From Spongiibacter nanhainus (lineage in GTDB: Bacteria > Pseudomonadota > Gammaproteobacteria > Pseudomonadales > Spongiibacteraceae), in the NCBI RefSeq assembly GCF_016132545.1, contig NZ_CP066167.1:1391001-1455000 (forward strand): a stretch of 64,000 nucleotides of DNA. The letters run 5' to 3'. Shown here piece after piece: positions 1 through 64,000 of the stretch. Made by a program: the position numbers and the translations under genes. The notes under the pieces are model-generated. The model was not told the origin of the DNA. It saw nothing but the letters and a program-made list of their open reading frames with translations, and searched no databases. Position 1 is the first letter of the stretch. Each line of letters opens with the position of its first letter.

Positions 1-31
1 CGCGCACGCCCTTCATGACCTGAGTCGCCAT
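1..31 (-). CDS. CaiB/BaiF-type CoA-transferase, N-terminal fragment (cut by window edge)
   Basis: Only the first ten codons are inside the window, reading MATQVMKGVR on the minus strand. The ATG at 31-29 is preceded by AGGAG about ten bases upstream. This opening is typical of class III (CaiB/BaiF) acyl-CoA transferases, which often begin with a short lead followed by KGVRVLE; that is recognition from memory of the family. The gene is divergent from the SDR at 193, and the 161-bp gap between them holds one of the shared palindromic operator-like sites (78-88). The rest of the gene lies outside, so the call is tentative. Confidence 0.45.
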   Translation of the reverse strand, partial: MATQVMKGVR

Positions 32-77
32 TGTCTCTGCACTCCTATCATTATCAGTTTTGGTTGATGATACTACT

Positions 78-88
78 CAACAATGTTG
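78..88. promoter_or_regulatory. Operator-like palindrome, site 1
   Basis: CAACA-A-TGTTG, a perfect 5+1+5 inverted repeat, lies between the divergent CoA-transferase start (31) and the SDR start (193). Seven close variants occur elsewhere in the window, all upstream of catabolic or regulatory genes. It is probably a binding site for a dimeric repressor; this is inferred from the repeated pattern. Confidence 0.6.
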
Positions 89-192
89 TTGTATAGCGTC
101 CTGTCGCTGTGATATAAAATCAAGCACTTTTAAGCCGCGTTATGCGGCATTTTTAACAGCAATAAAAAGCGTCAAACGCTTCGGGAGCCTCT

Positions 193-972
193 ATGAAACT
201 GGATAACACCATTGCCGCGGTGGTCACTGGCGGCGCGTCGGGTCTTGGCTATGCCACTGTGCAGGCCTTGCGGGCCCAGGACGTCAAGGTCGCCATTTTT
301 GATTTGAATGAGGACACCGGCGAGCAGGCCGCCAGCGAGACCGGGTCTATTTTCTGCCAGTGTGATGTGTTGTCCGACGACAGTGTCGATGCGGCCTTTG
401 CCAAAGCCCGGGCGGAGAACGGTCAGGAGCGTATCCTGGTGTGCTGCGCCGGCGGTGGTAATGCCATTCCCACCGCCCGTCGCGATAAAAAAACCGGCGA
501 GATCAAAACCTTCCCCACCGATCAGTTTGAGTGGGTCCTTAAACTTAACACCGTGGGAACCTTTCGCTGTATCACCCGCGCCGCGGCCGGGATGATGGAG
601 CTTGAGCCCATCGATGGCGAGCGCGGGGTGATGGTAAATACCGCCTCTGCCGCGGCCACCGAAGGGCAGATGGGACAGGCGGCTTACTCGGCGGCCAAAG
701 CGGGGATTGTCGGCATGACCCTGACCATCGCCCGGGACCTGTCCCGGGAGGGCATTCGCGTGAACACCATTCAACCGGGCATTTTTGATACCCCGGCGAT
801 GGCTCGTGCGCCTCAGGAAATGAAAGACGCACTGGGTAAAATGGTGCCCTTCCCGCCGCGCCTGGGTGTGGCTGAAGAGTACGCCAGCATGGCGATGGAG
901 TTGGTGCGCAATGGCTATATGAACGGCACCACTGTTCGTTTGGACGGTGCCATTCGGATGCAGCCGCGCTAA
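193..972 (+). CDS. SDR family oxidoreductase, 3-hydroxyacyl-CoA dehydrogenase type-2-like
   Basis: A 259-residue classical short-chain dehydrogenase. The nucleotide-binding motif TGGASGLG is near residue 13, an Asp (FDLNE) near 37 suggests NAD preference, and the catalytic YSAAK is near residue 165 after a Ser-containing NTASAAA strand. The motif that is usually NNAG reads CCAGGG. The overall pattern resembles type-2 3-hydroxyacyl-CoA/17-beta-hydroxysteroid dehydrogenases (HSD17B10-like), which oxidise 3-hydroxyacyl-CoA in beta-oxidation. The start is preceded by GGGAG. The 3' end overlaps the convergent SGNH hydrolase gene by four bases. The SDR class is firm; the substrate is not. Confidence 0.85.
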   Translation: MKLDNTIAAVVTGGASGLGYATVQALRAQDVKVAIFDLNEDTGEQAASETGSIFCQCDVLSDDSVDAAFAKARAENGQERILVCCAGGGNAIPTARRDKKTGEIKTFPTDQFEWVLKLNTVGTFRCITRAAAGMMELEPIDGERGVMVNTASAAATEGQMGQAAYSAAKAGIVGMTLTIARDLSREGIRVNTIQPGIFDTPAMARAPQEMKDALGKMVPFPPRLGVAEEYASMAMELVRNGYMNGTTVRLDGAIRMQPR

Positions 973-1961
973 TCGGCTGAGCTTTGTAGATGCGCCGCCA
1001 GGCGCTCGGCAATGCGGGTGTAGCCCCATTCATTGGGGTGCAACCCGTCTGCTGAAAAGCAGGCCCAATCCTCGGGCCCCAGTAGCTCTAAACCGTCGAT
1101 CAGGATCGTTTCTTCGACCTCACTAGCAGCCTTCTTAAAGGTGTCACGCAACGACTCACTGAATGCTCGGAAGCGTGGGTCATAGTGCTCCCTGAGTGAA
1201 TAGATCGGCGTGATACAAACACGTTTTGCATCGGGCTGTGTTTGGCAGGCCTGCTGCAGCATATCCCGGTAGACGCTGGCGTCCTGCCTGCCAAAAGATT
1301 TGCCCAAATCAAAAATCAGGGTGTGCGCGGCGACCTTGAGTATTTCGTTGACGACCTCCGGCTCGGCCTTGCCGGCACCGTAAAAGCCAAAATTAAGGGT
1401 GCTGACCCCCAGCTGCCGGGACAGAACTGAAGGGTAGTTGACGCTAGACAGAGCTGAGCCGGCACCCTGCACAATCGAGGAGCCGTAAAATACCCAGGGC
1501 AGGCCGGGCTTTTCGGAGGCGGCTCTCAAGACGCTGTGGGGGGCGATTCCGAGTTGTTCAACGCCGACTTGCTGATTTCCCGGCAGGTAAATCTCCAGCA
1601 GACGGTCTTCAGCCGACAAGCCTGTAAACACCGCTATATCAGCGATGCCGGGCTCCAGTGGCAGCGTTCTCCACAGCATGCCATCGACCATCACATCAAT
1701 GCCGGCGCCCCGTGAGGGTGAGTTCACCGTGAGCTTAAGGTGCAAGGCCGGCGTGTCGCTGTAAAACCGCAGCGCGACCCCGGCAGGGAAGCGGGCCTGA
1801 TTCGCCACGGCTTCAGGGACCGCAGTGAGCTGCTGCTCCGTCAGGCGGCACCAGTTTGATTGTGGCAATGTCGACGTCAATGCCTGGGTAAGCCCAGAGA
1901 CGTTGACGTTATCGTTTGGCAGGGAGTGCCAGGTCAGTTCTGGACTCATCGCGCTATCCAT
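969..1961 (-). CDS. SGNH/GDSL-family hydrolase
   Basis: A 330-residue protein with a beta-rich N-terminal part and a C-terminal SGNH esterase domain. The nucleophile block reads FYGSSIVQG near residue 158 (GSS in place of the classical GDS, a common variant), and the Asp-His block reads DGLHPNEWGY near residue 307. No signal peptide is obvious, so a cytoplasmic location is likely. It is the last gene of a minus-strand run, eight bases after the TonB receptor gene, which suggests it hydrolyses an ester or acetyl group on the imported compound. The substrate cannot be read from sequence. Confidence 0.8.
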   Translation of the reverse strand: MDSAMSPELTWHSLPNDNVNVSGLTQALTSTLPQSNWCRLTEQQLTAVPEAVANQARFPAGVALRFYSDTPALHLKLTVNSPSRGAGIDVMVDGMLWRTLPLEPGIADIAVFTGLSAEDRLLEIYLPGNQQVGVEQLGIAPHSVLRAASEKPGLPWVFYGSSIVQGAGSALSSVNYPSVLSRQLGVSTLNFGFYGAGKAEPEVVNEILKVAAHTLIFDLGKSFGRQDASVYRDMLQQACQTQPDAKRVCITPIYSLREHYDPRFRAFSESLRDTFKKAASEVEETILIDGLELLGPEDWACFSADGLHPNEWGYTRIAERLAAHLQSSAD

Positions 1962-1969
1962 CTCATCGG

Positions 1970-4345
1970 CTACCAGTTGTAACTCAGCGAAGCATACACA
2001 CTTCGACCGGGGTTTTGGCTGGGGTTATAGGTGCCCGGGAACAGCGCGGTGTCGATCACCTGATTGAGAGTGCGTTTGTCAGTCAGGTTTTTACCGCCCA
2101 CTGCGACTGACCAGCCCTGCATGGCATTGCGTAGGGAAATATTGGCACCGTAGGTGGTGGTGGCCGGAATCCGCGAGTTGGGGTCCAGGTCGGTGTCGGT
2201 GAAGTGTTCACCGCGATGGCGAAGGGTAAGGCTGGCGCTGATATCGTAGTCGCCAATGCGATAGTCCAGCCGGGGCATCAGCGTAGCCGTTAGCTTGGGT
2301 GCAAAGGCCAAGGGTTCGCCACCGAGATCCTGCATGGCACCAATACCCTCGGCAATGGGGGCCGGGGCATCGTCGTAGTCTTTGTAGCGGGCACGCAAGT
2401 AGCCCAGCGAGGCGTCGATAGTCAGGGGTGCGTAAGGGGTGAGCCACTGCAGGTCTGACTCCAGGCCCTCGGAATAGGCCGCCGCGGCATTGGTGACATC
2501 GAACAGCAGTCCGTTAAAGGCCAATACCTGAAGGTCGTCGAAATCCATGCGGTAGAGGGTGGCGTTGAATTTCAGGGTGTCTTCGAGCCACTGGCTGCGT
2601 AGCCCCAACTCGATCGAGCGGGCCTCCTCCGGCTCGTATTCCAGTTGCTCACCGGTGAAGGAAATTGCATTCACCCCGCCGCTTTTGAAGCCCATGGTGG
2701 CCGAGGCATAGATATTGATGCTCTCGCTGAGATAGTAGGTGACCGACAGCTTGGGCGACAGCTTGCGTTCGGTGCGCTCTATGGTGCCCGGTGCGTAGTC
2801 GTTGGCACCGATCAGAGTTGGCGTCAGGCAGGGCAGAACGCCTTTATTGGTGCATTCGGACGTGCCGGTGGGCGTTGAGCGTTTGGTCTCTTCGTTGTAG
2901 CGCAGGCCGGGGGTAATCAACCAACTGTCATTGATGTTCCAGGAGAACTGACCAAACAGCGCGGTGGCTTCGGTGTCCTGAAAGTAGTCAAAGCGATAGT
3001 AATCTGTTTCGTTGATCAGGTCGGTCAATTGCGGAAGGAGGTCCGCCAATGTGCCGCCCAATGGGTTCCCCGGCACCTGGGATTGGCCGCTGAGCATCTG
3101 TTGAGCGTCTTTGGTTAAGGCGTAGGAGGCTATGTCGTTGCCGATGATGACATCGGCCAGCAGCCTGAAGTCCGATTGGAAGTAATAAACACCGCTGATA
3201 AATTCAACGTCGCCGCCGAGCCCAAACAGGCTGCTGGCCCGGCCATTGATACGCCATTCCAGGCTGACTTGCCGGTAGTCGTCAACCTGGTCGAGGTTGA
3301 GCAGGTCGGCAGGGGACACGTCCAGGTCTTGATTTTGTTCCACATCCAGCCAGGATACTGCCGCGATCACCGTACTATCCAGAGAGTTCAAGCCGGCAAC
3401 CGGACCGAAGGCATATTGGGTATTGAGACTGACAGTATCTGCCCGTTGATAAAGGCTACCTGGGTGATTGAAACTGGTCTGGAAGTTATAGGGGTTATCT
3501 TCAATCTCGGGATCGAAGTTCACCAGGTAGTCCCGGGTGTCGGTATCCAGGTTCATCAGCTGGCGCGGCCAAAAATTGACGTTCATCACTGATTGATCAG
3601 CCGCCAGCACTGCTGAGAGTTTATCGTTGGGTTGCCACTCCAGTTTCAAGCGAAAGGCCTGCTGGTCGCGATCATCCTCTTTCCGCTTCAGCAAGGTGTT
3701 GTTCAGTCGCCCGTCCCGCTGCCAATCCAGCACCGACAGTCTGACACCGAGTGCCGGGCTAATGCGAAAGCCGACACCGGCCTCAATGCGCTGCTCGCCA
3801 AAGCGTTCGTTGTTGTAGCGCAGTTGTCCCTCGCTGCCCGATTCTCTGGGAGCGCTGCGGCTGGCGACATTAAACACGCCGGCGATGGTGTTTTTGCCGA
3901 ACAGTGTGCCCTGTGGCCCCCGCAAGACCTCCACCCGATCGAGGTCATACATGGAGGTGGAGAAATAACTGGGGCGCCCGAAGAAAACCTCGTCTACCAC
4001 CAGCCCCACCGCTGGCTCAAAGCTGGGATTGAAGCTGTTGGTCCCAAAGCCACGAATAAACACCTGGGGCGATGATGGGCTGGTGAACTCCACCCGGACA
4101 TTGGGGACATAGGCCGACACCGCAACCAGATCCCCTATGCTGTTTTCCTGCATAAAGTCGCCGCCTAAGGCGCTGATTGAAATGGGCACATCCTGCAGTG
4201 ACTGCTGGGTCTTTTGGGCCGTGACCACCACCTCCTCGAGGGTTCGAGTTTGCGGCTGTGCCTGAGCGTTATGGCTTGCCAATAGTGTCAGCGATAGCGT
4301 CGCCAATGAGAAAATGCTCGTTATCGATCTTGTAGAGTCAGTCAT
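1970..4345 (-). CDS. TonB-dependent outer-membrane receptor
   Basis: A 791-residue receptor. The N terminus has a signal peptide ending around AQAQP, followed by a TonB-box-like segment TLEEVVVTAQ and a plug domain with the hallmark VEVLRGPQGTLFGKNTI. A long beta-barrel follows, ending in an aromatic residue (SYNW). This kind of receptor is common in marine and soil proteobacteria that take up hydrophobic or aromatic compounds, and differs from classical siderophore receptors. Co-orientation with a flavin monooxygenase, a BASS transporter and SDRs points to uptake of a carbon source rather than iron. The ligand is unknown. Confidence 0.92.
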   Translation of the reverse strand: MTDSTRSITSIFSLATLSLTLLASHNAQAQPQTRTLEEVVVTAQKTQQSLQDVPISISALGGDFMQENSIGDLVAVSAYVPNVRVEFTSPSSPQVFIRGFGTNSFNPSFEPAVGLVVDEVFFGRPSYFSTSMYDLDRVEVLRGPQGTLFGKNTIAGVFNVASRSAPRESGSEGQLRYNNERFGEQRIEAGVGFRISPALGVRLSVLDWQRDGRLNNTLLKRKEDDRDQQAFRLKLEWQPNDKLSAVLAADQSVMNVNFWPRQLMNLDTDTRDYLVNFDPEIEDNPYNFQTSFNHPGSLYQRADTVSLNTQYAFGPVAGLNSLDSTVIAAVSWLDVEQNQDLDVSPADLLNLDQVDDYRQVSLEWRINGRASSLFGLGGDVEFISGVYYFQSDFRLLADVIIGNDIASYALTKDAQQMLSGQSQVPGNPLGGTLADLLPQLTDLINETDYYRFDYFQDTEATALFGQFSWNINDSWLITPGLRYNEETKRSTPTGTSECTNKGVLPCLTPTLIGANDYAPGTIERTERKLSPKLSVTYYLSESINIYASATMGFKSGGVNAISFTGEQLEYEPEEARSIELGLRSQWLEDTLKFNATLYRMDFDDLQVLAFNGLLFDVTNAAAAYSEGLESDLQWLTPYAPLTIDASLGYLRARYKDYDDAPAPIAEGIGAMQDLGGEPLAFAPKLTATLMPRLDYRIGDYDISASLTLRHRGEHFTDTDLDPNSRIPATTTYGANISLRNAMQGWSVAVGGKNLTDKRTLNQVIDTALFPGTYNPSQNPGRSVYASLSYNW

Positions 4346-4399
4346 ACACTCGTCCCCAGGGTAATAGGCCCGTCGGCCACGCTTAGTGGCATCGTTATT

Positions 4400-5134
4400 T
4401 TATTTTGCGGCGCTGACGATCAGCAGCGTTCCCGTTATCAGCAACATGGCGTAAACCAGTTGCCTAAAGCGATTTTCCTGCACCCGGTGGTGCAGATATT
4501 CACCCAATACCAGACCGGCAATCAGCACTGGCATCAGCCAGGCCACCTTGTCCAGTGACGGCAGCAGACTGCCATCCACCGCAAAGGCCAGCAGTAGCAG
4601 GGTGTTTAGTACCAGCCATACGGCTGTCAGCGTGGCCCGAAAGGCCGATTTTTCCATTGCTACCCCCGCCAGTGCGTAGACTAGCAGCGGCCCTCCCGAG
4701 GCAAACAACCCGTGGGTGATACCGGCAACAAACATCCAGCTTTGGGTCCACCACTTGAGGTGTGGCAGTGCCGCTATCGCCCTGGCACTGCGCCACAGTT
4801 CGCGGCCGGCAAACCAGATCACCAGTACGCCCAGGACCAGCTGCAGGCCTCTGTCTCCCAGCCAGGGCTGTAATCCGTATCCCAGTGCGGTGCCACTGAC
4901 CATCAATGGCAAAATGACTTTCAGCAATGTCGGCCAGTGAATATGGTGCCGATGCTTGACGGTGATATAGCCATTCATCACCACATTTAGCGGCACCAAT
5001 ACCGGCAGCATAGTGGCTATTGGCAGCATCAATGCCCCCATCGACAGCGCGATAATCACACTGCCGAAGCCGGTGATGGCGGCAATGCCATAACCGACGA
5101 AGATGCTCAGCCCCAGCCAAATCCACGGATCCAC
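4400..5134 (-). CDS. TSUP-family permease (TauE/SafE-like)
   Basis: A 244-residue, strongly hydrophobic protein with about seven to eight predicted membrane segments and the family's characteristic glycine-rich opening (ITGFGSVIIALSMG). TSUP proteins export or import small organic or sulfur-containing anions such as sulfite and sulfoacetate. The start shown is GTG at 5134; an in-frame ATG is not available nearby. It follows the SDR gene by 30 bases and precedes the TonB receptor by 54. The family call is good; the substrate is unknown. Confidence 0.8.
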   Translation of the reverse strand: MDPWIWLGLSIFVGYGIAAITGFGSVIIALSMGALMLPIATMLPVLVPLNVVMNGYITVKHRHHIHWPTLLKVILPLMVSGTALGYGLQPWLGDRGLQLVLGVLVIWFAGRELWRSARAIAALPHLKWWTQSWMFVAGITHGLFASGGPLLVYALAGVAMEKSAFRATLTAVWLVLNTLLLLAFAVDGSLLPSLDKVAWLMPVLIAGLVLGEYLHHRVQENRFRQLVYAMLLITGTLLIVSAAK

Positions 5135-5164
5135 CTTAGCGTCCAGTACCGGTTGAGATAGCCA

Positions 5165-5959
5165 TTAGTGTTGCCTTAACTCGACAGCGAATTTACGCCG
5201 CATAGCCACATGAAATAGGTCGGGTAGCAGGCGCCACAACAGGCTAGCCAGGTAAATGCCGCGATGTGGAAAGAGGCGAGGTTTGCGGCCTTCCAGAGCG
5301 CGGATAATCTGCTTTGCCAGGGGCGCCGCTTCACTGACGCCGCCGACGGTTGAGCGGGCGTGCCGGGCTCGTCCGCCGTCGCCGCCCAGGGCATTTTGCT
5401 CAATGTTGGTGTTGACGAAGGCGGGATACACCATCAATACGTGCACGCCCTGGTCTCGCTCCTCGGCCCGCAATACTTCAAAAAACTGCCCCAGCGCCGA
5501 TTTGGCGCTGCAATAGGCAGCGCGCCCCAGCACCGGCATCCAACCTGCCATGGAGCCAATATTGACGATGCTGCCCCGGCTGGCGCGGAGTTTGGGAAGC
5601 AGGGCGGTTGCCAGTTCGACCGGCGCCTGCCAGTCCACGGCCATCACCTGGCGAAAGACCTCAGGCCGGGTGTTAGCCGCCAGTGAGCGGTGGGTGATGC
5701 CGGCGTTGTTAATGAGGATGTCGACCCGTGTAAAGGTCGCGTGAATAAGCGCGATTGCAGCATCGATGCCGTCGCTGGTGGAGAGGTCTGCCACGCCGAT
5801 ATGGAGTTTGGGGTCGTTGCTTTCCCGCTGTCGCTGTTCAAGCAGTGACTGATCCCTGTCAATCATCAGCACCGAGTCACCCCGGCTCAATAACACCTGC
5901 GTCATGGCCCAACCCAGGCCGCTGGCCGCGCCAGTAATAATCGTGTTGTGGCCACTCAT
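5165..5959 (-). CDS. SDR family NAD(P)-dependent oxidoreductase
   Basis: A 264-residue classical SDR with ITGAASGLG at residues 8-16, NNAG near 87, a Ser strand NIGSMAG near 138 and the catalytic YCSAK near 153. The C-terminal region is basic and hydrophobic (LASLLWRLLPDLFHVAMRRK), as in membrane-associated SDRs acting on lipids or retinoids. It overlaps the upstream extended SDR gene by four bases (ATGA), so the two are probably translationally coupled. Confidence 0.85.
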   Translation of the reverse strand: MSGHNTIITGAASGLGWAMTQVLLSRGDSVLMIDRDQSLLEQRQRESNDPKLHIGVADLSTSDGIDAAIALIHATFTRVDILINNAGITHRSLAANTRPEVFRQVMAVDWQAPVELATALLPKLRASRGSIVNIGSMAGWMPVLGRAAYCSAKSALGQFFEVLRAEERDQGVHVLMVYPAFVNTNIEQNALGGDGGRARHARSTVGGVSEAAPLAKQIIRALEGRKPRLFPHRGIYLASLLWRLLPDLFHVAMRRKFAVELRQH

Positions 5960-6897
5960 TTTATTTGTCCTCGGGCACGGGCGTGTTCGAGAAAATAGTC
6001 GAATACCTGGGATGAGGTCATTTTCAGGGAATAGCCAAACTCCTCCTTTAAACGCCGGTTGCTGAGTACCGGCCGGTAGCGAATAAACTTAACTTGTACC
6101 GGGGAATAGCGGCTTAGCCCCAAGGCGTGAGCAACCGTCAGTGCGCCACGGATCAGTGCAGCGGGAATTTTGCACAGCGGTTTACCCAAGCGCTGGGCAA
6201 CTTCGGCAATGGTCAAACAGCCATCGCCGGCAAGGTTAAATATCCCTTGCTGCTGTTCTTTAATCCCTTTCTCGATAACGCCCAACAGGTCCTCGTCCCA
6301 GATAAATACAAAGGGCGAGTTTGAACCGGCAATGCCCAGCACCATGCGCTTTTCAAACAAGTTGGTGATCTGGTTGCGTGTATTGGCGCCCAGTACTGTG
6401 CCCGGTCGCAAAACCAGTTGTTTAAGCTCAGGGTGATCCCGGCGAATATCTGCCAGGTACTGCTCAACCAGGCGTTTGTGGCGCGCGTAGGGGATTTCGT
6501 CATTGCCGCGCAGCGGGTCCTGCTCGTCCAGCCATGCCGGGGAATCCGGGTGATAACCGTAGGCAGCGCCAGAGCTGGTCACGATCAACTGCTTGACCTT
6601 GCTTTCCAAGCAGGCCTCTACAACATTGCGAGTGCCATTGACATCGATATCGTAGTCGCGCTGCTCGTCTTTGCTGCTTTCCAGTACCGACGCCAGGTGT
6701 ACCACCCGGTCAATCTCGTACTCTCTTACGATGTGCTTCAGGATCGGGTCGCGGATATCGCAGCGAATAAACTTGCCGACTTCGCGGCTGGGCTCGCGGA
6801 TATCGATGCCAACGATGTTGTAGCTATCCTGCAGGCGTTCACAGAGTTTGCTGCCGATATAACCCGCAGCGCCGGTTATCAGGATGGTGTCAGGCAT
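5956..6897 (-). CDS. Extended SDR: NAD-dependent epimerase/dehydratase family
   Basis: The preferred start is the ATG at 6897, giving 313 residues (MPDTILITG...), because GGAGG sits just upstream. An open frame continues to 6921 but would overlap the preceding gene further. The Rossmann motif TGAAGYIG begins near residue 8 and the active-site tyrosine is in YARHK near 138. The family includes sugar epimerases and 3-beta-hydroxysteroid dehydrogenase-like enzymes; the setting favours a catabolic dehydrogenase, but that is inference. It overlaps the transporter gene upstream by 19 bases and the SDR downstream by four. Confidence 0.8.
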   Translation of the reverse strand: MPDTILITGAAGYIGSKLCERLQDSYNIVGIDIREPSREVGKFIRCDIRDPILKHIVREYEIDRVVHLASVLESSKDEQRDYDIDVNGTRNVVEACLESKVKQLIVTSSGAAYGYHPDSPAWLDEQDPLRGNDEIPYARHKRLVEQYLADIRRDHPELKQLVLRPGTVLGANTRNQITNLFEKRMVLGIAGSNSPFVFIWDEDLLGVIEKGIKEQQQGIFNLAGDGCLTIAEVAQRLGKPLCKIPAALIRGALTVAHALGLSRYSPVQVKFIRYRPVLSNRRLKEEFGYSLKMTSSQVFDYFLEHARARGQIK

Positions 6898-7790
6898 ACA
6901 TCCTCCGCAGTTTTGGCCCAATACATTGCCAGTAGCAGGCCGACTAACAAGTGCCAGAAACTCCAGAAGCCGGCGATCAAGGTCATCCCCCCAACCTGTG
7001 GGAAGAAGGTAAAGATGATGGTGAGACCCAGTGCCGAGTTTTGGATGCCTACCTCCATGGTGACTGCGCGACGATCGGCCTGGCTCAGTCGCATTGCCCG
7101 GCTACAGAGGTCACCCAGCAGCAGTGCGCCGAGGTTTTGCAGGGCCACAAAGATCAGCACCTGATCGGCGTACTGGGTGATGGCCTGCTGGTTATTGGAA
7201 AAAGCCACCACAACGAACAGCAGGAATACGGCGAGGGTCACTATCCGCATGGGTTTTTCGGCTTTTTGTGTCAGTGCCGGGTGGCGCTTACCGAAGGCCA
7301 TACCCAACAGCATTGGCAGTACCAGAACCAACAAGACAAGGGCAAAGATATTGATGGGGTCGATGGCGATATCCCGCATCAGTGGCCGGGTGTAGGGATT
7401 CAGGTAACTGTAGAGGCTGAAGTTGAGCGGCGTCATGATAATCGCCGACAAACTGGATACCCCGGTCATGCTGATGGAAACCGGTACCGAGGCCCGTCCC
7501 AGCCAAGTCATGATGTTGGAAAATGTTCCCCCCGGACAGGACGCGACCAGAATCATGCCCAAAGCCAACTCTGGTTCAATGGCAAAGGCCCAGCAGGCGA
7601 GGCCGGTCAGTGCAGGGAGCAATAGAAATTGCGCAATCAGCCCGGCAATAGGGGCGCGGGGGTAGCGCAGAACCCGAGTCAGATCCTCCTTGGTCAAACT
7701 CATGGAAATGCCAAAGATCATGCCCGCCAGAATGACGTTGAGGAGAATAACGCTCTGGGTGCTGAAGTGAACGGGAATATCCGAGTACAT
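6879..7790 (-). CDS. BASS-family (bile acid:Na+ symporter-like) transporter
   Basis: A 303-residue integral membrane protein with about nine to ten hydrophobic segments. It shows the SBF/BASS features: an early GISMSLTKED segment and the conserved ASCPGGTFSNIMTWL segment, the equivalent of the Na+-binding crossover. Members move bile acids, pantoate, pyruvate or other organic anions with sodium. It starts 20 bases after the flavin monooxygenase and overlaps the extended SDR. In this catabolic setting it is a plausible inner-membrane partner of the TonB receptor, but the substrate is not visible from sequence. Confidence 0.82.
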   Translation of the reverse strand: MYSDIPVHFSTQSVILLNVILAGMIFGISMSLTKEDLTRVLRYPRAPIAGLIAQFLLLPALTGLACWAFAIEPELALGMILVASCPGGTFSNIMTWLGRASVPVSISMTGVSSLSAIIMTPLNFSLYSYLNPYTRPLMRDIAIDPINIFALVLLVLVLPMLLGMAFGKRHPALTQKAEKPMRIVTLAVFLLFVVVAFSNNQQAITQYADQVLIFVALQNLGALLLGDLCSRAMRLSQADRRAVTMEVGIQNSALGLTIIFTFFPQVGGMTLIAGFWSFWHLLVGLLLAMYWAKTAEDVCLTPS

Positions 7791-7810
7791 ATTGGCGGCC
7801 CACCGATTCC

Positions 7811-9136
7811 TTAGCGAGCGCCGGCGGCGCTGGCCTTCATGGGTGCGGTGAGATCGGCTTTCAGTGCCCGGGTGTGTTGGCGAATGGTGCGGCGATAGGT
7901 CTCTTTGTGAACGTAGTAGGCCATCCGCTCCAATTGCAGATAGTCGTAGCCGCCATCCATACGCTGGCCGCCAAAGTTCTTAATGGTGGCGGTGAGTTTA
8001 TCGGCGGACTTTGCGCCGGCCTCGCGCTGTTTAATATACAGCGCCACCAACTCGGCTTGCTCGTTACGGCCTTCCCAGCCAAGCCCCGTTGCCTCGATCA
8101 TCCCCATCATAAACAGCGAGGGTTGCTGGGGGTGGAAGCAGTTGAGGTACATGGAGGGAGCATCGCCGTCCCGCCAGTTTAATAATTCGCGGTCGATAAA
8201 GGGGTAGTCCAGTTTGTAGCCGGTGCCCATCAAAATCAGGTCGTATTTGGCCTTGCTGCCATCGCTGTAAATCACCGTGTTGCCACTAACCAGATCAATG
8301 GCAGGCCGCGGTGTGATATCGCCGTGACCCAGGTGGTGCAGCACCAGTGAGTTGATCACCGGGTGGGATTCGTACATTTTGTAGTCGGGATCGGGCAGGC
8401 CATAGTCAGAGGGTTTGCCCACCACCATTCGGACCATGGCGGCATCCACTCTCTGTTTAAGTGGCCGGGGCAGGGGCGTTTTGCCGCCAAGGGTATCTGT
8501 GGGGCGGCCAGCAATAAACTTTGGCAGAAAGTAATAGCCGCGGCGTACCGACATATCCACTGAGCGGGCCCGGTGCACCGCGTCCACGGCAATATCGCAG
8601 GCCGAGTTGCCACACCCCACCACCAGAACACGTTTGCCCTCAAAAACGTCGGCAGAGCAGTACTCTGCGGAGTGCATCAGCTCGCCATCAAATTCGCCGG
8701 GCAGTTGGGGCATATTGGGCTTGTGCAATGTGCCGTTGGCGATCAGCACCCCTTGAAATACATCGCGCTTTTCGACGCCATCTTTTTGGTAGGTGATTTG
8801 CCACTCGTCCCCGATGGGTTTTACCTCTGTCACTCGGGTATTGAAGCGATAGTGCTGGTAGAGGCCAAAGTGGCGGGCATAGTCGCGAAAATAAGCCCGC
8901 ATCTCGCTGTGGTGGGGGTAGGGCGCACCGTCTTCCATGGGGAATTCGGCGTACTCTGTCATGCGCCGGGAGGAAATGAGATGGGCAGATTGGTACATGG
9001 TGCTGTGGGGATTGTCGATGTCCCACAGGCCGCCAACGTCGTAGGACAACTCAAAGCCCACAAAGGGAATGTCGTACTTTTGCAAATTGCGGGCAGCGGC
9101 CAGACCCATTGGCCCGGCTCCAATAACGGCGTACAT
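7811..9136 (-). CDS. Flavin-containing monooxygenase
   Basis: A 441-residue FAD/NADPH enzyme. GAGPMG near residue 6 is the FAD-binding Rossmann motif. The FMO fingerprint FxGxxxHxxxY is intact (FDGELMHSAEY, around residue 147), followed by the NADPH-binding GCGNSACDIA near 173. It hydroxylates soft heteroatoms or inserts oxygen into ketones (Baeyer-Villiger type). It is the first gene of a minus-strand run reaching to 969 and is divergent from an AraC regulator with 102 bases between the starts, so that regulator probably controls it. Confidence 0.9.
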   Translation of the reverse strand: MYAVIGAGPMGLAAARNLQKYDIPFVGFELSYDVGGLWDIDNPHSTMYQSAHLISSRRMTEYAEFPMEDGAPYPHHSEMRAYFRDYARHFGLYQHYRFNTRVTEVKPIGDEWQITYQKDGVEKRDVFQGVLIANGTLHKPNMPQLPGEFDGELMHSAEYCSADVFEGKRVLVVGCGNSACDIAVDAVHRARSVDMSVRRGYYFLPKFIAGRPTDTLGGKTPLPRPLKQRVDAAMVRMVVGKPSDYGLPDPDYKMYESHPVINSLVLHHLGHGDITPRPAIDLVSGNTVIYSDGSKAKYDLILMGTGYKLDYPFIDRELLNWRDGDAPSMYLNCFHPQQPSLFMMGMIEATGLGWEGRNEQAELVALYIKQREAGAKSADKLTATIKNFGGQRMDGGYDYLQLERMAYYVHKETYRRTIRQHTRALKADLTAPMKASAAGAR

Positions 9137-9238
9137 CGCGGCGACTCCAATCTGTTATGATCTTATGACTACAAGAATAATCGTTTCGCCAAGGCTTGTG
9201 ATGGCTCATTCGGGACTCCCGCTGGACAATTCAGGACA

Positions 9239-10228
9239 ATGACAGATAAAACTTCAGTCACGCTGTCCTACACCCAGGGCATTTTGCAGGCGGCAGAGCG
9301 CCGGGGTATTCCAATCTCGCCATCACTGCTGGAGCAGGTAGAGCAGGGCGGACGCACACCGATGTCCCTTCAGGACGACATCTGGGAGGACTACTGCAAG
9401 GCCGCGGATGACCCCCTGGCCGGTTTGCGGTTGGGTTTGGAGCTACAGGTCGGTCACCTGGACCTGGTGGGCATGCTGTTAATGAGCTGTGAAACCCAGG
9501 GAGAGGCCCTGGAGCTGCTGCTGGAGTACCACCCTATTGTCGGGGAGGGTGGGGATTTTTCCTTGATTCACGAGGGTTCGTTTTGCCAGTTGGTGTACGA
9601 GCCTCACTATCAGATACGCCGCCGTGAGCGGGTCGAGACGGTGCTGGCCTGCGTGTTGAATATGGCGCGTTGGGTCACAGGTGGTCGCTTTGAAGCCGAG
9701 CGGGTGCTTTTTATCAGTCCGCCTGGCGATCAGTCTGAGTTTTACCCGGAGCTCTTGCAGGCTCCGGTCAGTTTTAATGCACCCTGCAATGCCTTGGTCT
9801 TTGCGCCGGCGCTGCAATCGACGCCATTGATTCAGACCAACCGCACCATGCGGGATCAGCTACGCAGTTTGGCCGATCAGATGCTGAAAGACCTGGAGCA
9901 CGCCGGCTTTAGCAGTGAAGTGCAGGCATTGATTCGGCAGCAGCCGGGTTGGGGCAAGGAGCGTATTGCCGAGCAACTCGGTATGAGTGGCCGCCACTTG
10001 GTTCGCAAGCTGCAGGAGGAGGGCACTACTTTCAAGCTGCTGCGCAGTCGCCTGTTGCAGCACCTTGCGGAGGAGATGCTGGAATCTGGCGACGCCGTGA
10101 CCGATGTTGCCACCGCACTGGGCTTTTCAGATGAGAGCGCCTTCAGCAAGGCCTTTAAACGCTGGGCGGGCGTGACCCCCGCGTATTTTAGGGAACATGC
10201 CAAAGACAATAGTCACCGCAGCCGATAA
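9239..10228 (+). CDS. AraC-family transcriptional regulator (arabinose-binding-like N domain)
   Basis: A 329-residue regulator. Residues up to about 210 match the long alpha/beta sensor domain (PF12625-like) seen in OruR/ArgR-type regulators. The C-terminal part holds two helix-turn-helix motifs, including ERIAEQLGMSGRHLVRKL near 240 and VTDVATALGFSDESAFSKAFKRW near 285, ending in TPAYFRE. It is divergent from the flavin monooxygenase with 102 bases between starts and lies 123 bases before the acyl-CoA synthetase. It likely activates one or both units in response to a pathway compound. Confidence 0.9.
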   Translation: MTDKTSVTLSYTQGILQAAERRGIPISPSLLEQVEQGGRTPMSLQDDIWEDYCKAADDPLAGLRLGLELQVGHLDLVGMLLMSCETQGEALELLLEYHPIVGEGGDFSLIHEGSFCQLVYEPHYQIRRRERVETVLACVLNMARWVTGGRFEAERVLFISPPGDQSEFYPELLQAPVSFNAPCNALVFAPALQSTPLIQTNRTMRDQLRSLADQMLKDLEHAGFSSEVQALIRQQPGWGKERIAEQLGMSGRHLVRKLQEEGTTFKLLRSRLLQHLAEEMLESGDAVTDVATALGFSDESAFSKAFKRWAGVTPAYFREHAKDNSHRSR

Positions 10229-10351
10229 CTTCTTGGTCCCTGCCAGACAACAAGCGCATCGCTGAGTGTGGCAGGATTGAGTGCATCGCCAAACCGGGGG
10301 CTCAATTTACCACTGGGCCATATTCCACTGGCTTAGCTAGGAGAATGTGAT

Positions 10352-11893
10352 TTGAACACAACAGATTGCCTGCTGCGGAATCTGCAGAGAATTCCAACAG
10401 AGACTGCCATCTTCGACGGTGGCACCGCCTTGACCTGGAGTGAGTTGTGCGAGCGTGTGGGCCGTTTGGCCGCAGGTTTTGCCAGTTTGGGGACAGCCCA
10501 AAGCGGCCGTGTTGCAACCTTGCTGGGCAATACCTATCGCAATATCGAGACAAACTACGCCGCCCAGTGGTTGGGGGCCGCCACTGTGCCTATCAATATT
10601 CGCTGGACGGCTCCAGAGGTGGAGTATGCACTGCAGGATTGTGGTGCCAAAGTGCTGGTGGTGGACAAGATGAATTGGGCCACCGCGGCGGCTTTGAATC
10701 CCGATCTGCTGGCCTCGCTACAGGTGGTGTGGGCTGACGACGGCGAGGCGCCGGACTCGAGTCACCATTACGATGAGCTTATAGCCGATCACAAGCCTCT
10801 GCCCCGCTGCGAGTGTGGCGGCAGAGACATTGCCAGTATTTTTTATACTGGCGGCACCACGGGGCGCTCCAAAGGCGTATTGCTCTCCCACGACAATCAC
10901 GTCAGCCACAGTATTGCGCTGATTGCAGATTGTGCTCTGGCGGCGGGGGAGGTGCGTTACCTGCATGCCGCGCCAATGTTTCACATCGCCGATTCGCTGT
11001 TTACCCATGTGGTCAGTCAGCTGGGTGGTTGTCACGTTATTCTGCGGCAGTTTTCTCCGGCGGCGTTAGCGGAGGTCGTTGAGCAGCAGCACGTCAATGT
11101 CACTGTGTTGGTGCCCACTATGATTCAGATGGTGATGTTAGAACCCGCGCTGGCGGATCGCTGTTTCAAGGTTCTGGAGCGCCTGTTTTACGGCGCCTCG
11201 CCAATGCCCGAGGCGCTTACCAAGCAAATGCTGCAGCGTTATCCCGAGCTGGAGCTGTGCCAACTCTACGGCCAGACTGAGGCCTCTCCGGTGCTGACTA
11301 TTCTGCCAAAACGCTGGCATGGCAGTGGCGACAACTATCTGCCCCAGGCCCGTTCGGCGGGCCGGGCAATGATGGGCACCGAGGTCCGCATTGTGGATGA
11401 AGACGGTGTTGCGGTACCGAACGGAGAGCACGGCGAGATTGTGGCCCGGGGCCCCCAGGTGATGCAGGGTTACTGGAATCGCGAAGAGGAGACCGCTGCG
11501 GCGCTACGAGATGGGTGGTTGCACACCGGCGATGCCGGCTATATGGACGAGCAGGGCTTTGTCTATATTGTCGACCGCATCAAGGACATGGTGATTTCCG
11601 GCGGCGAGAACGTCTATACCATCGAGGTCGAGCAAGTGTTGTACGACCTGCCGGGGGTGGCTCAGTGCTGTGTGGTGGGGCTGCCCCACGATAAATGGGG
11701 CGAAGCGGTCCACGCTGTGGTGGTATTGGCTGCTGATGCCGATTTAACTGAAGCGCAAATCCTCGAACACTGCCGCAGCCAACTGGCGGATTACAAGCGG
11801 CCCCGCGGCGTGACGATTCGTCAGCAGCCACTGCCGCTGTCTGGGGCCGGCAAGATTCTGAAGCGGGAAGTCCGCGCCGAACTCAGCGACTAA
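10352..11893 (+). CDS. AMP-forming acyl-CoA synthetase
   Basis: A 513-residue adenylate-forming enzyme. The phosphate-binding motif FYTGGTTGRSKGV is near residue 165, YGQTEASP near 305, TGDAGYMDEQGFVYIVDR near 392-409, and the C-terminal catalytic Lys lies in GKILKRE near 505. It converts a carboxylic acid to its CoA thioester. The start is TTG at 10352: the only nearby ATG (10345) is followed at once by TGA, and TAGGAG lies just upstream of the TTG. The acid is not identifiable, but the context suggests a catabolic intermediate. Confidence 0.9.
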   Translation: MNTTDCLLRNLQRIPTETAIFDGGTALTWSELCERVGRLAAGFASLGTAQSGRVATLLGNTYRNIETNYAAQWLGAATVPINIRWTAPEVEYALQDCGAKVLVVDKMNWATAAALNPDLLASLQVVWADDGEAPDSSHHYDELIADHKPLPRCECGGRDIASIFYTGGTTGRSKGVLLSHDNHVSHSIALIADCALAAGEVRYLHAAPMFHIADSLFTHVVSQLGGCHVILRQFSPAALAEVVEQQHVNVTVLVPTMIQMVMLEPALADRCFKVLERLFYGASPMPEALTKQMLQRYPELELCQLYGQTEASPVLTILPKRWHGSGDNYLPQARSAGRAMMGTEVRIVDEDGVAVPNGEHGEIVARGPQVMQGYWNREEETAAALRDGWLHTGDAGYMDEQGFVYIVDRIKDMVISGGENVYTIEVEQVLYDLPGVAQCCVVGLPHDKWGEAVHAVVVLAADADLTEAQILEHCRSQLADYKRPRGVTIRQQPLPLSGAGKILKREVRAELSD

Positions 11894-11923
11894 GAGACGG
11901 CGAAAATGACGGCGGCTGCGTCG

Positions 11924-12937
11924 TCAGGCGACAGACGCAGCGTCGGCCTCCGTATCACTGGCTGCTTCTGTCTTGGTGGCGATGTGGCGGGAGATAAAGT
12001 CCGCCATTTCATCGTGTGCGTCGGCAACTTCAGGGAACATGTTGTAAAACAGCGGGAAGGCGTGGGGCAATGAGGGCCACAGGTGACACTCGGTATCGAC
12101 GCTCGCCTCGTGGCAGCGCCGCGCCATATACAGCCCATCGTCCATCAACACTTCGTTGTCACTGACAAAAAACTGTAGTGGCGGCAGGCCTTGGCAATCC
12201 ATATACAAGGGTGACATCTCCGGATCGCTGGCATCGTGCTCGCCAATATAGGCCTCGCCCAGGCTGGAAAACGCCGAGATCGGTAGTAAGACGTCTCCTT
12301 TGCGCAACCGCCCACGGGAGGGCAAACCGTGTATTCGGCTGAGCTCAGTTACGGGTGACACCGGAATCCCACATGCTGGGGCTTCGACTCCACGCTTGCG
12401 TAATCGTTGCAATAGACCAAACAACAAGTTGCCGCCCGCGGAGTCACCGATCAGCGCGATGCGCTCCGGCGCGAAGCCGCGGCTCAGCAGTTCCATGTAA
12501 GCCTCTTCGCAGTCGTCCAAGGCCGCAGGAAAGCGATGCATGGGGGCCAGCCGGTAATCGGGAACAAAGGCGGGAATGCCCAACTTTTTGCACAGTCTCG
12601 CGGCGGTATCCAAATGGGCGTTGGGCGCCGCAGGCATTATGAAAGCACCGCCATGGAGCCATAGAATAATGGGCTGATCGGTTCGGCTGATATCGCCCAG
12701 TGTGTGGCCTGGAGAGCGCCCCAGAATCTGGTAATCGATGTTAATGCCGTGCTTGGGCGCCTCCATCGAGGCGGTCAGTACTTGGAAGTTGGAGATTTTG
12801 CGGATGCTGCCTCGCATCATCCGTGATAGCAGTGGTTTGCCCACCACACGCATAAAAAACAGTGTGATCCGCGACCGCAGGCTAAGCTGCAAATGCTTGT
12901 ACTTGATCGATAGTTCAGGGCTGGGTGAAGAGGGCAT
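11924..12937 (-). CDS. Alpha/beta hydrolase, HSL family (paralogue 1)
   Basis: A 337-residue carboxylesterase of the hormone-sensitive-lipase group. The oxyanion-hole motif HGGAF is near residue 95, the nucleophile elbow GDSAGGN near 165, a catalytic Asp region (SDNEVLMDD) near 262, and the His in LPHAFPL near 290. It is closely related to the next gene upstream (12983-13984), with the same motif order and similar ends, so the two are a tandem duplication. It likely cleaves short or medium acyl esters or lactones in the pathway. Confidence 0.87.
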   Translation of the reverse strand: MPSSPSPELSIKYKHLQLSLRSRITLFFMRVVGKPLLSRMMRGSIRKISNFQVLTASMEAPKHGINIDYQILGRSPGHTLGDISRTDQPIILWLHGGAFIMPAAPNAHLDTAARLCKKLGIPAFVPDYRLAPMHRFPAALDDCEEAYMELLSRGFAPERIALIGDSAGGNLLFGLLQRLRKRGVEAPACGIPVSPVTELSRIHGLPSRGRLRKGDVLLPISAFSSLGEAYIGEHDASDPEMSPLYMDCQGLPPLQFFVSDNEVLMDDGLYMARRCHEASVDTECHLWPSLPHAFPLFYNMFPEVADAHDEMADFISRHIATKTEAASDTEADAASVA

Positions 12938-12982
12938 GCAAAGGGTCCTTAAATTGTCGAGCCGGTGGCGTGATTACCGGGA

Positions 12983-13984
12983 TTAGCTGGCAGCCGGCTT
13001 ACCGTGGAGCTCACCGGCTACTGGCTTAGTACTTGGCTTAGTGCCCGGCAAATGCCGCTGGGTAAATTCAACCATTTCATCCAGGGCTTGTCTCGCCTCG
13101 GGAAAAATTCGCTCAAACAGCGGAAAGGCGTGGGGAAGCCTTGGCCAGACGTGACATTCGGTTTCCACCCCGGACTCTATGCAGCGCTCGGCTAGATGAA
13201 CAGCGTCATCCATGAGTATTTCATTACTGCTGGCAAGAATAAACACGGGCGGCAGCCCCACTAATTTCATATACAGTGGCGATAACTCCGGGTGAGAGCC
13301 ATCGGTTTCGCCGCAGTAGGCCTCGGCGAGTTTAGGCAAAGCCGCCAGCGGTAACAAGGGGTCCCGGAGCCGGCGCATATACAGGGTTGGGGGATAGTAC
13401 GCTCGTCCAAGCTCGGCCAGTGGCGAGATGGCGATGGCGCAGGCTGGCATGGGGATGTGGTTTTTGCGGATACGCCGCATCAGCCCAAATATGAGATTGC
13501 CACCCGCCGAATCGCCGATCAGAACCACTTTTTCCGGTGCGAAGCCCAGTTCCAGTAAGGCGTGGTAGGCCTGCTCACAGTCGTCCAGTCCGGCGGGGTA
13601 AGGGTGTTCGGGGATCAAGCGGTAGTCAGGCATAAACGCCGCGATACCCAGTGACTTACAGTATTGGGCGCAGGTGGACAGGTGCATATTGGAGGCAGGC
13701 AGTAAAAAGGCTCCGCCGTGCAGCCACAGCGCCACCGGCTTGCTGGTGTCCGACAAATCGCCAAGTACGTGGCCGGGAATGTCGTTGAGATTTTGCTCGG
13801 CGATGGCAATGCCGGGTACATCGGGCCAGGGCAGGGTTCGCACTCGCTTTTGCAACTTCGCAAGCACTGCTGGGCTGGAACTGGCCATTTGCATCATCAT
13901 CGGCGGAGCAACCAGGCGCATAAGAGTCAGGAGTGCGCGGCTGCGAAGACCGATGGGGATGTCTCTGTATTCTATACCCATCAA
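12983..13984 (-). CDS. Alpha/beta hydrolase, HSL family (paralogue 2)
   Basis: A 333-residue HSL-type esterase with HGGAF near residue 90, GDSAGGN near 160, SSNEILMDD near 256 and LPHAFPLFE near 284. The start region (MGIEYRDIPIGLRSRALLTLMRLV) parallels that of paralogue 1, which begins 45 bases after this stop. Tandem esterases with diverged lids often split substrate range between them; whether that holds here is unknown. The pair lies between the acyl-CoA synthetase and a P450. Confidence 0.87.
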   Translation of the reverse strand: MMGIEYRDIPIGLRSRALLTLMRLVAPPMMMQMASSSPAVLAKLQKRVRTLPWPDVPGIAIAEQNLNDIPGHVLGDLSDTSKPVALWLHGGAFLLPASNMHLSTCAQYCKSLGIAAFMPDYRLIPEHPYPAGLDDCEQAYHALLELGFAPEKVVLIGDSAGGNLIFGLMRRIRKNHIPMPACAIAISPLAELGRAYYPPTLYMRRLRDPLLPLAALPKLAEAYCGETDGSHPELSPLYMKLVGLPPVFILASSNEILMDDAVHLAERCIESGVETECHVWPRLPHAFPLFERIFPEARQALDEMVEFTQRHLPGTKPSTKPVAGELHGKPAAS

Positions 13985-14156
13985 ATACCCATACCGATAC
14001 GGATTCTGCGCTTGTGAGGAGCGCCGAGTGTTTATCTTACCGACATTAAGTTGGCGCTAATATTATGGCTTCATTGTGATGACGCTAAGAAACTAACAGA
14101 TAGCAGCGCGATTGAACATCGCTGGCACAGCGAACTTTGGTCGCTCCACAACGCAA

Positions 14157-14208
14157 AAGGCGCTCGGCCGTCGCTGCCAAGGAGGGCACGACGGCGGCGA
14201 ACGCCTTT
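14157..14208 (-). terminator. Probable terminator after P450 gene
   Basis: AAAGGCG (14157-14163) pairs with CGCCTTT (14202-14208), with further pairing inside (GCCGTCG with CGACGGC). It lies 20-70 bases past the P450 stop codon. The T-run on the minus strand is short, so the call is moderate. Confidence 0.45.
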
Positions 14209-14228
14209 CACTATTGCGGTAAAAACGC

Positions 14229-15476
14229 CTACCACAGCAAATGCAGTTCTTCCGGTCCCCATACCGGGCCGCCGTGGTACTGAACCGGGTGATCGGGATT
14301 GAGGCGGAATTCTGGCAGGCGGGCCAGCATTTCCTCATAGAGGATGTTGAGCTCGATGCGAGCAAGGTGAGAGCCGAGGCAGCGGTGAGGACCGGCGCCG
14401 AAGGCAATGTGGACGCTTTCCCGGGCCAGGTTGAATTCTTCTGGCGAGTCGAACTCATTGGGGTCCAGATCGGCGGTGGGCAGCAGCAGTACCGCTTTTT
14501 CACCTTTCTTCATGGTCACGCCCTGAAACTCCATATCCTCCTTCACAAAGCGTGGCGGCAGAGTGAAGGTATAGCGGCGCAGGATTTCTTCCGTCGCGGC
14601 GGGGACTTTGTCCGGATTGGCGCGCAGCTCGGCCTGGAGCTCGGGGTGGGTGGCTAGGTGGTTGGCGCCGATGCCCATGCCGTTCATGACGGTGTCCAGC
14701 CCCGCCACGAAAATCATCACGCAGTAATTTTCCAGGTCGTGGATGGTGGCGGGTTGGCCGTCAAACTCTGCACTCCAAAGCAAGGAAATAACATCGTCCT
14801 GGGGGTTGTCTTTGCGCTCCATGATGGTGTCGTGCATGACCGCAGCCACTTTGCGAAGCCGTTCCTGTACAGCAGATGGCTCGAAATCGGTATTGGCCAG
14901 GTGTTCTTTCACCAGCGCCCGGTATTCGTCCTGCTTCTCTATGGGAAGGCCGAAAATTTTCAAAAATACTGTCACTGGTAGTGGCTCGGCGATGGAGCCC
15001 ATAAACTCGCAGCCGCCCTGGGGCTTGTATTTTTCGATCAAGTCCGCCGCCAGCGTGCGAATATCGCCCTCAATTTTCTTCATCGCCTTGGGTGAAAACG
15101 CGCGCTGTAGTGGCAGCCGAAACATGGTGTGGTGCGGCGGATCCAGGGTAATTGGCGTGGGGATCAAGGGTTTGGGGTAATCCTCAGGAAGGGACTTGAG
15201 AATCTCCTGGAGCTCCTCGTAGGAGATCGGTCCGTTGCTGAATTTGTCGGTGTCCCGAGACACGTCAAACACGGCTTTGTGCCCGCGAATGATCCAGTGT
15301 CCGCCCTGGCGTGGTGTCCAGAATATCGGCGGCGCTTCTTTGCTGACTTCTACGGCTCGGGCGTGGCCTCGCTCGATCAGGCCCGGGTCGGCGTAAAAAT
15401 CGAAATCGTATACCAAGTCGTCGGCAACGTGATCGGGTTTGTCGACAGCAGGGCTGAGTTGGGCGGCGTTGGACAT
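14229..15476 (-). CDS. Cytochrome P450 (first)
   Basis: A 415-residue soluble bacterial P450. The I-helix oxygen-activation motif AGLDT is near residue 255, the ExxR of helix K is EEILRR, and the heme loop reads FGAGPHRCLG with the cysteine ligand at Cys366. It hydroxylates an unactivated carbon using electrons from a ferredoxin and a reductase. Neither partner is encoded in the window, so they must be supplied from elsewhere. The gene is divergent from the E1/lipoyl/Rieske cluster. The substrate is probably a terpenoid or steroid-like molecule, judged from context only. Confidence 0.92.
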   Translation of the reverse strand: MSNAAQLSPAVDKPDHVADDLVYDFDFYADPGLIERGHARAVEVSKEAPPIFWTPRQGGHWIIRGHKAVFDVSRDTDKFSNGPISYEELQEILKSLPEDYPKPLIPTPITLDPPHHTMFRLPLQRAFSPKAMKKIEGDIRTLAADLIEKYKPQGGCEFMGSIAEPLPVTVFLKIFGLPIEKQDEYRALVKEHLANTDFEPSAVQERLRKVAAVMHDTIMERKDNPQDDVISLLWSAEFDGQPATIHDLENYCVMIFVAGLDTVMNGMGIGANHLATHPELQAELRANPDKVPAATEEILRRYTFTLPPRFVKEDMEFQGVTMKKGEKAVLLLPTADLDPNEFDSPEEFNLARESVHIAFGAGPHRCLGSHLARIELNILYEEMLARLPEFRLNPDHPVQYHGGPVWGPEELHLLW

Positions 15477-15852
15477 GGCGTTCTCCGAACTTATTGTCTT
15501 AATTGATTTTCAAGGTGAAGGTGAGTGGAGTTCTCTCCTCGCCTTGGGGCTTATTGCTCTATTGGCTTTAATTGCAGTTTCTTATTGCAGCGTACGGGCT
15601 GCGGGCCTGGTGGTGCTGCCTTACTCGGCTGAGCCCTCGGCGTCGATGCCCTTTTAACACTGCAACTCATGTATGCAAATGAATCTTATTGTCGACTCCT
15701 GGGCTGAATCTACCCGGGAGCGCAATGCGTAAATTTTCTTCCGACAGGGCTCTTTACATTCGCGCCCTTGGGATTTAAATTAAACACCATTGTTGAATAA
15801 TATAGCAATAATCTCAAGCTCAATTCACTGGAAAAAATAAGCGAAGAATCTT
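15477..15852. other. Divergent intergenic region between P450 and E1 alpha
   Basis: This 376-bp region separates two divergent units. Its right half is AT-rich and carries one copy of the shared operator-like motif (15785-15795), 58 bases before the E1 alpha start. No gene, tRNA or terminator was seen in it. Confidence 0.5.
15785..15795. promoter_or_regulatory. Operator-like palindrome, site 2
   Basis: CACCA-T-TGTTG, one mismatch from the perfect repeat, followed by AATAAT. It lies 58 bases upstream of the E1 alpha start codon. Confidence 0.55.
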
Positions 15853-16836
15853 ATGGGCGCTTCAGATACTTTCACCTCGAAAGACCTGTACGAGGTCTAT
15901 AAAAAAGCACTGCGGATTTACATGGTCGATGACAACATTCGGGGCTTGATCCGCTCCGGTGCCATGCACCCGGTGTACTACTCACCCCGCGGCCAAGAAA
16001 TTGTAGCCGCTGCAATGGGGGTTCATCTCGAAGCCAAGGACTACTTGTGCACGATCTATCGGGGTATTCACGACCAAGTCGCCAAGGGCATGCCCCTGGA
16101 TGTGTTGTTGGCCGAATATTTCATGAAGGCCACCGGCGCCTGTAAGGGCAAGGGTGGCGCAATGCATATCACTCACCCTGCCTCTGGGGTGATGGTGACC
16201 ACCGGGGTGGTGGGCAGCAGCATGCCTATTGCCAACGGCCTGGCCTGGGCGTCCCAGCTTAATGGCGAAGACCGGGTATCGGTTGCCACCTTCGGTGACG
16301 GCGCCGCCAATATCGGTGCCTTCCACGAGGCCCTGAACCTGGCCGCCATCTGGAAGTTACCGACGATTTTCCTCTGCCAAAACAATCGCTACCAAGAGTG
16401 TACGGCCTACGAAGATTCCACACCGATTGAGCGTATCGCCGATCGCGCCACCGCCTATGGCCCCAACATGGTTGGAGTCAGCGTAAACGGCAACGACGCC
16501 GGTGAAATGTGGACCGCCATGCGCGACGCGGTGGCCCGGGCCCGTGCCGGCGAGGGTCCTACCTTGATCGAGGCGAATACCTTCCGTTATATGGGGCACT
16601 ACTTTGGCGATCAGGCGCCCTACATTCCCAAAGAAGAACTTGAAGCCGAGATGGCCAAGGACCCCATCGTCCTGACCCGTCAACAGGTGCTGGACTCCGG
16701 TGTCGCGACCGAGGCCGATCTGGAAGCGTTGGAAGGTGAAATCCAAGCCGAGTTTGATGCGGCTGTGGAATTTGCCAAATCCAGCCCCGACCCAGAATTG
16801 GACGAAATTTATAAAGATGTTTACGGAGCGGCGTAA
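15853..16836 (+). CDS. TPP-dependent 2-oxoacid/acyloin dehydrogenase E1, alpha subunit
   Basis: A 327-residue alpha subunit of the heterotetrameric E1 family (acetoin, branched-chain or pyruvate dehydrogenase type). The thiamine-diphosphate motif runs from GDG (148-150) to NN (177-178). The length matches AcoA-type acetoin dehydrogenase subunits better than the longer PDH alpha subunits. It decarboxylates a 2-oxoacid, or cleaves an alpha-hydroxyketone, and passes the acyl group to a lipoyl domain. The beta-subunit gene follows after two bases and a free lipoyl domain comes third. The substrate is open; the acyloin option is attractive because an aldehyde dehydrogenase ends the cluster. Confidence 0.88.
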   Translation: MGASDTFTSKDLYEVYKKALRIYMVDDNIRGLIRSGAMHPVYYSPRGQEIVAAAMGVHLEAKDYLCTIYRGIHDQVAKGMPLDVLLAEYFMKATGACKGKGGAMHITHPASGVMVTTGVVGSSMPIANGLAWASQLNGEDRVSVATFGDGAANIGAFHEALNLAAIWKLPTIFLCQNNRYQECTAYEDSTPIERIADRATAYGPNMVGVSVNGNDAGEMWTAMRDAVARARAGEGPTLIEANTFRYMGHYFGDQAPYIPKEELEAEMAKDPIVLTRQQVLDSGVATEADLEALEGEIQAEFDAAVEFAKSSPDPELDEIYKDVYGAA

Positions 16837-16838
16837 TA

Positions 16839-17834
16839 ATGACTGATAAGATTACTTTTACCCAGGCCTACAACCGCGCCCTAGACGAGGCGATGACCGC
16901 TGACCCCAATGTGATTTTGCTGGGTGAAGACATCGGCGAAAAAGAAGGCGGCGGCGTTTTTAAAGTAACCGCTGGACTGGGCAACAAACACGGCAATGAG
17001 CGGGTGCGGACCACCCCGATTTCCGAGCAGGCCATCATCGGTGCCGCGATTGGCGCCTCCTTGGCCGGTAAAAAGCCGGTTGCGGAAATCATGCTGATGA
17101 ACTTCATCACCGTAGCCATGGACCAGATCGTTAACCACGCCGCCAAACTGCGTTTTATGTCCGGCGGCCAGACCAATGTGCCCATTACCATCCGCACCCG
17201 CACCGGTGCCGGTATGAGCGCCGCCGGTCAACACTCGGACATGCTGGAAGCCTGGTTCTGTCATACCGCGGGTATGAAGGTGGTGATTCCCTCTACCCCC
17301 GCGGAGGCCGTTGGCCTGCTGCGCGCCTGTATCGACGATCCCGACCCCTGCCTCTTTATCGAAGACGCGCTGACCCGCGCCGACAAGGGACCTGCGCCCG
17401 AGGTAGAGAACTACAGTATTCCGCTGGGTAAGGCCAATGTGGAGCGCGAGGGCACCGACGTTAGCTTTATCAGCTACGGTCGCCCCCTCAAAGATATGCG
17501 TGCCATGGTGGATAAGCTGGCAGAGGACGGCATCTCGGTGGAGATTATCGATCTGCGCACGGTGTCGCCGCTGGATACCGACACTATTGTGAAGTCGGTG
17601 AATAAAACTGGTCGCGCAGTGATTGCCCACGAGGCGGTGCGCAGCTTTGGTGTGGGCGCTGAAGTCGCCGCACGGATTCAAGAACACTGCTTTGGCAAAT
17701 TGAAGGCCCCCATCAAGCGGGTTGCCTCCAAGGACGCTGCGGTGCCCTTTGCTCGGGTATTGGAGCACAAGGCCTTTTTGTATCAGGCCAGTGATATAGA
17801 GCAAGCTATCCGCGACACCCTTGAAGGTAAATAG
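16839..17834 (+). CDS. TPP-dependent 2-oxoacid/acyloin dehydrogenase E1, beta subunit
   Basis: A 331-residue E1 beta subunit with the N-terminal pyrimidine-binding domain (LLGEDIGEKEGGGVFKVTAGL, the catalytic Glu region near residues 29-45) and the C-terminal transketolase domain (VEIIDLRTVSPLDTDTIV near 230). It pairs with the alpha subunit two bases upstream to form the alpha2beta2 E1. A 76-base gap with AAAGGGA separates it from the lipoyl gene. Its length matches the AcoB type. Confidence 0.9.
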   Translation: MTDKITFTQAYNRALDEAMTADPNVILLGEDIGEKEGGGVFKVTAGLGNKHGNERVRTTPISEQAIIGAAIGASLAGKKPVAEIMLMNFITVAMDQIVNHAAKLRFMSGGQTNVPITIRTRTGAGMSAAGQHSDMLEAWFCHTAGMKVVIPSTPAEAVGLLRACIDDPDPCLFIEDALTRADKGPAPEVENYSIPLGKANVEREGTDVSFISYGRPLKDMRAMVDKLAEDGISVEIIDLRTVSPLDTDTIVKSVNKTGRAVIAHEAVRSFGVGAEVAARIQEHCFGKLKAPIKRVASKDAAVPFARVLEHKAFLYQASDIEQAIRDTLEGK

Positions 17835-17910
17835 AAGGGAAATAAGGGGCGGCAACCAATCGGCGAAAACGAATTAACCCTCGAAGACTTATAACTAAAG
17901 GGAAAACACA

Positions 17911-18141
17911 ATGAGTACAGACGTTTGCATTCCATCTATCGGCTTCTCTACCCAGGAAGCTACTCTGACTGAGTGGCTGGCTGAAGATGGCGCAGCTATC
18001 GAGAAGGGACAGCCCTTGTACACCTTGGAGCTGGATAAATCCGTTCAGGAAATTGAGGCACCCGCCAGTGGGACCTTGAAGGTCATCGCCGAAACCGGTG
18101 AAGCCTATGAAGTGGGAGCCAAAATCGCGGAGATTGTGTGA
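17911..18141 (+). CDS. Free-standing lipoyl-domain protein
   Basis: A 76-residue protein consisting only of a biotinyl/lipoyl domain. The modified lysine is Lys43 in the hairpin ELDKSVQ; the DK pair indicates lipoate rather than biotin (biotin domains carry MKM). There is no subunit-binding domain and no E2 acyltransferase core. It sits directly after E1 alpha/beta and its stop codon overlaps the Rieske oxygenase start (TGATG), so the two are coupled. It probably accepts the acyl group from this E1 as a mobile carrier. Who receives the group, and which E3 reoxidises the dithiol, is not encoded here. Confidence 0.85.
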   Translation: MSTDVCIPSIGFSTQEATLTEWLAEDGAAIEKGQPLYTLELDKSVQEIEAPASGTLKVIAETGEAYEVGAKIAEIV

Positions 18142-19541
18142 TGAGTGTTATCGCTTCGCAAAAGTCTGCCGAAGAATGGCCGGAGAGCTGGAAACTGCTC
18201 TCCCACGGCATCCGTACCGGGCGCTATACCGATGCGGAGTTCCTGAAGCTGGAATTTGAGCGGCTGTGGAGTAAGGTCTGGCAAGCGGCAGCGCGACTGG
18301 ACGAAATTCCCGAAGCAGGAGATTACACCACCTACAATATCGGCACACAGTCGGTGATTATCCTCCGTACCGAAGAAGGGGATATCAAAGCCTTCCATAA
18401 TGTGTGTCCTCACCGCGGCACGGCGCTATCAGATGGTGGATGCGGCCATTTCGAGAAAGGGCGAATCATCTGTCCGTTTCACGGCTGGCGCTGGGACTTG
18501 CAGGGCAATAACAAATTTGTACTGGAACGCCAGGAGTTTAAGAGCGGTCAGCTGGAAGACAAAGACGTGGCGCTGCGCGAGGTACAGCACGTTGTATTTG
18601 CCGGCTTTATTTTTATCAACTTTGATAAAAACCCCGTTCCGTTTGATGACTTCATTGCACCGGTAAAGCAGCTGTTGGAAGACCTGGCTATCGCCGATAT
18701 GCGCAATTACTGGTGGAAGGCCATCCCTGTGCCCTCCAACTGGAAAGTTGCCCAGGAAGCGTTTTTTGAGGGCTATCACGTTCCCGCCACTCACCCCCAG
18801 CTGGAAGTCAAAGCCGCCGAAGTGGTGTATGGCGATGATCCAAGCCAAGAGGTTGACTATACCCACCATAATATCGTCACCGACGCCTTTGACTACGGTC
18901 ACGGTCGCTTTTACGCCGGTAAAAACACCGCGATGCAGGGTAAAACCAACTACCCCGATGATGTCGACCCGGTCGATGCCATGGCTGACCGTTTGAATCT
19001 GCTGGCGGAGGGCATGGATGCGCAGGTGCTCAAGGCTGACGTTGAGCTGGCGCGTTCTTTAAAAGGTAAACCTATCCCCGAGGGCTCCAGCCTGGGTGCC
19101 GAGTTTGTCAAAGCCCTGTATACCGATGCGGCAATGAAAAAACGGCCCATGCCCAAGCCTGATCCCGAGGTCTTGGCCATGTGGGGCGGGGAGTTTTTTA
19201 TCTTCCCCAATTTGATGATTCTGCCCAACGCCGGTAATGCGATGATCTATCGGGTGCTGCCGGACCCCCGCGACCCGGATAAATGCACCTTCGAAATCCT
19301 CTCTACCAAGACCTATCCTGAGGGTGAGCCTGTGCCTCGGGCGATTCGGGAGGACGTCACCGACTATCAAGACCCGGATCAGGTCAGAGAAATTCCCCGC
19401 CAGGATTTAGGCAATATCCCCCGCATGCAAAAGGGATTGCATTCCCTGGGTTGTAAGCAAATATGGCTTGCGGAAAACTATGAAAAAATGATCATCAATA
19501 TGCATCGGGAAATGGACAAGTACCTGGGCGCTCCCGAGTAG
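18141..19541 (+). CDS. Rieske non-heme iron oxygenase, large (alpha) subunit
   Basis: The ATG at 18141 overlaps the previous stop by one base and gives 466 residues; an in-frame GTG three bases earlier is less likely. The Rieske [2Fe-2S] ligands are Cys89, His91, Cys111 and His114 (CPHRG and CPFHGW). The mononuclear iron site is His213 and His218 in EGYHVPATH. It belongs to the ring-hydroxylating dioxygenase alpha family. No beta subunit, ferredoxin or reductase is nearby, so it may be a homotrimer using shared redox partners. Its place in an E1/lipoyl operon is unusual. Confidence 0.9.
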   Translation: MSVIASQKSAEEWPESWKLLSHGIRTGRYTDAEFLKLEFERLWSKVWQAAARLDEIPEAGDYTTYNIGTQSVIILRTEEGDIKAFHNVCPHRGTALSDGGCGHFEKGRIICPFHGWRWDLQGNNKFVLERQEFKSGQLEDKDVALREVQHVVFAGFIFINFDKNPVPFDDFIAPVKQLLEDLAIADMRNYWWKAIPVPSNWKVAQEAFFEGYHVPATHPQLEVKAAEVVYGDDPSQEVDYTHHNIVTDAFDYGHGRFYAGKNTAMQGKTNYPDDVDPVDAMADRLNLLAEGMDAQVLKADVELARSLKGKPIPEGSSLGAEFVKALYTDAAMKKRPMPKPDPEVLAMWGGEFFIFPNLMILPNAGNAMIYRVLPDPRDPDKCTFEILSTKTYPEGEPVPRAIREDVTDYQDPDQVREIPRQDLGNIPRMQKGLHSLGCKQIWLAENYEKMIINMHREMDKYLGAPE

Positions 19542-19622
19542 CCCTGTCCACGTCTCAGATAGTATGACTCTCCGCGGTGCCCATTGAATCGATGTGCGCC
19601 GCGTTTTATTTGGAGCAACGTT

Positions 19623-21077
19623 ATGTTGTCACTCAATAACCCCGAACTGTTTCGTCAACAAGCCTATGTGAACGGCCAGTGGGTAGATGCCGAATCGCCT
19701 ACCCGCACCACCGTTACCAATCCCGCAACCGGCGAAAAACTGGGCGAGATTCCCTGTTTGGGCGAGGCGGAAACCCGCCAGGCCATTGCCGATGCCGACG
19801 TCGCCTGGAAGGACTGGAAAGCCCTTACCGCCAAAGAGCGCTGCGCCTATCTGCGCCGCTGGTTTAATCTGATTCAGGACAATGCCGAAGACATCGCTCA
19901 GATCATGACCGCCGAGCAGGGCAAGCCCCTGGCGGAGGCTCGGGGTGAAGTCCAGTACGCGGCGTCATTCATCGAGTGGTTTTCGGAAGAGGGCAAGCGC
20001 GCCTACGGTGATGTGATTCCCACACCCGCCGCCGACAAACGCTTGGTGGTGGTCAAGGAGCCGGTGGGAGTCTGCGCGGCGATCACCCCGTGGAATTTCC
20101 CTGCGGCGATGATTACCCGCAAGGCGGCGCCGGCACTGGCAGCCGGTTGTACCATGCTGGTCCGCCCTGCCGACGCGACACCCTTTACCGCCCTGGCTCT
20201 CGCAGCATTGGCCGAACAGGCCGGCATACCCGCCGGTGTGTTTAACGTGCTGACCGGGAAATCCCGGGTGATTGGCGCCGAGTTAACCACCAACCCAACG
20301 GTTCGCAAATTGTCCTTCACCGGCTCCACCGAAGTAGGTCGCAAACTCGCTGAGCAGTGCGCGCCGACTCTGAAAAAGCTGTCGCTGGAACTGGGCGGCA
20401 ACGCGCCCTTTATCGTATTTGACGACGCCGATATCGACGCCGCCGTTGAAGGCGCGATGATGTCGAAATTCCGCAACACCGGGCAAACCTGTGTGTGCAC
20501 CAACCGCCTCTACGTCCACGACTCAGTCTACGACGAGTTCGCCAAAAAACTGGCTGAGGCGGTTAACGGCATGAAGGTGGGCAACGGCACCGAAGAGGGT
20601 GTCAACCAAGGGCCTTTGATTGATGACGGCGCGGTTATCAAAGTAGAAGAACATATAGCCGACGCTGTGCAACATGGTGCCTCCGTTATAGCTGGCGGTG
20701 AACGCCACGAGCTGGGCGGTAACTTCTTTAAGCCTACCGTACTGGCCAACGTCAATCAGAAAATGTTGATTACCCGGGAAGAGACCTTTGGCCCGGTGGC
20801 GCCGATCGTCCGCTTTAGTTCAGACGAAGAAGTGGTAGCTCTGGCCAACGATACCGAGTTTGGCTTGGCATCCTACTTTTACAGTCGGGATATCGGCCGG
20901 GTATGGCGAATTGCCGAAGCGCTGGAATACGGCATGGTGGGAATTAACACCGGGATTATCTCCAATGAAGTGGCGCCCTTTGGTGGGGTGAAGCAATCCG
21001 GCTACGGGCGCGAGGGCTCCAAGTACGGAATGGATGAGTATCAGGTGATTAAGTACCTGTGCATGGGGGGGGTGTAA
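19623..21077 (+). CDS. NAD(P)-dependent aldehyde dehydrogenase (succinate-semialdehyde type)
   Basis: The preferred start is the ATG at 19623 (484 residues), preceded by GGAG; the open frame extends to 19584 but lacks a ribosome site. The catalytic Glu is in LELGGNAP near 255, the catalytic Cys in GQTCVC near 289, and cofactor-site residues lie in TPWNFP near 155. It most resembles GabD/SSADH. It closes the E1-lipoyl-Rieske cluster, 81 bases after the oxygenase, and would oxidise the aldehyde released from an acyloin or side-chain cleavage. The real substrate is unknown. Confidence 0.9.
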   Translation: MLSLNNPELFRQQAYVNGQWVDAESPTRTTVTNPATGEKLGEIPCLGEAETRQAIADADVAWKDWKALTAKERCAYLRRWFNLIQDNAEDIAQIMTAEQGKPLAEARGEVQYAASFIEWFSEEGKRAYGDVIPTPAADKRLVVVKEPVGVCAAITPWNFPAAMITRKAAPALAAGCTMLVRPADATPFTALALAALAEQAGIPAGVFNVLTGKSRVIGAELTTNPTVRKLSFTGSTEVGRKLAEQCAPTLKKLSLELGGNAPFIVFDDADIDAAVEGAMMSKFRNTGQTCVCTNRLYVHDSVYDEFAKKLAEAVNGMKVGNGTEEGVNQGPLIDDGAVIKVEEHIADAVQHGASVIAGGERHELGGNFFKPTVLANVNQKMLITREETFGPVAPIVRFSSDEEVVALANDTEFGLASYFYSRDIGRVWRIAEALEYGMVGINTGIISNEVAPFGGVKQSGYGREGSKYGMDEYQVIKYLCMGGV

Positions 21078-21138
21078 GCTTTTGCGCTACGCGCGTTTTG
21101 GGGCGGCTTTGTCGTTGTTTGTATTGGCATAGGGATAG

Positions 21139-21779
21139 CGGGTGTTTCGTTTGGGCCGTGCTTGGCCCTCGCCCTGCGGGCACGCTGTCGAGGGGATATT
21201 TGCTATTCCATAGCACGGGTTTCGCCCTGCTGGGCGAGTTCCTTTTCTTTGTTTGGCCAAAGAAAAGGAACCAAAAGAAACGCCACCCTATCGCTCGGCC
21301 TTCGGCTACCCTGCGCTTCTCGCCATTCAATGAAAACGCTGCGGAACTCGCCTGACGGCTCAAACAGTCCTCGCTAAAAGCCTTTCATTGAATGGCTGCG
21401 ATGCTCGGCGAGCTCAAAGGGGAATAAACCCCCGGTGCCAGTAGCTGGAAAAGAACATCATTTTCTCCGTGTGGCACCCCCGGGCCCCTTCAGGGCCGCT
21501 GAGCATCGCAGGGACAAAACGGAATAAGCGCGAGGACTGTTTGAGCGAAGCGAGTTCCGCAGCGCCCGTTTTGGCCCGAGAAGCGCAAGGAACTGCTGGC
21601 GTCTTTTTGCCAGCAGCGGCTCTGCAGGGTGTCTTTTCTCTTTGCTTACTTTCTCTTTGGACAAGCAAAGAGAAAGTCAGTCGCCCAGCAGGGCGAAACC
21701 CGTGCTATGGAATTGCAAATACACATTCGACAGAGTGCCCAACGAATAAAGGGCCGCAGAAAGCCCAAATAAAACCCGT
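21139..21779. repeat. Large imperfect palindrome (two inverted copies of a ~320-bp repeat)
   Basis: Nearly the whole gap between the aldehyde dehydrogenase and sulfotransferase genes is one imperfect inverted repeat centred near 21459. Matching pairs include TTCCATAGCACG (21206) with CGTGCTATGGAA (ending 21712), CTGCTGGGCGA with TCGCCCAGCAG (21681), GCTGCGGAACTCGC (near 21342) with GCGAGTTCCGCAGC (near 21549), and GGTGCC (21434) with GGCACC (21473). Each arm carries its own smaller hairpin (TTCCTTTTCTTT...AAAGAAAAGGAA on the left, CTTTCTCTTTG...CAAAGAGAAAG on the right). Short open frames inside it have no gene character. It looks like two head-to-head copies of a dispersed non-coding element. 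Confidence 0.8.
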
Positions 21780-21835
21780 GCTGTAAGCACAAAAAAACCA
21801 CCCGGCAGGGTAAACAAAAACGATAAGAGTCAACT

Positions 21836-22960
21836 ATGCAAACAGCCAAAGCCTTTATGGACCAGGCGCAGCGTCAATCGGGGCTGTCTGACTTTGGTCC
21901 CGATAGCTTCCGAGAGGGACTGGAAGTGCTCACTGACTCTCTGTCCCAGGAGGCTCGCCTCAACGAGTTGGGTGAGCAATTTCTCAGCCACCGGATTGTT
22001 ACCCATCTCACCCAGCGCTTGCAGGTGGAGGAGTGGTATCGCCGCCACCCGGAAATCGATGACGAGCCTATCGACAAGCCCTTGTTTGGTTTGTCCCTGC
22101 CCAGAACCGGATCGACGGCGCTGTCCTTTCTGCTGGCCGAAGACCCCGAAATTCGCTACCTGCGGCGCTGGGAGGCGGCGCAGCCCTGCCCGCCGCCGGG
22201 AACGGTGGAGGGCGATGACCCGCGGGCGGTGGAGGAGCGGCAAAAACAGCAGCGCGCGGGTCTGCAATCCCACACGCCTTCCGGGGGCAAAGAGGCGGCG
22301 GAGTGCCAAGACCTTATGGCACTGGATTTTAAATCCCATATCTTTCAGGCCTTTGCCTATGTGCCTCGCTATTCGGCGTGGTTGTTGGACGCGGATCTGG
22401 AATCGACTTATCGCTATCAGCGCCGGGTGTTGAAGCTTTTGCAATGGCAGATGCCGACCCGGCCCTGGCGGCTTAAATGCCCCACCCATTTGCTTTTTCT
22501 CGACGATCTTAACAAGGCCTTTCCCGATGCGCGCTTTGTAATGACCCATCGAGATCCGGCCGAGGTCATTCCGTCGGTGGTGGATGTTTACGCCGATATT
22601 TTGTGCCGTTTTACCGAGCACAGCGATAACGATTACTTGATCGAGCTGAACCTTCAGCACTGGTCAAAGGGTATGGAGCGCACACTGGCGTTTCGTGACA
22701 AGGGGCACGAGCACCGGTTTTACGATATTGCCTTTAGCGATATGCAGGCCGATCCCATTGTGCAAGTCTGCGGCTTGTATGGGTGGATGGGGGAGGCGGT
22801 CAGTGAGGCTTTCCGGGAAGGTATGGCCCGCTGGTGGCAGGACAATGAAAGTCAGCGCCAATCCCGTCCCAAGGGGCTGTCGCCAGGGCAACGTTACGGA
22901 ATCGATGTCGAGGCGATGCGGCCCTATTTCGCTGGGTACTGCCAGCGTTTCTCGGGGTAG
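21836..22960 (+). CDS. Sulfotransferase family protein
   Basis: A 374-residue protein of the PAPS-dependent sulfotransferase fold. The 5'-phosphosulfate loop reads LPRTGSTALS near residue 89 and the 3'-phosphate-binding segment FVMTHRDPAEVIPS near 234. Related proteins are frequent in actinobacterial and marine gammaproteobacterial catabolic clusters, where their actual role is often unproven. It is the first gene of a five-gene run ending with a molybdopterin oxidoreductase. The fold is confident; sulfonation of the substrate or an intermediate is a hypothesis. Confidence 0.85.
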   Translation: MQTAKAFMDQAQRQSGLSDFGPDSFREGLEVLTDSLSQEARLNELGEQFLSHRIVTHLTQRLQVEEWYRRHPEIDDEPIDKPLFGLSLPRTGSTALSFLLAEDPEIRYLRRWEAAQPCPPPGTVEGDDPRAVEERQKQQRAGLQSHTPSGGKEAAECQDLMALDFKSHIFQAFAYVPRYSAWLLDADLESTYRYQRRVLKLLQWQMPTRPWRLKCPTHLLFLDDLNKAFPDARFVMTHRDPAEVIPSVVDVYADILCRFTEHSDNDYLIELNLQHWSKGMERTLAFRDKGHEHRFYDIAFSDMQADPIVQVCGLYGWMGEAVSEAFREGMARWWQDNESQRQSRPKGLSPGQRYGIDVEAMRPYFAGYCQRFSG

Positions 22961-22994
22961 GGAAAGTAAAAATTACCTGACAACAGGGGGAGTC

Positions 22995-24029
22995 ATGACA
23001 ATCGATCTTACCGGCGGTATGCCACCCGAGCGGGATTATTTTTTCCCAGAATGCCCCGACATCGAGGGTATGCGGGATGCGGTGAATATGTGGGTGTCTG
23101 ACGATCAGGGCATCGTGGGGATTCCCCGTTTTGCAGTAGAGGCGGTAGCCCCAGATTGGGATAGGCATTTGTTATCGGTGAATGTGGCTTATCCCGACGG
23201 GCGGGTGTTTATCGTTCGGGATACCTTAGAGGCGCACCCGACAATGGGACCTGAGGGTGAGCCCTCGGTGCTGGGAGCCGGGCCGTTACGGTTTCACTGC
23301 GTTGAGCCCTTTAAGCGTTGGGATGTGACCTTTGAGGGCCAGGCTGAAGTCATGACCACCCAGGCGCAGATGGACGGCGCATTACCTGGCGAGGGCCCCA
23401 AGGTGGATGTGGCGTTCTCTCTCAAAACCACTATGGCGGTGCCACCCTGGATACAGGGCACCATGAATACCCAGGCCTCGGATGTGCTGCAGGGGCAGGA
23501 GGGCGACTTTATGGGCGGCGACCGCTTTGAGCAGTTGTTTCGCACCGAAGGTCGCTTGCAGGTGGATGGGCGGACCCATCACTTACAGGGTAGCGGGCTG
23601 CGTATACGGCGCCAGGGCGTGCGCAATGTTCAGGATTTTTGGGGGCATTGCTGGCAGTCCTGTCTGTTCCCCAGCGGTAAGGCTTTTGGCTACAACGCCT
23701 ATCCGCCCCGGGACGACGGTAAACCCACCTACAACGAAGGCTATGTGTTTGATGGCGACGGCGAGCTGATGCCGGCCCGGGTAATCAAAGCACCGTGGCT
23801 GTTCCGGCTTGAGCCTTACGGCGACGACGTGTCCTGTGTGCTGGAAACCCCGCGGGGCAATATCGAGATCCAAGGGCAAACTTGGGTGTCCACCTTTGCC
23901 ATGGGGCGCCCCAATATGCCGCCTAATTTTCCTGTTCTTCAACAGACCGGGGTGCGCTATCGCTGGGATGGCGAAGAGAGCTTCGGCATGATGGAGCGCT
24001 CTATCCGCAAGGATAAATTAATCCGTTAG
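22995..24029 (+). CDS. Unknown protein, possibly DUF7064/7065 (AttH/CrtC-like) type
   Basis: The preferred start is the ATG at 22995 with GGGGGAG upstream (344 residues). The longer open frame starting at 22695 overlaps the sulfotransferase gene and its extra 100 residues look random. The protein is rich in beta-strand and Gly/Trp/Pro patterns (VQDFWGHCWQSC, GYVFDGDGELM, RVIKAPWLF, NIEIQGQTW), suggesting a lipocalin-like double barrel as in hydroxyneurosporene-synthase/AttH relatives. That family call is from memory of similar proteins and is tentative. It lies eight bases before an SDR in the same operon. Confidence 0.55.
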   Translation: MTIDLTGGMPPERDYFFPECPDIEGMRDAVNMWVSDDQGIVGIPRFAVEAVAPDWDRHLLSVNVAYPDGRVFIVRDTLEAHPTMGPEGEPSVLGAGPLRFHCVEPFKRWDVTFEGQAEVMTTQAQMDGALPGEGPKVDVAFSLKTTMAVPPWIQGTMNTQASDVLQGQEGDFMGGDRFEQLFRTEGRLQVDGRTHHLQGSGLRIRRQGVRNVQDFWGHCWQSCLFPSGKAFGYNAYPPRDDGKPTYNEGYVFDGDGELMPARVIKAPWLFRLEPYGDDVSCVLETPRGNIEIQGQTWVSTFAMGRPNMPPNFPVLQQTGVRYRWDGEESFGMMERSIRKDKLIR

Positions 24030-24037
24030 GGGGAGTG

Positions 24038-24904
24038 ATGGCTGGAGAACAGGAACCACATTTTGATCTGGGATTGCGGGGCAAAGTGGCCATTGTCACC
24101 GGTTCTGGCGGCGGTATCGGTCGAGCCATAGCACTGCGGTTGGCAGAAGCGGGGGCGAACATTGTAGTGGTCGATCGAATCGCCGAGCGCTGCGATGAAG
24201 TGCGGGATCGACTCGCCGAGTTGGAGGTAGAGGCAGCCTGTTATTCGGGAGATGTCGTTGACGCGGCGTTTACTAATGATCTGGTGGACAAGGTCTACAG
24301 CCAGTTTGGTCGCATCGATATATTGGTGAATAACGCCGGGGGCGTCAGTCGCCGCCGCTTTCTCGATCAGCACGCCGGAAATTGGCGAAAGCTGATGGAC
24401 CTCAATCTGGGCAGTGTGTTCTCCCTGACCTCGGCGGTAGTTCCCTACATGATTCGCGGCGGTGCAGGGGGTGCCATTGTCAATGTCAGCAGTATCGAAG
24501 CCTCCAGGGCCGCGCCCAACTACGCGGTATACGGCGCCTGCAAAGCGGGAGTGGAGAACTTTACCCGCTCAGCGGCGCTGGAGTTTGCCGAGCACGGTAT
24601 TCGGGTTAACGCCATTGCGCCGGACTACACCGTGACACCCGGTACCCGGGGCAATATTAGCGGCCCAGTTGATCCGGAAAGTTGGTTCCAGCCCGATGAG
24701 GCCCATTTTGAGGCGGTGGCGCGGCGTATTCCCCTGGGGCGACCGGGTATCGATAGTGAGTGCGGCGATGCGGCGGCCTTCCTTTGTTCCGATATGAGTC
24801 GTTACGTGACCGGCATGGTGATGCCGGTGGACGGCGGAACCTGGGCATCCAGCGGCTGGCTGCGCAATAGCAAAGGCGAATGGACTCTGGATGGCAGAGG
24901 CTGA
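24038..24904 (+). CDS. SDR family oxidoreductase
   Basis: The start is taken at the ATG at 24038, behind AGGGGGAG (288 residues); a GTG three bases earlier is in frame. TGSGGGIG is near residue 22, NNAG near 96, a Ser strand NVSSIEAS near 152 and the catalytic YGACK near 165. It ends in the usual VDGGTW segment with a short extra tail. It is the third gene of the sulfotransferase operon and presumably oxidises or reduces an alcohol/ketone of the same substrate. Confidence 0.87.
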   Translation: MAGEQEPHFDLGLRGKVAIVTGSGGGIGRAIALRLAEAGANIVVVDRIAERCDEVRDRLAELEVEAACYSGDVVDAAFTNDLVDKVYSQFGRIDILVNNAGGVSRRRFLDQHAGNWRKLMDLNLGSVFSLTSAVVPYMIRGGAGGAIVNVSSIEASRAAPNYAVYGACKAGVENFTRSAALEFAEHGIRVNAIAPDYTVTPGTRGNISGPVDPESWFQPDEAHFEAVARRIPLGRPGIDSECGDAAAFLCSDMSRYVTGMVMPVDGGTWASSGWLRNSKGEWTLDGRG

Positions 24905-24938
24905 GTGCGCCCATTAAACCCAACAAGGAATAACGGCT

Positions 24939-25850
24939 ATGCAAATTAACGCGACTTTGCCCTTTGACCGCAGCGATGCGGCAGAGGAATTTTTCCACAT
25001 GGACGCCGTGCGTGAGGTAGGGCGGACCTTGGAGGAGTCGGGCTTTGCCGGTGGCAATGTCACCGACCATCCCTGTCCCACTGCACGCTGGTTGGACGCT
25101 GGGGGGCACGATGCCCAAGACCCCTTTGTTATGTTGAGCTTGGTGGCCGCAGTAACAACCACGTTACGACTACAAACCGGGATTTTAGTATTGCCTTATC
25201 GGAACCCCTTTGTGGTGGCCCGGGCTGCCGCCACCCTGGACGTGTTTTCTGGTGGGCGCCTGACGCTAGGTATCGGCGCTGGCTATATGAAGGGGGAGTA
25301 CAAGGCCCTGGGGATTGATTTTGAGCGTCGCAACGAGCTGATGGATGAATCTCTCCGGGCCATGAAGGCGGCGTGGACAGGAGAGAACTTTTCATTTGAA
25401 GGGGAGGGCTTCAATGCCCGGGAAAACCGCTTGCGACCGATGCCGGTGCAGCGACCCCATCCGCCGATTTTAGCGGGGGGAAATTCCCGCCGTGCGATCC
25501 GCCGGGCGGTGGAACTGGCCGATGGCTGGTATCCGTTCTTTACCCCGGCGGCGCTGTCCAGTACCGCCCGCACCGCTTCCATTAGCGACGAGCAGGAACT
25601 GGCCGAGGCAATTAGCTATATGCGCGACTACAGCGCCAAGGTGGGCCGAGAGCAAGCGCCAGAGATCTTTGTCGCCAGTGTGACCCGTCCCGGTCAGCCC
25701 TGGGAGCCCCAAGCCATTGTCGACAAACTGGGACGATTAAAGGAACTGGGAGCCACCGGTGCCGCCACCCATATCGATGGCCGCGACCGCGCCGAGTGGT
25801 GTGACAATGCCCGGCGCATGGGCACTGATGTAATCGCCAAGTTGGATTGA
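24939..25850 (+). CDS. LLM-class flavin (possibly F420) dependent oxidoreductase
   Basis: A 303-residue TIM-barrel protein of the luciferase-like monooxygenase superfamily, with typical segments LRLQTGILVLPYRNPFVVAR near 68-87, LGIGAGYMKGEY near 107 and PILAGGNSRRAIRRAVELADGW near 173-194. The pattern resembles the F420-type subgroup (TIGR03619-like), but FMN use cannot be excluded. AAGGAA precedes the start. It lies 34 bases after the SDR and two bases before the molybdopterin oxidoreductase, so all are likely co-transcribed. Confidence 0.82.
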   Translation: MQINATLPFDRSDAAEEFFHMDAVREVGRTLEESGFAGGNVTDHPCPTARWLDAGGHDAQDPFVMLSLVAAVTTTLRLQTGILVLPYRNPFVVARAAATLDVFSGGRLTLGIGAGYMKGEYKALGIDFERRNELMDESLRAMKAAWTGENFSFEGEGFNARENRLRPMPVQRPHPPILAGGNSRRAIRRAVELADGWYPFFTPAALSSTARTASISDEQELAEAISYMRDYSAKVGREQAPEIFVASVTRPGQPWEPQAIVDKLGRLKELGATGAATHIDGRDRAEWCDNARRMGTDVIAKLD

Positions 25851-25852
25851 GT

Positions 25853-28009
25853 ATGCCTGAGAAAGTGAAGTCTTTTTGCCGCAATTGCAGCGCGCTGTGC
25901 GCCATGGACTTGGAGGTCGAGGACAATCGGATTATTGCCGTGTCCGGAGATGGCAGTGCGTCCCCCTACGGCGCTTACATGTGCGTAAAGGGGCGCAATA
26001 GCGCGGAATTTCACAGCGCCGAAGAGCGTTTGGTGAATACATTAAAGCGCAATCAAAGTGGTGAACTAGCGCCTTATGATGTTGATCTCGCACTGGAGGA
26101 AATCGGCGCCAAACTTAAAGATTTGCTGGAATGCTACGGTCCCCGCTCTATTGCCCTTTACCACGGTACCGGCGCCTATCGCAGTGTGCTGGGTGCCCAG
26201 TTAGAAAAGTCTTTTTTGTCGGCAATTGGCTCGCCCAATTTGTTTTCCACCATGACCATCGATCAGTCGGCAAAATGGGTCACCATGGGCCGGATGGGGG
26301 TGATGGCCAGCGGTAAACCGGCACTGGATGATATCGACTTGGCGGTGGTGGTGGGTAACAACCCGGTGGTCAGCCATCAGACCTACCCCTTTGCCGCCGG
26401 GGAGAGCGGTGCGCCCGGTAAGGCTTTTATGGCCGCCAAAGCCCGAGGGATGAAACTGGTGGTGGTTGACCCCCGGCGCACCGAAACAGCCCGGCTGGCG
26501 GATCTGCATATTCAACCTCGGCCCGGCCAGGATGCGGCGCTGTTTGCCGGTGTCGCCCATATTCTGTTGCGGGATAATAGCTACAATCACGATTTTTGCG
26601 ATCAGTTTGTCAACCAACTGGACGCACTTAAAGTCGCCACAAAGCCCTTTACCCCTGACACGGTTGCCAAGCGCTGCGACATCCCCCTTGCCGAACTGGA
26701 GATGCTGGCAAAGTGGATCGGCGATGCCGAGCGGCCCTTTGTCGGCAGCGGCACGGGACCGTCGATGTCCGCCCACTCCAATCTTAATGATCATATGATC
26801 GAAGTGGTTAACGCGCTGGTGGGGGGCTACCGCAGAGAGGGCGATGAGCTGCGCAACCCCGGTACGCTAAACCCCAGAAAAGTGGTCGAGATGGCGGTGG
26901 CGCCGTCGCGCACCTGGGAGAGGGGACCAAAGTGTCGCAGCGAAGATATTGGCCAACTGTTCGGCGAGTTTCCAACGGCCTTGCTGCCCCGAGAGATTAC
27001 CGAGCCCGGTAGCGATAAAATCCGCGCCTTGATCGTCTTTGGGGGCGATCCCCTAATGGCGTTGGGTGACCCGGAGGTCGCCTTACCGGCTTTTGAATCA
27101 CTGGATTTGCTGGTTTGCCTGGATGCCAGAGTGAATGAAACCGGTAAGGTTGCCGACTACATTGTGGCTACCTCCCAGCCCTTTGAGCGCCACGAGCTCA
27201 GTATACCCGGTGACGGTCTGTATCCACGGGCGTTTGCCCAGTACACGCGCCCGGTGATTGCTATGCCGCCGGGTGTCATCCACGACTGGGCATTTTTCTG
27301 GCAGGTCGCCGCACATATGGGTTTGTCCTTGACTCTCAAATACTGGTCTTACGGTAAGGATTTTGATGCCATCAAAGAGGGCTTGCCCCTTGATATGGAC
27401 GCGGAGCCCGATCCGGAAGCGATGTTCCGCTACCTGGCAAAAGACAGCGTGGTGCCCTTCGACGAGCTTTTGGCCAACCCGCAAGGGGTGCAGCCAGAAG
27501 TGCCTAAGCAGTATGTCCGACCCGCGCCGGAGGGCCTGGGAGGGCGCTTGGCGCTTTGTCCCGACGACGTCGCCGCAGAGCTTGCCGAATTGACGACCGA
27601 GAATAGCCACAGCGGCCCTTACTTCCTTTGTTGTCGGCGCATTCTGGAGGCCATGAACAGCGCCTATCGGGACTCTCCCCGGACCCGGCGGCGATACCCG
27701 GTAAATTGGGCCTATATGCATCCCGATGAGATGGCCTCTTTGGGACTGGAGCCTGAGGATGAAATCTGTATTCAATCCGAACATGGTCAAATTACCGGCA
27801 TCGTCAAGGCCGACCCCGGGCTGCGGCGTGATGTGGTTTCCATGACCCATATGTTTGGCGAGCTACTGGCGTCCGGCGCTCCTGGGGAGCATGGTGGCAG
27901 CAATGTGGGTCGCCTCACATCTCTGCGCAAGTATTTGGAGCCTATCAATTTTATGCCTCGCTATTCGGGTGTCCCTGTTTCTGTCAGCGAGGCAGCTAGC
28001 GTCGATTAG
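25853..28009 (+). CDS. Molybdopterin oxidoreductase, [4Fe-4S]/bis-MGD type (paralogue 1)
   Basis: The start is the ATG at 25853, two bases after the previous stop (718 residues). Cys9, Cys12, Cys16 and Cys44 form the N-terminal [4Fe-4S] motif (CxxCxxxC...C), and the C-terminal third has the molybdopterin-dinucleotide-binding domain. No Tat signal is present, so it is probably cytoplasmic. In the segment that normally carries the protein ligand to Mo/W (NapA type: Asn-x-Asp-x4-His-Cys) it reads TIDQSAKWV, with Val143 at the expected Cys/Ser/Sec place. It has no obvious electron-transfer subunit. A paralogue lies at 56081. The substrate is unknown. Confidence 0.87.
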   Translation: MPEKVKSFCRNCSALCAMDLEVEDNRIIAVSGDGSASPYGAYMCVKGRNSAEFHSAEERLVNTLKRNQSGELAPYDVDLALEEIGAKLKDLLECYGPRSIALYHGTGAYRSVLGAQLEKSFLSAIGSPNLFSTMTIDQSAKWVTMGRMGVMASGKPALDDIDLAVVVGNNPVVSHQTYPFAAGESGAPGKAFMAAKARGMKLVVVDPRRTETARLADLHIQPRPGQDAALFAGVAHILLRDNSYNHDFCDQFVNQLDALKVATKPFTPDTVAKRCDIPLAELEMLAKWIGDAERPFVGSGTGPSMSAHSNLNDHMIEVVNALVGGYRREGDELRNPGTLNPRKVVEMAVAPSRTWERGPKCRSEDIGQLFGEFPTALLPREITEPGSDKIRALIVFGGDPLMALGDPEVALPAFESLDLLVCLDARVNETGKVADYIVATSQPFERHELSIPGDGLYPRAFAQYTRPVIAMPPGVIHDWAFFWQVAAHMGLSLTLKYWSYGKDFDAIKEGLPLDMDAEPDPEAMFRYLAKDSVVPFDELLANPQGVQPEVPKQYVRPAPEGLGGRLALCPDDVAAELAELTTENSHSGPYFLCCRRILEAMNSAYRDSPRTRRRYPVNWAYMHPDEMASLGLEPEDEICIQSEHGQITGIVKADPGLRRDVVSMTHMFGELLASGAPGEHGGSNVGRLTSLRKYLEPINFMPRYSGVPVSVSEAASVD

Positions 28010-28649
28010 TCGTGATTTCCTAATGGGTCATTATCGATTGCTGGCGCAGACTCAAAATTAGTGGGTTCAATGGACATTCGTTGGGCCTGTTCATAAGAAA
28101 GTTGCCAGAACGCTTGGTGAATAGCGGAGGGCAGGGGCGTGAAATTTCTGCCTACATCCAAAACTCTTTGGTGCTTGGTGACGCGTCAAAAGTATAACTA
28201 ACCACTAGCTTATGACGCGATTAAGGTTTTGAAATTACAGGTTTTTTTCTGGTTTTCTACTCTTGATGGCCTTTTTATCGGGTTGCATTGATAACAGTCG
28301 TGGGCAACTTCTGTCTCCCGGTACGGGGTGCATTGTTAGCACCGCATCTCGGCAAAAATACCTCCTCATAGCCATTCGTCAAGATGTGAAACTTGCTGGT
28401 TCATAATGAACACCTATGTTGACTAAAATAAAAACTGGTGCGAATATCCAAGCAACTGCAACGCGCAGTGAATGAATAACATTAATAAATATTAGCAGCA
28501 CCAAAAGGGAGGTTTACCTTCTCTAAACATGTGTTCAAGTAAGGCGAGTCATCCAAGGTCACCGTGTGCTTTGTGTAGCAGACAGGTCGCTTTGGTCTAT
28601 CGCCACACTCGGTAGTTAATAACAATCTTTGCATTGCGGAATAATACTT
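28010..28649. other. 640-bp intergenic region upstream of TonB receptor
   Basis: No convincing gene was seen. The right half is AT-rich and holds a variant of the shared operator-like motif at 28411-28421. The region otherwise shows no clear tRNA, terminator or repeat. It presumably carries the promoter of the TonB receptor gene. Confidence 0.45.
28411..28421. promoter_or_regulatory. Operator-like palindrome, site 3 (weaker)
   Basis: CACCT-A-TGTTG followed by ACTA. It has two departures from the perfect repeat but shares the CACC...TGTTGA(C/G)TA frame of the sites at 34819 and 41432. It is 229 bases before the TonB receptor start. Confidence 0.4.
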
Positions 28650-31163
28650 ATGACAAACCACAAGCCCATCCATGCCACAAAAGCCGGTCGTATCGCCTCG
28701 GGTAGTTTCCCCTTGGCCAGCCTGGTTGTTTCGATAGCAGCGGCAAGTGCTGTTCCCCAGGCTATTGCACAGGAAAAGCAGGCGCGGGTTATCGAAGAGG
28801 TGATGGTGACCGCTCGGCGCCGTGAGGAAAGCCTGCAGGACATCCCTGTTGCGGTATCTGTGTTAAGCGGCGATTTCATTCGCGAGCAGAACATCACAGA
28901 ACTGAACGACTTGGGGACACAGGTTCCGTCATTCCGCGTGTCAACGGGTGGTACATCAACTAACGAGCCAGTACTATCGATCCGCGGCCAGCGGCCAACC
29001 GACTCGGCCATCAGTCTGGATGCTGCCATTCCTATTTATTTTAACGATGTGGTGCTGACTCCTTCGACGGGCACCAACCTGGTGATGTACGACCTGGAAA
29101 ACGTGCAGGTTCTTAAAGGGCCCCAAGGTACGCTGTTTGGCCGCAACAGTACCGGTGGTGCGTTGCTGCTGACCTCAAAGCGCCCTGGCACCGAGCCCGG
29201 CGGTTACGTCGAAGCAAAAATCGGCGACTACAACTTGTTTGGCCTGGAAGGCGCGGTTGACGTTGTGCTGAGCGATAATGTACAGGCGCGTGTGGCAACC
29301 CGACTCTCCCAGCGCGACGGCTACCAGGAAAACATGGCTCAAAACAACCTGGACGATACTTGGGATGAGGATTCCAAGGCAGTCCGTTTTAGCTTGAATG
29401 TCGATCAGGAAAACGTCAGCAACCTGTTTGTACTGGGTTACGATGAAAACGATACCCTGGCTCGCGTGCCCGTTCCGGCGGCATTTAACTCCTCGGTGAG
29501 CTTGGGCCGTTCGCTAAACGCCATCTGGAACTACGCCGGGCAGATCGATGCCGCTCTGGATTGGCAAAAATCCCACGATGCCGATGAGATTCAAACCGAT
29601 GTCAAAGCTGACGATATGGTTGAGAATACGGTGTTGTCCAATATCACCGAGTTTGATCTGGGCAATGGCTTGATCCTGAAAAACATCTTCGGCTATCGCG
29701 AAATGACCTGGGACCGTACCAATGACGCAGACGGTACAGCACTGCCGTTGTTTGGTGCCGTAACCAGCGGTATCGGCGCTGATGATGGCACAGAAGTCAC
29801 CAAAAGCACGCCGCTGTTGAGCACAGAATCTGAACAGTTTAGCAACGAGATCCAGCTGCTGGGTACCGCGATGGAAGGTAAAGTAGATTGGATAACTGGC
29901 CTCTACTGGTTTGAGATGGAAGGGACTCAGCGGGGTGATGTACAGGTCGCCGGACCAAACCCCGATCATCCTGGTATACAACAGTTCCCCCAGCAGTTGC
30001 AGGCTGTAGCGGCGCTGGGTATTTACCAGTCGGCACCAGCGGGTGATGTTGTTAATGAGGCTCTGGGGATTTTCGGTGAGGCCACTTACCGCTTTGATGA
30101 AGAATTATCGGCAACATTTGGTCTGCGTCAGAGTTGGGACGACCGGGAAGTAACGGTCCGCAACTTTGCAGGTCTGGGCTTGAATCCACCGACTTATAAC
30201 TGTGCGGTAACGGACAAAGACGGCAACCCGGTGCCCGATTGCAAGCGCACTGAGAGTGAGAGTTTTGACAGCCCCACTTGGCGCGTGTCCTTAAACTATA
30301 CGCCCGACGATGCCCAGTTGATTTACGGTAGTATCTCTACCGGTTATCGTTCCGGCGGCTTTAATATTCGCGGTACTAATAACGCGACACTTGAGCCCTT
30401 CGATGAGGAAACAGTGACCACTTTTGAAGTGGGCCACAAAGGCGATTGGTACGTGGGCGATGTGCCACTGAGAACCAACTTCGCGGCTTACTACCAAGAT
30501 TACCAAGATATCCAAAAAACCCAGGCTGTGCAGACTGCAACGGGCTTTGGTACCGCTACGGTTAATGCCGGCGAAGCAGAAATCATGGGTCTGGAATTCG
30601 ATGTGATGGTACCGGTCACGGACCGTATCACTGCCACCTTCGCCTACTCCTTTGTGGATGCCAGTTACAAGGAGTGGGATTCCACTCAAACCTGGACCAA
30701 TGCGCAGACCCAAGATCGTGAAACCGTGGAGGTGGATCTTGAGGACAGCGAGTTTGTCTATATGCCAGAGCAAAGTCTGACCGCGTCGCTGCGCTATGAG
30801 TTGCCGGTGGACTCCAGTATAGGCAGCATGTCATTAATGGCCAGTGTCTACTGGCAGGACGAAATGTTTACCGACGAAACGTCAGTAGTGTATGAACAGC
30901 AAGCGGCCTTTGAAGGCTGGACGGCCGACGACTTGGCGGAAGCCAAGAAGGTATCCACCGTTGACAGTTACTCGGTATTGAACCTGCGCTACGACTGGCG
31001 CAATGTGATGGGCTCCGATGTGCATTTTGCCACCTACGTCAACAACGCCACGGATGAAGAGTATGTGGTGGGCGGCTTGAACGTTATCGATGCTCTGGGT
31101 TGGGCGGCCTTTACCTACGGCGCTCCCCGTACCATTGGTGCTTCGCTGCGCTACGAGTTTTAA
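28650..31163 (+). CDS. TonB-dependent outer-membrane receptor
   Basis: The start is taken at the ATG at 28650 (837 residues); an in-frame TTG at 28629 is less likely. The signal peptide ends near AQA, followed by the TonB-box-like IEEVMVTARR, a plug with VQVLKGPQGTLFGRNSTGGA, and a barrel ending in SLRYEF. It belongs to the same broad substrate-import group as the other two receptors but is not a close copy of either. A strong hairpin terminator follows 26 bases after the stop. The ligand is unknown; the flanking sulfotransferase/Mo operon and CoA-transferases are candidate users of what it imports. Confidence 0.92.
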   Translation: MTNHKPIHATKAGRIASGSFPLASLVVSIAAASAVPQAIAQEKQARVIEEVMVTARRREESLQDIPVAVSVLSGDFIREQNITELNDLGTQVPSFRVSTGGTSTNEPVLSIRGQRPTDSAISLDAAIPIYFNDVVLTPSTGTNLVMYDLENVQVLKGPQGTLFGRNSTGGALLLTSKRPGTEPGGYVEAKIGDYNLFGLEGAVDVVLSDNVQARVATRLSQRDGYQENMAQNNLDDTWDEDSKAVRFSLNVDQENVSNLFVLGYDENDTLARVPVPAAFNSSVSLGRSLNAIWNYAGQIDAALDWQKSHDADEIQTDVKADDMVENTVLSNITEFDLGNGLILKNIFGYREMTWDRTNDADGTALPLFGAVTSGIGADDGTEVTKSTPLLSTESEQFSNEIQLLGTAMEGKVDWITGLYWFEMEGTQRGDVQVAGPNPDHPGIQQFPQQLQAVAALGIYQSAPAGDVVNEALGIFGEATYRFDEELSATFGLRQSWDDREVTVRNFAGLGLNPPTYNCAVTDKDGNPVPDCKRTESESFDSPTWRVSLNYTPDDAQLIYGSISTGYRSGGFNIRGTNNATLEPFDEETVTTFEVGHKGDWYVGDVPLRTNFAAYYQDYQDIQKTQAVQTATGFGTATVNAGEAEIMGLEFDVMVPVTDRITATFAYSFVDASYKEWDSTQTWTNAQTQDRETVEVDLEDSEFVYMPEQSLTASLRYELPVDSSIGSMSLMASVYWQDEMFTDETSVVYEQQAAFEGWTADDLAEAKKVSTVDSYSVLNLRYDWRNVMGSDVHFATYVNNATDEEYVVGGLNVIDALGWAAFTYGAPRTIGASLRYEF

Positions 31164-31189
31164 TCTTTAACCAGAGACTGAGCAACAAA

Positions 31190-31219
31190 AAAGGCGGTGT
31201 ACGAAGGTACACCGCCTTT
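31190..31219. terminator. Rho-independent terminator after TonB receptor
   Basis: A perfect 13-bp stem, AAAGGCGGTGTAC with GTACACCGCCTTT around a GAAG loop, is flanked by an A-run on the left and a T-rich stretch on the right. It can end transcription of the receptor and, read the other way, of the CoA-transferase operon. Confidence 0.85.
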
Positions 31220-31278
31220 CTTTATGTTTCGTGATTGTGTTGATGGGTTTACGCTGTTGCCGTGGCAGGAAACGCCGG

Positions 31279-32502
31279 CTATTTAGTCACGCCTTCGTTG
31301 CTCAATGCCGCTTGCTCTTCCTCGCTCAACCCAAGCACCTCACCAAAGATGTACGCGTTGTGTTGACCCAGGCTGGGGGCGCCCCTTTCTATTGCCGCCC
31401 CCCGGGACATTGTCCAGCCGGGGCCGGTGGTGGGGCGGCTGTCGCCGTCGGGATAGTTGACGTCACTGTAAAAGCCCTTAGCCCAGAGGTGGTGATCTGA
31501 TATCAGGTCTATAGAGCTGAAGCTTTTACAGGCGGCAACGCCTTGCTGCTGCAGAGTCAGCGCCAAGTCGGCTGCGGCTTTGTCTCGGGTCCATTCCGCC
31601 AGTATTGCATCCAGTTCCGTCTCATTGGCTTTGCGGTCACTGAGGCGACTGAAACGCGGGTCCTTAGCGAGCCCTTCGATACCCGTAGCGGTAGCCAGTC
31701 GCTGCCACTGCTGGTCATCGCCTGCGGCAATACACACCCACTCCTGATCCTGGCAGGGGTAGACGCCGTGGGGAGCCATATCCTCATGGCGGTTGCCATC
31801 GGCCTGCCGCACGTGGCCGTTGAGGGTATAGTCCATCACCGCATCGCCGATCATGCTGGTCATGCTTTCTACGGCCGAGACATCGATAAACTGGCCCTCG
31901 CCAGTGCGGCGGGCGTGGTAGTAGCCGGCGGCAGTGGCAACCGCGGCAGCGGTACCAAAGGTGGAATCAGCGTAGCGAATGTTGATGCCAGTCGGGGGCT
32001 CGCTCTCGTAACCGGCCAGAGCACTCACGCCGCCCAGGGCGACAAAGCAGGGCGCATAACCGGTTTGATAAGCTAATGGCCCCTCGCTGCCGTACATGCC
32101 CATTGAGGTGTAGACAATGGCGGGATTGACCTCTTTAACCCGCTCATAACCTAAGCCCAAACGCTCGATGGCACCGGGACGAAGGTTTTCGATAACGATG
32201 TCGGCTTCCTTGAGAAGGTCGAGAATCAAATTGATGCCTTTGTCCGACTTCATGTTGATTTGAGCGCTAAGTTTTTCCGGATTCACCGCCTGAAATCCCG
32301 GCGCCCGGTTGATGTCCTTAACGCCGTAGACCCGGGTGACATCCAGGGACCCCTCGCTCTCTATGCGAATCACTTCCGCGCCCAGGTAGGCGAGCTGCTT
32401 GCCCGCGTAGGGGCCCGCCCAAACCTTGGTGAGCTCGACAACTCGCACGCCTTGCAGCGGGCCTCCGCGCTGGTATTTGACACTTCTGGTATGACTAGTC
32501 AT
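31279..32502 (-). CDS. CaiB/BaiF family CoA-transferase
   Basis: A 407-residue class III CoA-transferase. The N-terminal segment GVRVVELTKVWAGPYAGKQLAYLGAEVIRIE and VIENLRPGAIERLGLGYE near residue 105 are hallmarks. The ADST segment after NIRY near 178 fits the catalytic Asp region. It moves CoA between a thioester and a free acid without ATP. Its start overlaps the stop of the next CoA-transferase by four bases (ATGA). Tandem unequal CaiB genes often form a heterodimer, so these two may act together. Confidence 0.9.
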   Translation of the reverse strand: MTSHTRSVKYQRGGPLQGVRVVELTKVWAGPYAGKQLAYLGAEVIRIESEGSLDVTRVYGVKDINRAPGFQAVNPEKLSAQINMKSDKGINLILDLLKEADIVIENLRPGAIERLGLGYERVKEVNPAIVYTSMGMYGSEGPLAYQTGYAPCFVALGGVSALAGYESEPPTGINIRYADSTFGTAAAVATAAGYYHARRTGEGQFIDVSAVESMTSMIGDAVMDYTLNGHVRQADGNRHEDMAPHGVYPCQDQEWVCIAAGDDQQWQRLATATGIEGLAKDPRFSRLSDRKANETELDAILAEWTRDKAAADLALTLQQQGVAACKSFSSIDLISDHHLWAKGFYSDVNYPDGDSRPTTGPGWTMSRGAAIERGAPSLGQHNAYIFGEVLGLSEEEQAALSNEGVTK

Positions 32503-33677
32503 GAGGTCGTGCCTCCTGCCAGGATATCGAGGTCGGCGGTATGCTGCCCCAGCAACGGCGATACAGCGGCCTGTGTAGGGGTCTTGCTCAAGGTGTAAGG
32601 GGCGGTCGGGTAGTGAGTTGTCCCCAGTTTACTGTGCGCCATCTCGGCAAAGTAGTGACGGTATTGGTACTGCGGCGATGCCAGCAGGTCGCCGACATTG
32701 TTGACTGCCACCAGAATCAGCCCCAGTTTTTGTGCGGCTTCCTCAATTTCCTGCTTGTGTTGGTTTTTCAGCCAGGCACCGATGTGCTGGCGGCAAGTGG
32801 CGACCCGCTCCGGGGTGCACTCCAATTCCATCCAGCGGTCGGGGAAGTCCGCCATCCAGCTATTGTCGTCGATCAATTGGTGCAGGGCCTCCCAGTGGGC
32901 CGGTGCCGACATCCACAGATAGACAAAGCCATCCTGGCAGGGGAATATCCCCGCCGGCCCGCCCAGGTCAAACTGGTGGCGGCTGGGGCTGACATCCATG
33001 TCGCCGGCAATCATCTGCGCCAGCACATAGTCGGAGCGCGAGGCCATCACTGATTGCTTGGACACCTCGATAAACCTTCCCTGGAAGGGCTCGCTGCCGT
33101 CGCTGAGGCAGGCGATGATGCACAGTGCCGCCTCCATGCCGGCTTCGTAGCTGGGCAAAAACCGCCCCGCGCCTTTTAATGGCGGGCGTCCCTCATCGGC
33201 GCCGCTGGGAGTGTGGTAGCCCAGTCCACTGGTATGAAAAACCTGCAGGTCCTCGGCAAATTGGCGGTCCTCCGGTGGATTGAGCCCGAAGGGCGTAATG
33301 GAACACAGCACCAGTTCGGGGTGGGATTGGGCAGCGGCGTCTTCATCCAGCCCCCAGTCCGTCAGCCACTGGGCGCTGTGATCGTCGATCACGACATCTG
33401 CTTTTTCCAGCAAGCGACTAAAGCTCGCCGGGGGGGAGGCGGCGCCAAGGTCGTACTCGACCGAGTGCTTACCCATGTTCAGAAATGCAAATAAGCCGCT
33501 GGATTCCGGGGCATCCACGGAGTCCACAAAGGGCCCCATGCGGCGGGTAGGGCTGCCGCAGCCCGGGCGCTCCAGCTTAATCACCTGGGCACCCAGTTCT
33601 GCCAGCAACTTGCCGCAGTATTCGCCGGCAACGCCTTCGGCCAGCTCCAGGACGGTGATGCCAGACAGTGCAGACAT
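32499..33677 (-). CDS. CaiB/BaiF family CoA-transferase
   Basis: A 392-residue class III CoA-transferase with ITVLELAEGVAGEYCGKLLAELGAQVIKLE at the N terminus and ADVVIDDHSAQWLTDWGLD near 93. It is clearly diverged from its partner downstream, and the N-terminal catalytic-domain motifs are looser; the equivalent of the catalytic Asp is hard to place by eye. It sits 58 bases after the crotonase gene. It may be the second, possibly non-catalytic, subunit of a heteromeric transferase. Confidence 0.87.
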   Translation of the reverse strand: MSALSGITVLELAEGVAGEYCGKLLAELGAQVIKLERPGCGSPTRRMGPFVDSVDAPESSGLFAFLNMGKHSVEYDLGAASPPASFSRLLEKADVVIDDHSAQWLTDWGLDEDAAAQSHPELVLCSITPFGLNPPEDRQFAEDLQVFHTSGLGYHTPSGADEGRPPLKGAGRFLPSYEAGMEAALCIIACLSDGSEPFQGRFIEVSKQSVMASRSDYVLAQMIAGDMDVSPSRHQFDLGGPAGIFPCQDGFVYLWMSAPAHWEALHQLIDDNSWMADFPDRWMELECTPERVATCRQHIGAWLKNQHKQEIEEAAQKLGLILVAVNNVGDLLASPQYQYRHYFAEMAHSKLGTTHYPTAPYTLSKTPTQAAVSPLLGQHTADLDILAGGTTS

Positions 33678-33735
33678 AGATTGCCTCTCTTGTTATCTAT
33701 CTAATCACGTATCACTCTATTGTGGTCTTTCGCGC

Positions 33736-34704
33736 TCAGGGCTTGCGGCGGTTGGAGCGCCCCAGTCGCCACTCCGGCGGGTACTCCATATCCATATCCT
33801 TAACCACGTTGTTAACGCCCTTATCAAAGGTGTCGCTGTCAACGCCGGCCTGGCCCTGGCGATCCGGCGTCATCATCGGCAGCATGCCCTCTACAAAGCC
33901 GGTAAGCAGACTGCCCATGTATTCGCCGCGGTACTGCTTGTACATTTCCATAAAGGTTTTTTGCACTTGCACCACGTCGGTGGGGCGGGTGCGGGCGCAG
34001 GCCGAGGCATACTTCTCGGTTTCTTCTTCCAGTTTGTCCCGGGGTACCACGCTGTTTACAAACTGGCAGTCATACATTTCCTGGGCGGGGAAGGGGCGGC
34101 CGGTGAACAGCATTTCTGAGAACTTGCGCAGGCCGATGGTTTCGATCCAGGTCCACAAACGGGGACCCCAGCCGGCGTAGCGAAAAGCGGGGTGGCCGAA
34201 CAGGGTGTCGTCCGAGGAGACCACCAGGTCGGCATCAGCGGCCTGGTAGAAATGCCAGCCGTAGCAGTAGCCCTTGGTCTCGATAATGCTGATTTTCTTA
34301 AAGTCCTGGAGTGGTCGATTACCCGCCGCGGTTTTGGCGTAGTGATCGGTCATGGTGTGCAGGAAGCGGTACGAGTCCCGGGGTGGGTATTTGACGTCGG
34401 GATCGTTGATACCGAACTCGTGCAGCAGCGACATATCCTCCCCTTCGCCGTACATATCACCCTGCTCGCCGAGGTCGCCGCCGCTGCCAAAATGGTCGCC
34501 TTCGCCGCGGATCACCAACACCTTCACATCGTCATCGATATTGGCTTTGAACACATAATCGGCGTAAACCTGGCGCATACCGGTGGTGGTGGCGTTCAGT
34601 GCCTCCGGGCGGGCAAAGGTCAGGGTGGCGATTTTGGTCTCGGGATCTTTTTCGTAGCGAATGAATTTGCGGGCTTCGGCTTTGAGTTCTTCGATGTCGA
34701 TCAT
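33736..34704 (-). CDS. Enoyl-CoA hydratase/isomerase (crotonase) family protein
   Basis: The preferred start is the ATG at 34704 with GGAG eight bases upstream (322 residues); the open frame continues about 80 codons further but through the promoter region. Oxyanion-hole segments are VIRGEGDHFGSGGDLGEQGD near 60-80 and TKGYCYGWHFYQAADADLVV near 137-156. It is longer than a standard crotonase (about 260), with a long C-terminal helical tail. It heads the crotonase-CaiB-CaiB unit and is divergent from an AraC regulator, with an operator-like site between them. It hydrates or isomerises an enoyl-CoA, or cleaves a ring. Confidence 0.88.
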   Translation of the reverse strand: MIDIEELKAEARKFIRYEKDPETKIATLTFARPEALNATTTGMRQVYADYVFKANIDDDVKVLVIRGEGDHFGSGGDLGEQGDMYGEGEDMSLLHEFGINDPDVKYPPRDSYRFLHTMTDHYAKTAAGNRPLQDFKKISIIETKGYCYGWHFYQAADADLVVSSDDTLFGHPAFRYAGWGPRLWTWIETIGLRKFSEMLFTGRPFPAQEMYDCQFVNSVVPRDKLEEETEKYASACARTRPTDVVQVQKTFMEMYKQYRGEYMGSLLTGFVEGMLPMMTPDRQGQAGVDSDTFDKGVNNVVKDMDMEYPPEWRLGRSNRRKP

Positions 34705-34818
34705 GGTGGCTCCAGCAATTTTCTTATTTAAATCAGGGGGATATGTTTTGTGCTTGGTAAACAAATTGTCACGTCGATATGCCGTCGACGGATTGTTTTC
34801 AGTGTACACTATACTCCA

Positions 34819-34829
34819 CACCACTGTTG
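34819..34829. promoter_or_regulatory. Operator-like palindrome, site 4
   Basis: CACCA-C-TGTTG between the divergent crotonase (start 34704) and AraC (start 34956) genes. A separate perfect palindrome AGTGTACACT lies just to its left at 34801-34810. Confidence 0.55.
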
Positions 34830-34955
34830 TCCAATTCCTGACAGTAGGTGAGAGATGCTGTACTATTGATGCAGACCTGTAACTCGCAGGCGCTAACTCG
34901 CAGTAGTCGCCCCTTGCCCCTCGCGGCGGGCCTGTATGCGGAGGAGAGAACAATA

Positions 34956-36011
34956 ATGGCTGACAATAATTTTTATAGCCTGGACGGACCGCTGGAATCG
35001 ATGCCCAGCGAGCGTCAAATGCGTATTGCCAATCTGTCCGGCTTTTCAGATCTGGTCCGCCACCACGGCGCCGATCCCCGCGGGATACTGGAGCGCCACG
35101 ACATTGATCCCCGGGTACTGCGTGACCCCGACCACTACGTCGATTGCCGCTCGGTGGTGGATGTGCTGGAGCACTGCAGCAGTTCCTTGAACAACCCGCT
35201 GTTCGGCATGATTCTGGCCGAGCAGCAGGAACCGGATATCTACGGTTGTGTCACCGCACTGTGCCGGGCGGCGTCCACCATGCGGGAAGCCGTCAACAGC
35301 TTTATCGACTACATCCCTGTCACCCATTCCCCAGCCACCTGCCTGGAGCTGGTTGAGGGCAGCGATATTGCCGAGCTGCGCTGGTGGGTTCGCACCGATG
35401 TGGGCATGAATAAGCAGGCCAACCTGCAAGCCACTATGCTCAATATCAAGTTGCTGAGTCAGATCGGCGGCGCGACCTTTAAGCCCAGTTACGTCAACCT
35501 GTCGGTAGACGCCCGCTCCAAAGATATCTACGAACTGGAGCGCCATCTGGGCTGCCGTTTTCACAGCACCGCCACCGAAAACGCCATTGCTTTCCCGGCG
35601 GAATTGCTCGACCGCCGAGTGGCGACCTCCAGCCGTCTGGTCTACAAACTGCTGGGTGGCTATTTGGACCGGGTCAAAGACGCTTCGCGGCACTCAGTCA
35701 TAGAGCGGGTGGAAGACTATATTCGCGGCGCGCTGGCCAGCAACAACTGCTCCATTGAGCGCTGTGCCGAGAAGCTGGGTGTATCCGTGAGAACCCTCCA
35801 GGCCCGTCTCAGCGAGGCAGAGAAAAGCTTCTCCGATCTGCTGGAAGAGCAGCGGGTGTCCTTGGCCAAGACCTACCTCAAACAGGATCACTACAGCTTG
35901 GACGATGTCGCCGCCAACCTGGGGTACTCCGAGCAATCCAGTTTTGGTCGGGCCTTTAAGCGTTGGACCGGTATGACGCCGAAGCAATTTCGGCGGCAAG
36001 TGCACAACTGA
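34956..36011 (+). CDS. AraC-family transcriptional regulator
   Basis: The start is the ATG at 34956 behind GGAGGAG (351 residues). The N-terminal sensor resembles the arabinose-binding-like domain of OruR/ArgR-type regulators (QMRIANLSGFSDLVRHHGADP). The C-terminal HTH pair is seen at IERCAEKLGVSVRTLQARL near 265 and LDDVAANLGYSEQSSFGRAFKRW near 310, with TPKQFRR near the end. It is divergent from the crotonase/CoA-transferase unit and convergent with the HyuA gene. Either could be its target. Confidence 0.9.
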   Translation: MADNNFYSLDGPLESMPSERQMRIANLSGFSDLVRHHGADPRGILERHDIDPRVLRDPDHYVDCRSVVDVLEHCSSSLNNPLFGMILAEQQEPDIYGCVTALCRAASTMREAVNSFIDYIPVTHSPATCLELVEGSDIAELRWWVRTDVGMNKQANLQATMLNIKLLSQIGGATFKPSYVNLSVDARSKDIYELERHLGCRFHSTATENAIAFPAELLDRRVATSSRLVYKLLGGYLDRVKDASRHSVIERVEDYIRGALASNNCSIERCAEKLGVSVRTLQARLSEAEKSFSDLLEEQRVSLAKTYLKQDHYSLDDVAANLGYSEQSSFGRAFKRWTGMTPKQFRRQVHN

Positions 36012-36051
36012 TTCTTCGGCGTACATTGATAATCGCCGTACGCCTCACCGT

Positions 36052-36136
36052 CCGTAGGTTGGGTTGATAAACCCAACAAGCCGGGGCTGCGGGGAGTCGT
36101 CAATCGTTGGGTTTCATGCTTCAACCCAACCTACGG
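36052..36136. repeat. Inverted repeat with 16-bp perfect arms
   Basis: CCGTAGGTTGGGTTGA (36052-36067) pairs with TCAACCCAACCTACGG (36121-36136), with a further AAACCCAAC/GTTGGGTTT pairing inside. This is a typical dispersed intergenic element of gammaproteobacteria. It lies between two convergent genes, where it may also help stop transcription. Confidence 0.7.
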
Positions 36137-36140
36137 AACA

Positions 36141-36241
36141 GTAGGGCGGACACTGCTTTTTGTGTCCGCCGCGTCCATCTTCACGCTGGTACCATTAACA
36201 GGGTGAAATCAGGTGGACAAAAAGGACGCTGTCCACCCTAC
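36141..36241. repeat. Paired GGCGGACA/TGTCCGCC hairpin repeats
   Basis: Two stem-loops, GGCGGACAC...GTGTCCGCC (36145-36170) and GGTGGACA...TGTCCACC (36212-36237), are themselves flanked by GTAGGGCGGACA and TGTCCACCCTAC. The same unit recurs three times at 51087-51237, so this is a dispersed REP-like family. Confidence 0.7.
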
Positions 36242-36267
36242 ACCGAGCTGGTTGTTGTGTCCCCCCG

Positions 36268-38340
36268 CTATTTTTTCACCAACTCATAATCGCCGGCATC
36301 GTCGACGATGGCTTGCCACTGTGGGTAGACCACGATTGTGGTAAAGGTCTCCTGAATCACCGCCGGGCCTTGAACCCGGCTCCCCGGCGACAAATCGCTG
36401 CCCCGGTATATCGGTGTGTCCTGGTAGCCCTGGCCCAAATTGACCCGCCGCGTGCCGGCGGCGCTGGGCTCGTTGGCCGCCGCGGTGTATCCGCCTGCGG
36501 CAGGGGGGGATGGTGTATTGACCGTCGTCGCCAAGCGCACACCGACGATTTCGGGCAATTCGGCATCGCGAATATGGCCGTATTCTTCAGTGTGGCGGGC
36601 ATTGAAGGCGGCGATGGCTTTGTCGCTAAAGCCCTGGTCGACGAAAGACAAGTCCTCTTTGCCCTGGCTACTGTGCATGTCGAAGGTCAGCGCAAAATTC
36701 TGACCGCGGTAGCGCATGTTGATCTGGTACTGGTAGTTAATCTCGCTGGCTTTAAAGTTGGCCGCCTCAAAGTAACTGACGGCGCGGTCTTCCAGCTCCC
36801 GCCACAGTTCCTTCAAGCGCGCCAGGTCGGGATTATCCGCTGGGCACAGGAAGGAGCGCTCTTCATCGATGGCGGGCTTTGCCACCAGCGTGCCCAATGC
36901 CGAGAACGTGGGTGACGCCTTGGGCACCAGCACTTTGTCGATACCCAGAGCTTCGGCGTGGGCGCCGGCAAAGGCCGGTCCGTTACCGCCGTAGGCCAGC
37001 ATCACCATATCTTTGGGGTCGATACCCTTGCCGGCGGTGGTGCGGCGTACTGCCTGTATCATATTGGCGTTGACCACGCGCCAGCAATCAAAGGCGGCGT
37101 CTTCGGCGCTGTAGCCCATTTCGTCGCCAATGGCCTGGAAGGCCTCGTCGACTCCGTCCCGGGTCAGGCTAAAGCTGCCACCGGCAAAGCCTTTATCGGT
37201 GGACAGCACACCCAGCATCAGCAGGGCGTCGGTGACGGTGGGGCGGGTGCCGCCGCGGCCGTAGCAGATGGGGCCGGGTTCCGAGCCTGCCGAGGCGGGG
37301 CCGACACGAAGCTCACCGTTACTGACATGGCAGATTGAACCGCCACCTGCGCCCAGGGTTTCCACCTGGACCATGGGTACGCCCACCAAATTGCGGTGGT
37401 GCATATTCCAGCCAGCCACGGCGGGGGCTTCGCCGCCGAGCACCACCGACATGTCGTAGGAGGTGCCGCCCATATCCACGCACAGCAGATCCGGGTAGCC
37501 CTTGGCAGTGCCGGTATGGGCCGAACCTACCACGCCGCCGGCGGGGCCAGAGGCCAGCACGCGAATCGGCGAGCCTTCAATGTACTCTTTGGTCATCACA
37601 CCGCCGCTGGCCTGCATCACCATTACCTGACGCTGGTAGCCGGCCTCTTGCAGGCGGCTGACCAATCGTTCCAGATAGTTGGTTACGGGCGGCGCCACGT
37701 AGGCGTTGACCACGGTCGTACTGGTGCGGTCATACTCCGGCGCCCGGGGGAGCACCTGGTGTGAAACAGACAGGTGTACGCCGGGCATTTCTTCGGCGAC
37801 GATTTCCGCCACCCGCTTTTCGTGGGCGGGATTGACGAAGGAGAACAGCAGCGAAATCGCGACAGACTCAACGTTTTGCTTTTTAAAGCGCTTACAGCAC
37901 TCCCGCACCGCGTCTTCATCGAGGGCCTTGTAGACGGAGCCGTCAAACAGGATTCGTTCGGGCACCGTGAGCCGTCGGCGCCGTGGCGTGATCGGTTTAG
38001 GGGGTTCCAGGCGCAGATCCCAGATATCCTCTTTATAACCCCGGCGGTATTCCATTTCGTCCCGGAAACCTTCGGTGGTAATCAGGCCGGTGACGGCGCC
38101 ATTCATTTCGATCAGGGTGTTGTCCGCAACCGTGGTACCGTGAACGATGGCGTCACAGCGCTGCAGAAACACCCCCAGCTCCAGGCCCTCTTTTTCCGCC
38201 AGTTTGGACAAACCTTCCATTACGCCCAGGGAGCGATCTTCCGGGGTGCTGAGGTTCTTGTGGAGGATCACCTCGTCGCCTTTGAGCAGGGCGAAGTCAG
38301 TAAACGTGCCGCCGATATCAATGCCTACGCGATAATTCAT
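36268..38340 (-). CDS. HyuA-type hydantoinase/oxoprolinase/carboxylase A subunit
   Basis: A 690-residue protein of the HyuA/oxoprolinase-A family with the ASKHA-type ATP-phosphate loop GIDIGGTFTDF at residues 6-16 and further family blocks HGTTVADNTLIE near 69 and ASGPAGGVVGSAHTG near 260. With HyuB it forms ATP-dependent enzymes: N-methylhydantoinase, 5-oxoprolinase, or acetone/acetophenone carboxylases that phosphorylate a ketone enolate. The catabolic, ketone-rich context favours the carboxylase option, but sequence alone does not decide. Its ATG overlaps the HyuB stop by one base (TAATG). Confidence 0.87.
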   Translation of the reverse strand: MNYRVGIDIGGTFTDFALLKGDEVILHKNLSTPEDRSLGVMEGLSKLAEKEGLELGVFLQRCDAIVHGTTVADNTLIEMNGAVTGLITTEGFRDEMEYRRGYKEDIWDLRLEPPKPITPRRRRLTVPERILFDGSVYKALDEDAVRECCKRFKKQNVESVAISLLFSFVNPAHEKRVAEIVAEEMPGVHLSVSHQVLPRAPEYDRTSTTVVNAYVAPPVTNYLERLVSRLQEAGYQRQVMVMQASGGVMTKEYIEGSPIRVLASGPAGGVVGSAHTGTAKGYPDLLCVDMGGTSYDMSVVLGGEAPAVAGWNMHHRNLVGVPMVQVETLGAGGGSICHVSNGELRVGPASAGSEPGPICYGRGGTRPTVTDALLMLGVLSTDKGFAGGSFSLTRDGVDEAFQAIGDEMGYSAEDAAFDCWRVVNANMIQAVRRTTAGKGIDPKDMVMLAYGGNGPAFAGAHAEALGIDKVLVPKASPTFSALGTLVAKPAIDEERSFLCPADNPDLARLKELWRELEDRAVSYFEAANFKASEINYQYQINMRYRGQNFALTFDMHSSQGKEDLSFVDQGFSDKAIAAFNARHTEEYGHIRDAELPEIVGVRLATTVNTPSPPAAGGYTAAANEPSAAGTRRVNLGQGYQDTPIYRGSDLSPGSRVQGPAVIQETFTTIVVYPQWQAIVDDAGDYELVKK

Positions 38341-40160
38341 TATTGTGCTCCTTCTCGCGCTGCGCGCATTTGTGCTCTCAGGGCTTCGGTGGCGGCCAGG
38401 TCGACCTGGAGGTCGTAATCTTCGAGGGAACCGGTTAAGACGACCCCGTAGCGTTCTTTGGCGCCCTCAAGGCTGACGTATTCATCCAGCACATCTTCCT
38501 TTACGGCTTCCGGGTCACGCAGCCAGGCTGGGCCGAAGCCGGCACCGCCGCCGTGCTGATAGGCAATCACGGCATCGGCAGGCAGTTGTGCCTGCACGGC
38601 CAGGTCGATTTTGTATTCGTTGGGGCTGCCCACTTCAAAGTGGTTTTCGTAGGGGCTGGCGGGATCGCCGCCACACATACCCTGCATGGGATGAGCTGCG
38701 GAGACCATCCAGGCCATCGCCATGGTGGGCTCCAGGACTTTTTTAACGTTGAGGCTGCCGGGCTGGCCGCGCCACTGGCCGGCGCCGCCGGCATCGGTGG
38801 TCATCTCCCGGCTGATGTTGATCACCGGGAAACGGGCCTCTGCATCTTCGGCTTCCGAAAGCAGCAGGCTGCCCAGCGCGTTGGGGCAGGAACCCCAGCC
38901 GTCGATACCCTGAACCGCCGAGGCGTCCATTGAACGAGCGTCTACCCCCTGGTCCATCCACATCTGGCCAGTTTCATCAAAACCGATAACGGCATTGGGC
39001 ATACCGATTTTGTAGACCTGGGGCGCGGCCCGCTCGGGAACCACAGAAGACAGCGCAACACACACCGCTTCGGTAATCTCACAGGCGGGGTGGAAAGACC
39101 CCAGTGCTGCTGGCTTGTTGGGGGGCGGGTGGGCGATGGTGCCCTCGGGAATTACCATGTCCACAGCGTGGAACAAGCCCTCGTTTTTGACGATGGTGGG
39201 GTCCACCGAGGCCGCGAGCTGCACCATGATGTAAGAGCGGCTGTTGGCAAAGGTGTTCCAGACCCCAACCAGTTCCTGCCGGTCGTCGGTGCCGGTAAGG
39301 TCTACCGTGAGCTGGTCGCCCTCGACTTTGCAGGCCACATGGACTTTAACGTCCTTGGTGCCCTGGGTGTCGTGGTCAATAAACACGTCGGCCTCGTAAC
39401 AGCCGTCCGGCCACCTGGCGACTTCCTCACGGAAACGCTGTTCGGTGTGGTCGATGTTGTAGTTGATGGCGGCCTTGACCACGTCAGCGCCCCATTTCTC
39501 TATCAGTTCTTCCAGCAATCGCGCTGCCATCTGCACGCCACTGATCATCGCCGCCAGATCGCCGGAGAAGGAGGCGAAGCGGTTGTTGCGCTCTATCAGC
39601 TTGATTATGTCGCGACGCTTCTCGCCACGGTGAACCAGTTTGACGCAGGGGATTGCCAAGCCTTCGGTGTAAATGTCGGTGGCCTCCAAAGTAAAGCCGC
39701 CGGGATCTTTGCCGCCGGTATCGCCCTGGTGGGCTTGTAGGGCCTGCACCAGTACCAGTTCGCCGTTCTTGTCGTAAACAGGCGCATAAACGTTGTAGTC
39801 CGGCAGGTGGCCGCCTCCGTAGTCAGGGTCGTTGCCGAGAAAGACATCGCCGGGCCCCCAGTCGTAGTCATCCAGTTGGTCCAGCCCATAACGCACCGTC
39901 AGCTGAGAGACAAAGGTCAGGTGTGGCGTGCCGATAGAGCCGGAAGCCAGGCGGCCGTGGGCATCGATAATACTGGCATTGCGCTCGTTGGATTGGTTGA
40001 TGATTGGAGACGAGGCGGCGCGGCCCAGATGGGTGGCGGCTTCAAAGCACACTGTCTCCAGTGCACCGCGGATAATGCTGGCGGTAACCGGGTCCACCTC
40101 GGCGCTGGTGGCCAGGGGCTCCCGTTTGGCAGCGAGTTTATTATTGAGTTCGTACGACAT
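38340..40160 (-). CDS. HyuB-type hydantoinase/oxoprolinase/carboxylase B subunit
   Basis: A 606-residue HyuB-family protein. The N-terminal block DPVTASIIRGALETVCFEA, the metal-site blocks FLGNDPDYGGGHLPDYNV near 117 and HQGDTGGKDPGG near 142, and the C-terminal GGGAGFGP near 540 are all present. Many HyuB relatives read H-H/A-D-V-G-G where this one reads HQGDTGG, a change close to the expected metal ligands. It precedes and is coupled to HyuA. Separate A and B subunits of this size fit the acetophenone-carboxylase/hydantoinase branch, not the fused eukaryotic oxoprolinase. Confidence 0.87.
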   Translation of the reverse strand: MSYELNNKLAAKREPLATSAEVDPVTASIIRGALETVCFEAATHLGRAASSPIINQSNERNASIIDAHGRLASGSIGTPHLTFVSQLTVRYGLDQLDDYDWGPGDVFLGNDPDYGGGHLPDYNVYAPVYDKNGELVLVQALQAHQGDTGGKDPGGFTLEATDIYTEGLAIPCVKLVHRGEKRRDIIKLIERNNRFASFSGDLAAMISGVQMAARLLEELIEKWGADVVKAAINYNIDHTEQRFREEVARWPDGCYEADVFIDHDTQGTKDVKVHVACKVEGDQLTVDLTGTDDRQELVGVWNTFANSRSYIMVQLAASVDPTIVKNEGLFHAVDMVIPEGTIAHPPPNKPAALGSFHPACEITEAVCVALSSVVPERAAPQVYKIGMPNAVIGFDETGQMWMDQGVDARSMDASAVQGIDGWGSCPNALGSLLLSEAEDAEARFPVINISREMTTDAGGAGQWRGQPGSLNVKKVLEPTMAMAWMVSAAHPMQGMCGGDPASPYENHFEVGSPNEYKIDLAVQAQLPADAVIAYQHGGGAGFGPAWLRDPEAVKEDVLDEYVSLEGAKERYGVVLTGSLEDYDLQVDLAATEALRAQMRAAREGAQ

Positions 40161-40495
40161 GGTACCGGTCCTCTGCGCGGTAGTAGACCCGACTCCGGTT
40201 CATTGGTGGTTGGCGTCCGGAGGGCATTTTTGTGTTGAGAATAATAGAAATGGCCGCGCCGGGATTCCCGACTTGTCGTGTCAGTGCGTATACAGTTTGT
40301 GCAAGTGGGGCGGTGGTCGAAGGCTGGGAGCGGGGTTTTAGTCCAGGTCGGACAATGAAAATGCCTGTGGCTGCATAGCGCGGCTTATGCGGCGGACAGC
40401 GGGGGCAGGGAAGGGGTAATTTACGCGTTTAGCGGGAAGGGGCATTCATTATGCCTGCCCGTCCGGGGCCCAATAGAATAATGGAGAGAAGTATC
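40161..40495. other. 335-bp divergent intergenic region
   Basis: This region separates the HyuB start (minus) from an SDR start (plus). It should hold two promoters. No clear operator-like copy, tRNA, terminator or repeat was found; TGTGTTGAGAATAAT near 40231 resembles half of the shared motif only. Confidence 0.4.
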
Positions 40496-41287
40496 ATGAC
40501 CCAGCAAAACTCAAAACCCGTCGCATTGATCACTGGCGCCAGCTCCGGTATTGGTGACACTGTTGCCCGCCGCTTTGCCGAAGGCGGTTTCGATTTGGTT
40601 GTGGTGGCGCGTCGGGAAGAACGCCTGGCGGCGTTGGCGCAATCCCTGGAAGGGACCGCTCAAGTTGCCATTTACGCTGGTGATGTTACCGATAGCGAAA
40701 CGCCCAAAAAAGCCGTAGAGCTGGCCATGAGCCGATTCGGTCGCCTGGACTGCCTGGTTAACAATGCCGGCGCGGGAAAGTGGGCCCCGGTTCACGACAC
40801 TGACGATGCCACATTGGATGAAGTCATTGATATCAGTCTTAAGGCGCCGTTTCGCTTCTGCCGCGAGGCTCTGCATGTCATGAAGGCCGGCTCCACGATC
40901 ATTAATGTTGGCTCGGTGTTTGGCACTTTGGGTGGCCTCGACGGCGGCGCCTACTGCGCGGTGAAGGCGGGGCTAGTGGGGCTCACCCAGACAATGGCGG
41001 CCCAGTACGGCGCCGAGGGCATTCGCACTAACCTGGTGGCGCCCGGGGTGATTCGTACCGAAATGACCGACGCCGCATGGGAAGCCGAGCCCTTCCGCCG
41101 CATTAACCATGAAATGACGCCCTGTGATCGAGAGGGCACCACTGCGGATGTCGCCAATGCCATCTACTTCCTGGCCAGTGAGGCAGGGGGATATATCAAC
41201 GGCCAAACCATCAACTTGGATGGCGGTTGGTCGACGACCAAGTATCTCTGCAAAGAGGCGCTGTTGGCCGAGCGCAAGCCGCTATAG
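40496..41287 (+). CDS. SDR family oxidoreductase
   Basis: The start is the ATG at 40496 behind GGAGAGAA (263 residues), not the upstream in-frame codon at 40451. TGASSGIG is near residue 13, NNAG near 89, NVGSVFG near 138 and the catalytic YCAVK near 152; it ends with NLDGGWSTTKYLC. It is a classical SDR with FabG-like features. It is transcribed away from HyuB/HyuA and precedes an AraC regulator by 240 bases. Confidence 0.86.
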   Translation: MTQQNSKPVALITGASSGIGDTVARRFAEGGFDLVVVARREERLAALAQSLEGTAQVAIYAGDVTDSETPKKAVELAMSRFGRLDCLVNNAGAGKWAPVHDTDDATLDEVIDISLKAPFRFCREALHVMKAGSTIINVGSVFGTLGGLDGGAYCAVKAGLVGLTQTMAAQYGAEGIRTNLVAPGVIRTEMTDAAWEAEPFRRINHEMTPCDREGTTADVANAIYFLASEAGGYINGQTINLDGGWSTTKYLCKEALLAERKPL

Positions 41288-41431
41288 AAATTCCATTTAA
41301 ATCAAAAGGTTAATGATTTTATGGTGCCGGCCGCCCAGCGCTTGAGCGGCCGGGGTAGGGGCCTTGCGCGAAATGTCGATAGTTTCTCGCTCCCCGAATA
41401 GACAGCTTGGATTGACAGTCCTATATTTAGA

Positions 41432-41442
41432 CACCACTGTTG
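41432..41442. promoter_or_regulatory. Operator-like palindrome, site 5
   Basis: CACCA-C-TGTTG followed by AGTAAA, 86 bases before the AraC-type gene at 41528. Its flanks match the site at 34819 on the left (ACACCACTGTTG). Confidence 0.55.
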
Positions 41443-41527
41443 AGTAAATTGTAGCCAGTGATGTTTGGTTGGGGTCTCAGACCGCAACCAAAGCCGCAAT
41501 ACATAATTATCAAGCGGAGAGACTGCC

Positions 41528-42562
41528 ATGACTGAAACACTCTTTGCATTCGACGAGAGAAACTATCACGAGTGCCAGCAAGCGTTTCGCGGAGAGAACA
41601 ACCAGGAGTATTACCTGGGCGATTACCGCATCGAAGCCGGCTCAGTGATTGATGTGCGCGCTGATAAGAAATCGGTAGGTGCCTGCTCCATCATTCGATT
41701 GCAATCCAAAACCAAGTTGTTTTTCCGCCGTTCCTGGACTCACATTCGCGAGGATGCCACCGACGTCATGGTGCTGTGGTTTGTTCGCAGCGGCTTGATG
41801 CGCATTATGCAAGATGGTGCGACCCACACCGCCGGTCCGGGCAACTTTGTTATCACCAAGTCGATGACACCTTTCACCATTGAATGTTTGACCGATAACG
41901 ATGCCCGTCACGAGGTCTTGCACGTTATTGTACCGGCCCATGTGTTTCGTCGTTTCCTGCCCCACGAAATTCGTGCGGGCATCCCCCTTCAATCCAGCAA
42001 GCCGGCCTTTGGTATTGCCGAGCGAGTATTCACCGATCTGTTTAACGACGGTGAGGCACTGTCCGAGCGCGTTGAAAAAATGATGCTGGAAACGGCTCTC
42101 ACAGTACTGGCAGATACACTGGAAAATCACGAAGACTGCACTCAACAACGGCAGTCTCTGTCAGAACTGCGCTATCAGGAAGTGCTGCGTTTTGTGGAGA
42201 TCCATCTCTGCGATCCCAAGCTCAATGCGGCGATGGTGGCCGAGGCCTGCGGCATCTCCCAGCGCTATTTGTCGCACTTACTGAAACAGCGGGGCTCATC
42301 ATTCTCTACCTTGGTGTGGGAATGGCGTTTAAAGGTGGCTCACCAATGGTTGTCCACCACATCTCCCAAGGAAATCTCCATTGCTGAGATTGCCTTTCGG
42401 GTTGGCTTTAAAAGCCCGGCCCACTTCAGCCGGCTGTTTAAACGGGTTTACGGTGTGGGGCCGCGAGAATATCGCTCTGGAGCGAAGGAGCGGGAGACTG
42501 CCACCCAGAGTCAGCCAGGCAAAGCCGAATTTTTTATCAATGGTTCAACGGCTCTACAGTAA
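41528..42562 (+). CDS. AraC-family transcriptional regulator (cupin-type sensor)
   Basis: A 344-residue regulator of a different subgroup from the other two. The N-terminal half is a beta-rich AraC_binding_2-like domain (FFRRSWTHIREDATDVMVLWFVRSG). The C-terminal HTH pair is at MVAEACGISQRYLSHLLKQRG near 237 and IAEIAFRVGFKSPAHFSRLFKRVYG near 287. This subgroup often activates oxygenase genes (FeaR/AlkS-neighbour style). It lies 46 bases before a P450, suggesting it controls the P450-SDR pair, and an operator-like site lies upstream of it. Confidence 0.9.
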   Translation: MTETLFAFDERNYHECQQAFRGENNQEYYLGDYRIEAGSVIDVRADKKSVGACSIIRLQSKTKLFFRRSWTHIREDATDVMVLWFVRSGLMRIMQDGATHTAGPGNFVITKSMTPFTIECLTDNDARHEVLHVIVPAHVFRRFLPHEIRAGIPLQSSKPAFGIAERVFTDLFNDGEALSERVEKMMLETALTVLADTLENHEDCTQQRQSLSELRYQEVLRFVEIHLCDPKLNAAMVAEACGISQRYLSHLLKQRGSSFSTLVWEWRLKVAHQWLSTTSPKEISIAEIAFRVGFKSPAHFSRLFKRVYGVGPREYRSGAKERETATQSQPGKAEFFINGSTALQ

Positions 42563-42608
42563 GCTTTAGCTGAGCGTTAAACCGAAGGAATCACAAGAGA
42601 GGAAAGCA

Positions 42609-43913
42609 ATGAGTGGTGAGGCAGGTATGAGCGAGTGTCCAGTAGGCCGTCAGCAAGTGGATTTGTCGGCGTCGTCGCTGGCGGATCCGATAATCCAAGC
42701 CCAGCCCCGGGACTTTTTTTGGACCATGCGGCAGCAGGACCCGGTTCACTACGACGAAAAGCTGGGTATGTGGTTGGTATCCCGCTACGAGGATATCGTC
42801 GAGTTGCTACGTGACCCTGACACCTTTTCCGATAAAGCGGGCTACGAGGCCCAGTACGCCAGTGGTCATTTTGACGAATTTAAATCGATACTGGAGAAAG
42901 AGGGGGGTGGCTTCTTCCCCGATGCCATCAAGAGCGATCCTCCCTACCATACGCGCATCCGCGGTCTGTTGGACAATGCCTTCTCCGCCCACCGGGTAAA
43001 AACCCTGGAGCCCGGTATTACCAAAGTGATCGTAGAGCTGATTGAAAAGATTGCCGATAAGGCCGCAAAGGGCGAAGTCGTCGACGGCGTAAAAGAGTTT
43101 GCGATTCCCCTGACTATTGCCGTTATCTGTGAGCAGATGGGTATCGATCAGTACAACGGTGAAAACATTTCCCGCTGGTCAATGGCAGTGACAGCCCAGA
43201 TTGGCCGTATGCAGGATCGCGAGCAAATGCTGGAAAATGCCAGAGAGATTTGCGAGCTACAAAACTTCATCATCGAGCAGATGAAGGACCGCGAGGCCAA
43301 CCCCAAAGAGGATATGATCTCGGATTTGGTGCACGCCGAGCTCGATAACGGCGAAAAGCTCAGCTTTGAAGAAGCCGTGTCCCTGGTTCGGGCGCTGATT
43401 ATTGCGGGGAACGACACTACCGCCACAGCGATTGGCAACTTGATGTATATCCTCGCCACCATGCCGGATATTGCCGAGCAACTTTACGACAACGTGGAAG
43501 ACAACCGCTTTATGAACCGCTTTGTCGAAGAGCTACTGCGCTTTGCTCCTCCGGTGCGGGGTTTGGCAAAGATGACGACCCGTGAGACAGAATTGGGGGG
43601 GCAAAAACTGCCGGAAGGCGCTCACATGCTGGTGTTGTATGCCTCCGGTAATGACGACGAAGCGCGTTTTGAATGCCCGAGAGAATTTAACCTCGATCGT
43701 AAAAACGTGATGTCCCATGTGGCGTTTGGCGTCGGTATTCACCGCTGCATAGGTGCCCAGTTGGCGCGTATGGAAATCAAAGTGGCCGCCAAGGAACTGA
43801 TCAAGCGCATCAAGAATATTCGCCTGGCTGAGCCCGATGCAGAAATTCATTATCAGCGCAGTGTTGCGGTTCACGCCATTGAAAATCTGCCGCTGTTGAT
43901 GGAGCGCCGCTAA
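42609..43913 (+). CDS. Cytochrome P450 (second)
   Basis: A 434-residue soluble P450. The I-helix reads AGNDTT near residue 265, ExxR is EELLRF near 309, and the heme loop FGVGIHRCIG carries Cys380. GAGAGGAAAGC precedes the start; an internal ATG at 42627 is possible. The short N-terminal SECPVGR-type lead is common in CYP groups that hydroxylate terpenes or steroids. Its stop overlaps the next SDR start (TAATG), so hydroxylation is probably followed directly by alcohol oxidation. No ferredoxin or reductase gene is adjacent. Confidence 0.93.
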   Translation: MSGEAGMSECPVGRQQVDLSASSLADPIIQAQPRDFFWTMRQQDPVHYDEKLGMWLVSRYEDIVELLRDPDTFSDKAGYEAQYASGHFDEFKSILEKEGGGFFPDAIKSDPPYHTRIRGLLDNAFSAHRVKTLEPGITKVIVELIEKIADKAAKGEVVDGVKEFAIPLTIAVICEQMGIDQYNGENISRWSMAVTAQIGRMQDREQMLENAREICELQNFIIEQMKDREANPKEDMISDLVHAELDNGEKLSFEEAVSLVRALIIAGNDTTATAIGNLMYILATMPDIAEQLYDNVEDNRFMNRFVEELLRFAPPVRGLAKMTTRETELGGQKLPEGAHMLVLYASGNDDEARFECPREFNLDRKNVMSHVAFGVGIHRCIGAQLARMEIKVAAKELIKRIKNIRLAEPDAEIHYQRSVAVHAIENLPLLMERR

Positions 43914-44770
43914 TGTCCCAGTCAATGCAGGGCGAAGAGCTCAAAGGAAAAGTCGCGGTGATTACCGGCGGCGGCAGTGGCATCGGTAAAGCCACTGCCG
44001 AGCTGTTTGCCGCGCAAGGCGCCAAGGTAATTATCGCTGACGTTAATGCCGATGCGGGGAATGAGGTCGCCAAGTCCTTGGGGGAAGCCGCCCATTTTGT
44101 GCCGGCGGATGTGTCTAAGGCCGGTGATGTAGAGCAGTTGGTGGACACTGCCGTAGAGCGCTTTGGCGGCCTGAATATCATGTTCAACAACGCCGGTATT
44201 TCCGGTGCCCAGTACCCACGCTTTCTCGACGACGACCTGGCTGATTTTGACAAGGTGGTGGGGATCAACCTGTTTGGTGTAATGAAGGGCACCCACAGTG
44301 CAGCTAAAGTGATGAGGGAAAATGGCGGCGGCGTCATTCTTAATAACGCATCCATTGCCGGAATATTGCCGGGGCAGGCGCTGATGAGCTACCGCGTGAC
44401 TAAAGCGGCAGTGATCCACTTTACCAAGTGCTCTGCCATCGATCTGGCCGAATACAACATTCGAGTGTGTGGTATGGCGCCGGGCCATATTCGTACCCCA
44501 CTTACCGCTTTTACCCTGCCGGGCATGAGTGAAGAGCAGATGGTGCGAATTCGCGATGCCATGGCGCCGGTGTGGGATTCCAACCAACCACTCAAACGTC
44601 ATGGTAGCCCCAACGACGTGGCCAAATCGGCCTTGTTCTTGTGCAGTGACAGTGCCGCGCAAATTACCGGTGTGATCCTGCCCATTGATGGTGGCATAAC
44701 GGCCGGTGACCCGGTTAATCACTTGCAAGAGTTGATGGATGCCCGGGCCAGCGCATTGGATCCACAGTAG
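43913..44770 (+). CDS. SDR family oxidoreductase (P450-coupled)
   Basis: A 285-residue classical SDR with TGGGSGIG near residue 18, NNAG near 93, NNASIAG near 143 and the catalytic YRVTK near 159. It has a longer-than-usual C-terminal segment after PIDGGITAGDP. Translational overlap with the P450 strongly suggests it oxidises the alcohol made by that enzyme. The NAD/NADP preference loop reads IADVNAD, with an Asp that favours NAD. Confidence 0.88.
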   Translation: MSQSMQGEELKGKVAVITGGGSGIGKATAELFAAQGAKVIIADVNADAGNEVAKSLGEAAHFVPADVSKAGDVEQLVDTAVERFGGLNIMFNNAGISGAQYPRFLDDDLADFDKVVGINLFGVMKGTHSAAKVMRENGGGVILNNASIAGILPGQALMSYRVTKAAVIHFTKCSAIDLAEYNIRVCGMAPGHIRTPLTAFTLPGMSEEQMVRIRDAMAPVWDSNQPLKRHGSPNDVAKSALFLCSDSAAQITGVILPIDGGITAGDPVNHLQELMDARASALDPQ

Positions 44771-44936
44771 GCATAGTCTTCATCGATAGTTTGAAGAGGC
44801 TTCCTGGGTAAGGGTTCACTTAAATAAAGCCGTATCAAGAATGGCGGGCCCGACATACAGGATAGGCGCGCCTAGCATAAAAAGATAATTACAACATTCA
44901 CGATAAAAACAATGACTACAAAAAGGGGAAGACACG

Positions 44937-47264
44937 ATGCGTATAGATAGCACTCATTCTAATCGCAGGCGGACGCGGCAAACTCGCGCTTTTAACTGGT
45001 GTGCGCCGGCATCTGCGGCCTTGTTGGCGTCGCTGTTTGGTGCCAGTCCGGCACTGGCTCAAGGTGATAGTGCTGAAAGTGCATCCGGCGTGAGCAACAG
45101 CCGTGGGGTGGTCGAGGAGGTCATCGTTACCGCCCGCCGCCGCAACGAGAGTTTGTCCGAAGTGCCGCTATCTGTGCAGGCACTGGGCGCTGAAGCGCTG
45201 GAGCAAAAGCAGGTGACGTCTGACGCAGACCTGCAAGTGGCCGTCCCCGGGCTCACTATTCGTCAAACTCAGGGTAATAACTCCTTAACCTACTCGATTC
45301 GCGGTCAGTCCGCCGATACCTTCTCGGGTTCGCCATCGGCGGTAGTGTCTTACCTCAATGAGGTGCCGCTCACCATTCAGGGCGCATCCACCTTTTATGA
45401 CCTGGAGTCTATCCAGGTCTTGAAGGGGCCCCAGGGCACCCTGTTTGGGCGCAACACTACGGGTGGTGCGGTACTGTTCTCTACCGCCAAGCCCAGCGCC
45501 GAGACCGAAGCCAGCTTGAAGCTAAAGGCCGGCAACTACGACCTGCTGGAAGTGGAAGGTATGGTCAATTTGCCAATCTCAGACCAGTTGCGGGTTCGGC
45601 TGGCGGCTAATTCCATCAGCAAAGATGGCTATATTGAAAATGTGAATACCGGCGAGGACCACGGCGATATCGGCCGGGATAGTGCGCGCCTGACCGTATC
45701 TTTTATGCCTAACGATCAGCTGGATAACACCCTGGTATACGGTTATTCCCGCAGCGACGGCACCAACACCGGCGCCACCTATGTCTACAGCATCTACACC
45801 GCCGAGGACGAGGCCAAGTACAACCGGGATCTCAATACTAGCTCCGAGTTTATTGCCGGTTCCGTCGAGGAGCAGAGAAAGCTGGGCTATTACAAAACCC
45901 AGCACCCCTTTGGCGCCGATCATATCGGCGAGGACGAAGTGTTGGTTAATACCACCACATTCGCATTGAATGAGGATGTTCAGATCAAAAATATCCTCGG
46001 CTACACCGCCGGCGATACCGACTCAGAACAACCTGCCTTGGGTGCGGAGTATCCAACCTTTGCCACCCGCAATCTGGCTACCGGCAAAGTGGGTAACGAA
46101 GTCAAAGTGGAATCCTACTCCAATGAGCTGCAGTTATCTGGTACGGCGATGGACGGTAATCTCGACTACATCACCGGCATCTACTTGCAGCAACAACGCA
46201 CCGACACGCTGTGGCCGCAAACCTACTTTGACGGTGCGGTAAATGCCACCAACAACTTCCGCATTGAGACTGATACCACCGCGTTTTACGCGCAGGGCTC
46301 ATACCGGTTTAGCCCGGTGCTGAGAGCGACTGCCGGTCTTCGTTTTACCGAGGAAGATGTCTCCATCGAGCAGCTGGCTCAGTCCGACTACCGAGGTGTC
46401 GATGGCTTTGCGCAAAAGCAGGATGAAACCTTTAGGGAACCCTCCTGGCTGCTGGGGCTGGAGTATTCCATCAGCGATTCGCTGTTCGCCTATGCCAACG
46501 CCCGGGGCAGCTTCCGCAGCGGTGGCTTTAACGGTTCGGCGCCGCCGGTTAATGCCGGGGCAACCGGCGGTGGTAACAAGTTTGAACAAGAGACCGTCGA
46601 GGACATTGAGTTGGGCCTCAAATACGAGGGCAATATCGGTGCTATGCCGGCGCGGATGAATGTGGCGATCTACAATATGTGGATCGAAGACGTACAGCGT
46701 ATTGAGTTTCCCGATCCTCCCGGCGATGTCGCTTCCATCGCAGTGACCGCCAATATCCCCGAGATGGAAGTGCGGGGTATTGAGTTTGATGCCAGTATCT
46801 CGCCATTGGCAAACCTGGATTTAGGCATCGCGGCGACCTACACCGACGCCGAGTTTACCGACGGCGAAACCGAGCTGTTTGGCACTGAATATCAGTACGG
46901 GCCAGTGGCCAATACACCGGAAAATACCCTGTCGGTCTATGCCCACAGCACGGTCTATCGGGATGGCCAGGGCGGGGAAGTCGCCCTTCGCGCCGAGGTC
47001 TACAATCAAAGCAGCATGTACTTCTCCAACGCGTCGGACTCCCTAACACCGGATACTGAGCTGCCGTCCTACACTCTGGTGAATTTGCGGGCCTCTTGGG
47101 ATCAGGTGCTGGGCAGCCAGTTTTCCGCTGCGCTGTTTGGTAAGAACGTGACCGATGAAGAGTACTTTGTTGGCGGCATGCCGCTGGGGGCTTCCCTGGG
47201 GCACAACGCCGCGGTAGTGGGTGAGCCCGCCACTTACGGTGTGGAGCTGAGTTATCGCTTCTAG
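44937..47264 (+). CDS. TonB-dependent outer-membrane receptor
   Basis: A 775-residue receptor with a signal peptide ending near ALAQG, a TonB-box-like VEEVIVTARRR, a plug with IQVLKGPQGTLFGRNTTGGA and a barrel ending in ELSYRF. AAGGGGAAG precedes the start. The stop codon TAG (47262-47264) lies inside the left terminal repeat of a 148-bp element (47261-47408), so that element supplies the end of the gene. It lies between the P450-SDR pair and the KstD-like gene, suggesting uptake of their substrate. Confidence 0.92.
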   Translation: MRIDSTHSNRRRTRQTRAFNWCAPASAALLASLFGASPALAQGDSAESASGVSNSRGVVEEVIVTARRRNESLSEVPLSVQALGAEALEQKQVTSDADLQVAVPGLTIRQTQGNNSLTYSIRGQSADTFSGSPSAVVSYLNEVPLTIQGASTFYDLESIQVLKGPQGTLFGRNTTGGAVLFSTAKPSAETEASLKLKAGNYDLLEVEGMVNLPISDQLRVRLAANSISKDGYIENVNTGEDHGDIGRDSARLTVSFMPNDQLDNTLVYGYSRSDGTNTGATYVYSIYTAEDEAKYNRDLNTSSEFIAGSVEEQRKLGYYKTQHPFGADHIGEDEVLVNTTTFALNEDVQIKNILGYTAGDTDSEQPALGAEYPTFATRNLATGKVGNEVKVESYSNELQLSGTAMDGNLDYITGIYLQQQRTDTLWPQTYFDGAVNATNNFRIETDTTAFYAQGSYRFSPVLRATAGLRFTEEDVSIEQLAQSDYRGVDGFAQKQDETFREPSWLLGLEYSISDSLFAYANARGSFRSGGFNGSAPPVNAGATGGGNKFEQETVEDIELGLKYEGNIGAMPARMNVAIYNMWIEDVQRIEFPDPPGDVASIAVTANIPEMEVRGIEFDASISPLANLDLGIAATYTDAEFTDGETELFGTEYQYGPVANTPENTLSVYAHSTVYRDGQGGEVALRAEVYNQSSMYFSNASDSLTPDTELPSYTLVNLRASWDQVLGSQFSAALFGKNVTDEEYFVGGMPLGASLGHNAAVVGEPATYGVELSYRF

Positions 47265-47408
47265 CAGGTTGTTGATTGCCGTTTTCGAGGCAGCCAATGC
47301 AAGGCGAAAACGGGCGAAATGAGGGAGTTTATACACGATAAATGACCGATTTGAGCCCATTATCAACGCTGCAGTGGCAACGCAGATAGGAAATCAACAA
47401 CCTGCTAG
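47261..47408. mobile_element. 148-bp MITE-like element with 17-bp terminal inverted repeats
   Basis: CTAGCAGGTTGTTGATT (47261-47277) is perfectly mirrored by AATCAACAACCTGCTAG (47392-47408). The inside is non-coding and contains the CAAGGCGAAAACGGGCG type of core. It has the size and form of a non-autonomous element mobilised by a transposase in trans. No target-site duplication was obvious to the eye. Confidence 0.7.
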
Positions 47409-47535
47409 GGCCCAGGCTATTGCCGGGAAACGGTAGCATTGAATGCGGGGGCGGGGGGCTTAAAGGATCTTCGTCCCCGTTGGTGTTTTATTAATCACGA
47501 AGCCCGGCTTAGGACTGGGAAGGATAAGGAAGGCT

Positions 47536-49302
47536 ATGTCTTACTCGGAAAGTGTTGATGTCGTTGTGGTGGGGTCCGGCGCCGCCGGCGCCGTCGCTGC
47601 CCTGCGGGCCGCCGACCTTGGGCTGTCGGTGGTGATCGTCGAGAAAGCGCCAAAATTTGGGGGCACATCGGCTACCTCCGGTGGAGTGATGTGGATTCCC
47701 AACAATCAGCTCACCCAAAACGATGACAGCCGCGAGAAAACCCTGACCTATATCGACTCCCTACTTCGGGGCCCGGTGCAGCGCGACCGTCTTGAGGCCT
47801 TTGTCGATCAGGGTCCGGAGATGGCGCGCTATCTGCAAACCGCCGGCGTTCCGCTGATGCAGGCCCAGTGGCCGGACTACTTTGCCGCTGCGCCAGAGGC
47901 CCGGGCCGACCGCTCGGTGCTGTGTGATACTTTTGATGGCCGGGAGCTGGGCGACAATTTTGTATTGATGCGGGAACAATTTAACCGCTTCAAACCCTTT
48001 GGTCGCTACGCGATGGATATTGGCCAGTTTTTCTCAATCTCTACCCGGGCGCCGGATTGGATTAAAGTCTTTGTCAAAATGGTCTTTACCTATTGGACGG
48101 ACTTCAGTACACGTTTGATCGGTAAACGGGATCGGCGCTTCCCTCAAGGCGCGGCGCTGATGGGGAATATTTTTAAGCAGGTCTTTGATCGCGGTGTCGA
48201 GGTGCGCTTGGATACAGCGCTGACTGACGTCATTGTCGAAGATGGTGAAGTTCGCGGCGTCAACGTCAGCAGCTTTGGTCGCAGCTACGATATTGAAGCC
48301 AAACACGGTGTGGTATTGGCGGCAGGCGGTTTTGAATGGAACCAGGAGCTGCGGGACAAGTACTTCCCGGTTCCCGGTCTGACACGGGATAGCAGTACCC
48401 CGCAAAATGTTAACCGCGGTGAGGCCTTGCTAGCCGCCACTAAAATTGGCGCGGATACAGAAAACATGGATGCCGGCTGGTGGATGCCCACCATGCAGTG
48501 GCCCATGGCCAGCGCCGCTAACTTCGACGAGACTTGGCAGACCGCCTTCGACGTGGGCCGCCCCTCCAGCGTGTGTGTGAATCGCAACGGCGACCGCTTT
48601 GTGGACGAGGCATGCAGCTACGACGAGTTCGGCATTGCTATGATCGAAGACCAGAAAAAAACTGGCGCCAATACTCCGTGCTGGCTGGTGTTCGACGCCA
48701 CCTTCAGAAAGAAATGGACGGTGGGCGGCCTGATGCCGTCGTTGATTATGCCGGACTGGCGAGTGCCCAAAGACTGCTGGGACCACTATGTATTCAAAGC
48801 GGATAGCATTGAATCTTTGGCTTACAAGATCAAAGTGCCGGTAGACAAGCTCAAGAAAACCGTCGCCAACATGAATGACTACGCCAGAACCGGTGAAGAC
48901 CCGGAATTTGGCCGCGGCAGTAACCCCTATGACCAGATGTTTGGTGACCCCACCGTGACGCCAAACCCTTGCCTGGGTCCCATCAACAAGGCGCCGTACT
49001 ACGCGGTGCCCATTTACCTGGGCGACCTGGGAACCAAAGGCGGCCTGAAGGCGAACGCCAAGGCACAGGTGGTCGATAGTACAGGGCAAGCGATACCCGG
49101 CTTGTACGCGGCAGGCAATAACTCGGGTAGTCCCTTTGGTAACCTTTATCCCGGCGCCGGCGGCACCATTGGACCGGCGGCCACCTTCGGCTTTATCGCT
49201 GCAAATGACATTGCACAGCGTGCCAAGGGCAGCCCCGTAGCAGAAGGCAGTGCAACAGCCGACGCTGCTGAGGCGGATGTCAGTACAGAAAAAACGGCGT
49301 GA
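47536..49302 (+). CDS. FAD-dependent oxidoreductase, 3-ketosteroid-delta1-dehydrogenase-like
   Basis: A 588-residue flavoprotein. VVVVGSGAAGAVAALRAADLG (8-28) is the FAD-binding Rossmann motif, GGTSATSGGVMWIPNN lies near 42, VLAAGGFEWN near 260 and the C-terminal GNNSGSPFGNLYPGAGGTIG near 535. This order is typical of the KstD/fumarate-reductase flavoprotein group that introduces a C-C double bond next to a ketone. GGAAGGATAAGGAAGG precedes the start. It follows a TonB receptor and precedes a hydroxysteroid-dehydrogenase-like SDR, which fits steroid-like chemistry without proving it. Confidence 0.88.
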   Translation: MSYSESVDVVVVGSGAAGAVAALRAADLGLSVVIVEKAPKFGGTSATSGGVMWIPNNQLTQNDDSREKTLTYIDSLLRGPVQRDRLEAFVDQGPEMARYLQTAGVPLMQAQWPDYFAAAPEARADRSVLCDTFDGRELGDNFVLMREQFNRFKPFGRYAMDIGQFFSISTRAPDWIKVFVKMVFTYWTDFSTRLIGKRDRRFPQGAALMGNIFKQVFDRGVEVRLDTALTDVIVEDGEVRGVNVSSFGRSYDIEAKHGVVLAAGGFEWNQELRDKYFPVPGLTRDSSTPQNVNRGEALLAATKIGADTENMDAGWWMPTMQWPMASAANFDETWQTAFDVGRPSSVCVNRNGDRFVDEACSYDEFGIAMIEDQKKTGANTPCWLVFDATFRKKWTVGGLMPSLIMPDWRVPKDCWDHYVFKADSIESLAYKIKVPVDKLKKTVANMNDYARTGEDPEFGRGSNPYDQMFGDPTVTPNPCLGPINKAPYYAVPIYLGDLGTKGGLKANAKAQVVDSTGQAIPGLYAAGNNSGSPFGNLYPGAGGTIGPAATFGFIAANDIAQRAKGSPVAEGSATADAAEADVSTEKTA

Positions 49303-49336
49303 TTTGAGGCTCTGACTGAGCCAGACTTTGTCAGCG

Positions 49337-49367
49337 AAGCCGCCTTTGATATAAGGGCGGCTTTTTT
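49337..49367 (+). terminator. Rho-independent terminator after KstD-like gene
   Basis: AAGCCGCC (49337-49344) pairs with GGCGGCTT (49356-49363) and runs into TTTTTT, 35 bases past the stop codon. Confidence 0.8.
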
Positions 49368-49422
49368 CATTGAGTCTGTTTTATCACCGCGTAGCGAATC
49401 GCTGTGAAATCATGTTATAAAA

Positions 49423-49433
49423 CAACAGTGTTG
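49423..49433. promoter_or_regulatory. Operator-like palindrome, site 6
   Basis: CAACA-G-TGTTG, a perfect 5+1+5 repeat followed by ATTA, only 26 bases before the SDR start at 49459. This position would overlap the promoter or its start site, as expected of a repressor operator. Confidence 0.6.
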
Positions 49434-49458
49434 ATTAAAAAAACAAACAGGTGGTGCG

Positions 49459-50277
49459 ATGATTGAAACGGTAGCGGTGATCACCGGCGGCGCTGGCGGC
49501 ATGGGGCTTGCCGTCGCCAAAATACTGGGTCGGGAGCATCGTGTACTCATTGCCGACCTGCAGCAGTCGCGATTGGACGCCGCTCAGGCAGAACTTAAAG
49601 ACCTTGGCGTCAATTGCGATACCGCTATATGTGATGTCACCGACACTGCCTCAGTGTCAGCGCTGTTCGCCCAAGCTACAGGCCTGGGTCGGGTCGCCTG
49701 TGTCATTCATACCGCCGGTGTCAGCCCTCAGATGGCGCCGCCAGAAGTCATTATCCGGGTCAACGGGCTTGGCACCATCAACATCGCTAACGCGGCTCTT
49801 GAAATCGCCTCGGAGGGGATGGCGCTGATTAATGTCGCATCCAATTCGGCACACATGCTACCGGGGATTATGGTGCCGACCCGAGCGTTTCGCCACGCAT
49901 TCACAGACCCCGAACGCTTTGTGGAGAAAGTCCTCAAGCGCAGTAATTTGATGCGCAAGGATTTTTATAAAAAAGGCCTAGCCTACGCCTTTAGCAAAAG
50001 CTTTGTGCTGTGGTATAGCCGACAGATCGCCGCCGATTTTGGTAAGCTCGGCGCCCGGGTGCTGTCGGTGTCGCCAGGAAGCTTCGATACCGAAATGGGC
50101 CGCCTCGAGGAAAAAAGCGGCTCGGCGGATATGCTTAAGGATGCCGCCCTTAAGCGCTTTGGTCGCCCGGAGGAAATCGCCGAGGTACTGGCTTTTTGTG
50201 CCAGCGACAAAGCCAGCTACCTCACTGGCACGGATATCCTCTGTGATGGCGGCGTGATCGCAGGTAAGCGGGGCTAA
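49459..50277 (+). CDS. SDR with insertion before the active-site Tyr (3-alpha-hydroxysteroid dehydrogenase-like)
   Basis: A 272-residue SDR with TGGAGGMG near residue 9. NNAG is replaced by HTAG, and the catalytic YAFSK is near 176. Between the Ser strand (NVASNSAH, about 130) and that Tyr there is an insert of roughly 30 residues containing PTRAFRHAFTDPERFVEKVLKR. Comamonas-type 3-alpha-hydroxysteroid dehydrogenases/carbonyl reductases are known for a similar insertion. That match is by architecture only. A perfect operator-like repeat lies 26 bases upstream. Confidence 0.83.
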   Translation: MIETVAVITGGAGGMGLAVAKILGREHRVLIADLQQSRLDAAQAELKDLGVNCDTAICDVTDTASVSALFAQATGLGRVACVIHTAGVSPQMAPPEVIIRVNGLGTINIANAALEIASEGMALINVASNSAHMLPGIMVPTRAFRHAFTDPERFVEKVLKRSNLMRKDFYKKGLAYAFSKSFVLWYSRQIAADFGKLGARVLSVSPGSFDTEMGRLEEKSGSADMLKDAALKRFGRPEEIAEVLAFCASDKASYLTGTDILCDGGVIAGKRG

Positions 50278-50305
50278 GAGCCCCTTGATCGATGTCTGAA
50301 AAAAA

Positions 50306-50923
50306 TTAAGCGCGTTGTGAGTAGTAGCCCGCCACTCGCGGGTCATTGGCGATACGCTGCATATGCTCCACCAGTTTGGGGGCGGCAGTATCCACCAGGT
50401 CTGCAGGCAGGTGCTCCAGGTTGCCTGCCCGCAGGGAACGGGTCTGTACAAACACTTTGAGGTCGGCCACTGTCAGTCTGCCATCGGCAAAGTACTCACC
50501 ACCTCCCCGCTGCAGTAAATCCTCCAAGCCAGCCAGATACGCCTTGAGTTTGCCCTTGGCTAAGTTTTCCCGCGCGGTCTTCAGGGCCTCACCTTCAAGC
50601 CCAAACGTCTGCACGACGAAATGAGTGGTGTCTTCCAGAGCATCCATCGCTTCATCGCAGTACAGCGCCTGAACAGGATCGGTGGGATAAAGATCAGCCT
50701 GTTTGCCGATATAGCGCAATATGGCGTTGGATTGGGTCACGGGCTGGCCATCAATCTCCAATACCGGGATAACTCCAAAGGGAAGGGTGGGTTTGAGTTG
50801 GGCGAATTGTTCAAAGCCGATACGACGATCGTCCAAAGGAATGCCGGCGATATGAAAAGCCAAGCGAATAGGGTCGCCGCGGCCGCCGTCGATGTCGAAG
50901 TAGGTGAGGGTATAGTTTGGCAT
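50306..50923 (-). CDS. Glutathione S-transferase (sigma-like)
   Basis: The preferred start is the ATG at 50923 behind GGGAG (205 residues). The N-terminal thioredoxin-like half shows YTLTYFDIDGGRGDPIRLAF, with Tyr near residue 4-8 as the probable catalytic residue, and the QSNAILRYIG glutathione-binding block near 63. The C-terminal helical domain follows. It conjugates glutathione to electrophiles or has a peroxidase role. It is convergent with the SDR (29 bases between stops). Confidence 0.87.
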   Translation of the reverse strand: MPNYTLTYFDIDGGRGDPIRLAFHIAGIPLDDRRIGFEQFAQLKPTLPFGVIPVLEIDGQPVTQSNAILRYIGKQADLYPTDPVQALYCDEAMDALEDTTHFVVQTFGLEGEALKTARENLAKGKLKAYLAGLEDLLQRGGGEYFADGRLTVADLKVFVQTRSLRAGNLEHLPADLVDTAAPKLVEHMQRIANDPRVAGYYSQRA

Positions 50924-51086
50924 GTGTGCTCCCAGACGGATCCGCCGATGGCGTAGCATAGCAGGAAGAGTTCGGCCTGGATGAAGGTTTTGCGGTGGAT
51001 TATTGCTTGTGCAATTGCGATATCGTCGGCGGTCAAGTTGATCGAGTTCGGAGGCCCAGGGCCTTGGTTATTCCGCGGCATGGCGT

Positions 51087-51237
51087 AGGGTGGATACCGA
51101 GTTTGTGTCCACCATGAACACGGCACGGTGTTGAAAGTAGGCGGACAGGTGACGCGTTGTCCGCCCTACGGGTTCAACGTGAATCCGCAGTGATTGTGCG
51201 TCTTGGTATAGGGTGGACATGGTTGTTTATGTCCACC
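51087..51237. repeat. Three GGTGGACA/TGTCCACC-type hairpin repeats
   Basis: Three stem-loops occur in a row: GGGTGGATA...TGTCCACC (51088-51113), GTAGGCGGACA...TGTCCGCCCTAC (51138-51169, itself bracketed by TTGAA and TTCAA) and GGGTGGACAT...ATGTCCACC (51210-51237). They belong to the same family as the pair at 36141-36241. They fill most of the 335-bp gap between the GST and GFA genes; nothing else was seen there. Confidence 0.7.
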
Positions 51238-51258
51238 TTGAATAACGCATGGTCGCGC

Positions 51259-51672
51259 TTACCAGTCCATCATCTCATCTGAGCCACCGAACGCGGCCGG
51301 GAAGCCCTTGAAATGGGGGAGGTCGTCAACCACTGGGCGCACGGCGTATTGACACATCACATGGGAGCTGGGCTTGAATTGGCCCTCTGGCAGCAGGTTA
51401 CCCTTGACTGCGATAAAGGGGGCGCCGGGCGGTTCGGAGAACATCACCGTGCCACATGTTTTGCAGCGAGTGCGGGGGTTGGTTTTGTAGGTCCACTGTA
51501 CCGGCTCACCGGCGGTGATCTTGACAGCGTCTCTGGGATAAAGGGAGATGGGCAGGTAGGCGGCGCCGGCCACGGCCTGGCAGTCGTCGCAATGACAAAA
51601 AAACTGGCCAATCGGCTCTCCGTCAATACTGAGCGTGGTCTCGCCGCACGGGCATTTGGCTTCTTGGGTCAT
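51259..51672 (-). CDS. GFA-family zinc protein (glutathione-dependent formaldehyde-activating enzyme-like)
   Basis: A 137-residue protein with the paired zinc sites of the GFA/CENP-V fold: CPCGE near residue 8, CHCDDCQ near 27 and CKTCGTVMF near 70. The family is named for glutathione-dependent formaldehyde handling, but most members have no proven activity. AAGGAGAG precedes the start. It lies 335 bases upstream of the GST gene, separated by hairpin repeats. Confidence 0.87.
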   Translation of the reverse strand: MTQEAKCPCGETTLSIDGEPIGQFFCHCDDCQAVAGAAYLPISLYPRDAVKITAGEPVQWTYKTNPRTRCKTCGTVMFSEPPGAPFIAVKGNLLPEGQFKPSSHVMCQYAVRPVVDDLPHFKGFPAAFGGSDEMMDW

Positions 51673-51823
51673 GTTCTCTCCTTAATTCCTAGGGGCGAAG
51701 TGGCGCCATGGTAACCAAGGGCGACTGTGTAGCCCAGTGTGGGGTAAAGATTTTCGTTTTTTATTCCGAGCGATCCTATACTATCCTGTGCCCAAACGTC
51801 GTCTATCCCAACGCGAGTCGCCC

Positions 51824-54073
51824 ATGCAATTTCGATTCCCTGTCGTCGTCATCGATGAAGATTTTCGTTCCGAGAATATTTCCGGTTCCGGTATCCGGGA
51901 CCTGGCCGAAGCCATCGGCAAACAAGGCATGGAGGTGGTGGGCTTCACCAGCTACGGGGACCTGACCGCCTTCGCCCAGCAGGCCAGTCGGGCCTCCTGT
52001 TTTATCCTCTCCATCGACGATGAGGAATTCAACGACGATGACGAGGCCGCCGGCGATGCGCTGACCTCGATCCGGGAGTTTCTGGAGGCGGTGCGCCATC
52101 GCAATACCGATATCCCGGTGTTTCTCTACGGCGAGACTCGCACCTCCCGCCATATCCCCAATGAGATTCTGCGGGAGCTGCACGGCTTCATCCATATGTT
52201 TGAAGACACGCCGGAGTTTGTGGCCCGCCATATTATCCGCGAGGCCAACAAATACCTGGAGTCCCTGGCGCCGCCCTTTTTCGAAGCCTTGATGCATTAT
52301 GCCAGCGACAGCTCCTATTCCTGGCACTGCCCGGGTCACTCCGGCGGTGTGGCATTTCTCAAGAGTCCGGTGGGGCAAATGTTTCATCAATTCTTTGGTG
52401 AAAACCTGCTGCGGGCCGATGTCTGCAATGCGGTGGAGGAGCTGGGCCAGCTGCTGGATCACACCGGGCCGGTGAGCGCCAGTGAGCACAACGCCGCGCG
52501 TATCTTTGGCTGCGACCACTTGTTTTTTGTCACCAACGGCACCTCCACCTCCAACAAGGTGGTATGGCACTCGGTGGTGGCGCCTGGGGACATCGTGGTG
52601 GTGGACCGCAACTGCCATAAGTCCATTCTTCACAGCATCATCATGACCGGAGCGATACCGGTGTTTTTAATGCCCACTCGCAACCACTACGGCATTATCG
52701 GGCCCATTCCCAAGAGCGAGTTCGACCCGGCGGCGATCAGAGAAAAGATCGAGCAGCATCCCTTTGCCAAACACGCCAAGGATAAAAAGCCCCGCATTCT
52801 CACCATCACCCAGAGTACCTACGACGGGGTGGTGTATAACGTGGAGGAGATCAAGCAAATCCTCGACAACAGCATCGACACCTTGCATTTTGACGAGGCC
52901 TGGCTACCTCACGCGGCTTTCCATTCCTTTTACAAGGACATGCACGCCATTCACAGCAAACGGCCCCGCTCGGAAGACACGCTGGTATTTGCCACCCAAT
53001 CTACCCACAAGCTCTTGGCGGGCTTGTCCCAGGCCTCGCAAATTCTGGTGCAGGACAGCAAAAAGCGGAAGCTGGATACCCACCGCTTTAATGAATCCTA
53101 TCTAATGCATTCCTCCACCAGCCCCCAGTACGCCATCATCGCCTCCTGTGATGTGGCGGCGGCGATGATGGAGCCCCCCGGCGGTACAGCCTTGGTTGAG
53201 GAATCCATTTTGGAAGCCATCGACTTCCGCCGGGCTATGCGCAAGGTGGATGCCGACTATGGCGACGACTGGTTCTTCCAGGTGTGGGGGCCGGAAAAGC
53301 TGGCGGAGGAAGGGATCGGCGACCGTGACGACTGGGTGATTCACTCTGATGACCGCTGGCACGGCTTTGGTGATATCGAGTCCGGGTTTAATATGCTGGA
53401 CCCTATCAAGGGCACCATTATCACTCCCGGGCTGGATGTGGATGGCAACTTTGACGAGGTGGGCATTCCCGCCGCCATTGTCAGTAAGTATCTGGCAGAG
53501 CACGGCATCATCATTGAGAAGACCGGGCTCTATTCCTTCTTCATTATGTTCACCATCGGCATTACCAAGGGTCGCTGGAACTCCATGGTGACCGAGTTGC
53601 AGCAGTTTAAGGATGACTACGACCACAACCTGCCGCTGTGGCGGGTGATGCCGGAATTTGCCCGCAAATATCCCCGCTATGAAAAAGTGGGCTTACGGGA
53701 TCTTTGCAACGACATCCACAGTGTCTATAAAGAATACGACCTGGCCCGGATTACCACCGAAATGTACCTCTCCAAGATTGAGCCGGCGATGATTCCAGCC
53801 GATGCCTGGGCCAAGATGTCTCACCGTCAGGTAGAGCGGGTGCCTATCGATGAGCTGGAAGGGCGTATAACCACTATGCTGGTGACACCCTATCCGCCGG
53901 GAATTCCGCTATTGATTCCCGGTGAGCGTTTTAATGGGACTATCGTTCGCTATCTGCAGTTTGTTCGGGATTTCAACGCCCGTTTCCCCGGCTTTGAGAC
54001 CGATTGTCACGGCCTGGTGAGGGAAAAAGCCGAAGGCGGCGATGCGTACTTTATCGATGTGGTCAGGGATTGA
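51824..54073 (+). CDS. Lysine/arginine/ornithine decarboxylase
   Basis: The preferred start is the ATG at 51824 (749 residues), since the open frame upstream lacks family character; no clear ribosome site precedes either. It has the N-terminal receiver-like wing domain (VVVIDEDFRSENISG), a PLP fold with the Schiff-base lysine in ATQSTHKLLAG near 400, and DEAWLPHAAFH near 357. The size matches Pseudomonas LdcA and enterobacterial AdiA (about 750). It removes CO2 from a basic amino acid to give cadaverine, agmatine or putrescine. Which of these is made cannot be read from sequence. Confidence 0.92.
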   Translation: MQFRFPVVVIDEDFRSENISGSGIRDLAEAIGKQGMEVVGFTSYGDLTAFAQQASRASCFILSIDDEEFNDDDEAAGDALTSIREFLEAVRHRNTDIPVFLYGETRTSRHIPNEILRELHGFIHMFEDTPEFVARHIIREANKYLESLAPPFFEALMHYASDSSYSWHCPGHSGGVAFLKSPVGQMFHQFFGENLLRADVCNAVEELGQLLDHTGPVSASEHNAARIFGCDHLFFVTNGTSTSNKVVWHSVVAPGDIVVVDRNCHKSILHSIIMTGAIPVFLMPTRNHYGIIGPIPKSEFDPAAIREKIEQHPFAKHAKDKKPRILTITQSTYDGVVYNVEEIKQILDNSIDTLHFDEAWLPHAAFHSFYKDMHAIHSKRPRSEDTLVFATQSTHKLLAGLSQASQILVQDSKKRKLDTHRFNESYLMHSSTSPQYAIIASCDVAAAMMEPPGGTALVEESILEAIDFRRAMRKVDADYGDDWFFQVWGPEKLAEEGIGDRDDWVIHSDDRWHGFGDIESGFNMLDPIKGTIITPGLDVDGNFDEVGIPAAIVSKYLAEHGIIIEKTGLYSFFIMFTIGITKGRWNSMVTELQQFKDDYDHNLPLWRVMPEFARKYPRYEKVGLRDLCNDIHSVYKEYDLARITTEMYLSKIEPAMIPADAWAKMSHRQVERVPIDELEGRITTMLVTPYPPGIPLLIPGERFNGTIVRYLQFVRDFNARFPGFETDCHGLVREKAEGGDAYFIDVVRD

Positions 54074-54119
54074 CCCAGCATTGAAAAACAGTAAATCACT
54101 GCCAGCTCTCCCAATCGTC

Positions 54120-55664
54120 TCAGTGGTGTCGTGCCCAATTGTTTTGATGGGGGGAGAGCCGACGAGCTGTATCGGATGATTGGTCTAGGGCTTGGCTTTG
54201 TGCCGTGCCGGTTTCTGCTTGAAAGACTTTCTCAAGCAACCTGGGGTCGTCAAAGTACTCGCGTCCAATATAGCTCGTGGTGTGATGGCCGTATTGCCGC
54301 AAGGCGCCGGGGGCGGGAACACCGCTAGACCACAGCCAAATGGGATCGTTAATACGGGTGCTGCGTATCTGGCCATTGCTGTCGAAAAGGCTGCGCGTAC
54401 CCCCACCGGGCAGTGGTAGAGCCAGTAAGTTTTCGTAGCGCACCAGAGCATACTGCTTGTTGTTCTGAGTCTCTACGACGTTTTTCTCCGCTACGCCCTG
54501 CAGCTTGTGGGAGCCGGTGCCGATGCGCAAGAGGGCGGAGTCAGGCGCAGGGGAATCGGAGGGGAAAAACGGTGCCTGCTGCCAATACGAGTCCACTGAT
54601 CTACGCTGCAGCGCTTGCACCGGATACCAGCGATGGTCGCGCCCCGATGTATGCATGCTGTCGTAGACCAAAGCCTTGCCGTTCCGGTCCAGCGTGACCC
54701 GCCAAACTATGCCGTCGATGGCGGCACCACTCTCGACCTGTTCGCCGCCGGCAAACCAGAGAAAGTAATTGAGCTGAACCAAGACTTCGCCGCCAAAGCG
54801 GGTGTAATCGATATGGTAGAACACAACGGGCTCGCCGGTGTCCACGGCAAGGCCGGACTGGGTCCAATGAGGCATGCCGAATTTGTCGGCGTTGTCGCCG
54901 GTTTCTATCCATAAATCCGGTGCGTGGACTTCCACCAGTGCCTTCCAGCCTGAGGTGGTCAGTCCCGGAACCCCCAGTTCGTCGGTAAATTGGGTATCCA
55001 GGGGCACGGGGATCAGGCCGGGATCATGTTGATTCTTTGGTTTCCACAGTGTCAGGGGCTGGTCAGAGGGAATCTCCGCGATAGTGCCTTGGTGGCGGGC
55101 TTTAATTTGAGTTTGTTGGTCGCTTAAGCGCGCTTTGATGAGGGGGACAAGCGCTGGATATAGCCCCAAGGCGCGCTGGGTTTCAGAATATCCGTCTCGC
55201 AGTGTAATGGCCGCTTTTACCCGCTCGAGCTTTTCCGGGCTGTTGATTTCAAGTGCCGCCAGAGTCTTGCCACAATTCAGCATACGGTCGCGGTAATTGG
55301 CCCTTTCCCTGAGGGAGAGGCCCAGGTTCATATACTCGAATTCCCGTGCCTCTTGATCGAGCTCCCGCATCCGGCGTACCCAGCCATTGATTTCGGCAAA
55401 GGAGTCGACCTCGTCGATAAACGAGGCTGTGAGGCGATCGGTGCGCAGATAGGGATAGCCAGGCACCCGGTGGTAGGCCGCATTGCCCACTCCGGCTTTG
55501 GCCACCATTGCATCGATCTTGGCGTAGTCGTCCCGGCAGTCCGCCATATTGCGAAACAGGCCGGTAAATTGATCTTTAGGCACTGGGGGAGGGGCCGTGT
55601 TCTGACAGGCGGCGGTAGCCAGCACTAGCAGCAGCAATCCTGAAGCAGCAATAGACCTTTGCAT
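54120..55664 (-). CDS. Unknown lipoprotein
   Basis: The start is taken at the ATG at 55664, behind AGGAG (514 residues). The signal peptide SGLLLLVLATAAC gives a lipidation Cys at 20; the -3 residue is Thr rather than Leu, slightly off consensus. The N-terminal third is helical (REFEYMNLGLSLRERANYRDRM). The C-terminal two thirds are beta-rich with WFAGGEQVESG and HTSGRDHRWYPVQAL segments. No family was recognised. It is probably anchored in the outer membrane, and is divergent from the second molybdopterin oxidoreductase. Confidence 0.7.
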   Translation of the reverse strand: MQRSIAASGLLLLVLATAACQNTAPPPVPKDQFTGLFRNMADCRDDYAKIDAMVAKAGVGNAAYHRVPGYPYLRTDRLTASFIDEVDSFAEINGWVRRMRELDQEAREFEYMNLGLSLRERANYRDRMLNCGKTLAALEINSPEKLERVKAAITLRDGYSETQRALGLYPALVPLIKARLSDQQTQIKARHQGTIAEIPSDQPLTLWKPKNQHDPGLIPVPLDTQFTDELGVPGLTTSGWKALVEVHAPDLWIETGDNADKFGMPHWTQSGLAVDTGEPVVFYHIDYTRFGGEVLVQLNYFLWFAGGEQVESGAAIDGIVWRVTLDRNGKALVYDSMHTSGRDHRWYPVQALQRRSVDSYWQQAPFFPSDSPAPDSALLRIGTGSHKLQGVAEKNVVETQNNKQYALVRYENLLALPLPGGGTRSLFDSNGQIRSTRINDPIWLWSSGVPAPGALRQYGHHTTSYIGREYFDDPRLLEKVFQAETGTAQSQALDQSSDTARRLSPHQNNWARHH

Positions 55665-56080
55665 CGCGCATATCTCCTGGGCTCGAGACTCACGAAAGGG
55701 CATAAGTAGTGTCCCTTGGTCCGCGCCCGGAAAGTAGGTGGGTCGCGAGTCGGAGCTTCAGTGTGTTATTAAAATCTTTGTTTGCCAAGAGTGGGCCCAC
55801 CAGGAGTCGGCCACTGGTTCATTACGGTTTTTTAGCGCTTGTGGATTTGACCGGTGTCGCGGCGCGCGCAACGGCGATATATGCGGAGGTTCCTCAAGGA
55901 CCGGCATATGAGCAACTTTGGTTGCGCCGTCAGATAAGGGCGACTCTTAAAGTGCCAAGTGGGAGTGGGATATAGTGGTCAAACTACTCCCCAGGGCCGG
56001 GGCGACAAACTTGGAATCTCAGCGCACATTGGGATTGTGGCGCATTCTGATGACAATAATAAAGGTAGCCTGTAGCCGCG
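55665..56080. other. 416-bp divergent intergenic region
   Basis: This region separates the lipoprotein start (minus) from the molybdopterin oxidoreductase start (plus). One short open frame (55709-55975) is present but has no recognisable character. No repeat, operator-like copy or terminator was seen. Confidence 0.4.
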
Positions 56081-58210
56081 ATGAGAGAACAAAAATCCTA
56101 CTGCCGTTTGTGTTTTGGCTTCTGTGGAGTCAACGTCACCATCGACGACAATGAGCGGGTTGTCTCGGTTGTGGGGGATCACGATAACCCCGCCACCCAG
56201 GGTTACGCCTGTGTCAAAGGCCTGGAATTACCCAGCGCACTGTACGGTGACAGGCGACTCTGGCGTCCCCTTAAAAAAGTGGACGACAGGCATGAGGAGA
56301 TTGACCTGGAGCAGGCGCTGGATGAAATCGCCCAGTGTATGCAAGGCATTATCGACCAAGACAGTGCTCAATCCTTGGCCTTTTATCGCGGCACCGGTAC
56401 CTTCGGCTCAAACGTGGCGGCATTGGCCTTCCCGGCCCTGGCCGACGCAGTGGGCGGGCAGCGCTTTTCCACCATGACCATCGACCAGTCTGCAAAGTGG
56501 GTCACCGCCGATCGTCTGGGAACCTGGCACGCCGGCAAGCAAGCCTTTGAAGATGCCGATGTGTGGTTGTTTGCTGGGGCCAATCCCCTGGTGTCGGTGT
56601 TTTCCTGGCATACGCCGGTACAAAACCCAATGAAACGCCTGAAAGAGGCAAAGGCGCAGGGGCTCAAGCTGATTGTGATCGACCCCCGCGAGTGCGAAAT
56701 GGCGAAGTTTGCCGATATCCATTTGCAGATTTACCCCGGTGAAGATGCTGCTGTGGCGGCGGGCCTTATTCACTTGGTACTCAACCATAATTGGCACGAC
56801 GCCGAGTTTTGCGCCCAGCACGTTGAGGGCCTGGAGCAACTGCGAGAGCAGGTAGCGCCGTTTACGCCAGAGCTGGTCGCTGCCCGGGCGGGGATTGGCC
56901 GAGAGGACCTAATCGCTGCCGCTGAGTTGTTTGCCAGTCAATCCAAGCGCGGCAGTGTGAGCACCGGCACCGGTGTGGATATGGCGCCCTTTCCCAATCT
57001 GGCCGAGCACCTCTATGAAGTTTTGGGCGTGATTTGCGGTCGCTATCTTCGCGAGGGTGAGGTGTTGCCCAACCCCGGCGTCTTATTCAGTGGGCGACCG
57101 CCTCGGGCCGAGGTCCGCGCACCAAAACGCAGTTTTGAAAAAGCGCCTCGCTCCAGAGTTAGGGGCGCGGTAAGGCTCAATGGAGAATCGGCGACCCCCA
57201 CATTAGCTGAGGAAATCCTCGAACCGGGACCGGGGCGCGTACGGGGGATGATTGTCTCCGGTGCCAATCCCATGGGAGCGATACCCGATAGTGATCAGGT
57301 GTTCAAAGCCCTTAACGCCCTCGACTTGCTGGTAGTGATCGACCCCTTTGAAACTGAAACTACTCGCCTTGCCGACTACGTGTTGCCACCGAAGTTTATG
57401 TACGAGCATGCGGATATTACCTTTGGTCTGGAAATGAGCAATCTGTCGGTGCCTTATGCCCAGTACACGCCGACGCTGGTTGATCCACCCGCGCAGTCGC
57501 AACTCTGCGATGAGGGTTACGTGATGTGGGCCCTGGCCAAGCGCTTGGGGCGCGGGCTAAATATCATGGGGCAAAGCATGGCTATGGACGCACCGCCCAG
57601 CGACGATGACTTTTTATCACTGATAGCCAGCCGCAGCGGTGTATCTTTTGACGAGATCAAACAGACCGCCCAAGGCGGTAAAGTATTCGACTTACCTCCC
57701 AAGCATGTTGCACCAGCTGGAGAAAAAGCTGGGCGCTTTGCGGTGATGCCTGAGGATGTTGCGGACGATATGCAGCGCTACCGCAGCGCTGAGCCCATTG
57801 CGACCACTCTGGGTGTTAACAGTGAGTTTGGCTTCCGCTTGATTCCCCGACGCATTCGGGAGGTCAGCAATACCAGTTGTCGGGACTTCCCCTCTGCCCA
57901 AAAACGGGCGGCCTACAATCCGCTGTGTATCCACCCGGAGGACCTTAGCGAGCTGGGATTAGTAGACCGGCAGAGCGTCACGGTTAGCTCGGATAATGGC
58001 TGTATTAACGCTATCGTCAAGGCGGACTCGACCCTTAAACGTGGCGTGGTGAGCATGACCCACGGCTACGGCGGGATGCCCGGCCAAGCCTCTGACTACC
58101 TAAAGCACGGCTCTTCAGTCTCCCCCTTGATCAGCCTCAGCCGGGATTGCGAACCACTTCAGGCTATGCCGAGAATGTCGGCCATTCCAGTGCGGATAGA
58201 TCCCACGTAA
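56081..58210 (+). CDS. Molybdopterin oxidoreductase, [4Fe-4S]/bis-MGD type (paralogue 2)
   Basis: A 709-residue paralogue of the protein at 25853. Cys8, Cys11, Cys15 and Cys44 bind the [4Fe-4S] cluster. The segment STMTIDQSAKWVT near 130 is the same as in paralogue 1, with Val141 where a Cys, Ser or Sec usually binds Mo/W. The C-terminal domain ends in the same way (GVVSMTHGYGGMP versus DVVSMTHMFGELL). No Tat signal and no partner subunit are seen. It stands alone here, unlike paralogue 1, which ends an operon. Function unknown. Confidence 0.87.
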   Translation: MREQKSYCRLCFGFCGVNVTIDDNERVVSVVGDHDNPATQGYACVKGLELPSALYGDRRLWRPLKKVDDRHEEIDLEQALDEIAQCMQGIIDQDSAQSLAFYRGTGTFGSNVAALAFPALADAVGGQRFSTMTIDQSAKWVTADRLGTWHAGKQAFEDADVWLFAGANPLVSVFSWHTPVQNPMKRLKEAKAQGLKLIVIDPRECEMAKFADIHLQIYPGEDAAVAAGLIHLVLNHNWHDAEFCAQHVEGLEQLREQVAPFTPELVAARAGIGREDLIAAAELFASQSKRGSVSTGTGVDMAPFPNLAEHLYEVLGVICGRYLREGEVLPNPGVLFSGRPPRAEVRAPKRSFEKAPRSRVRGAVRLNGESATPTLAEEILEPGPGRVRGMIVSGANPMGAIPDSDQVFKALNALDLLVVIDPFETETTRLADYVLPPKFMYEHADITFGLEMSNLSVPYAQYTPTLVDPPAQSQLCDEGYVMWALAKRLGRGLNIMGQSMAMDAPPSDDDFLSLIASRSGVSFDEIKQTAQGGKVFDLPPKHVAPAGEKAGRFAVMPEDVADDMQRYRSAEPIATTLGVNSEFGFRLIPRRIREVSNTSCRDFPSAQKRAAYNPLCIHPEDLSELGLVDRQSVTVSSDNGCINAIVKADSTLKRGVVSMTHGYGGMPGQASDYLKHGSSVSPLISLSRDCEPLQAMPRMSAIPVRIDPT

Positions 58211-58232
58211 TCCGTCCCGAACAGAGCGCTGT

Positions 58233-58628
58233 TCAGGTCTCGCTGATTGCCCCGCAGGCCTTACAACGAATTCCATCCTTGGTGGGAAACAACGGAAAGT
58301 CGATACCGAGAAAAACCAGAAAGGCCCAGCGTTTACCGATTCGATAGTACTCTGTCTCGGCACTGCCGCACTGAGGGCAAACCGGGAAGTCCCCGCCCTG
58401 TTGCTGCAAGAGGGCCGCCTCATCGTCCTCACTTAAAACCTCCAGAGCTCGCTCGACAAATGTTTGCGGAACCTGAAGCTTGACGCCGCCCATCGCGTTG
58501 GAGAAAAGCCACTGCATATTAATGGTGTGCTCGTCCGCCACAAAGGCGGGTATACCCTCGGCGTCCAGCTTGGCCTTGGCAATGTGAGCTTCGTAGGGGA
58601 AGCTGTAGGTAGAGACGGTAACGAGCAT
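58233..58628 (-). CDS. DUF2007-type protein with C-terminal zinc ribbon
   Basis: A 131-residue protein. Residues 1-75 match the small DUF2007 signal-transducing-protein fold (YSFPYEAHIAKAKLDAEGIPAFV...). The C-terminal part has two Cys pairs, CPQCG near 89 and CKAC near 124, that could bind zinc, separated by a short hydrophobic stretch (WAFLVFLGIDFPLF). Its role is unknown. It is convergent with the molybdopterin oxidoreductase (22 bases between stops). Confidence 0.75.
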   Translation of the reverse strand: MLVTVSTYSFPYEAHIAKAKLDAEGIPAFVADEHTINMQWLFSNAMGGVKLQVPQTFVERALEVLSEDDEAALLQQQGGDFPVCPQCGSAETEYYRIGKRWAFLVFLGIDFPLFPTKDGIRCKACGAISET

Positions 58629-58712
58629 GATAAGTGTTGCCCTATAGTGAGGGAATACAACAAACTTTAGTGAGTAGCGTTACACAATGTGTGGTAAGCA
58701 AGGTTTATAAAA

Positions 58713-59519
58713 CTAGTTCGCTTCGCCATGTGAGCCCACTGTGCAGGTATTCCCCCAGAACATAAAGCCACCTCCGCAAGACCATCTGGGATTACGCTGT
58801 ATCCAGATGATCTGATTGCCAATGAATCCAAATGCCAGGGCAGGCTCGCCCAAAATACCAGAGGCCAAATAAGCCGATCCAGCATTGCCATTTTTAGACA
58901 CATTGTTTGGCGCGAGACTTTTTAAGTAGCCTTCCAGATCATCGTTTGGGCCCAGTGCGAGCCGGAATGCGCCACGCTTTTTTTGAGCAGACATGCTGTC
59001 GTAAATCATCATGGGCGATGAAATCAACGTCGCGGGGATGAGGAGCGGTGATAGTAAGGCTGCAAATATTGATGTGCCTACAGCCTCTTGTTGAAACTGA
59101 CCAGATAGCTCGTCGTTTGTCCCGTTTAGTTTTTGCAGTAAATCAGGGTCTGTGGCTTCGATCGTTTTTGCATTGAAGCGCGCAAAACAGGCAGATACAT
59201 CGAGATTGTCGCGGTGGGGAAAAAGTGTGCACTCCCGTAATCTTGGCCAGTAATGCTGCCCTTTACCAATCTCTGAGGCCGCTACGACTTGGCCATTTTC
59301 GCTAAGCAACTCAAAGTAGCGGTATTTTCCTGTAACCTCAAAAGTAAAGTAGCTAAAGATTCCACCCTCATGTAAATAATCAAGCCGATAGGTGGAAAAA
59401 TTTTCCAGAGCCTCGGTTTGCTGGCTAGCGAGAGCGTTGTCGACTTGCTCTATTTCTACAGTGGAGGATGAGCAGGCAACCAATACGGCTGCAAAAAAGG
59501 TCGCGCTGACAAACCTCAT
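58713..59519 (-). CDS. Unknown lipoprotein
   Basis: The start is taken at the ATG at 59519 behind GAGG (268 residues); an in-frame GTG two codons earlier is less likely. The signal peptide TFFAAVLVAC has a canonical lipobox with Cys16. There is one hydrophobic stretch in the middle (FAALLSPLLIPATLISSPMMIYD) that may insert in a membrane. No family was recognised. The base composition is visibly more AT-rich than the neighbours, a possible sign of separate origin. Confidence 0.65.
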   Translation of the reverse strand: MRFVSATFFAAVLVACSSSTVEIEQVDNALASQQTEALENFSTYRLDYLHEGGIFSYFTFEVTGKYRYFELLSENGQVVAASEIGKGQHYWPRLRECTLFPHRDNLDVSACFARFNAKTIEATDPDLLQKLNGTNDELSGQFQQEAVGTSIFAALLSPLLIPATLISSPMMIYDSMSAQKKRGAFRLALGPNDDLEGYLKSLAPNNVSKNGNAGSAYLASGILGEPALAFGFIGNQIIWIQRNPRWSCGGGFMFWGNTCTVGSHGEAN

Positions 59520-59624
59520 GACCACCTCAATATGCCGATGCTTGGTGTAAAAGTGTATGGCGCCGTCAGCCGTAAATCTACTCGTACATTTTTTATGTGC
59601 TGCTGTGTTTTTATTCTATGGCTT

Positions 59625-60959
59625 CTACGGCAGCTCCTTCGGCGTAATCATCCAGGTACACACTGCGGCGGCCAGCGCTGGCACCGCAAAGATCACAAAC
59701 AATACTGGCATTGACAGACCCAAACCCATCAGGACGCCAGCCAGTAATGGGCTGATCACCGCGCCGGCGCGGCCGAGGCCCGCTGCCCAGCCCAAACCGG
59801 TGCTGCGTACCTGCGCAGGGTAAATGGCCAGGGCGATGTTGTAGAGATTGGAGAAGGCGCCCATCAGGGTAATGCCAATCAAAAACAGCATGATCCAGAT
59901 GGCGGCATAGGGGATGGCGTTAATGCTGTTGGTCATGCCGCCCACCGCAAAGATGCACAGGGTGCCCAGCACAAAACCGGCAGCGATAATTTTGTTTAGT
60001 GCATAGCGCTTGGCCAGATAGCCCATCATCATGGTGCCGATAATGGAGCCAAAGGGGATGGCGGCGGTGCCTTGAATCGCTTGCTGTTGGGGTAGGCCGG
60101 CGTTGGTCAGTACCTGCGGCATCCAACTGCTAATAAAATACACCACCACAAAGCCGGTAAAGAAAGCGGCCCAGGCCAGCAGGGTAGTATTGCGACGGCT
60201 GGGCGTCAGCAGTGATGTCACAGCGGCCTTCTCGGCGCTTTCGCCTTCGCTCACCGGGGGCAGGCTGGCGACTTGGGGTTGGCCGATGAACTTGAGGGTT
60301 TTGTTGACCTTGTCCAGAGCGATTTCGGGGTGGCGTTTTATGGTAAAGGCGATGGATTCCGGTATCACCAGCTGGCTGGCAATGCCCACCACGATGGTCA
60401 GCAGGCCAGCGTAGAGAAAGATCGGTTTCCAGCCCAATGTCTCGATTAGGGCGCCGGTAAGCATGCCGCCAATCACCGCGCCAGCAGATGCGCCGGCCAC
60501 CATGATGGAGATAATCAACACCCGGTGCCTGGCGGGGCTAAACTCCCCCATCAGCGGTGTCAGTGAGGCTACCAACAGCCCCAGTGCCAAACCGGCGACG
60601 GCGCGAAGAATAATCAGGTCGGTGGCAGTGTGACTCACCATAATGGCGCTAGTGGTAATGCCCGCCACAATTAGTGAGCCGCTCACGGCCATACGCCGCC
60701 CATAGCGGTCGGCGATCCAGGATAAAAACATCGCGCCCAGGGTCATGCCGAATACCCCGGCGCTGAGCACCAGGCCCATTTTCTCGGCGGGAATCCCCCA
60801 GTCTGCGCTGATGGCGGGGGAGGCGTAGGCAATGACGACAATATCGAAGCCCTCGATCATGCTGGCCAGCATACCCAGAGTAAGGATCAGCCATTGCATA
60901 GGGGTGAGCTTGGAGTCGTGCAGCACTTCCTGCATGGGCGCGGCGCCGGTATCGGCCAT
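59625..60959 (-). CDS. MFS transporter, aromatic-acid:H+ symporter (AAHS)-like
   Basis: A 444-residue protein with twelve likely membrane segments. The loop 2-3 motif SWIADRYGRRMAVSG near 80 is the MFS signature. The N-terminal GMLASMIEGFDIVVIAYASPAI, with its buried Asp, is typical of PcaK/BenK-type aromatic acid symporters. It probably imports an aromatic or cyclic carboxylate. An operator-like palindrome lies 44 bases upstream of its start, tying it to the shared regulon. Confidence 0.87.
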   Translation of the reverse strand: MADTGAAPMQEVLHDSKLTPMQWLILTLGMLASMIEGFDIVVIAYASPAISADWGIPAEKMGLVLSAGVFGMTLGAMFLSWIADRYGRRMAVSGSLIVAGITTSAIMVSHTATDLIILRAVAGLALGLLVASLTPLMGEFSPARHRVLIISIMVAGASAGAVIGGMLTGALIETLGWKPIFLYAGLLTIVVGIASQLVIPESIAFTIKRHPEIALDKVNKTLKFIGQPQVASLPPVSEGESAEKAAVTSLLTPSRRNTTLLAWAAFFTGFVVVYFISSWMPQVLTNAGLPQQQAIQGTAAIPFGSIIGTMMMGYLAKRYALNKIIAAGFVLGTLCIFAVGGMTNSINAIPYAAIWIMLFLIGITLMGAFSNLYNIALAIYPAQVRSTGLGWAAGLGRAGAVISPLLAGVLMGLGLSMPVLFVIFAVPALAAAVCTWMITPKELP

Positions 60960-61002
60960 AGAGAGTCTCGCTTATTATCGGACGAATTGTTTTTAAAATA
61001 AT

Positions 61003-61013
61003 CAACGTTGTTG
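61003..61013. promoter_or_regulatory. Operator-like palindrome, site 7
   Basis: CAACG-T-TGTTG within ATCAAC-GTT-GTTGAT (61001-61015), whose outer arms are perfectly symmetric. It is 44 bases upstream of the MFS transporter start. Confidence 0.55.
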
Positions 61014-61125
61014 ATTGAGTATCATAGCGAGTTGGTGGGATTGGGGCCAGTGGCAGCAGTGACTTTTCGATTATCTGGTTTGTGATTATCTGGCTTGGAC
61101 GATGGGTGGAGCAGGCGTGGGCACT

Positions 61126-61146
61126 GCCCGGCGAAAGCCGCCGGGC
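61126..61146. terminator. GC-rich hairpin downstream of nitronate monooxygenase gene
   Basis: GCCCGGCG (61126-61133) pairs perfectly with CGCCGGGC (61139-61146) around a five-base loop, 28 bases past the stop of the minus-strand gene. No T-run follows, so it may be a REP-like element rather than a true terminator. Confidence 0.4.
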
Positions 61147-61173
61147 TACAGCAGGAATGAGTGTGACTAGGCT

Positions 61174-62163
<990 letters not shown>

Positions 62164-62177
62164 TTACTCGATATAAT

Positions 62178-62188
62178 CAACAGTAGTG
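62178..62188. promoter_or_regulatory. Operator-like palindrome, site 8
   Basis: CAACA-G-TAGTG, one mismatch from the perfect repeat and preceded by AT, 27 bases upstream of the nitronate monooxygenase start. Confidence 0.5.
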
Positions 62189-62229
62189 TCTATTAGTGGT
62201 CGCGGCTTTGCAATCCTTGGAGGGGCGTT

Positions 62230-64000
62230 TTACAGCTGCTTTAGCTCAACAAATTCAGGGGCGGCGCTGGATCGCGATGGGTTATCCAGTTCGCGAAGCA
62301 AAGCCGTCAGTTGTGCCCGGTAGCGCTCTACCGAGGCCTCTTTCACAGGACCGTAGCCGCCGATTTCTGACGCGGCAGCGGCGATCTTGGTGGCGATGGC
62401 GATATTGTCGGCCTCAAGCCGTGGCAGCAGTTCGCTGATTAGTGTGCGGTACTCCTCGATCAGTCGGCGCTCCATGCGGCGCTCGGGGAAGTAGCCAAAA
62501 ATATCCAGCGCGGTGCCGCGCAATCCCTTAAAGCGGCGCAGCAGTTTGAATAGGCTCAGCATCCACGGCCCAAACTCCCGCTTTTTAGGGCGGCCGGTGG
62601 CGCGATCTTTACCGGGGATGATCGGCGGCGCCAGGTTAAAGCTCAGCTTGTAGTCGCCATCAAACTGCTCCTGAATGCGCTGCAGAAAACGCGGATCGGT
62701 GTACAGGCGGGCCACTTCGTATTCGTCCTTGTAGGCCATCAGCTTGGCCAGGGTCAGGGCCACCTGGCGGGCGAAGGCCTCGCCGCCGTCCAGGTGTGCC
62801 GTCTTGGCGGCGACATCGTCGATAAAATCGCGGTAGAGCTTGGCGTAGGCGGCATCCTGATAGCGGGTCAGCAGACCTTCGCGGCTTTTCAGTACGTCGG
62901 CCAGGGTGTCCAGCTTGGGCAGCTCTTCCCGGGGTTTTAGTGCGGCGGTCAGGGCGTTAAGGTCGTGGGCGGCGAGCCGGCCCAGGGCCAAAGTGCGCAG
63001 GTTGCCTTCCACAAAGGTGCCGTTAAGGCGGATTGCCTGCTGTACGGCTTCCAGGCTCAGCGGCAGCAGGCCGCGCTGAATAGCGTAGCCCAGCATCAGC
63101 ATGTTGGTGCCAATGCTGTCGCCGGTGAGATCGGTGGCCAGTTGACTGGCGTGCAGGTCAAAGGCCTGCCCCCCGGCCAGAGCCTCGATGATATTGGCCC
63201 GCAAGCGCGCTTCTCCCAAATCCAGGGTTTTATTGCTCTGGAAGTCGCCAGTGGGGGCCACGTCGTTATTAAGAATTGCCGCGGTTTCACCGGGTTTGAC
63301 GGTTTTCAACACGGCCGGGCTGGCGCCGACGATCATGTCGCAGGCCAGCACCAGATCGCTCATACCTTCACCCAGGCGGGAGCTGTAAATTTCTTTGGGG
63401 CTTCTGGCCAGGCGGATATGGCTGGTCACCGCGCCGCCTTTCTGGGCCATGCCGGTCATATCCAGTACCGTACAGCCCTTGTCGTCGATTTGCGCCGCCA
63501 TGCCCAGCAGGGCGCCGATGGTCAGTACGCCGGTGCCGCCGATTCCCGCCACCAGAATGTTGCAGCCGGCGTCGCCCATCTCGGCTTGGGTCGGTGCGGG
63601 CAGCGCGGCCACTAAGCTGTCCAGGCGGTCGGCGTCGCCGCCCACCCGCTTGGCGATCTTGCCGCCGGTGACGGTGACGAAGGAGGGGCAAAAGCCTTTG
63701 ACGCAGCTATAGTCTTTGTTGCACGTGCTTTGATCAATCTTGCGCTTGCGGCCCAACTCAGTCTCAAGGGGCAGGATGCTAATGCAGTTGGACTGCACCG
63801 AGCAGTCGCCGCAGCCTTCACACACCTCGGGATTGATAAACAGCCGCTTATTGGGATCTTCCATCAAGCCGCGCTTGCGGCGACGACGTTTTTCCGTGGC
63901 GCAGGTCTGTTCGTAGACAATGGCGGTCACGCCCTTCATCTCGCGGAGTTTGCGCTGCAGGCTGTCCATCTCGTCCCGGTGGTGAAGCTCGGCATTGGCC
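62230..64000 (-). CDS. Indolepyruvate:ferredoxin oxidoreductase, C-terminal part (cut by window edge)
   Basis: The frame stays open to the window edge at 64000; the first Met inside (63969) is not the real start. About 590 residues are visible. They carry a ferredoxin-like site with CEGCGDC near the start of the visible part and further Cys (NKDYSCVKGFCPS), then the gamma domain (GIGGTGVLTIGALLGMAAQ), which transfers electrons. This matches the second half of the fused single-chain (~1150-residue) proteobacterial enzyme that oxidises aryl or branched 2-oxoacids to acyl-CoA with ferredoxin reduction. It ends 78 bases before the start of the nitronate monooxygenase gene. Confidence 0.88.
   Translation of the reverse strand, partial: ANAELHHRDEMDSLQRKLREMKGVTAIVYEQTCATEKRRRRKRGLMEDPNKRLFINPEVCEGCGDCSVQSNCISILPLETELGRKRKIDQSTCNKDYSCVKGFCPSFVTVTGGKIAKRVGGDADRLDSLVAALPAPTQAEMGDAGCNILVAGIGGTGVLTIGALLGMAAQIDDKGCTVLDMTGMAQKGGAVTSHIRLARSPKEIYSSRLGEGMSDLVLACDMIVGASPAVLKTVKPGETAAILNNDVAPTGDFQSNKTLDLGEARLRANIIEALAGGQAFDLHASQLATDLTGDSIGTNMLMLGYAIQRGLLPLSLEAVQQAIRLNGTFVEGNLRTLALGRLAAHDLNALTAALKPREELPKLDTLADVLKSREGLLTRYQDAAYAKLYRDFIDDVAAKTAHLDGGEAFARQVALTLAKLMAYKDEYEVARLYTDPRFLQRIQEQFDGDYKLSFNLAPPIIPGKDRATGRPKKREFGPWMLSLFKLLRRFKGLRGTALDIFGYFPERRMERRLIEEYRTLISELLPRLEADNIAIATKIAAAASEIGGYGPVKEASVERYRAQLTALLRELDNPSRSSAAPEFVELKQL

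Follow-up and report, generated by a model that had tools for sequence, protein, structure and literature searches.

An intergenic palindrome of Spongiibacter nanhainus as the probable empty copy of a mobile, two-armed element used by relatives as a gene-cassette platform

Our analysis indicates that the palindrome located between two genes of Spongiibacter nanhainus is probably an empty copy of a mobile, two-armed palindromic and recombining element, which relatives use as a gene-cassette platform. In this lineage the whole two-armed unit multiplies and recombines. Its building blocks are hairpins set about a core found in several phyla, and the arms of this kind in Gallionellaceae enclose foreign genes that have been swapped. 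Since arms of this type bracket foreign genes in some related bacteria, the copy studied here may be a vacant site at which mobile genes can land. Throughout, "the window" denotes the whole 64,000-nt stretch of DNA that was analyzed (contig NZ_CP066167.1, positions 1,391,001 to 1,455,000), to which all five-digit coordinates refer. The names of the flanking genes, sodB, ubiD, ubiX, rpsH, rplF, and others given without a cited family search are our reading of the ORFs.

The original prediction described a ~640-bp palindrome at positions 21139-21779, and this was confirmed by inverted repeats found across that interval (Table 1). They include arms of 68 nt at 21178-21245/21673-21740 (87% complementary), 27 nt at 21396-21422/21485-21511 (78%), 17 nt at 21358-21374/21530-21546, and 15 nt at 21337-21351/21550-21564 (both 100%), with further arms besides. 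Inside this interval lies a 479-bp unit with sharp bounds from END to END, beyond which the outer modules are weaker and vary in extent between copies. The halves of the unit are identical at 181 of 266 aligned columns and their alignment scores 84, compared with at most 12 when 2-base blocks were shuffled 300 times. The center near 21459 is correct, and the arms have diverged, as had been proposed. Arm divergence and a 62-bp spacer would make an empty palindrome tolerable. The internal hairpin foreseen for each arm was also recovered, with a perfect 14-bp stem on the left and 15 pairs (93%) on the right. The palindrome fills the gap between two ORFs of the + strand, one aldehyde dehydrogenase-like (19584-21077) and the other sulfotransferase-like (21836-22960). 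Several ORFs of 60-105 codons cross it on both strands (window positions 21049-21786); these follow the repeat and are probably spurious.

From the outside in, each arm begins with two hairpins, the small terminal END and the longer P2. A connecting stretch follows, then a stem, variable in sequence, that closes the core, and lastly an inner segment. The core itself is made of CTGCGGAACTC, a covarying mini-hairpin, and CTCARACAGTCCTCGC. By eye, Gallionellaceae arms show the same order of parts; their END, P2, and stems have other sequences and remain paired. Among the loci examined, cores lying 40-420 bp apart were arranged as + then - in 27 of 28 distinct cases, with a median spacing of 229 bp.

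Table 1. Features of the palindrome in window coordinates
Feature	Position	Strand	Basis
Extended palindrome, with weaker, partly truncated outer inverted modules	21139..21779		Inverted-repeat search, copy alignment
Two-armed unit from END-L to END-R, sharp bounds	21220..21698		Copy alignment, halves alignment
END-L, TTTCGCCCTGCTGGGCGA, small terminal hairpin	21220..21237	+	Same motif at both ends of six copies
Hairpin P2-L, 14-bp perfect stem	21238..21271	+	Within the block of 20 linked sites swapped between copies
Left core hairpin, stem 21323-21335/21383-21395 enclosing the core	21323..21395	+	Inverted-repeat search
Left core, CTGCGGAACTC-mini-hairpin-CTCAAACAGTCCTCGC, sense	21339..21374	+	Core pattern matches
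Left inner segment, inverted match to 21485-21511	21396..21422	+	Inverted-repeat search
Central spacer; the inner segments on its two sides enclose the cargo genes of filled relatives	21423..21484		Loci of relatives
Right inner segment	21485..21511	-	Inverted-repeat search
Right core hairpin, stem 21515-21529/21566-21573	21515..21573	-	Stem by eye
Right core; + strand contains GCGAAGC	21530..21562	-	Core pattern matches
Hairpin P2-R	21645..21680	-	Inverted-repeat search
END-R	21681..21698	-	Motif common to copies

The S. nanhainus genome is a single contig of 4,078,570 bases, and the palindrome is one of six two-armed copies within it. Matches to the left arm number 15 and those to the right arm 16, and every one of them falls within these six copies. 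The suggestion that the palindrome represents two head-to-head copies of a dispersed repeat thus holds as regards dispersal and needs refinement as regards the unit, since what disperses here is the whole two-armed palindrome. From END to END the copies measure 472-480 bp and are 87-97% identical; the END motif differs by a single base, at the left end of the 683k copy, and a recognizable outer left module was seen by eye in four of the six copies and is absent from two. All six are empty of cargo. Long palindromes are generally prone to assembly errors, and an assembly or inversion artefact was one possible account of the second arm. Its probability is negligible, as one contig holds six copies this similar, each between flanks of its own, and congeners and other families share the architecture; an assembly inversion is thereby excluded in practice.

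Our data further show that the copies exchange sequence. Counting indel columns, 20 linked columns at 21238-21285 split the copies three against three (1412k, 640k, and 1460k vs 3259k, 273k, and 683k), and 22 linked columns at 21460-21622 split them two against four (640k and 273k vs the others). Because all four combinations of these left-half and right-half variants are present among the six copies, the copies recombine. Exchange or conversion between copies is the simple explanation of the swapped blocks, and repeated parallel mutation is unlikely. The left variable block amounts to an entire hairpin replaced by a different hairpin.

We then compared element sites across the genus. A blastn search with the whole element matched 24 of 57 genomes, S. 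nanhainus and all 17 congeners included, and the exact core pattern occurs in 16 of the 18 genomes of the genus; the other two (G001 and G007) have one blastn match each. One S. nanhainus copy is located behind the sodB terminator. Among the 17 genomes with a sodB match (18 searched), END or core motifs occurred in the next 1.5 kb only in S. nanhainus and G009, in a motif search that could miss degenerate elements. Their absence from 15 of 17 genomes indicates that copies have spread, and 12 of these 15 motif-free sites keep the same peroxiredoxin-like neighbor (turned round in G014). At the atpC site, an arm is present in 2 of 18 congeners. Other sites, such as that before ubiD, are common to several congeners, and some copies are therefore old. 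For the site studied here, G008 has the only close relative of the gene downstream (56% identity); no element lies upstream of it there, but the gene upstream is a different one.

In Gallionellaceae, accessory genes lie between two such arms. In three of these genomes (G355, G337, and G340), 7 of 8 exact inverted core pairs are 0.9-2.3 kb apart, while the close pairs listed for Azonexus and other genomes are 187-320 bp apart. Of the 38 cores at 30 loci in the Gallionellaceae cargo set, 2 make up an empty pair, and 31 are flanked by an ORF on the inner as well as on the outer side. With both arms of one cassette counted, GC3 is lower in the inner than in the outer ORF at 30 of 31 cores (medians 0.43 vs 0.73; Wilcoxon p=5e-7), and it falls below 0.55 in 29 of 31 inner ORFs compared with 4 of 31 outer ones. 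A Pfam search of the first 20 loci gave 43 families for 25 outer ORFs, with housekeeping functions prevailing among those listed (PolA, exonuclease VII, LptF/G, trigger factor, and others), and nine families for 21 inner ORFs. Within a cassette, the left arm shares 84.5-96.4% identity with the right arm over 224-309 nt in the six pairs fully within a locus; in three further comparisons with an arm cut by the end of a contig or locus, two of them at the same locus, identity is 90-91% over 107-207 nt. A second dispersed palindromic repeat, of the CCGTTCGTGCTGAGC...CGAAGCATGAACG type, is often found just outside the Gallionellaceae arms (L343, L348, L350, L384, and L385).

The ubiX-mutY locus shows exchange of cargo among five species (Ca. 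Ferrigenium altingense L339, Gallionellales bin L343, Sideroxydans L385, Gallionella L389, and Sideroxyarcus L195). Flanks and arms are kept there, with the flanks aligning at 66-86% and the arms at about 77-95%, and the interiors gave no blastn match at 1e-8 in any of the five species pairs compared, out of 10 possible. Conserved flanks and arms around exchanged cargo, the feature of a gene-cassette platform, are thus found at this site. In addition, one cargo gene, 83% identical over 1037 bases, occurs at two loci (L353 and L384) with different flanks and in opposite orientation to the left arm.

Defence as the main cargo theme was considered and rejected. With PADLOC models at 1e-5, only 5 of 20 cargo ORFs match (PDC-S67, a TIR effector, PDC-S33, AbiLi, and AbiLii), and 12 families were matched in the set of 25 outer control ORFs too, with a polymerase-related model as the best of them; enrichment for defence is accordingly not claimed. 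In the window's own genus, the only cleanly two-armed filled copy found is that of G013, where two clean arms surround a 1298-aa ORF matching PD-Lambda-4_A at 2.6e-54. At the atpC site of G012 and G006, one arm lies beside AT-rich ORFs and a second arm was not found; one cargo comprises a GmrSD_N ORF matching NsnA at 7.2e-37 and a weakly SIR2-like ORF, and the other gave weak HATPase and DrmA matches only. Of 10 ORFs picked by hand, five matched nothing at 1e-3: two in L100 and the ones in L118, L121, and L182. A general cargo rule over all phyla is unsupported: outside Gallionellaceae, cores with no close partner gave no significant signal, inner GC3 being lower than outer in 30 of 54 (p=0.40).

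These results also bear on a simpler account, that of a plain selfish palindromic repeat (REP-, ERIC-, or MITE-like) dispersed by a transposase, in which the Gallionellaceae accessory genes merely landed. The element is multi-copy in most carriers examined, most lineages give no cargo signal, the S. nanhainus genome holds no cargo, and insertion sequences land in the element too. Several copies in G014 (L093 and L095-L098) hold the same transposase-like ORF, by our reading IS481-like, beside the core, four of them between core and END; this ORF may be a later insertion and is not general among copies. We nevertheless regard a purely selfish repeat as rather unlikely, given that foreign-looking ORFs lie inside the Gallionellaceae arms and rarely outside, that a fixed site holds different cargo in five species, and that a core shared across phyla is not known from REPs, one of which is described as species-specific in P. 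putida. As a separate observation, copies of an IS110 transposase-like ORF lie inside the arms at two loci of one genome (L391 and L392 in G358), adjoining AT-rich cargo.

No mobilizing enzyme emerged from the families that were searched. Y1 transposases gave 0 matches in the complete S. nanhainus genome and are absent from 9 of 24 element-bearing genomes, S. nanhainus included; 12 Y1 loci examined, out of 25 Y1 matches, contain no core. RAYT/IS200 as the mobilizer was rejected on these grounds, being unlinked to the element, and the same Y1 search of 24 carriers and 12 loci linked no recombinase to it. Target-site duplications were not recognized by eye in alignments of the six copies and of the Gallionellaceae outer ends.

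The core recurs in several phyla. The pattern GAACTCG N{1,16} CTCARACAGTCCTCGC was found in at least 120 stretches in a scan of one genome per species, and the record titles among 80 listed core stretches name Gamma- and Betaproteobacteria, Nitrospirales, Coriobacteria/Eggerthellaceae, Barnesiella, Prevotellaceae, Patescibacteria, and Gastranaerophilales. All 36 genomes searched whole hold the core, in 1-25 copies each, with 0 matches to the reversed pattern, and CTGCG directly before the pattern is nearly constant though it lies outside the query. The isolates among the listed stretches are Proteobacteria (Dechloromonas hankyongensis, Niveibacterium, Sulfuricella, and Litorivivens). Outside this phylum the core comes from uncultured genomes only, one of them at chromosome level (OX638327.1, Nitrospirales), and single assignments may therefore be wrong; several copies per genome with lineage-specific stems speak against simple contamination. 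Occurrence is patchy: counting S. nanhainus in each case, the exact pattern is present in 7 of 274 genomes of a class sample, and a covariance model found 2 of 299 genomes of a phylum sample, a lower bound because only 17 first-look candidates were scored per listed genome.

Carriage of the whole element by plasmids or phages was likewise rejected, since the whole-element query returned four plasmid records with only 47-58 bases around P2 and no phage record. These short matches around the P2 hairpin, to records of Aeromonas caviae and Pasteurella multocida (86-89%), stop short of the core. In a viral collection the core occurs in 1 stretch (L288:9046-9081); an ORF beside it matches PDC-S31, a defence candidate, at 6.4e-48.

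The core shows strong covariation. In 50 diverse cores, the apical helix shows 63 two-sided changes compared with 23.1 in shuffled alignments, a value reached by 0 of 500 shuffles, and its covariation score is 0.403 vs 0.113 when shuffled; five of its six pairs vary, none with a one-sided change, and a single G-U occurs, in the sixth pair. Across 105 distinct mini-hairpins, the Watson-Crick fraction is 0.85, and exchanging halves between hairpins lowers it to 0.53 (maximum 0.63); the 556 positions comprise 470 paired, 3 G-T, 12 A-C, and 71 other. A GNA or GNNA loop is present on the antisense strand in 44 of the 66 apical hairpins that have a clean stem and a loop of 3-4 bases, and on the sense strand in 0 of 66; the other 39 of 105, with interrupted stems or longer loops, were left unclassed, and some Patescibacteria apices do not fit the rule. 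According to PMC4686876, GNA/GNNA loops on G-C stems form extraordinarily stable DNA mini-hairpins, GCGAAGC melting at 78°C. The right core in the window carries this very heptamer. The antisense loop rule favors a folded single DNA strand, the antisense one. Calculated strand energies make the antisense strand slightly more stable, in part a flank effect, and were given no weight. An attempt to separate RNA from DNA by G-T and A-C mismatches in the outer stems was abandoned because groups disagree (Patescibacteria, 23 G-T and 41 A-C; Barnesiella, 16 and 2; other loci, 150 and 108).

Strong covariation would also be in keeping with a structured RNA, or with an RNA-processing or termination element transcribed from the neighboring genes, as would the sites in Patescibacteria. 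In three of their genomes, the core lies on the strand of both neighbors at 30 of 35 distinct fetched sites (two reversed, three mixed), starts 40-75 nt after the upstream ORF (22 of 35), and leaves 35-60 nt between its end and the following ORF (16 of 35); one core hairpin sits in sense within a ribosomal protein operon, between rpsH- and rplF-like ORFs (L268, Patescibacteria genome G350, C5). That the core follows gene direction there points to RNA or transcription, and for Patescibacteria at least, an effect tied to transcription is plausible. Elsewhere, orientation is mixed: the single cores of loci L128-L247, a few Patescibacteria included, divide into 22 ++, 17 --, 13 +-, and 6 -+, and those of Barnesiella into 2 ++, 2 --, 4 +-, and 3 -+. 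By simple ORF calling, 13 single cores of L128-L247 apparently lie inside ORFs and 8 far from any ORF, and the core pairs of these loci comprise 7 codirectional, 4 convergent, 1 divergent, and 3 inside ORFs.

Nor did the earlier suggestion that the sequence serves as a terminator pair, nuclease, or structured RNA gain support. Rfam returned no family at the gathering threshold for the whole window, for this region searched to E 1, or for eight loci; the sole match in the eight loci was an unrelated tRNA, and in the region only miRNA-precursor models appeared, far below their gathering scores. The "skipping-rope" idea was dropped, having no Rfam match. Promoter-like matches were not found in the region, and its 5 terminator-like stems (1.8 expected) are a trivial consequence of the hairpins. 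With an apical helix almost devoid of G-U and a loop rule that fits DNA, we consider the RNA alternative improbable.

Under the reading that we prefer, the mobile two-armed element, the arms would act as both boundaries and landing homology for gene cassettes. Incoming arm-cargo-arm DNA may recombine with resident arms, so that cargo is swapped or inserted through them and an empty palindrome, the form presumably present in the window, would serve as a landing platform. Inverted arms would permit inversion of the cargo, not its simple deletion as direct repeats would. The core would be a putative recognition site, read as a folded single DNA strand by a trans-acting enzyme that spreads the unit. 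More tentatively, we can extend this to a class of mobile gene cassette across bacterial phyla, a possibility that we put forward with some doubt: a conserved DNA hairpin, with a GNA/GNNA loop at its apex on one strand, would be recognized as folded single-stranded DNA by an undescribed recombinase, inverted pairs would form landing platforms where accessory genes, some for phage defence, are inserted, flipped, and swapped, and the window would hold an empty platform.

The element was compared with several known systems. Integron attC sites are folded hairpin sites beside single AT-rich accessory genes; the element would work like attC, and it differs by its two inverted arms per cassette and a different conserved motif. 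In the minimal mobile elements of Neisseria, differing cargo is acquired between fixed conserved flanks via transformation and homologous recombination. The likeness lies in cargo that differs between fixed flanks, whereas here the exchange boundary is a dispersed hairpin-rich repeat at many sites. REP/BIME sequences with their RAYTs are likewise intergenic dispersed hairpins that form inverted pairs and spread in host genomes. S. nanhainus, however, has no Y1/RAYT, and its element has a core shared across phyla; REPs exceed 100 copies according to PMC2817692, and instead of a short high-copy repeat of tens of bases we found a 479-bp unit in six copies.

Among intergenic repeats of Pseudomonas fluorescens, PMC2718517 describes R178 (101 bp, with an internal 11-bp inverted repeat) and R200 (320 bp). 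Both resemble the element in being intergenic and of moderate copy number and, compared by description only, remain candidates. Correia repeat enclosed elements are dispersed, with inverted repeats and a conserved core (PMC2649163); compared by description, the element differs from these and from MITEs in that its arms bracket cargo in some clades and its core is common to phyla. Tn7-like transposons, which carry defence cargo according to PMC8649781, share defence-type cargo between inverted ends, and no transposition gene (Tns) is present among the nine Pfam families matched by the 21 cargo ORFs. Overall, the element acts as dispersed palindromic repeats do, and in some clades its behavior is that of a gene-cassette platform; it lacks the REP/RAYT features that were tested, and no Rfam family fits it. 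In the accessible open-licence PMC text, including that of PMC2718517, PMC2267715, and PMC4686876, we found no description of the element, and no paper there was found to contain any of the six core strings that were searched.

The same 27 core bases surround a freely covarying mini-hairpin from Patescibacteria to Proteobacteria, a recurrence that even a dispersed palindrome does not explain. If the cassette reading is true, a DNA hairpin common to distant phyla would mark places where accessory genes are taken up and swapped in the absence of a recognized transposase. New accessory and defence genes could then be looked for between the arms by means of a simple sequence, and the search for the enzyme that reads the hairpin would become concrete.
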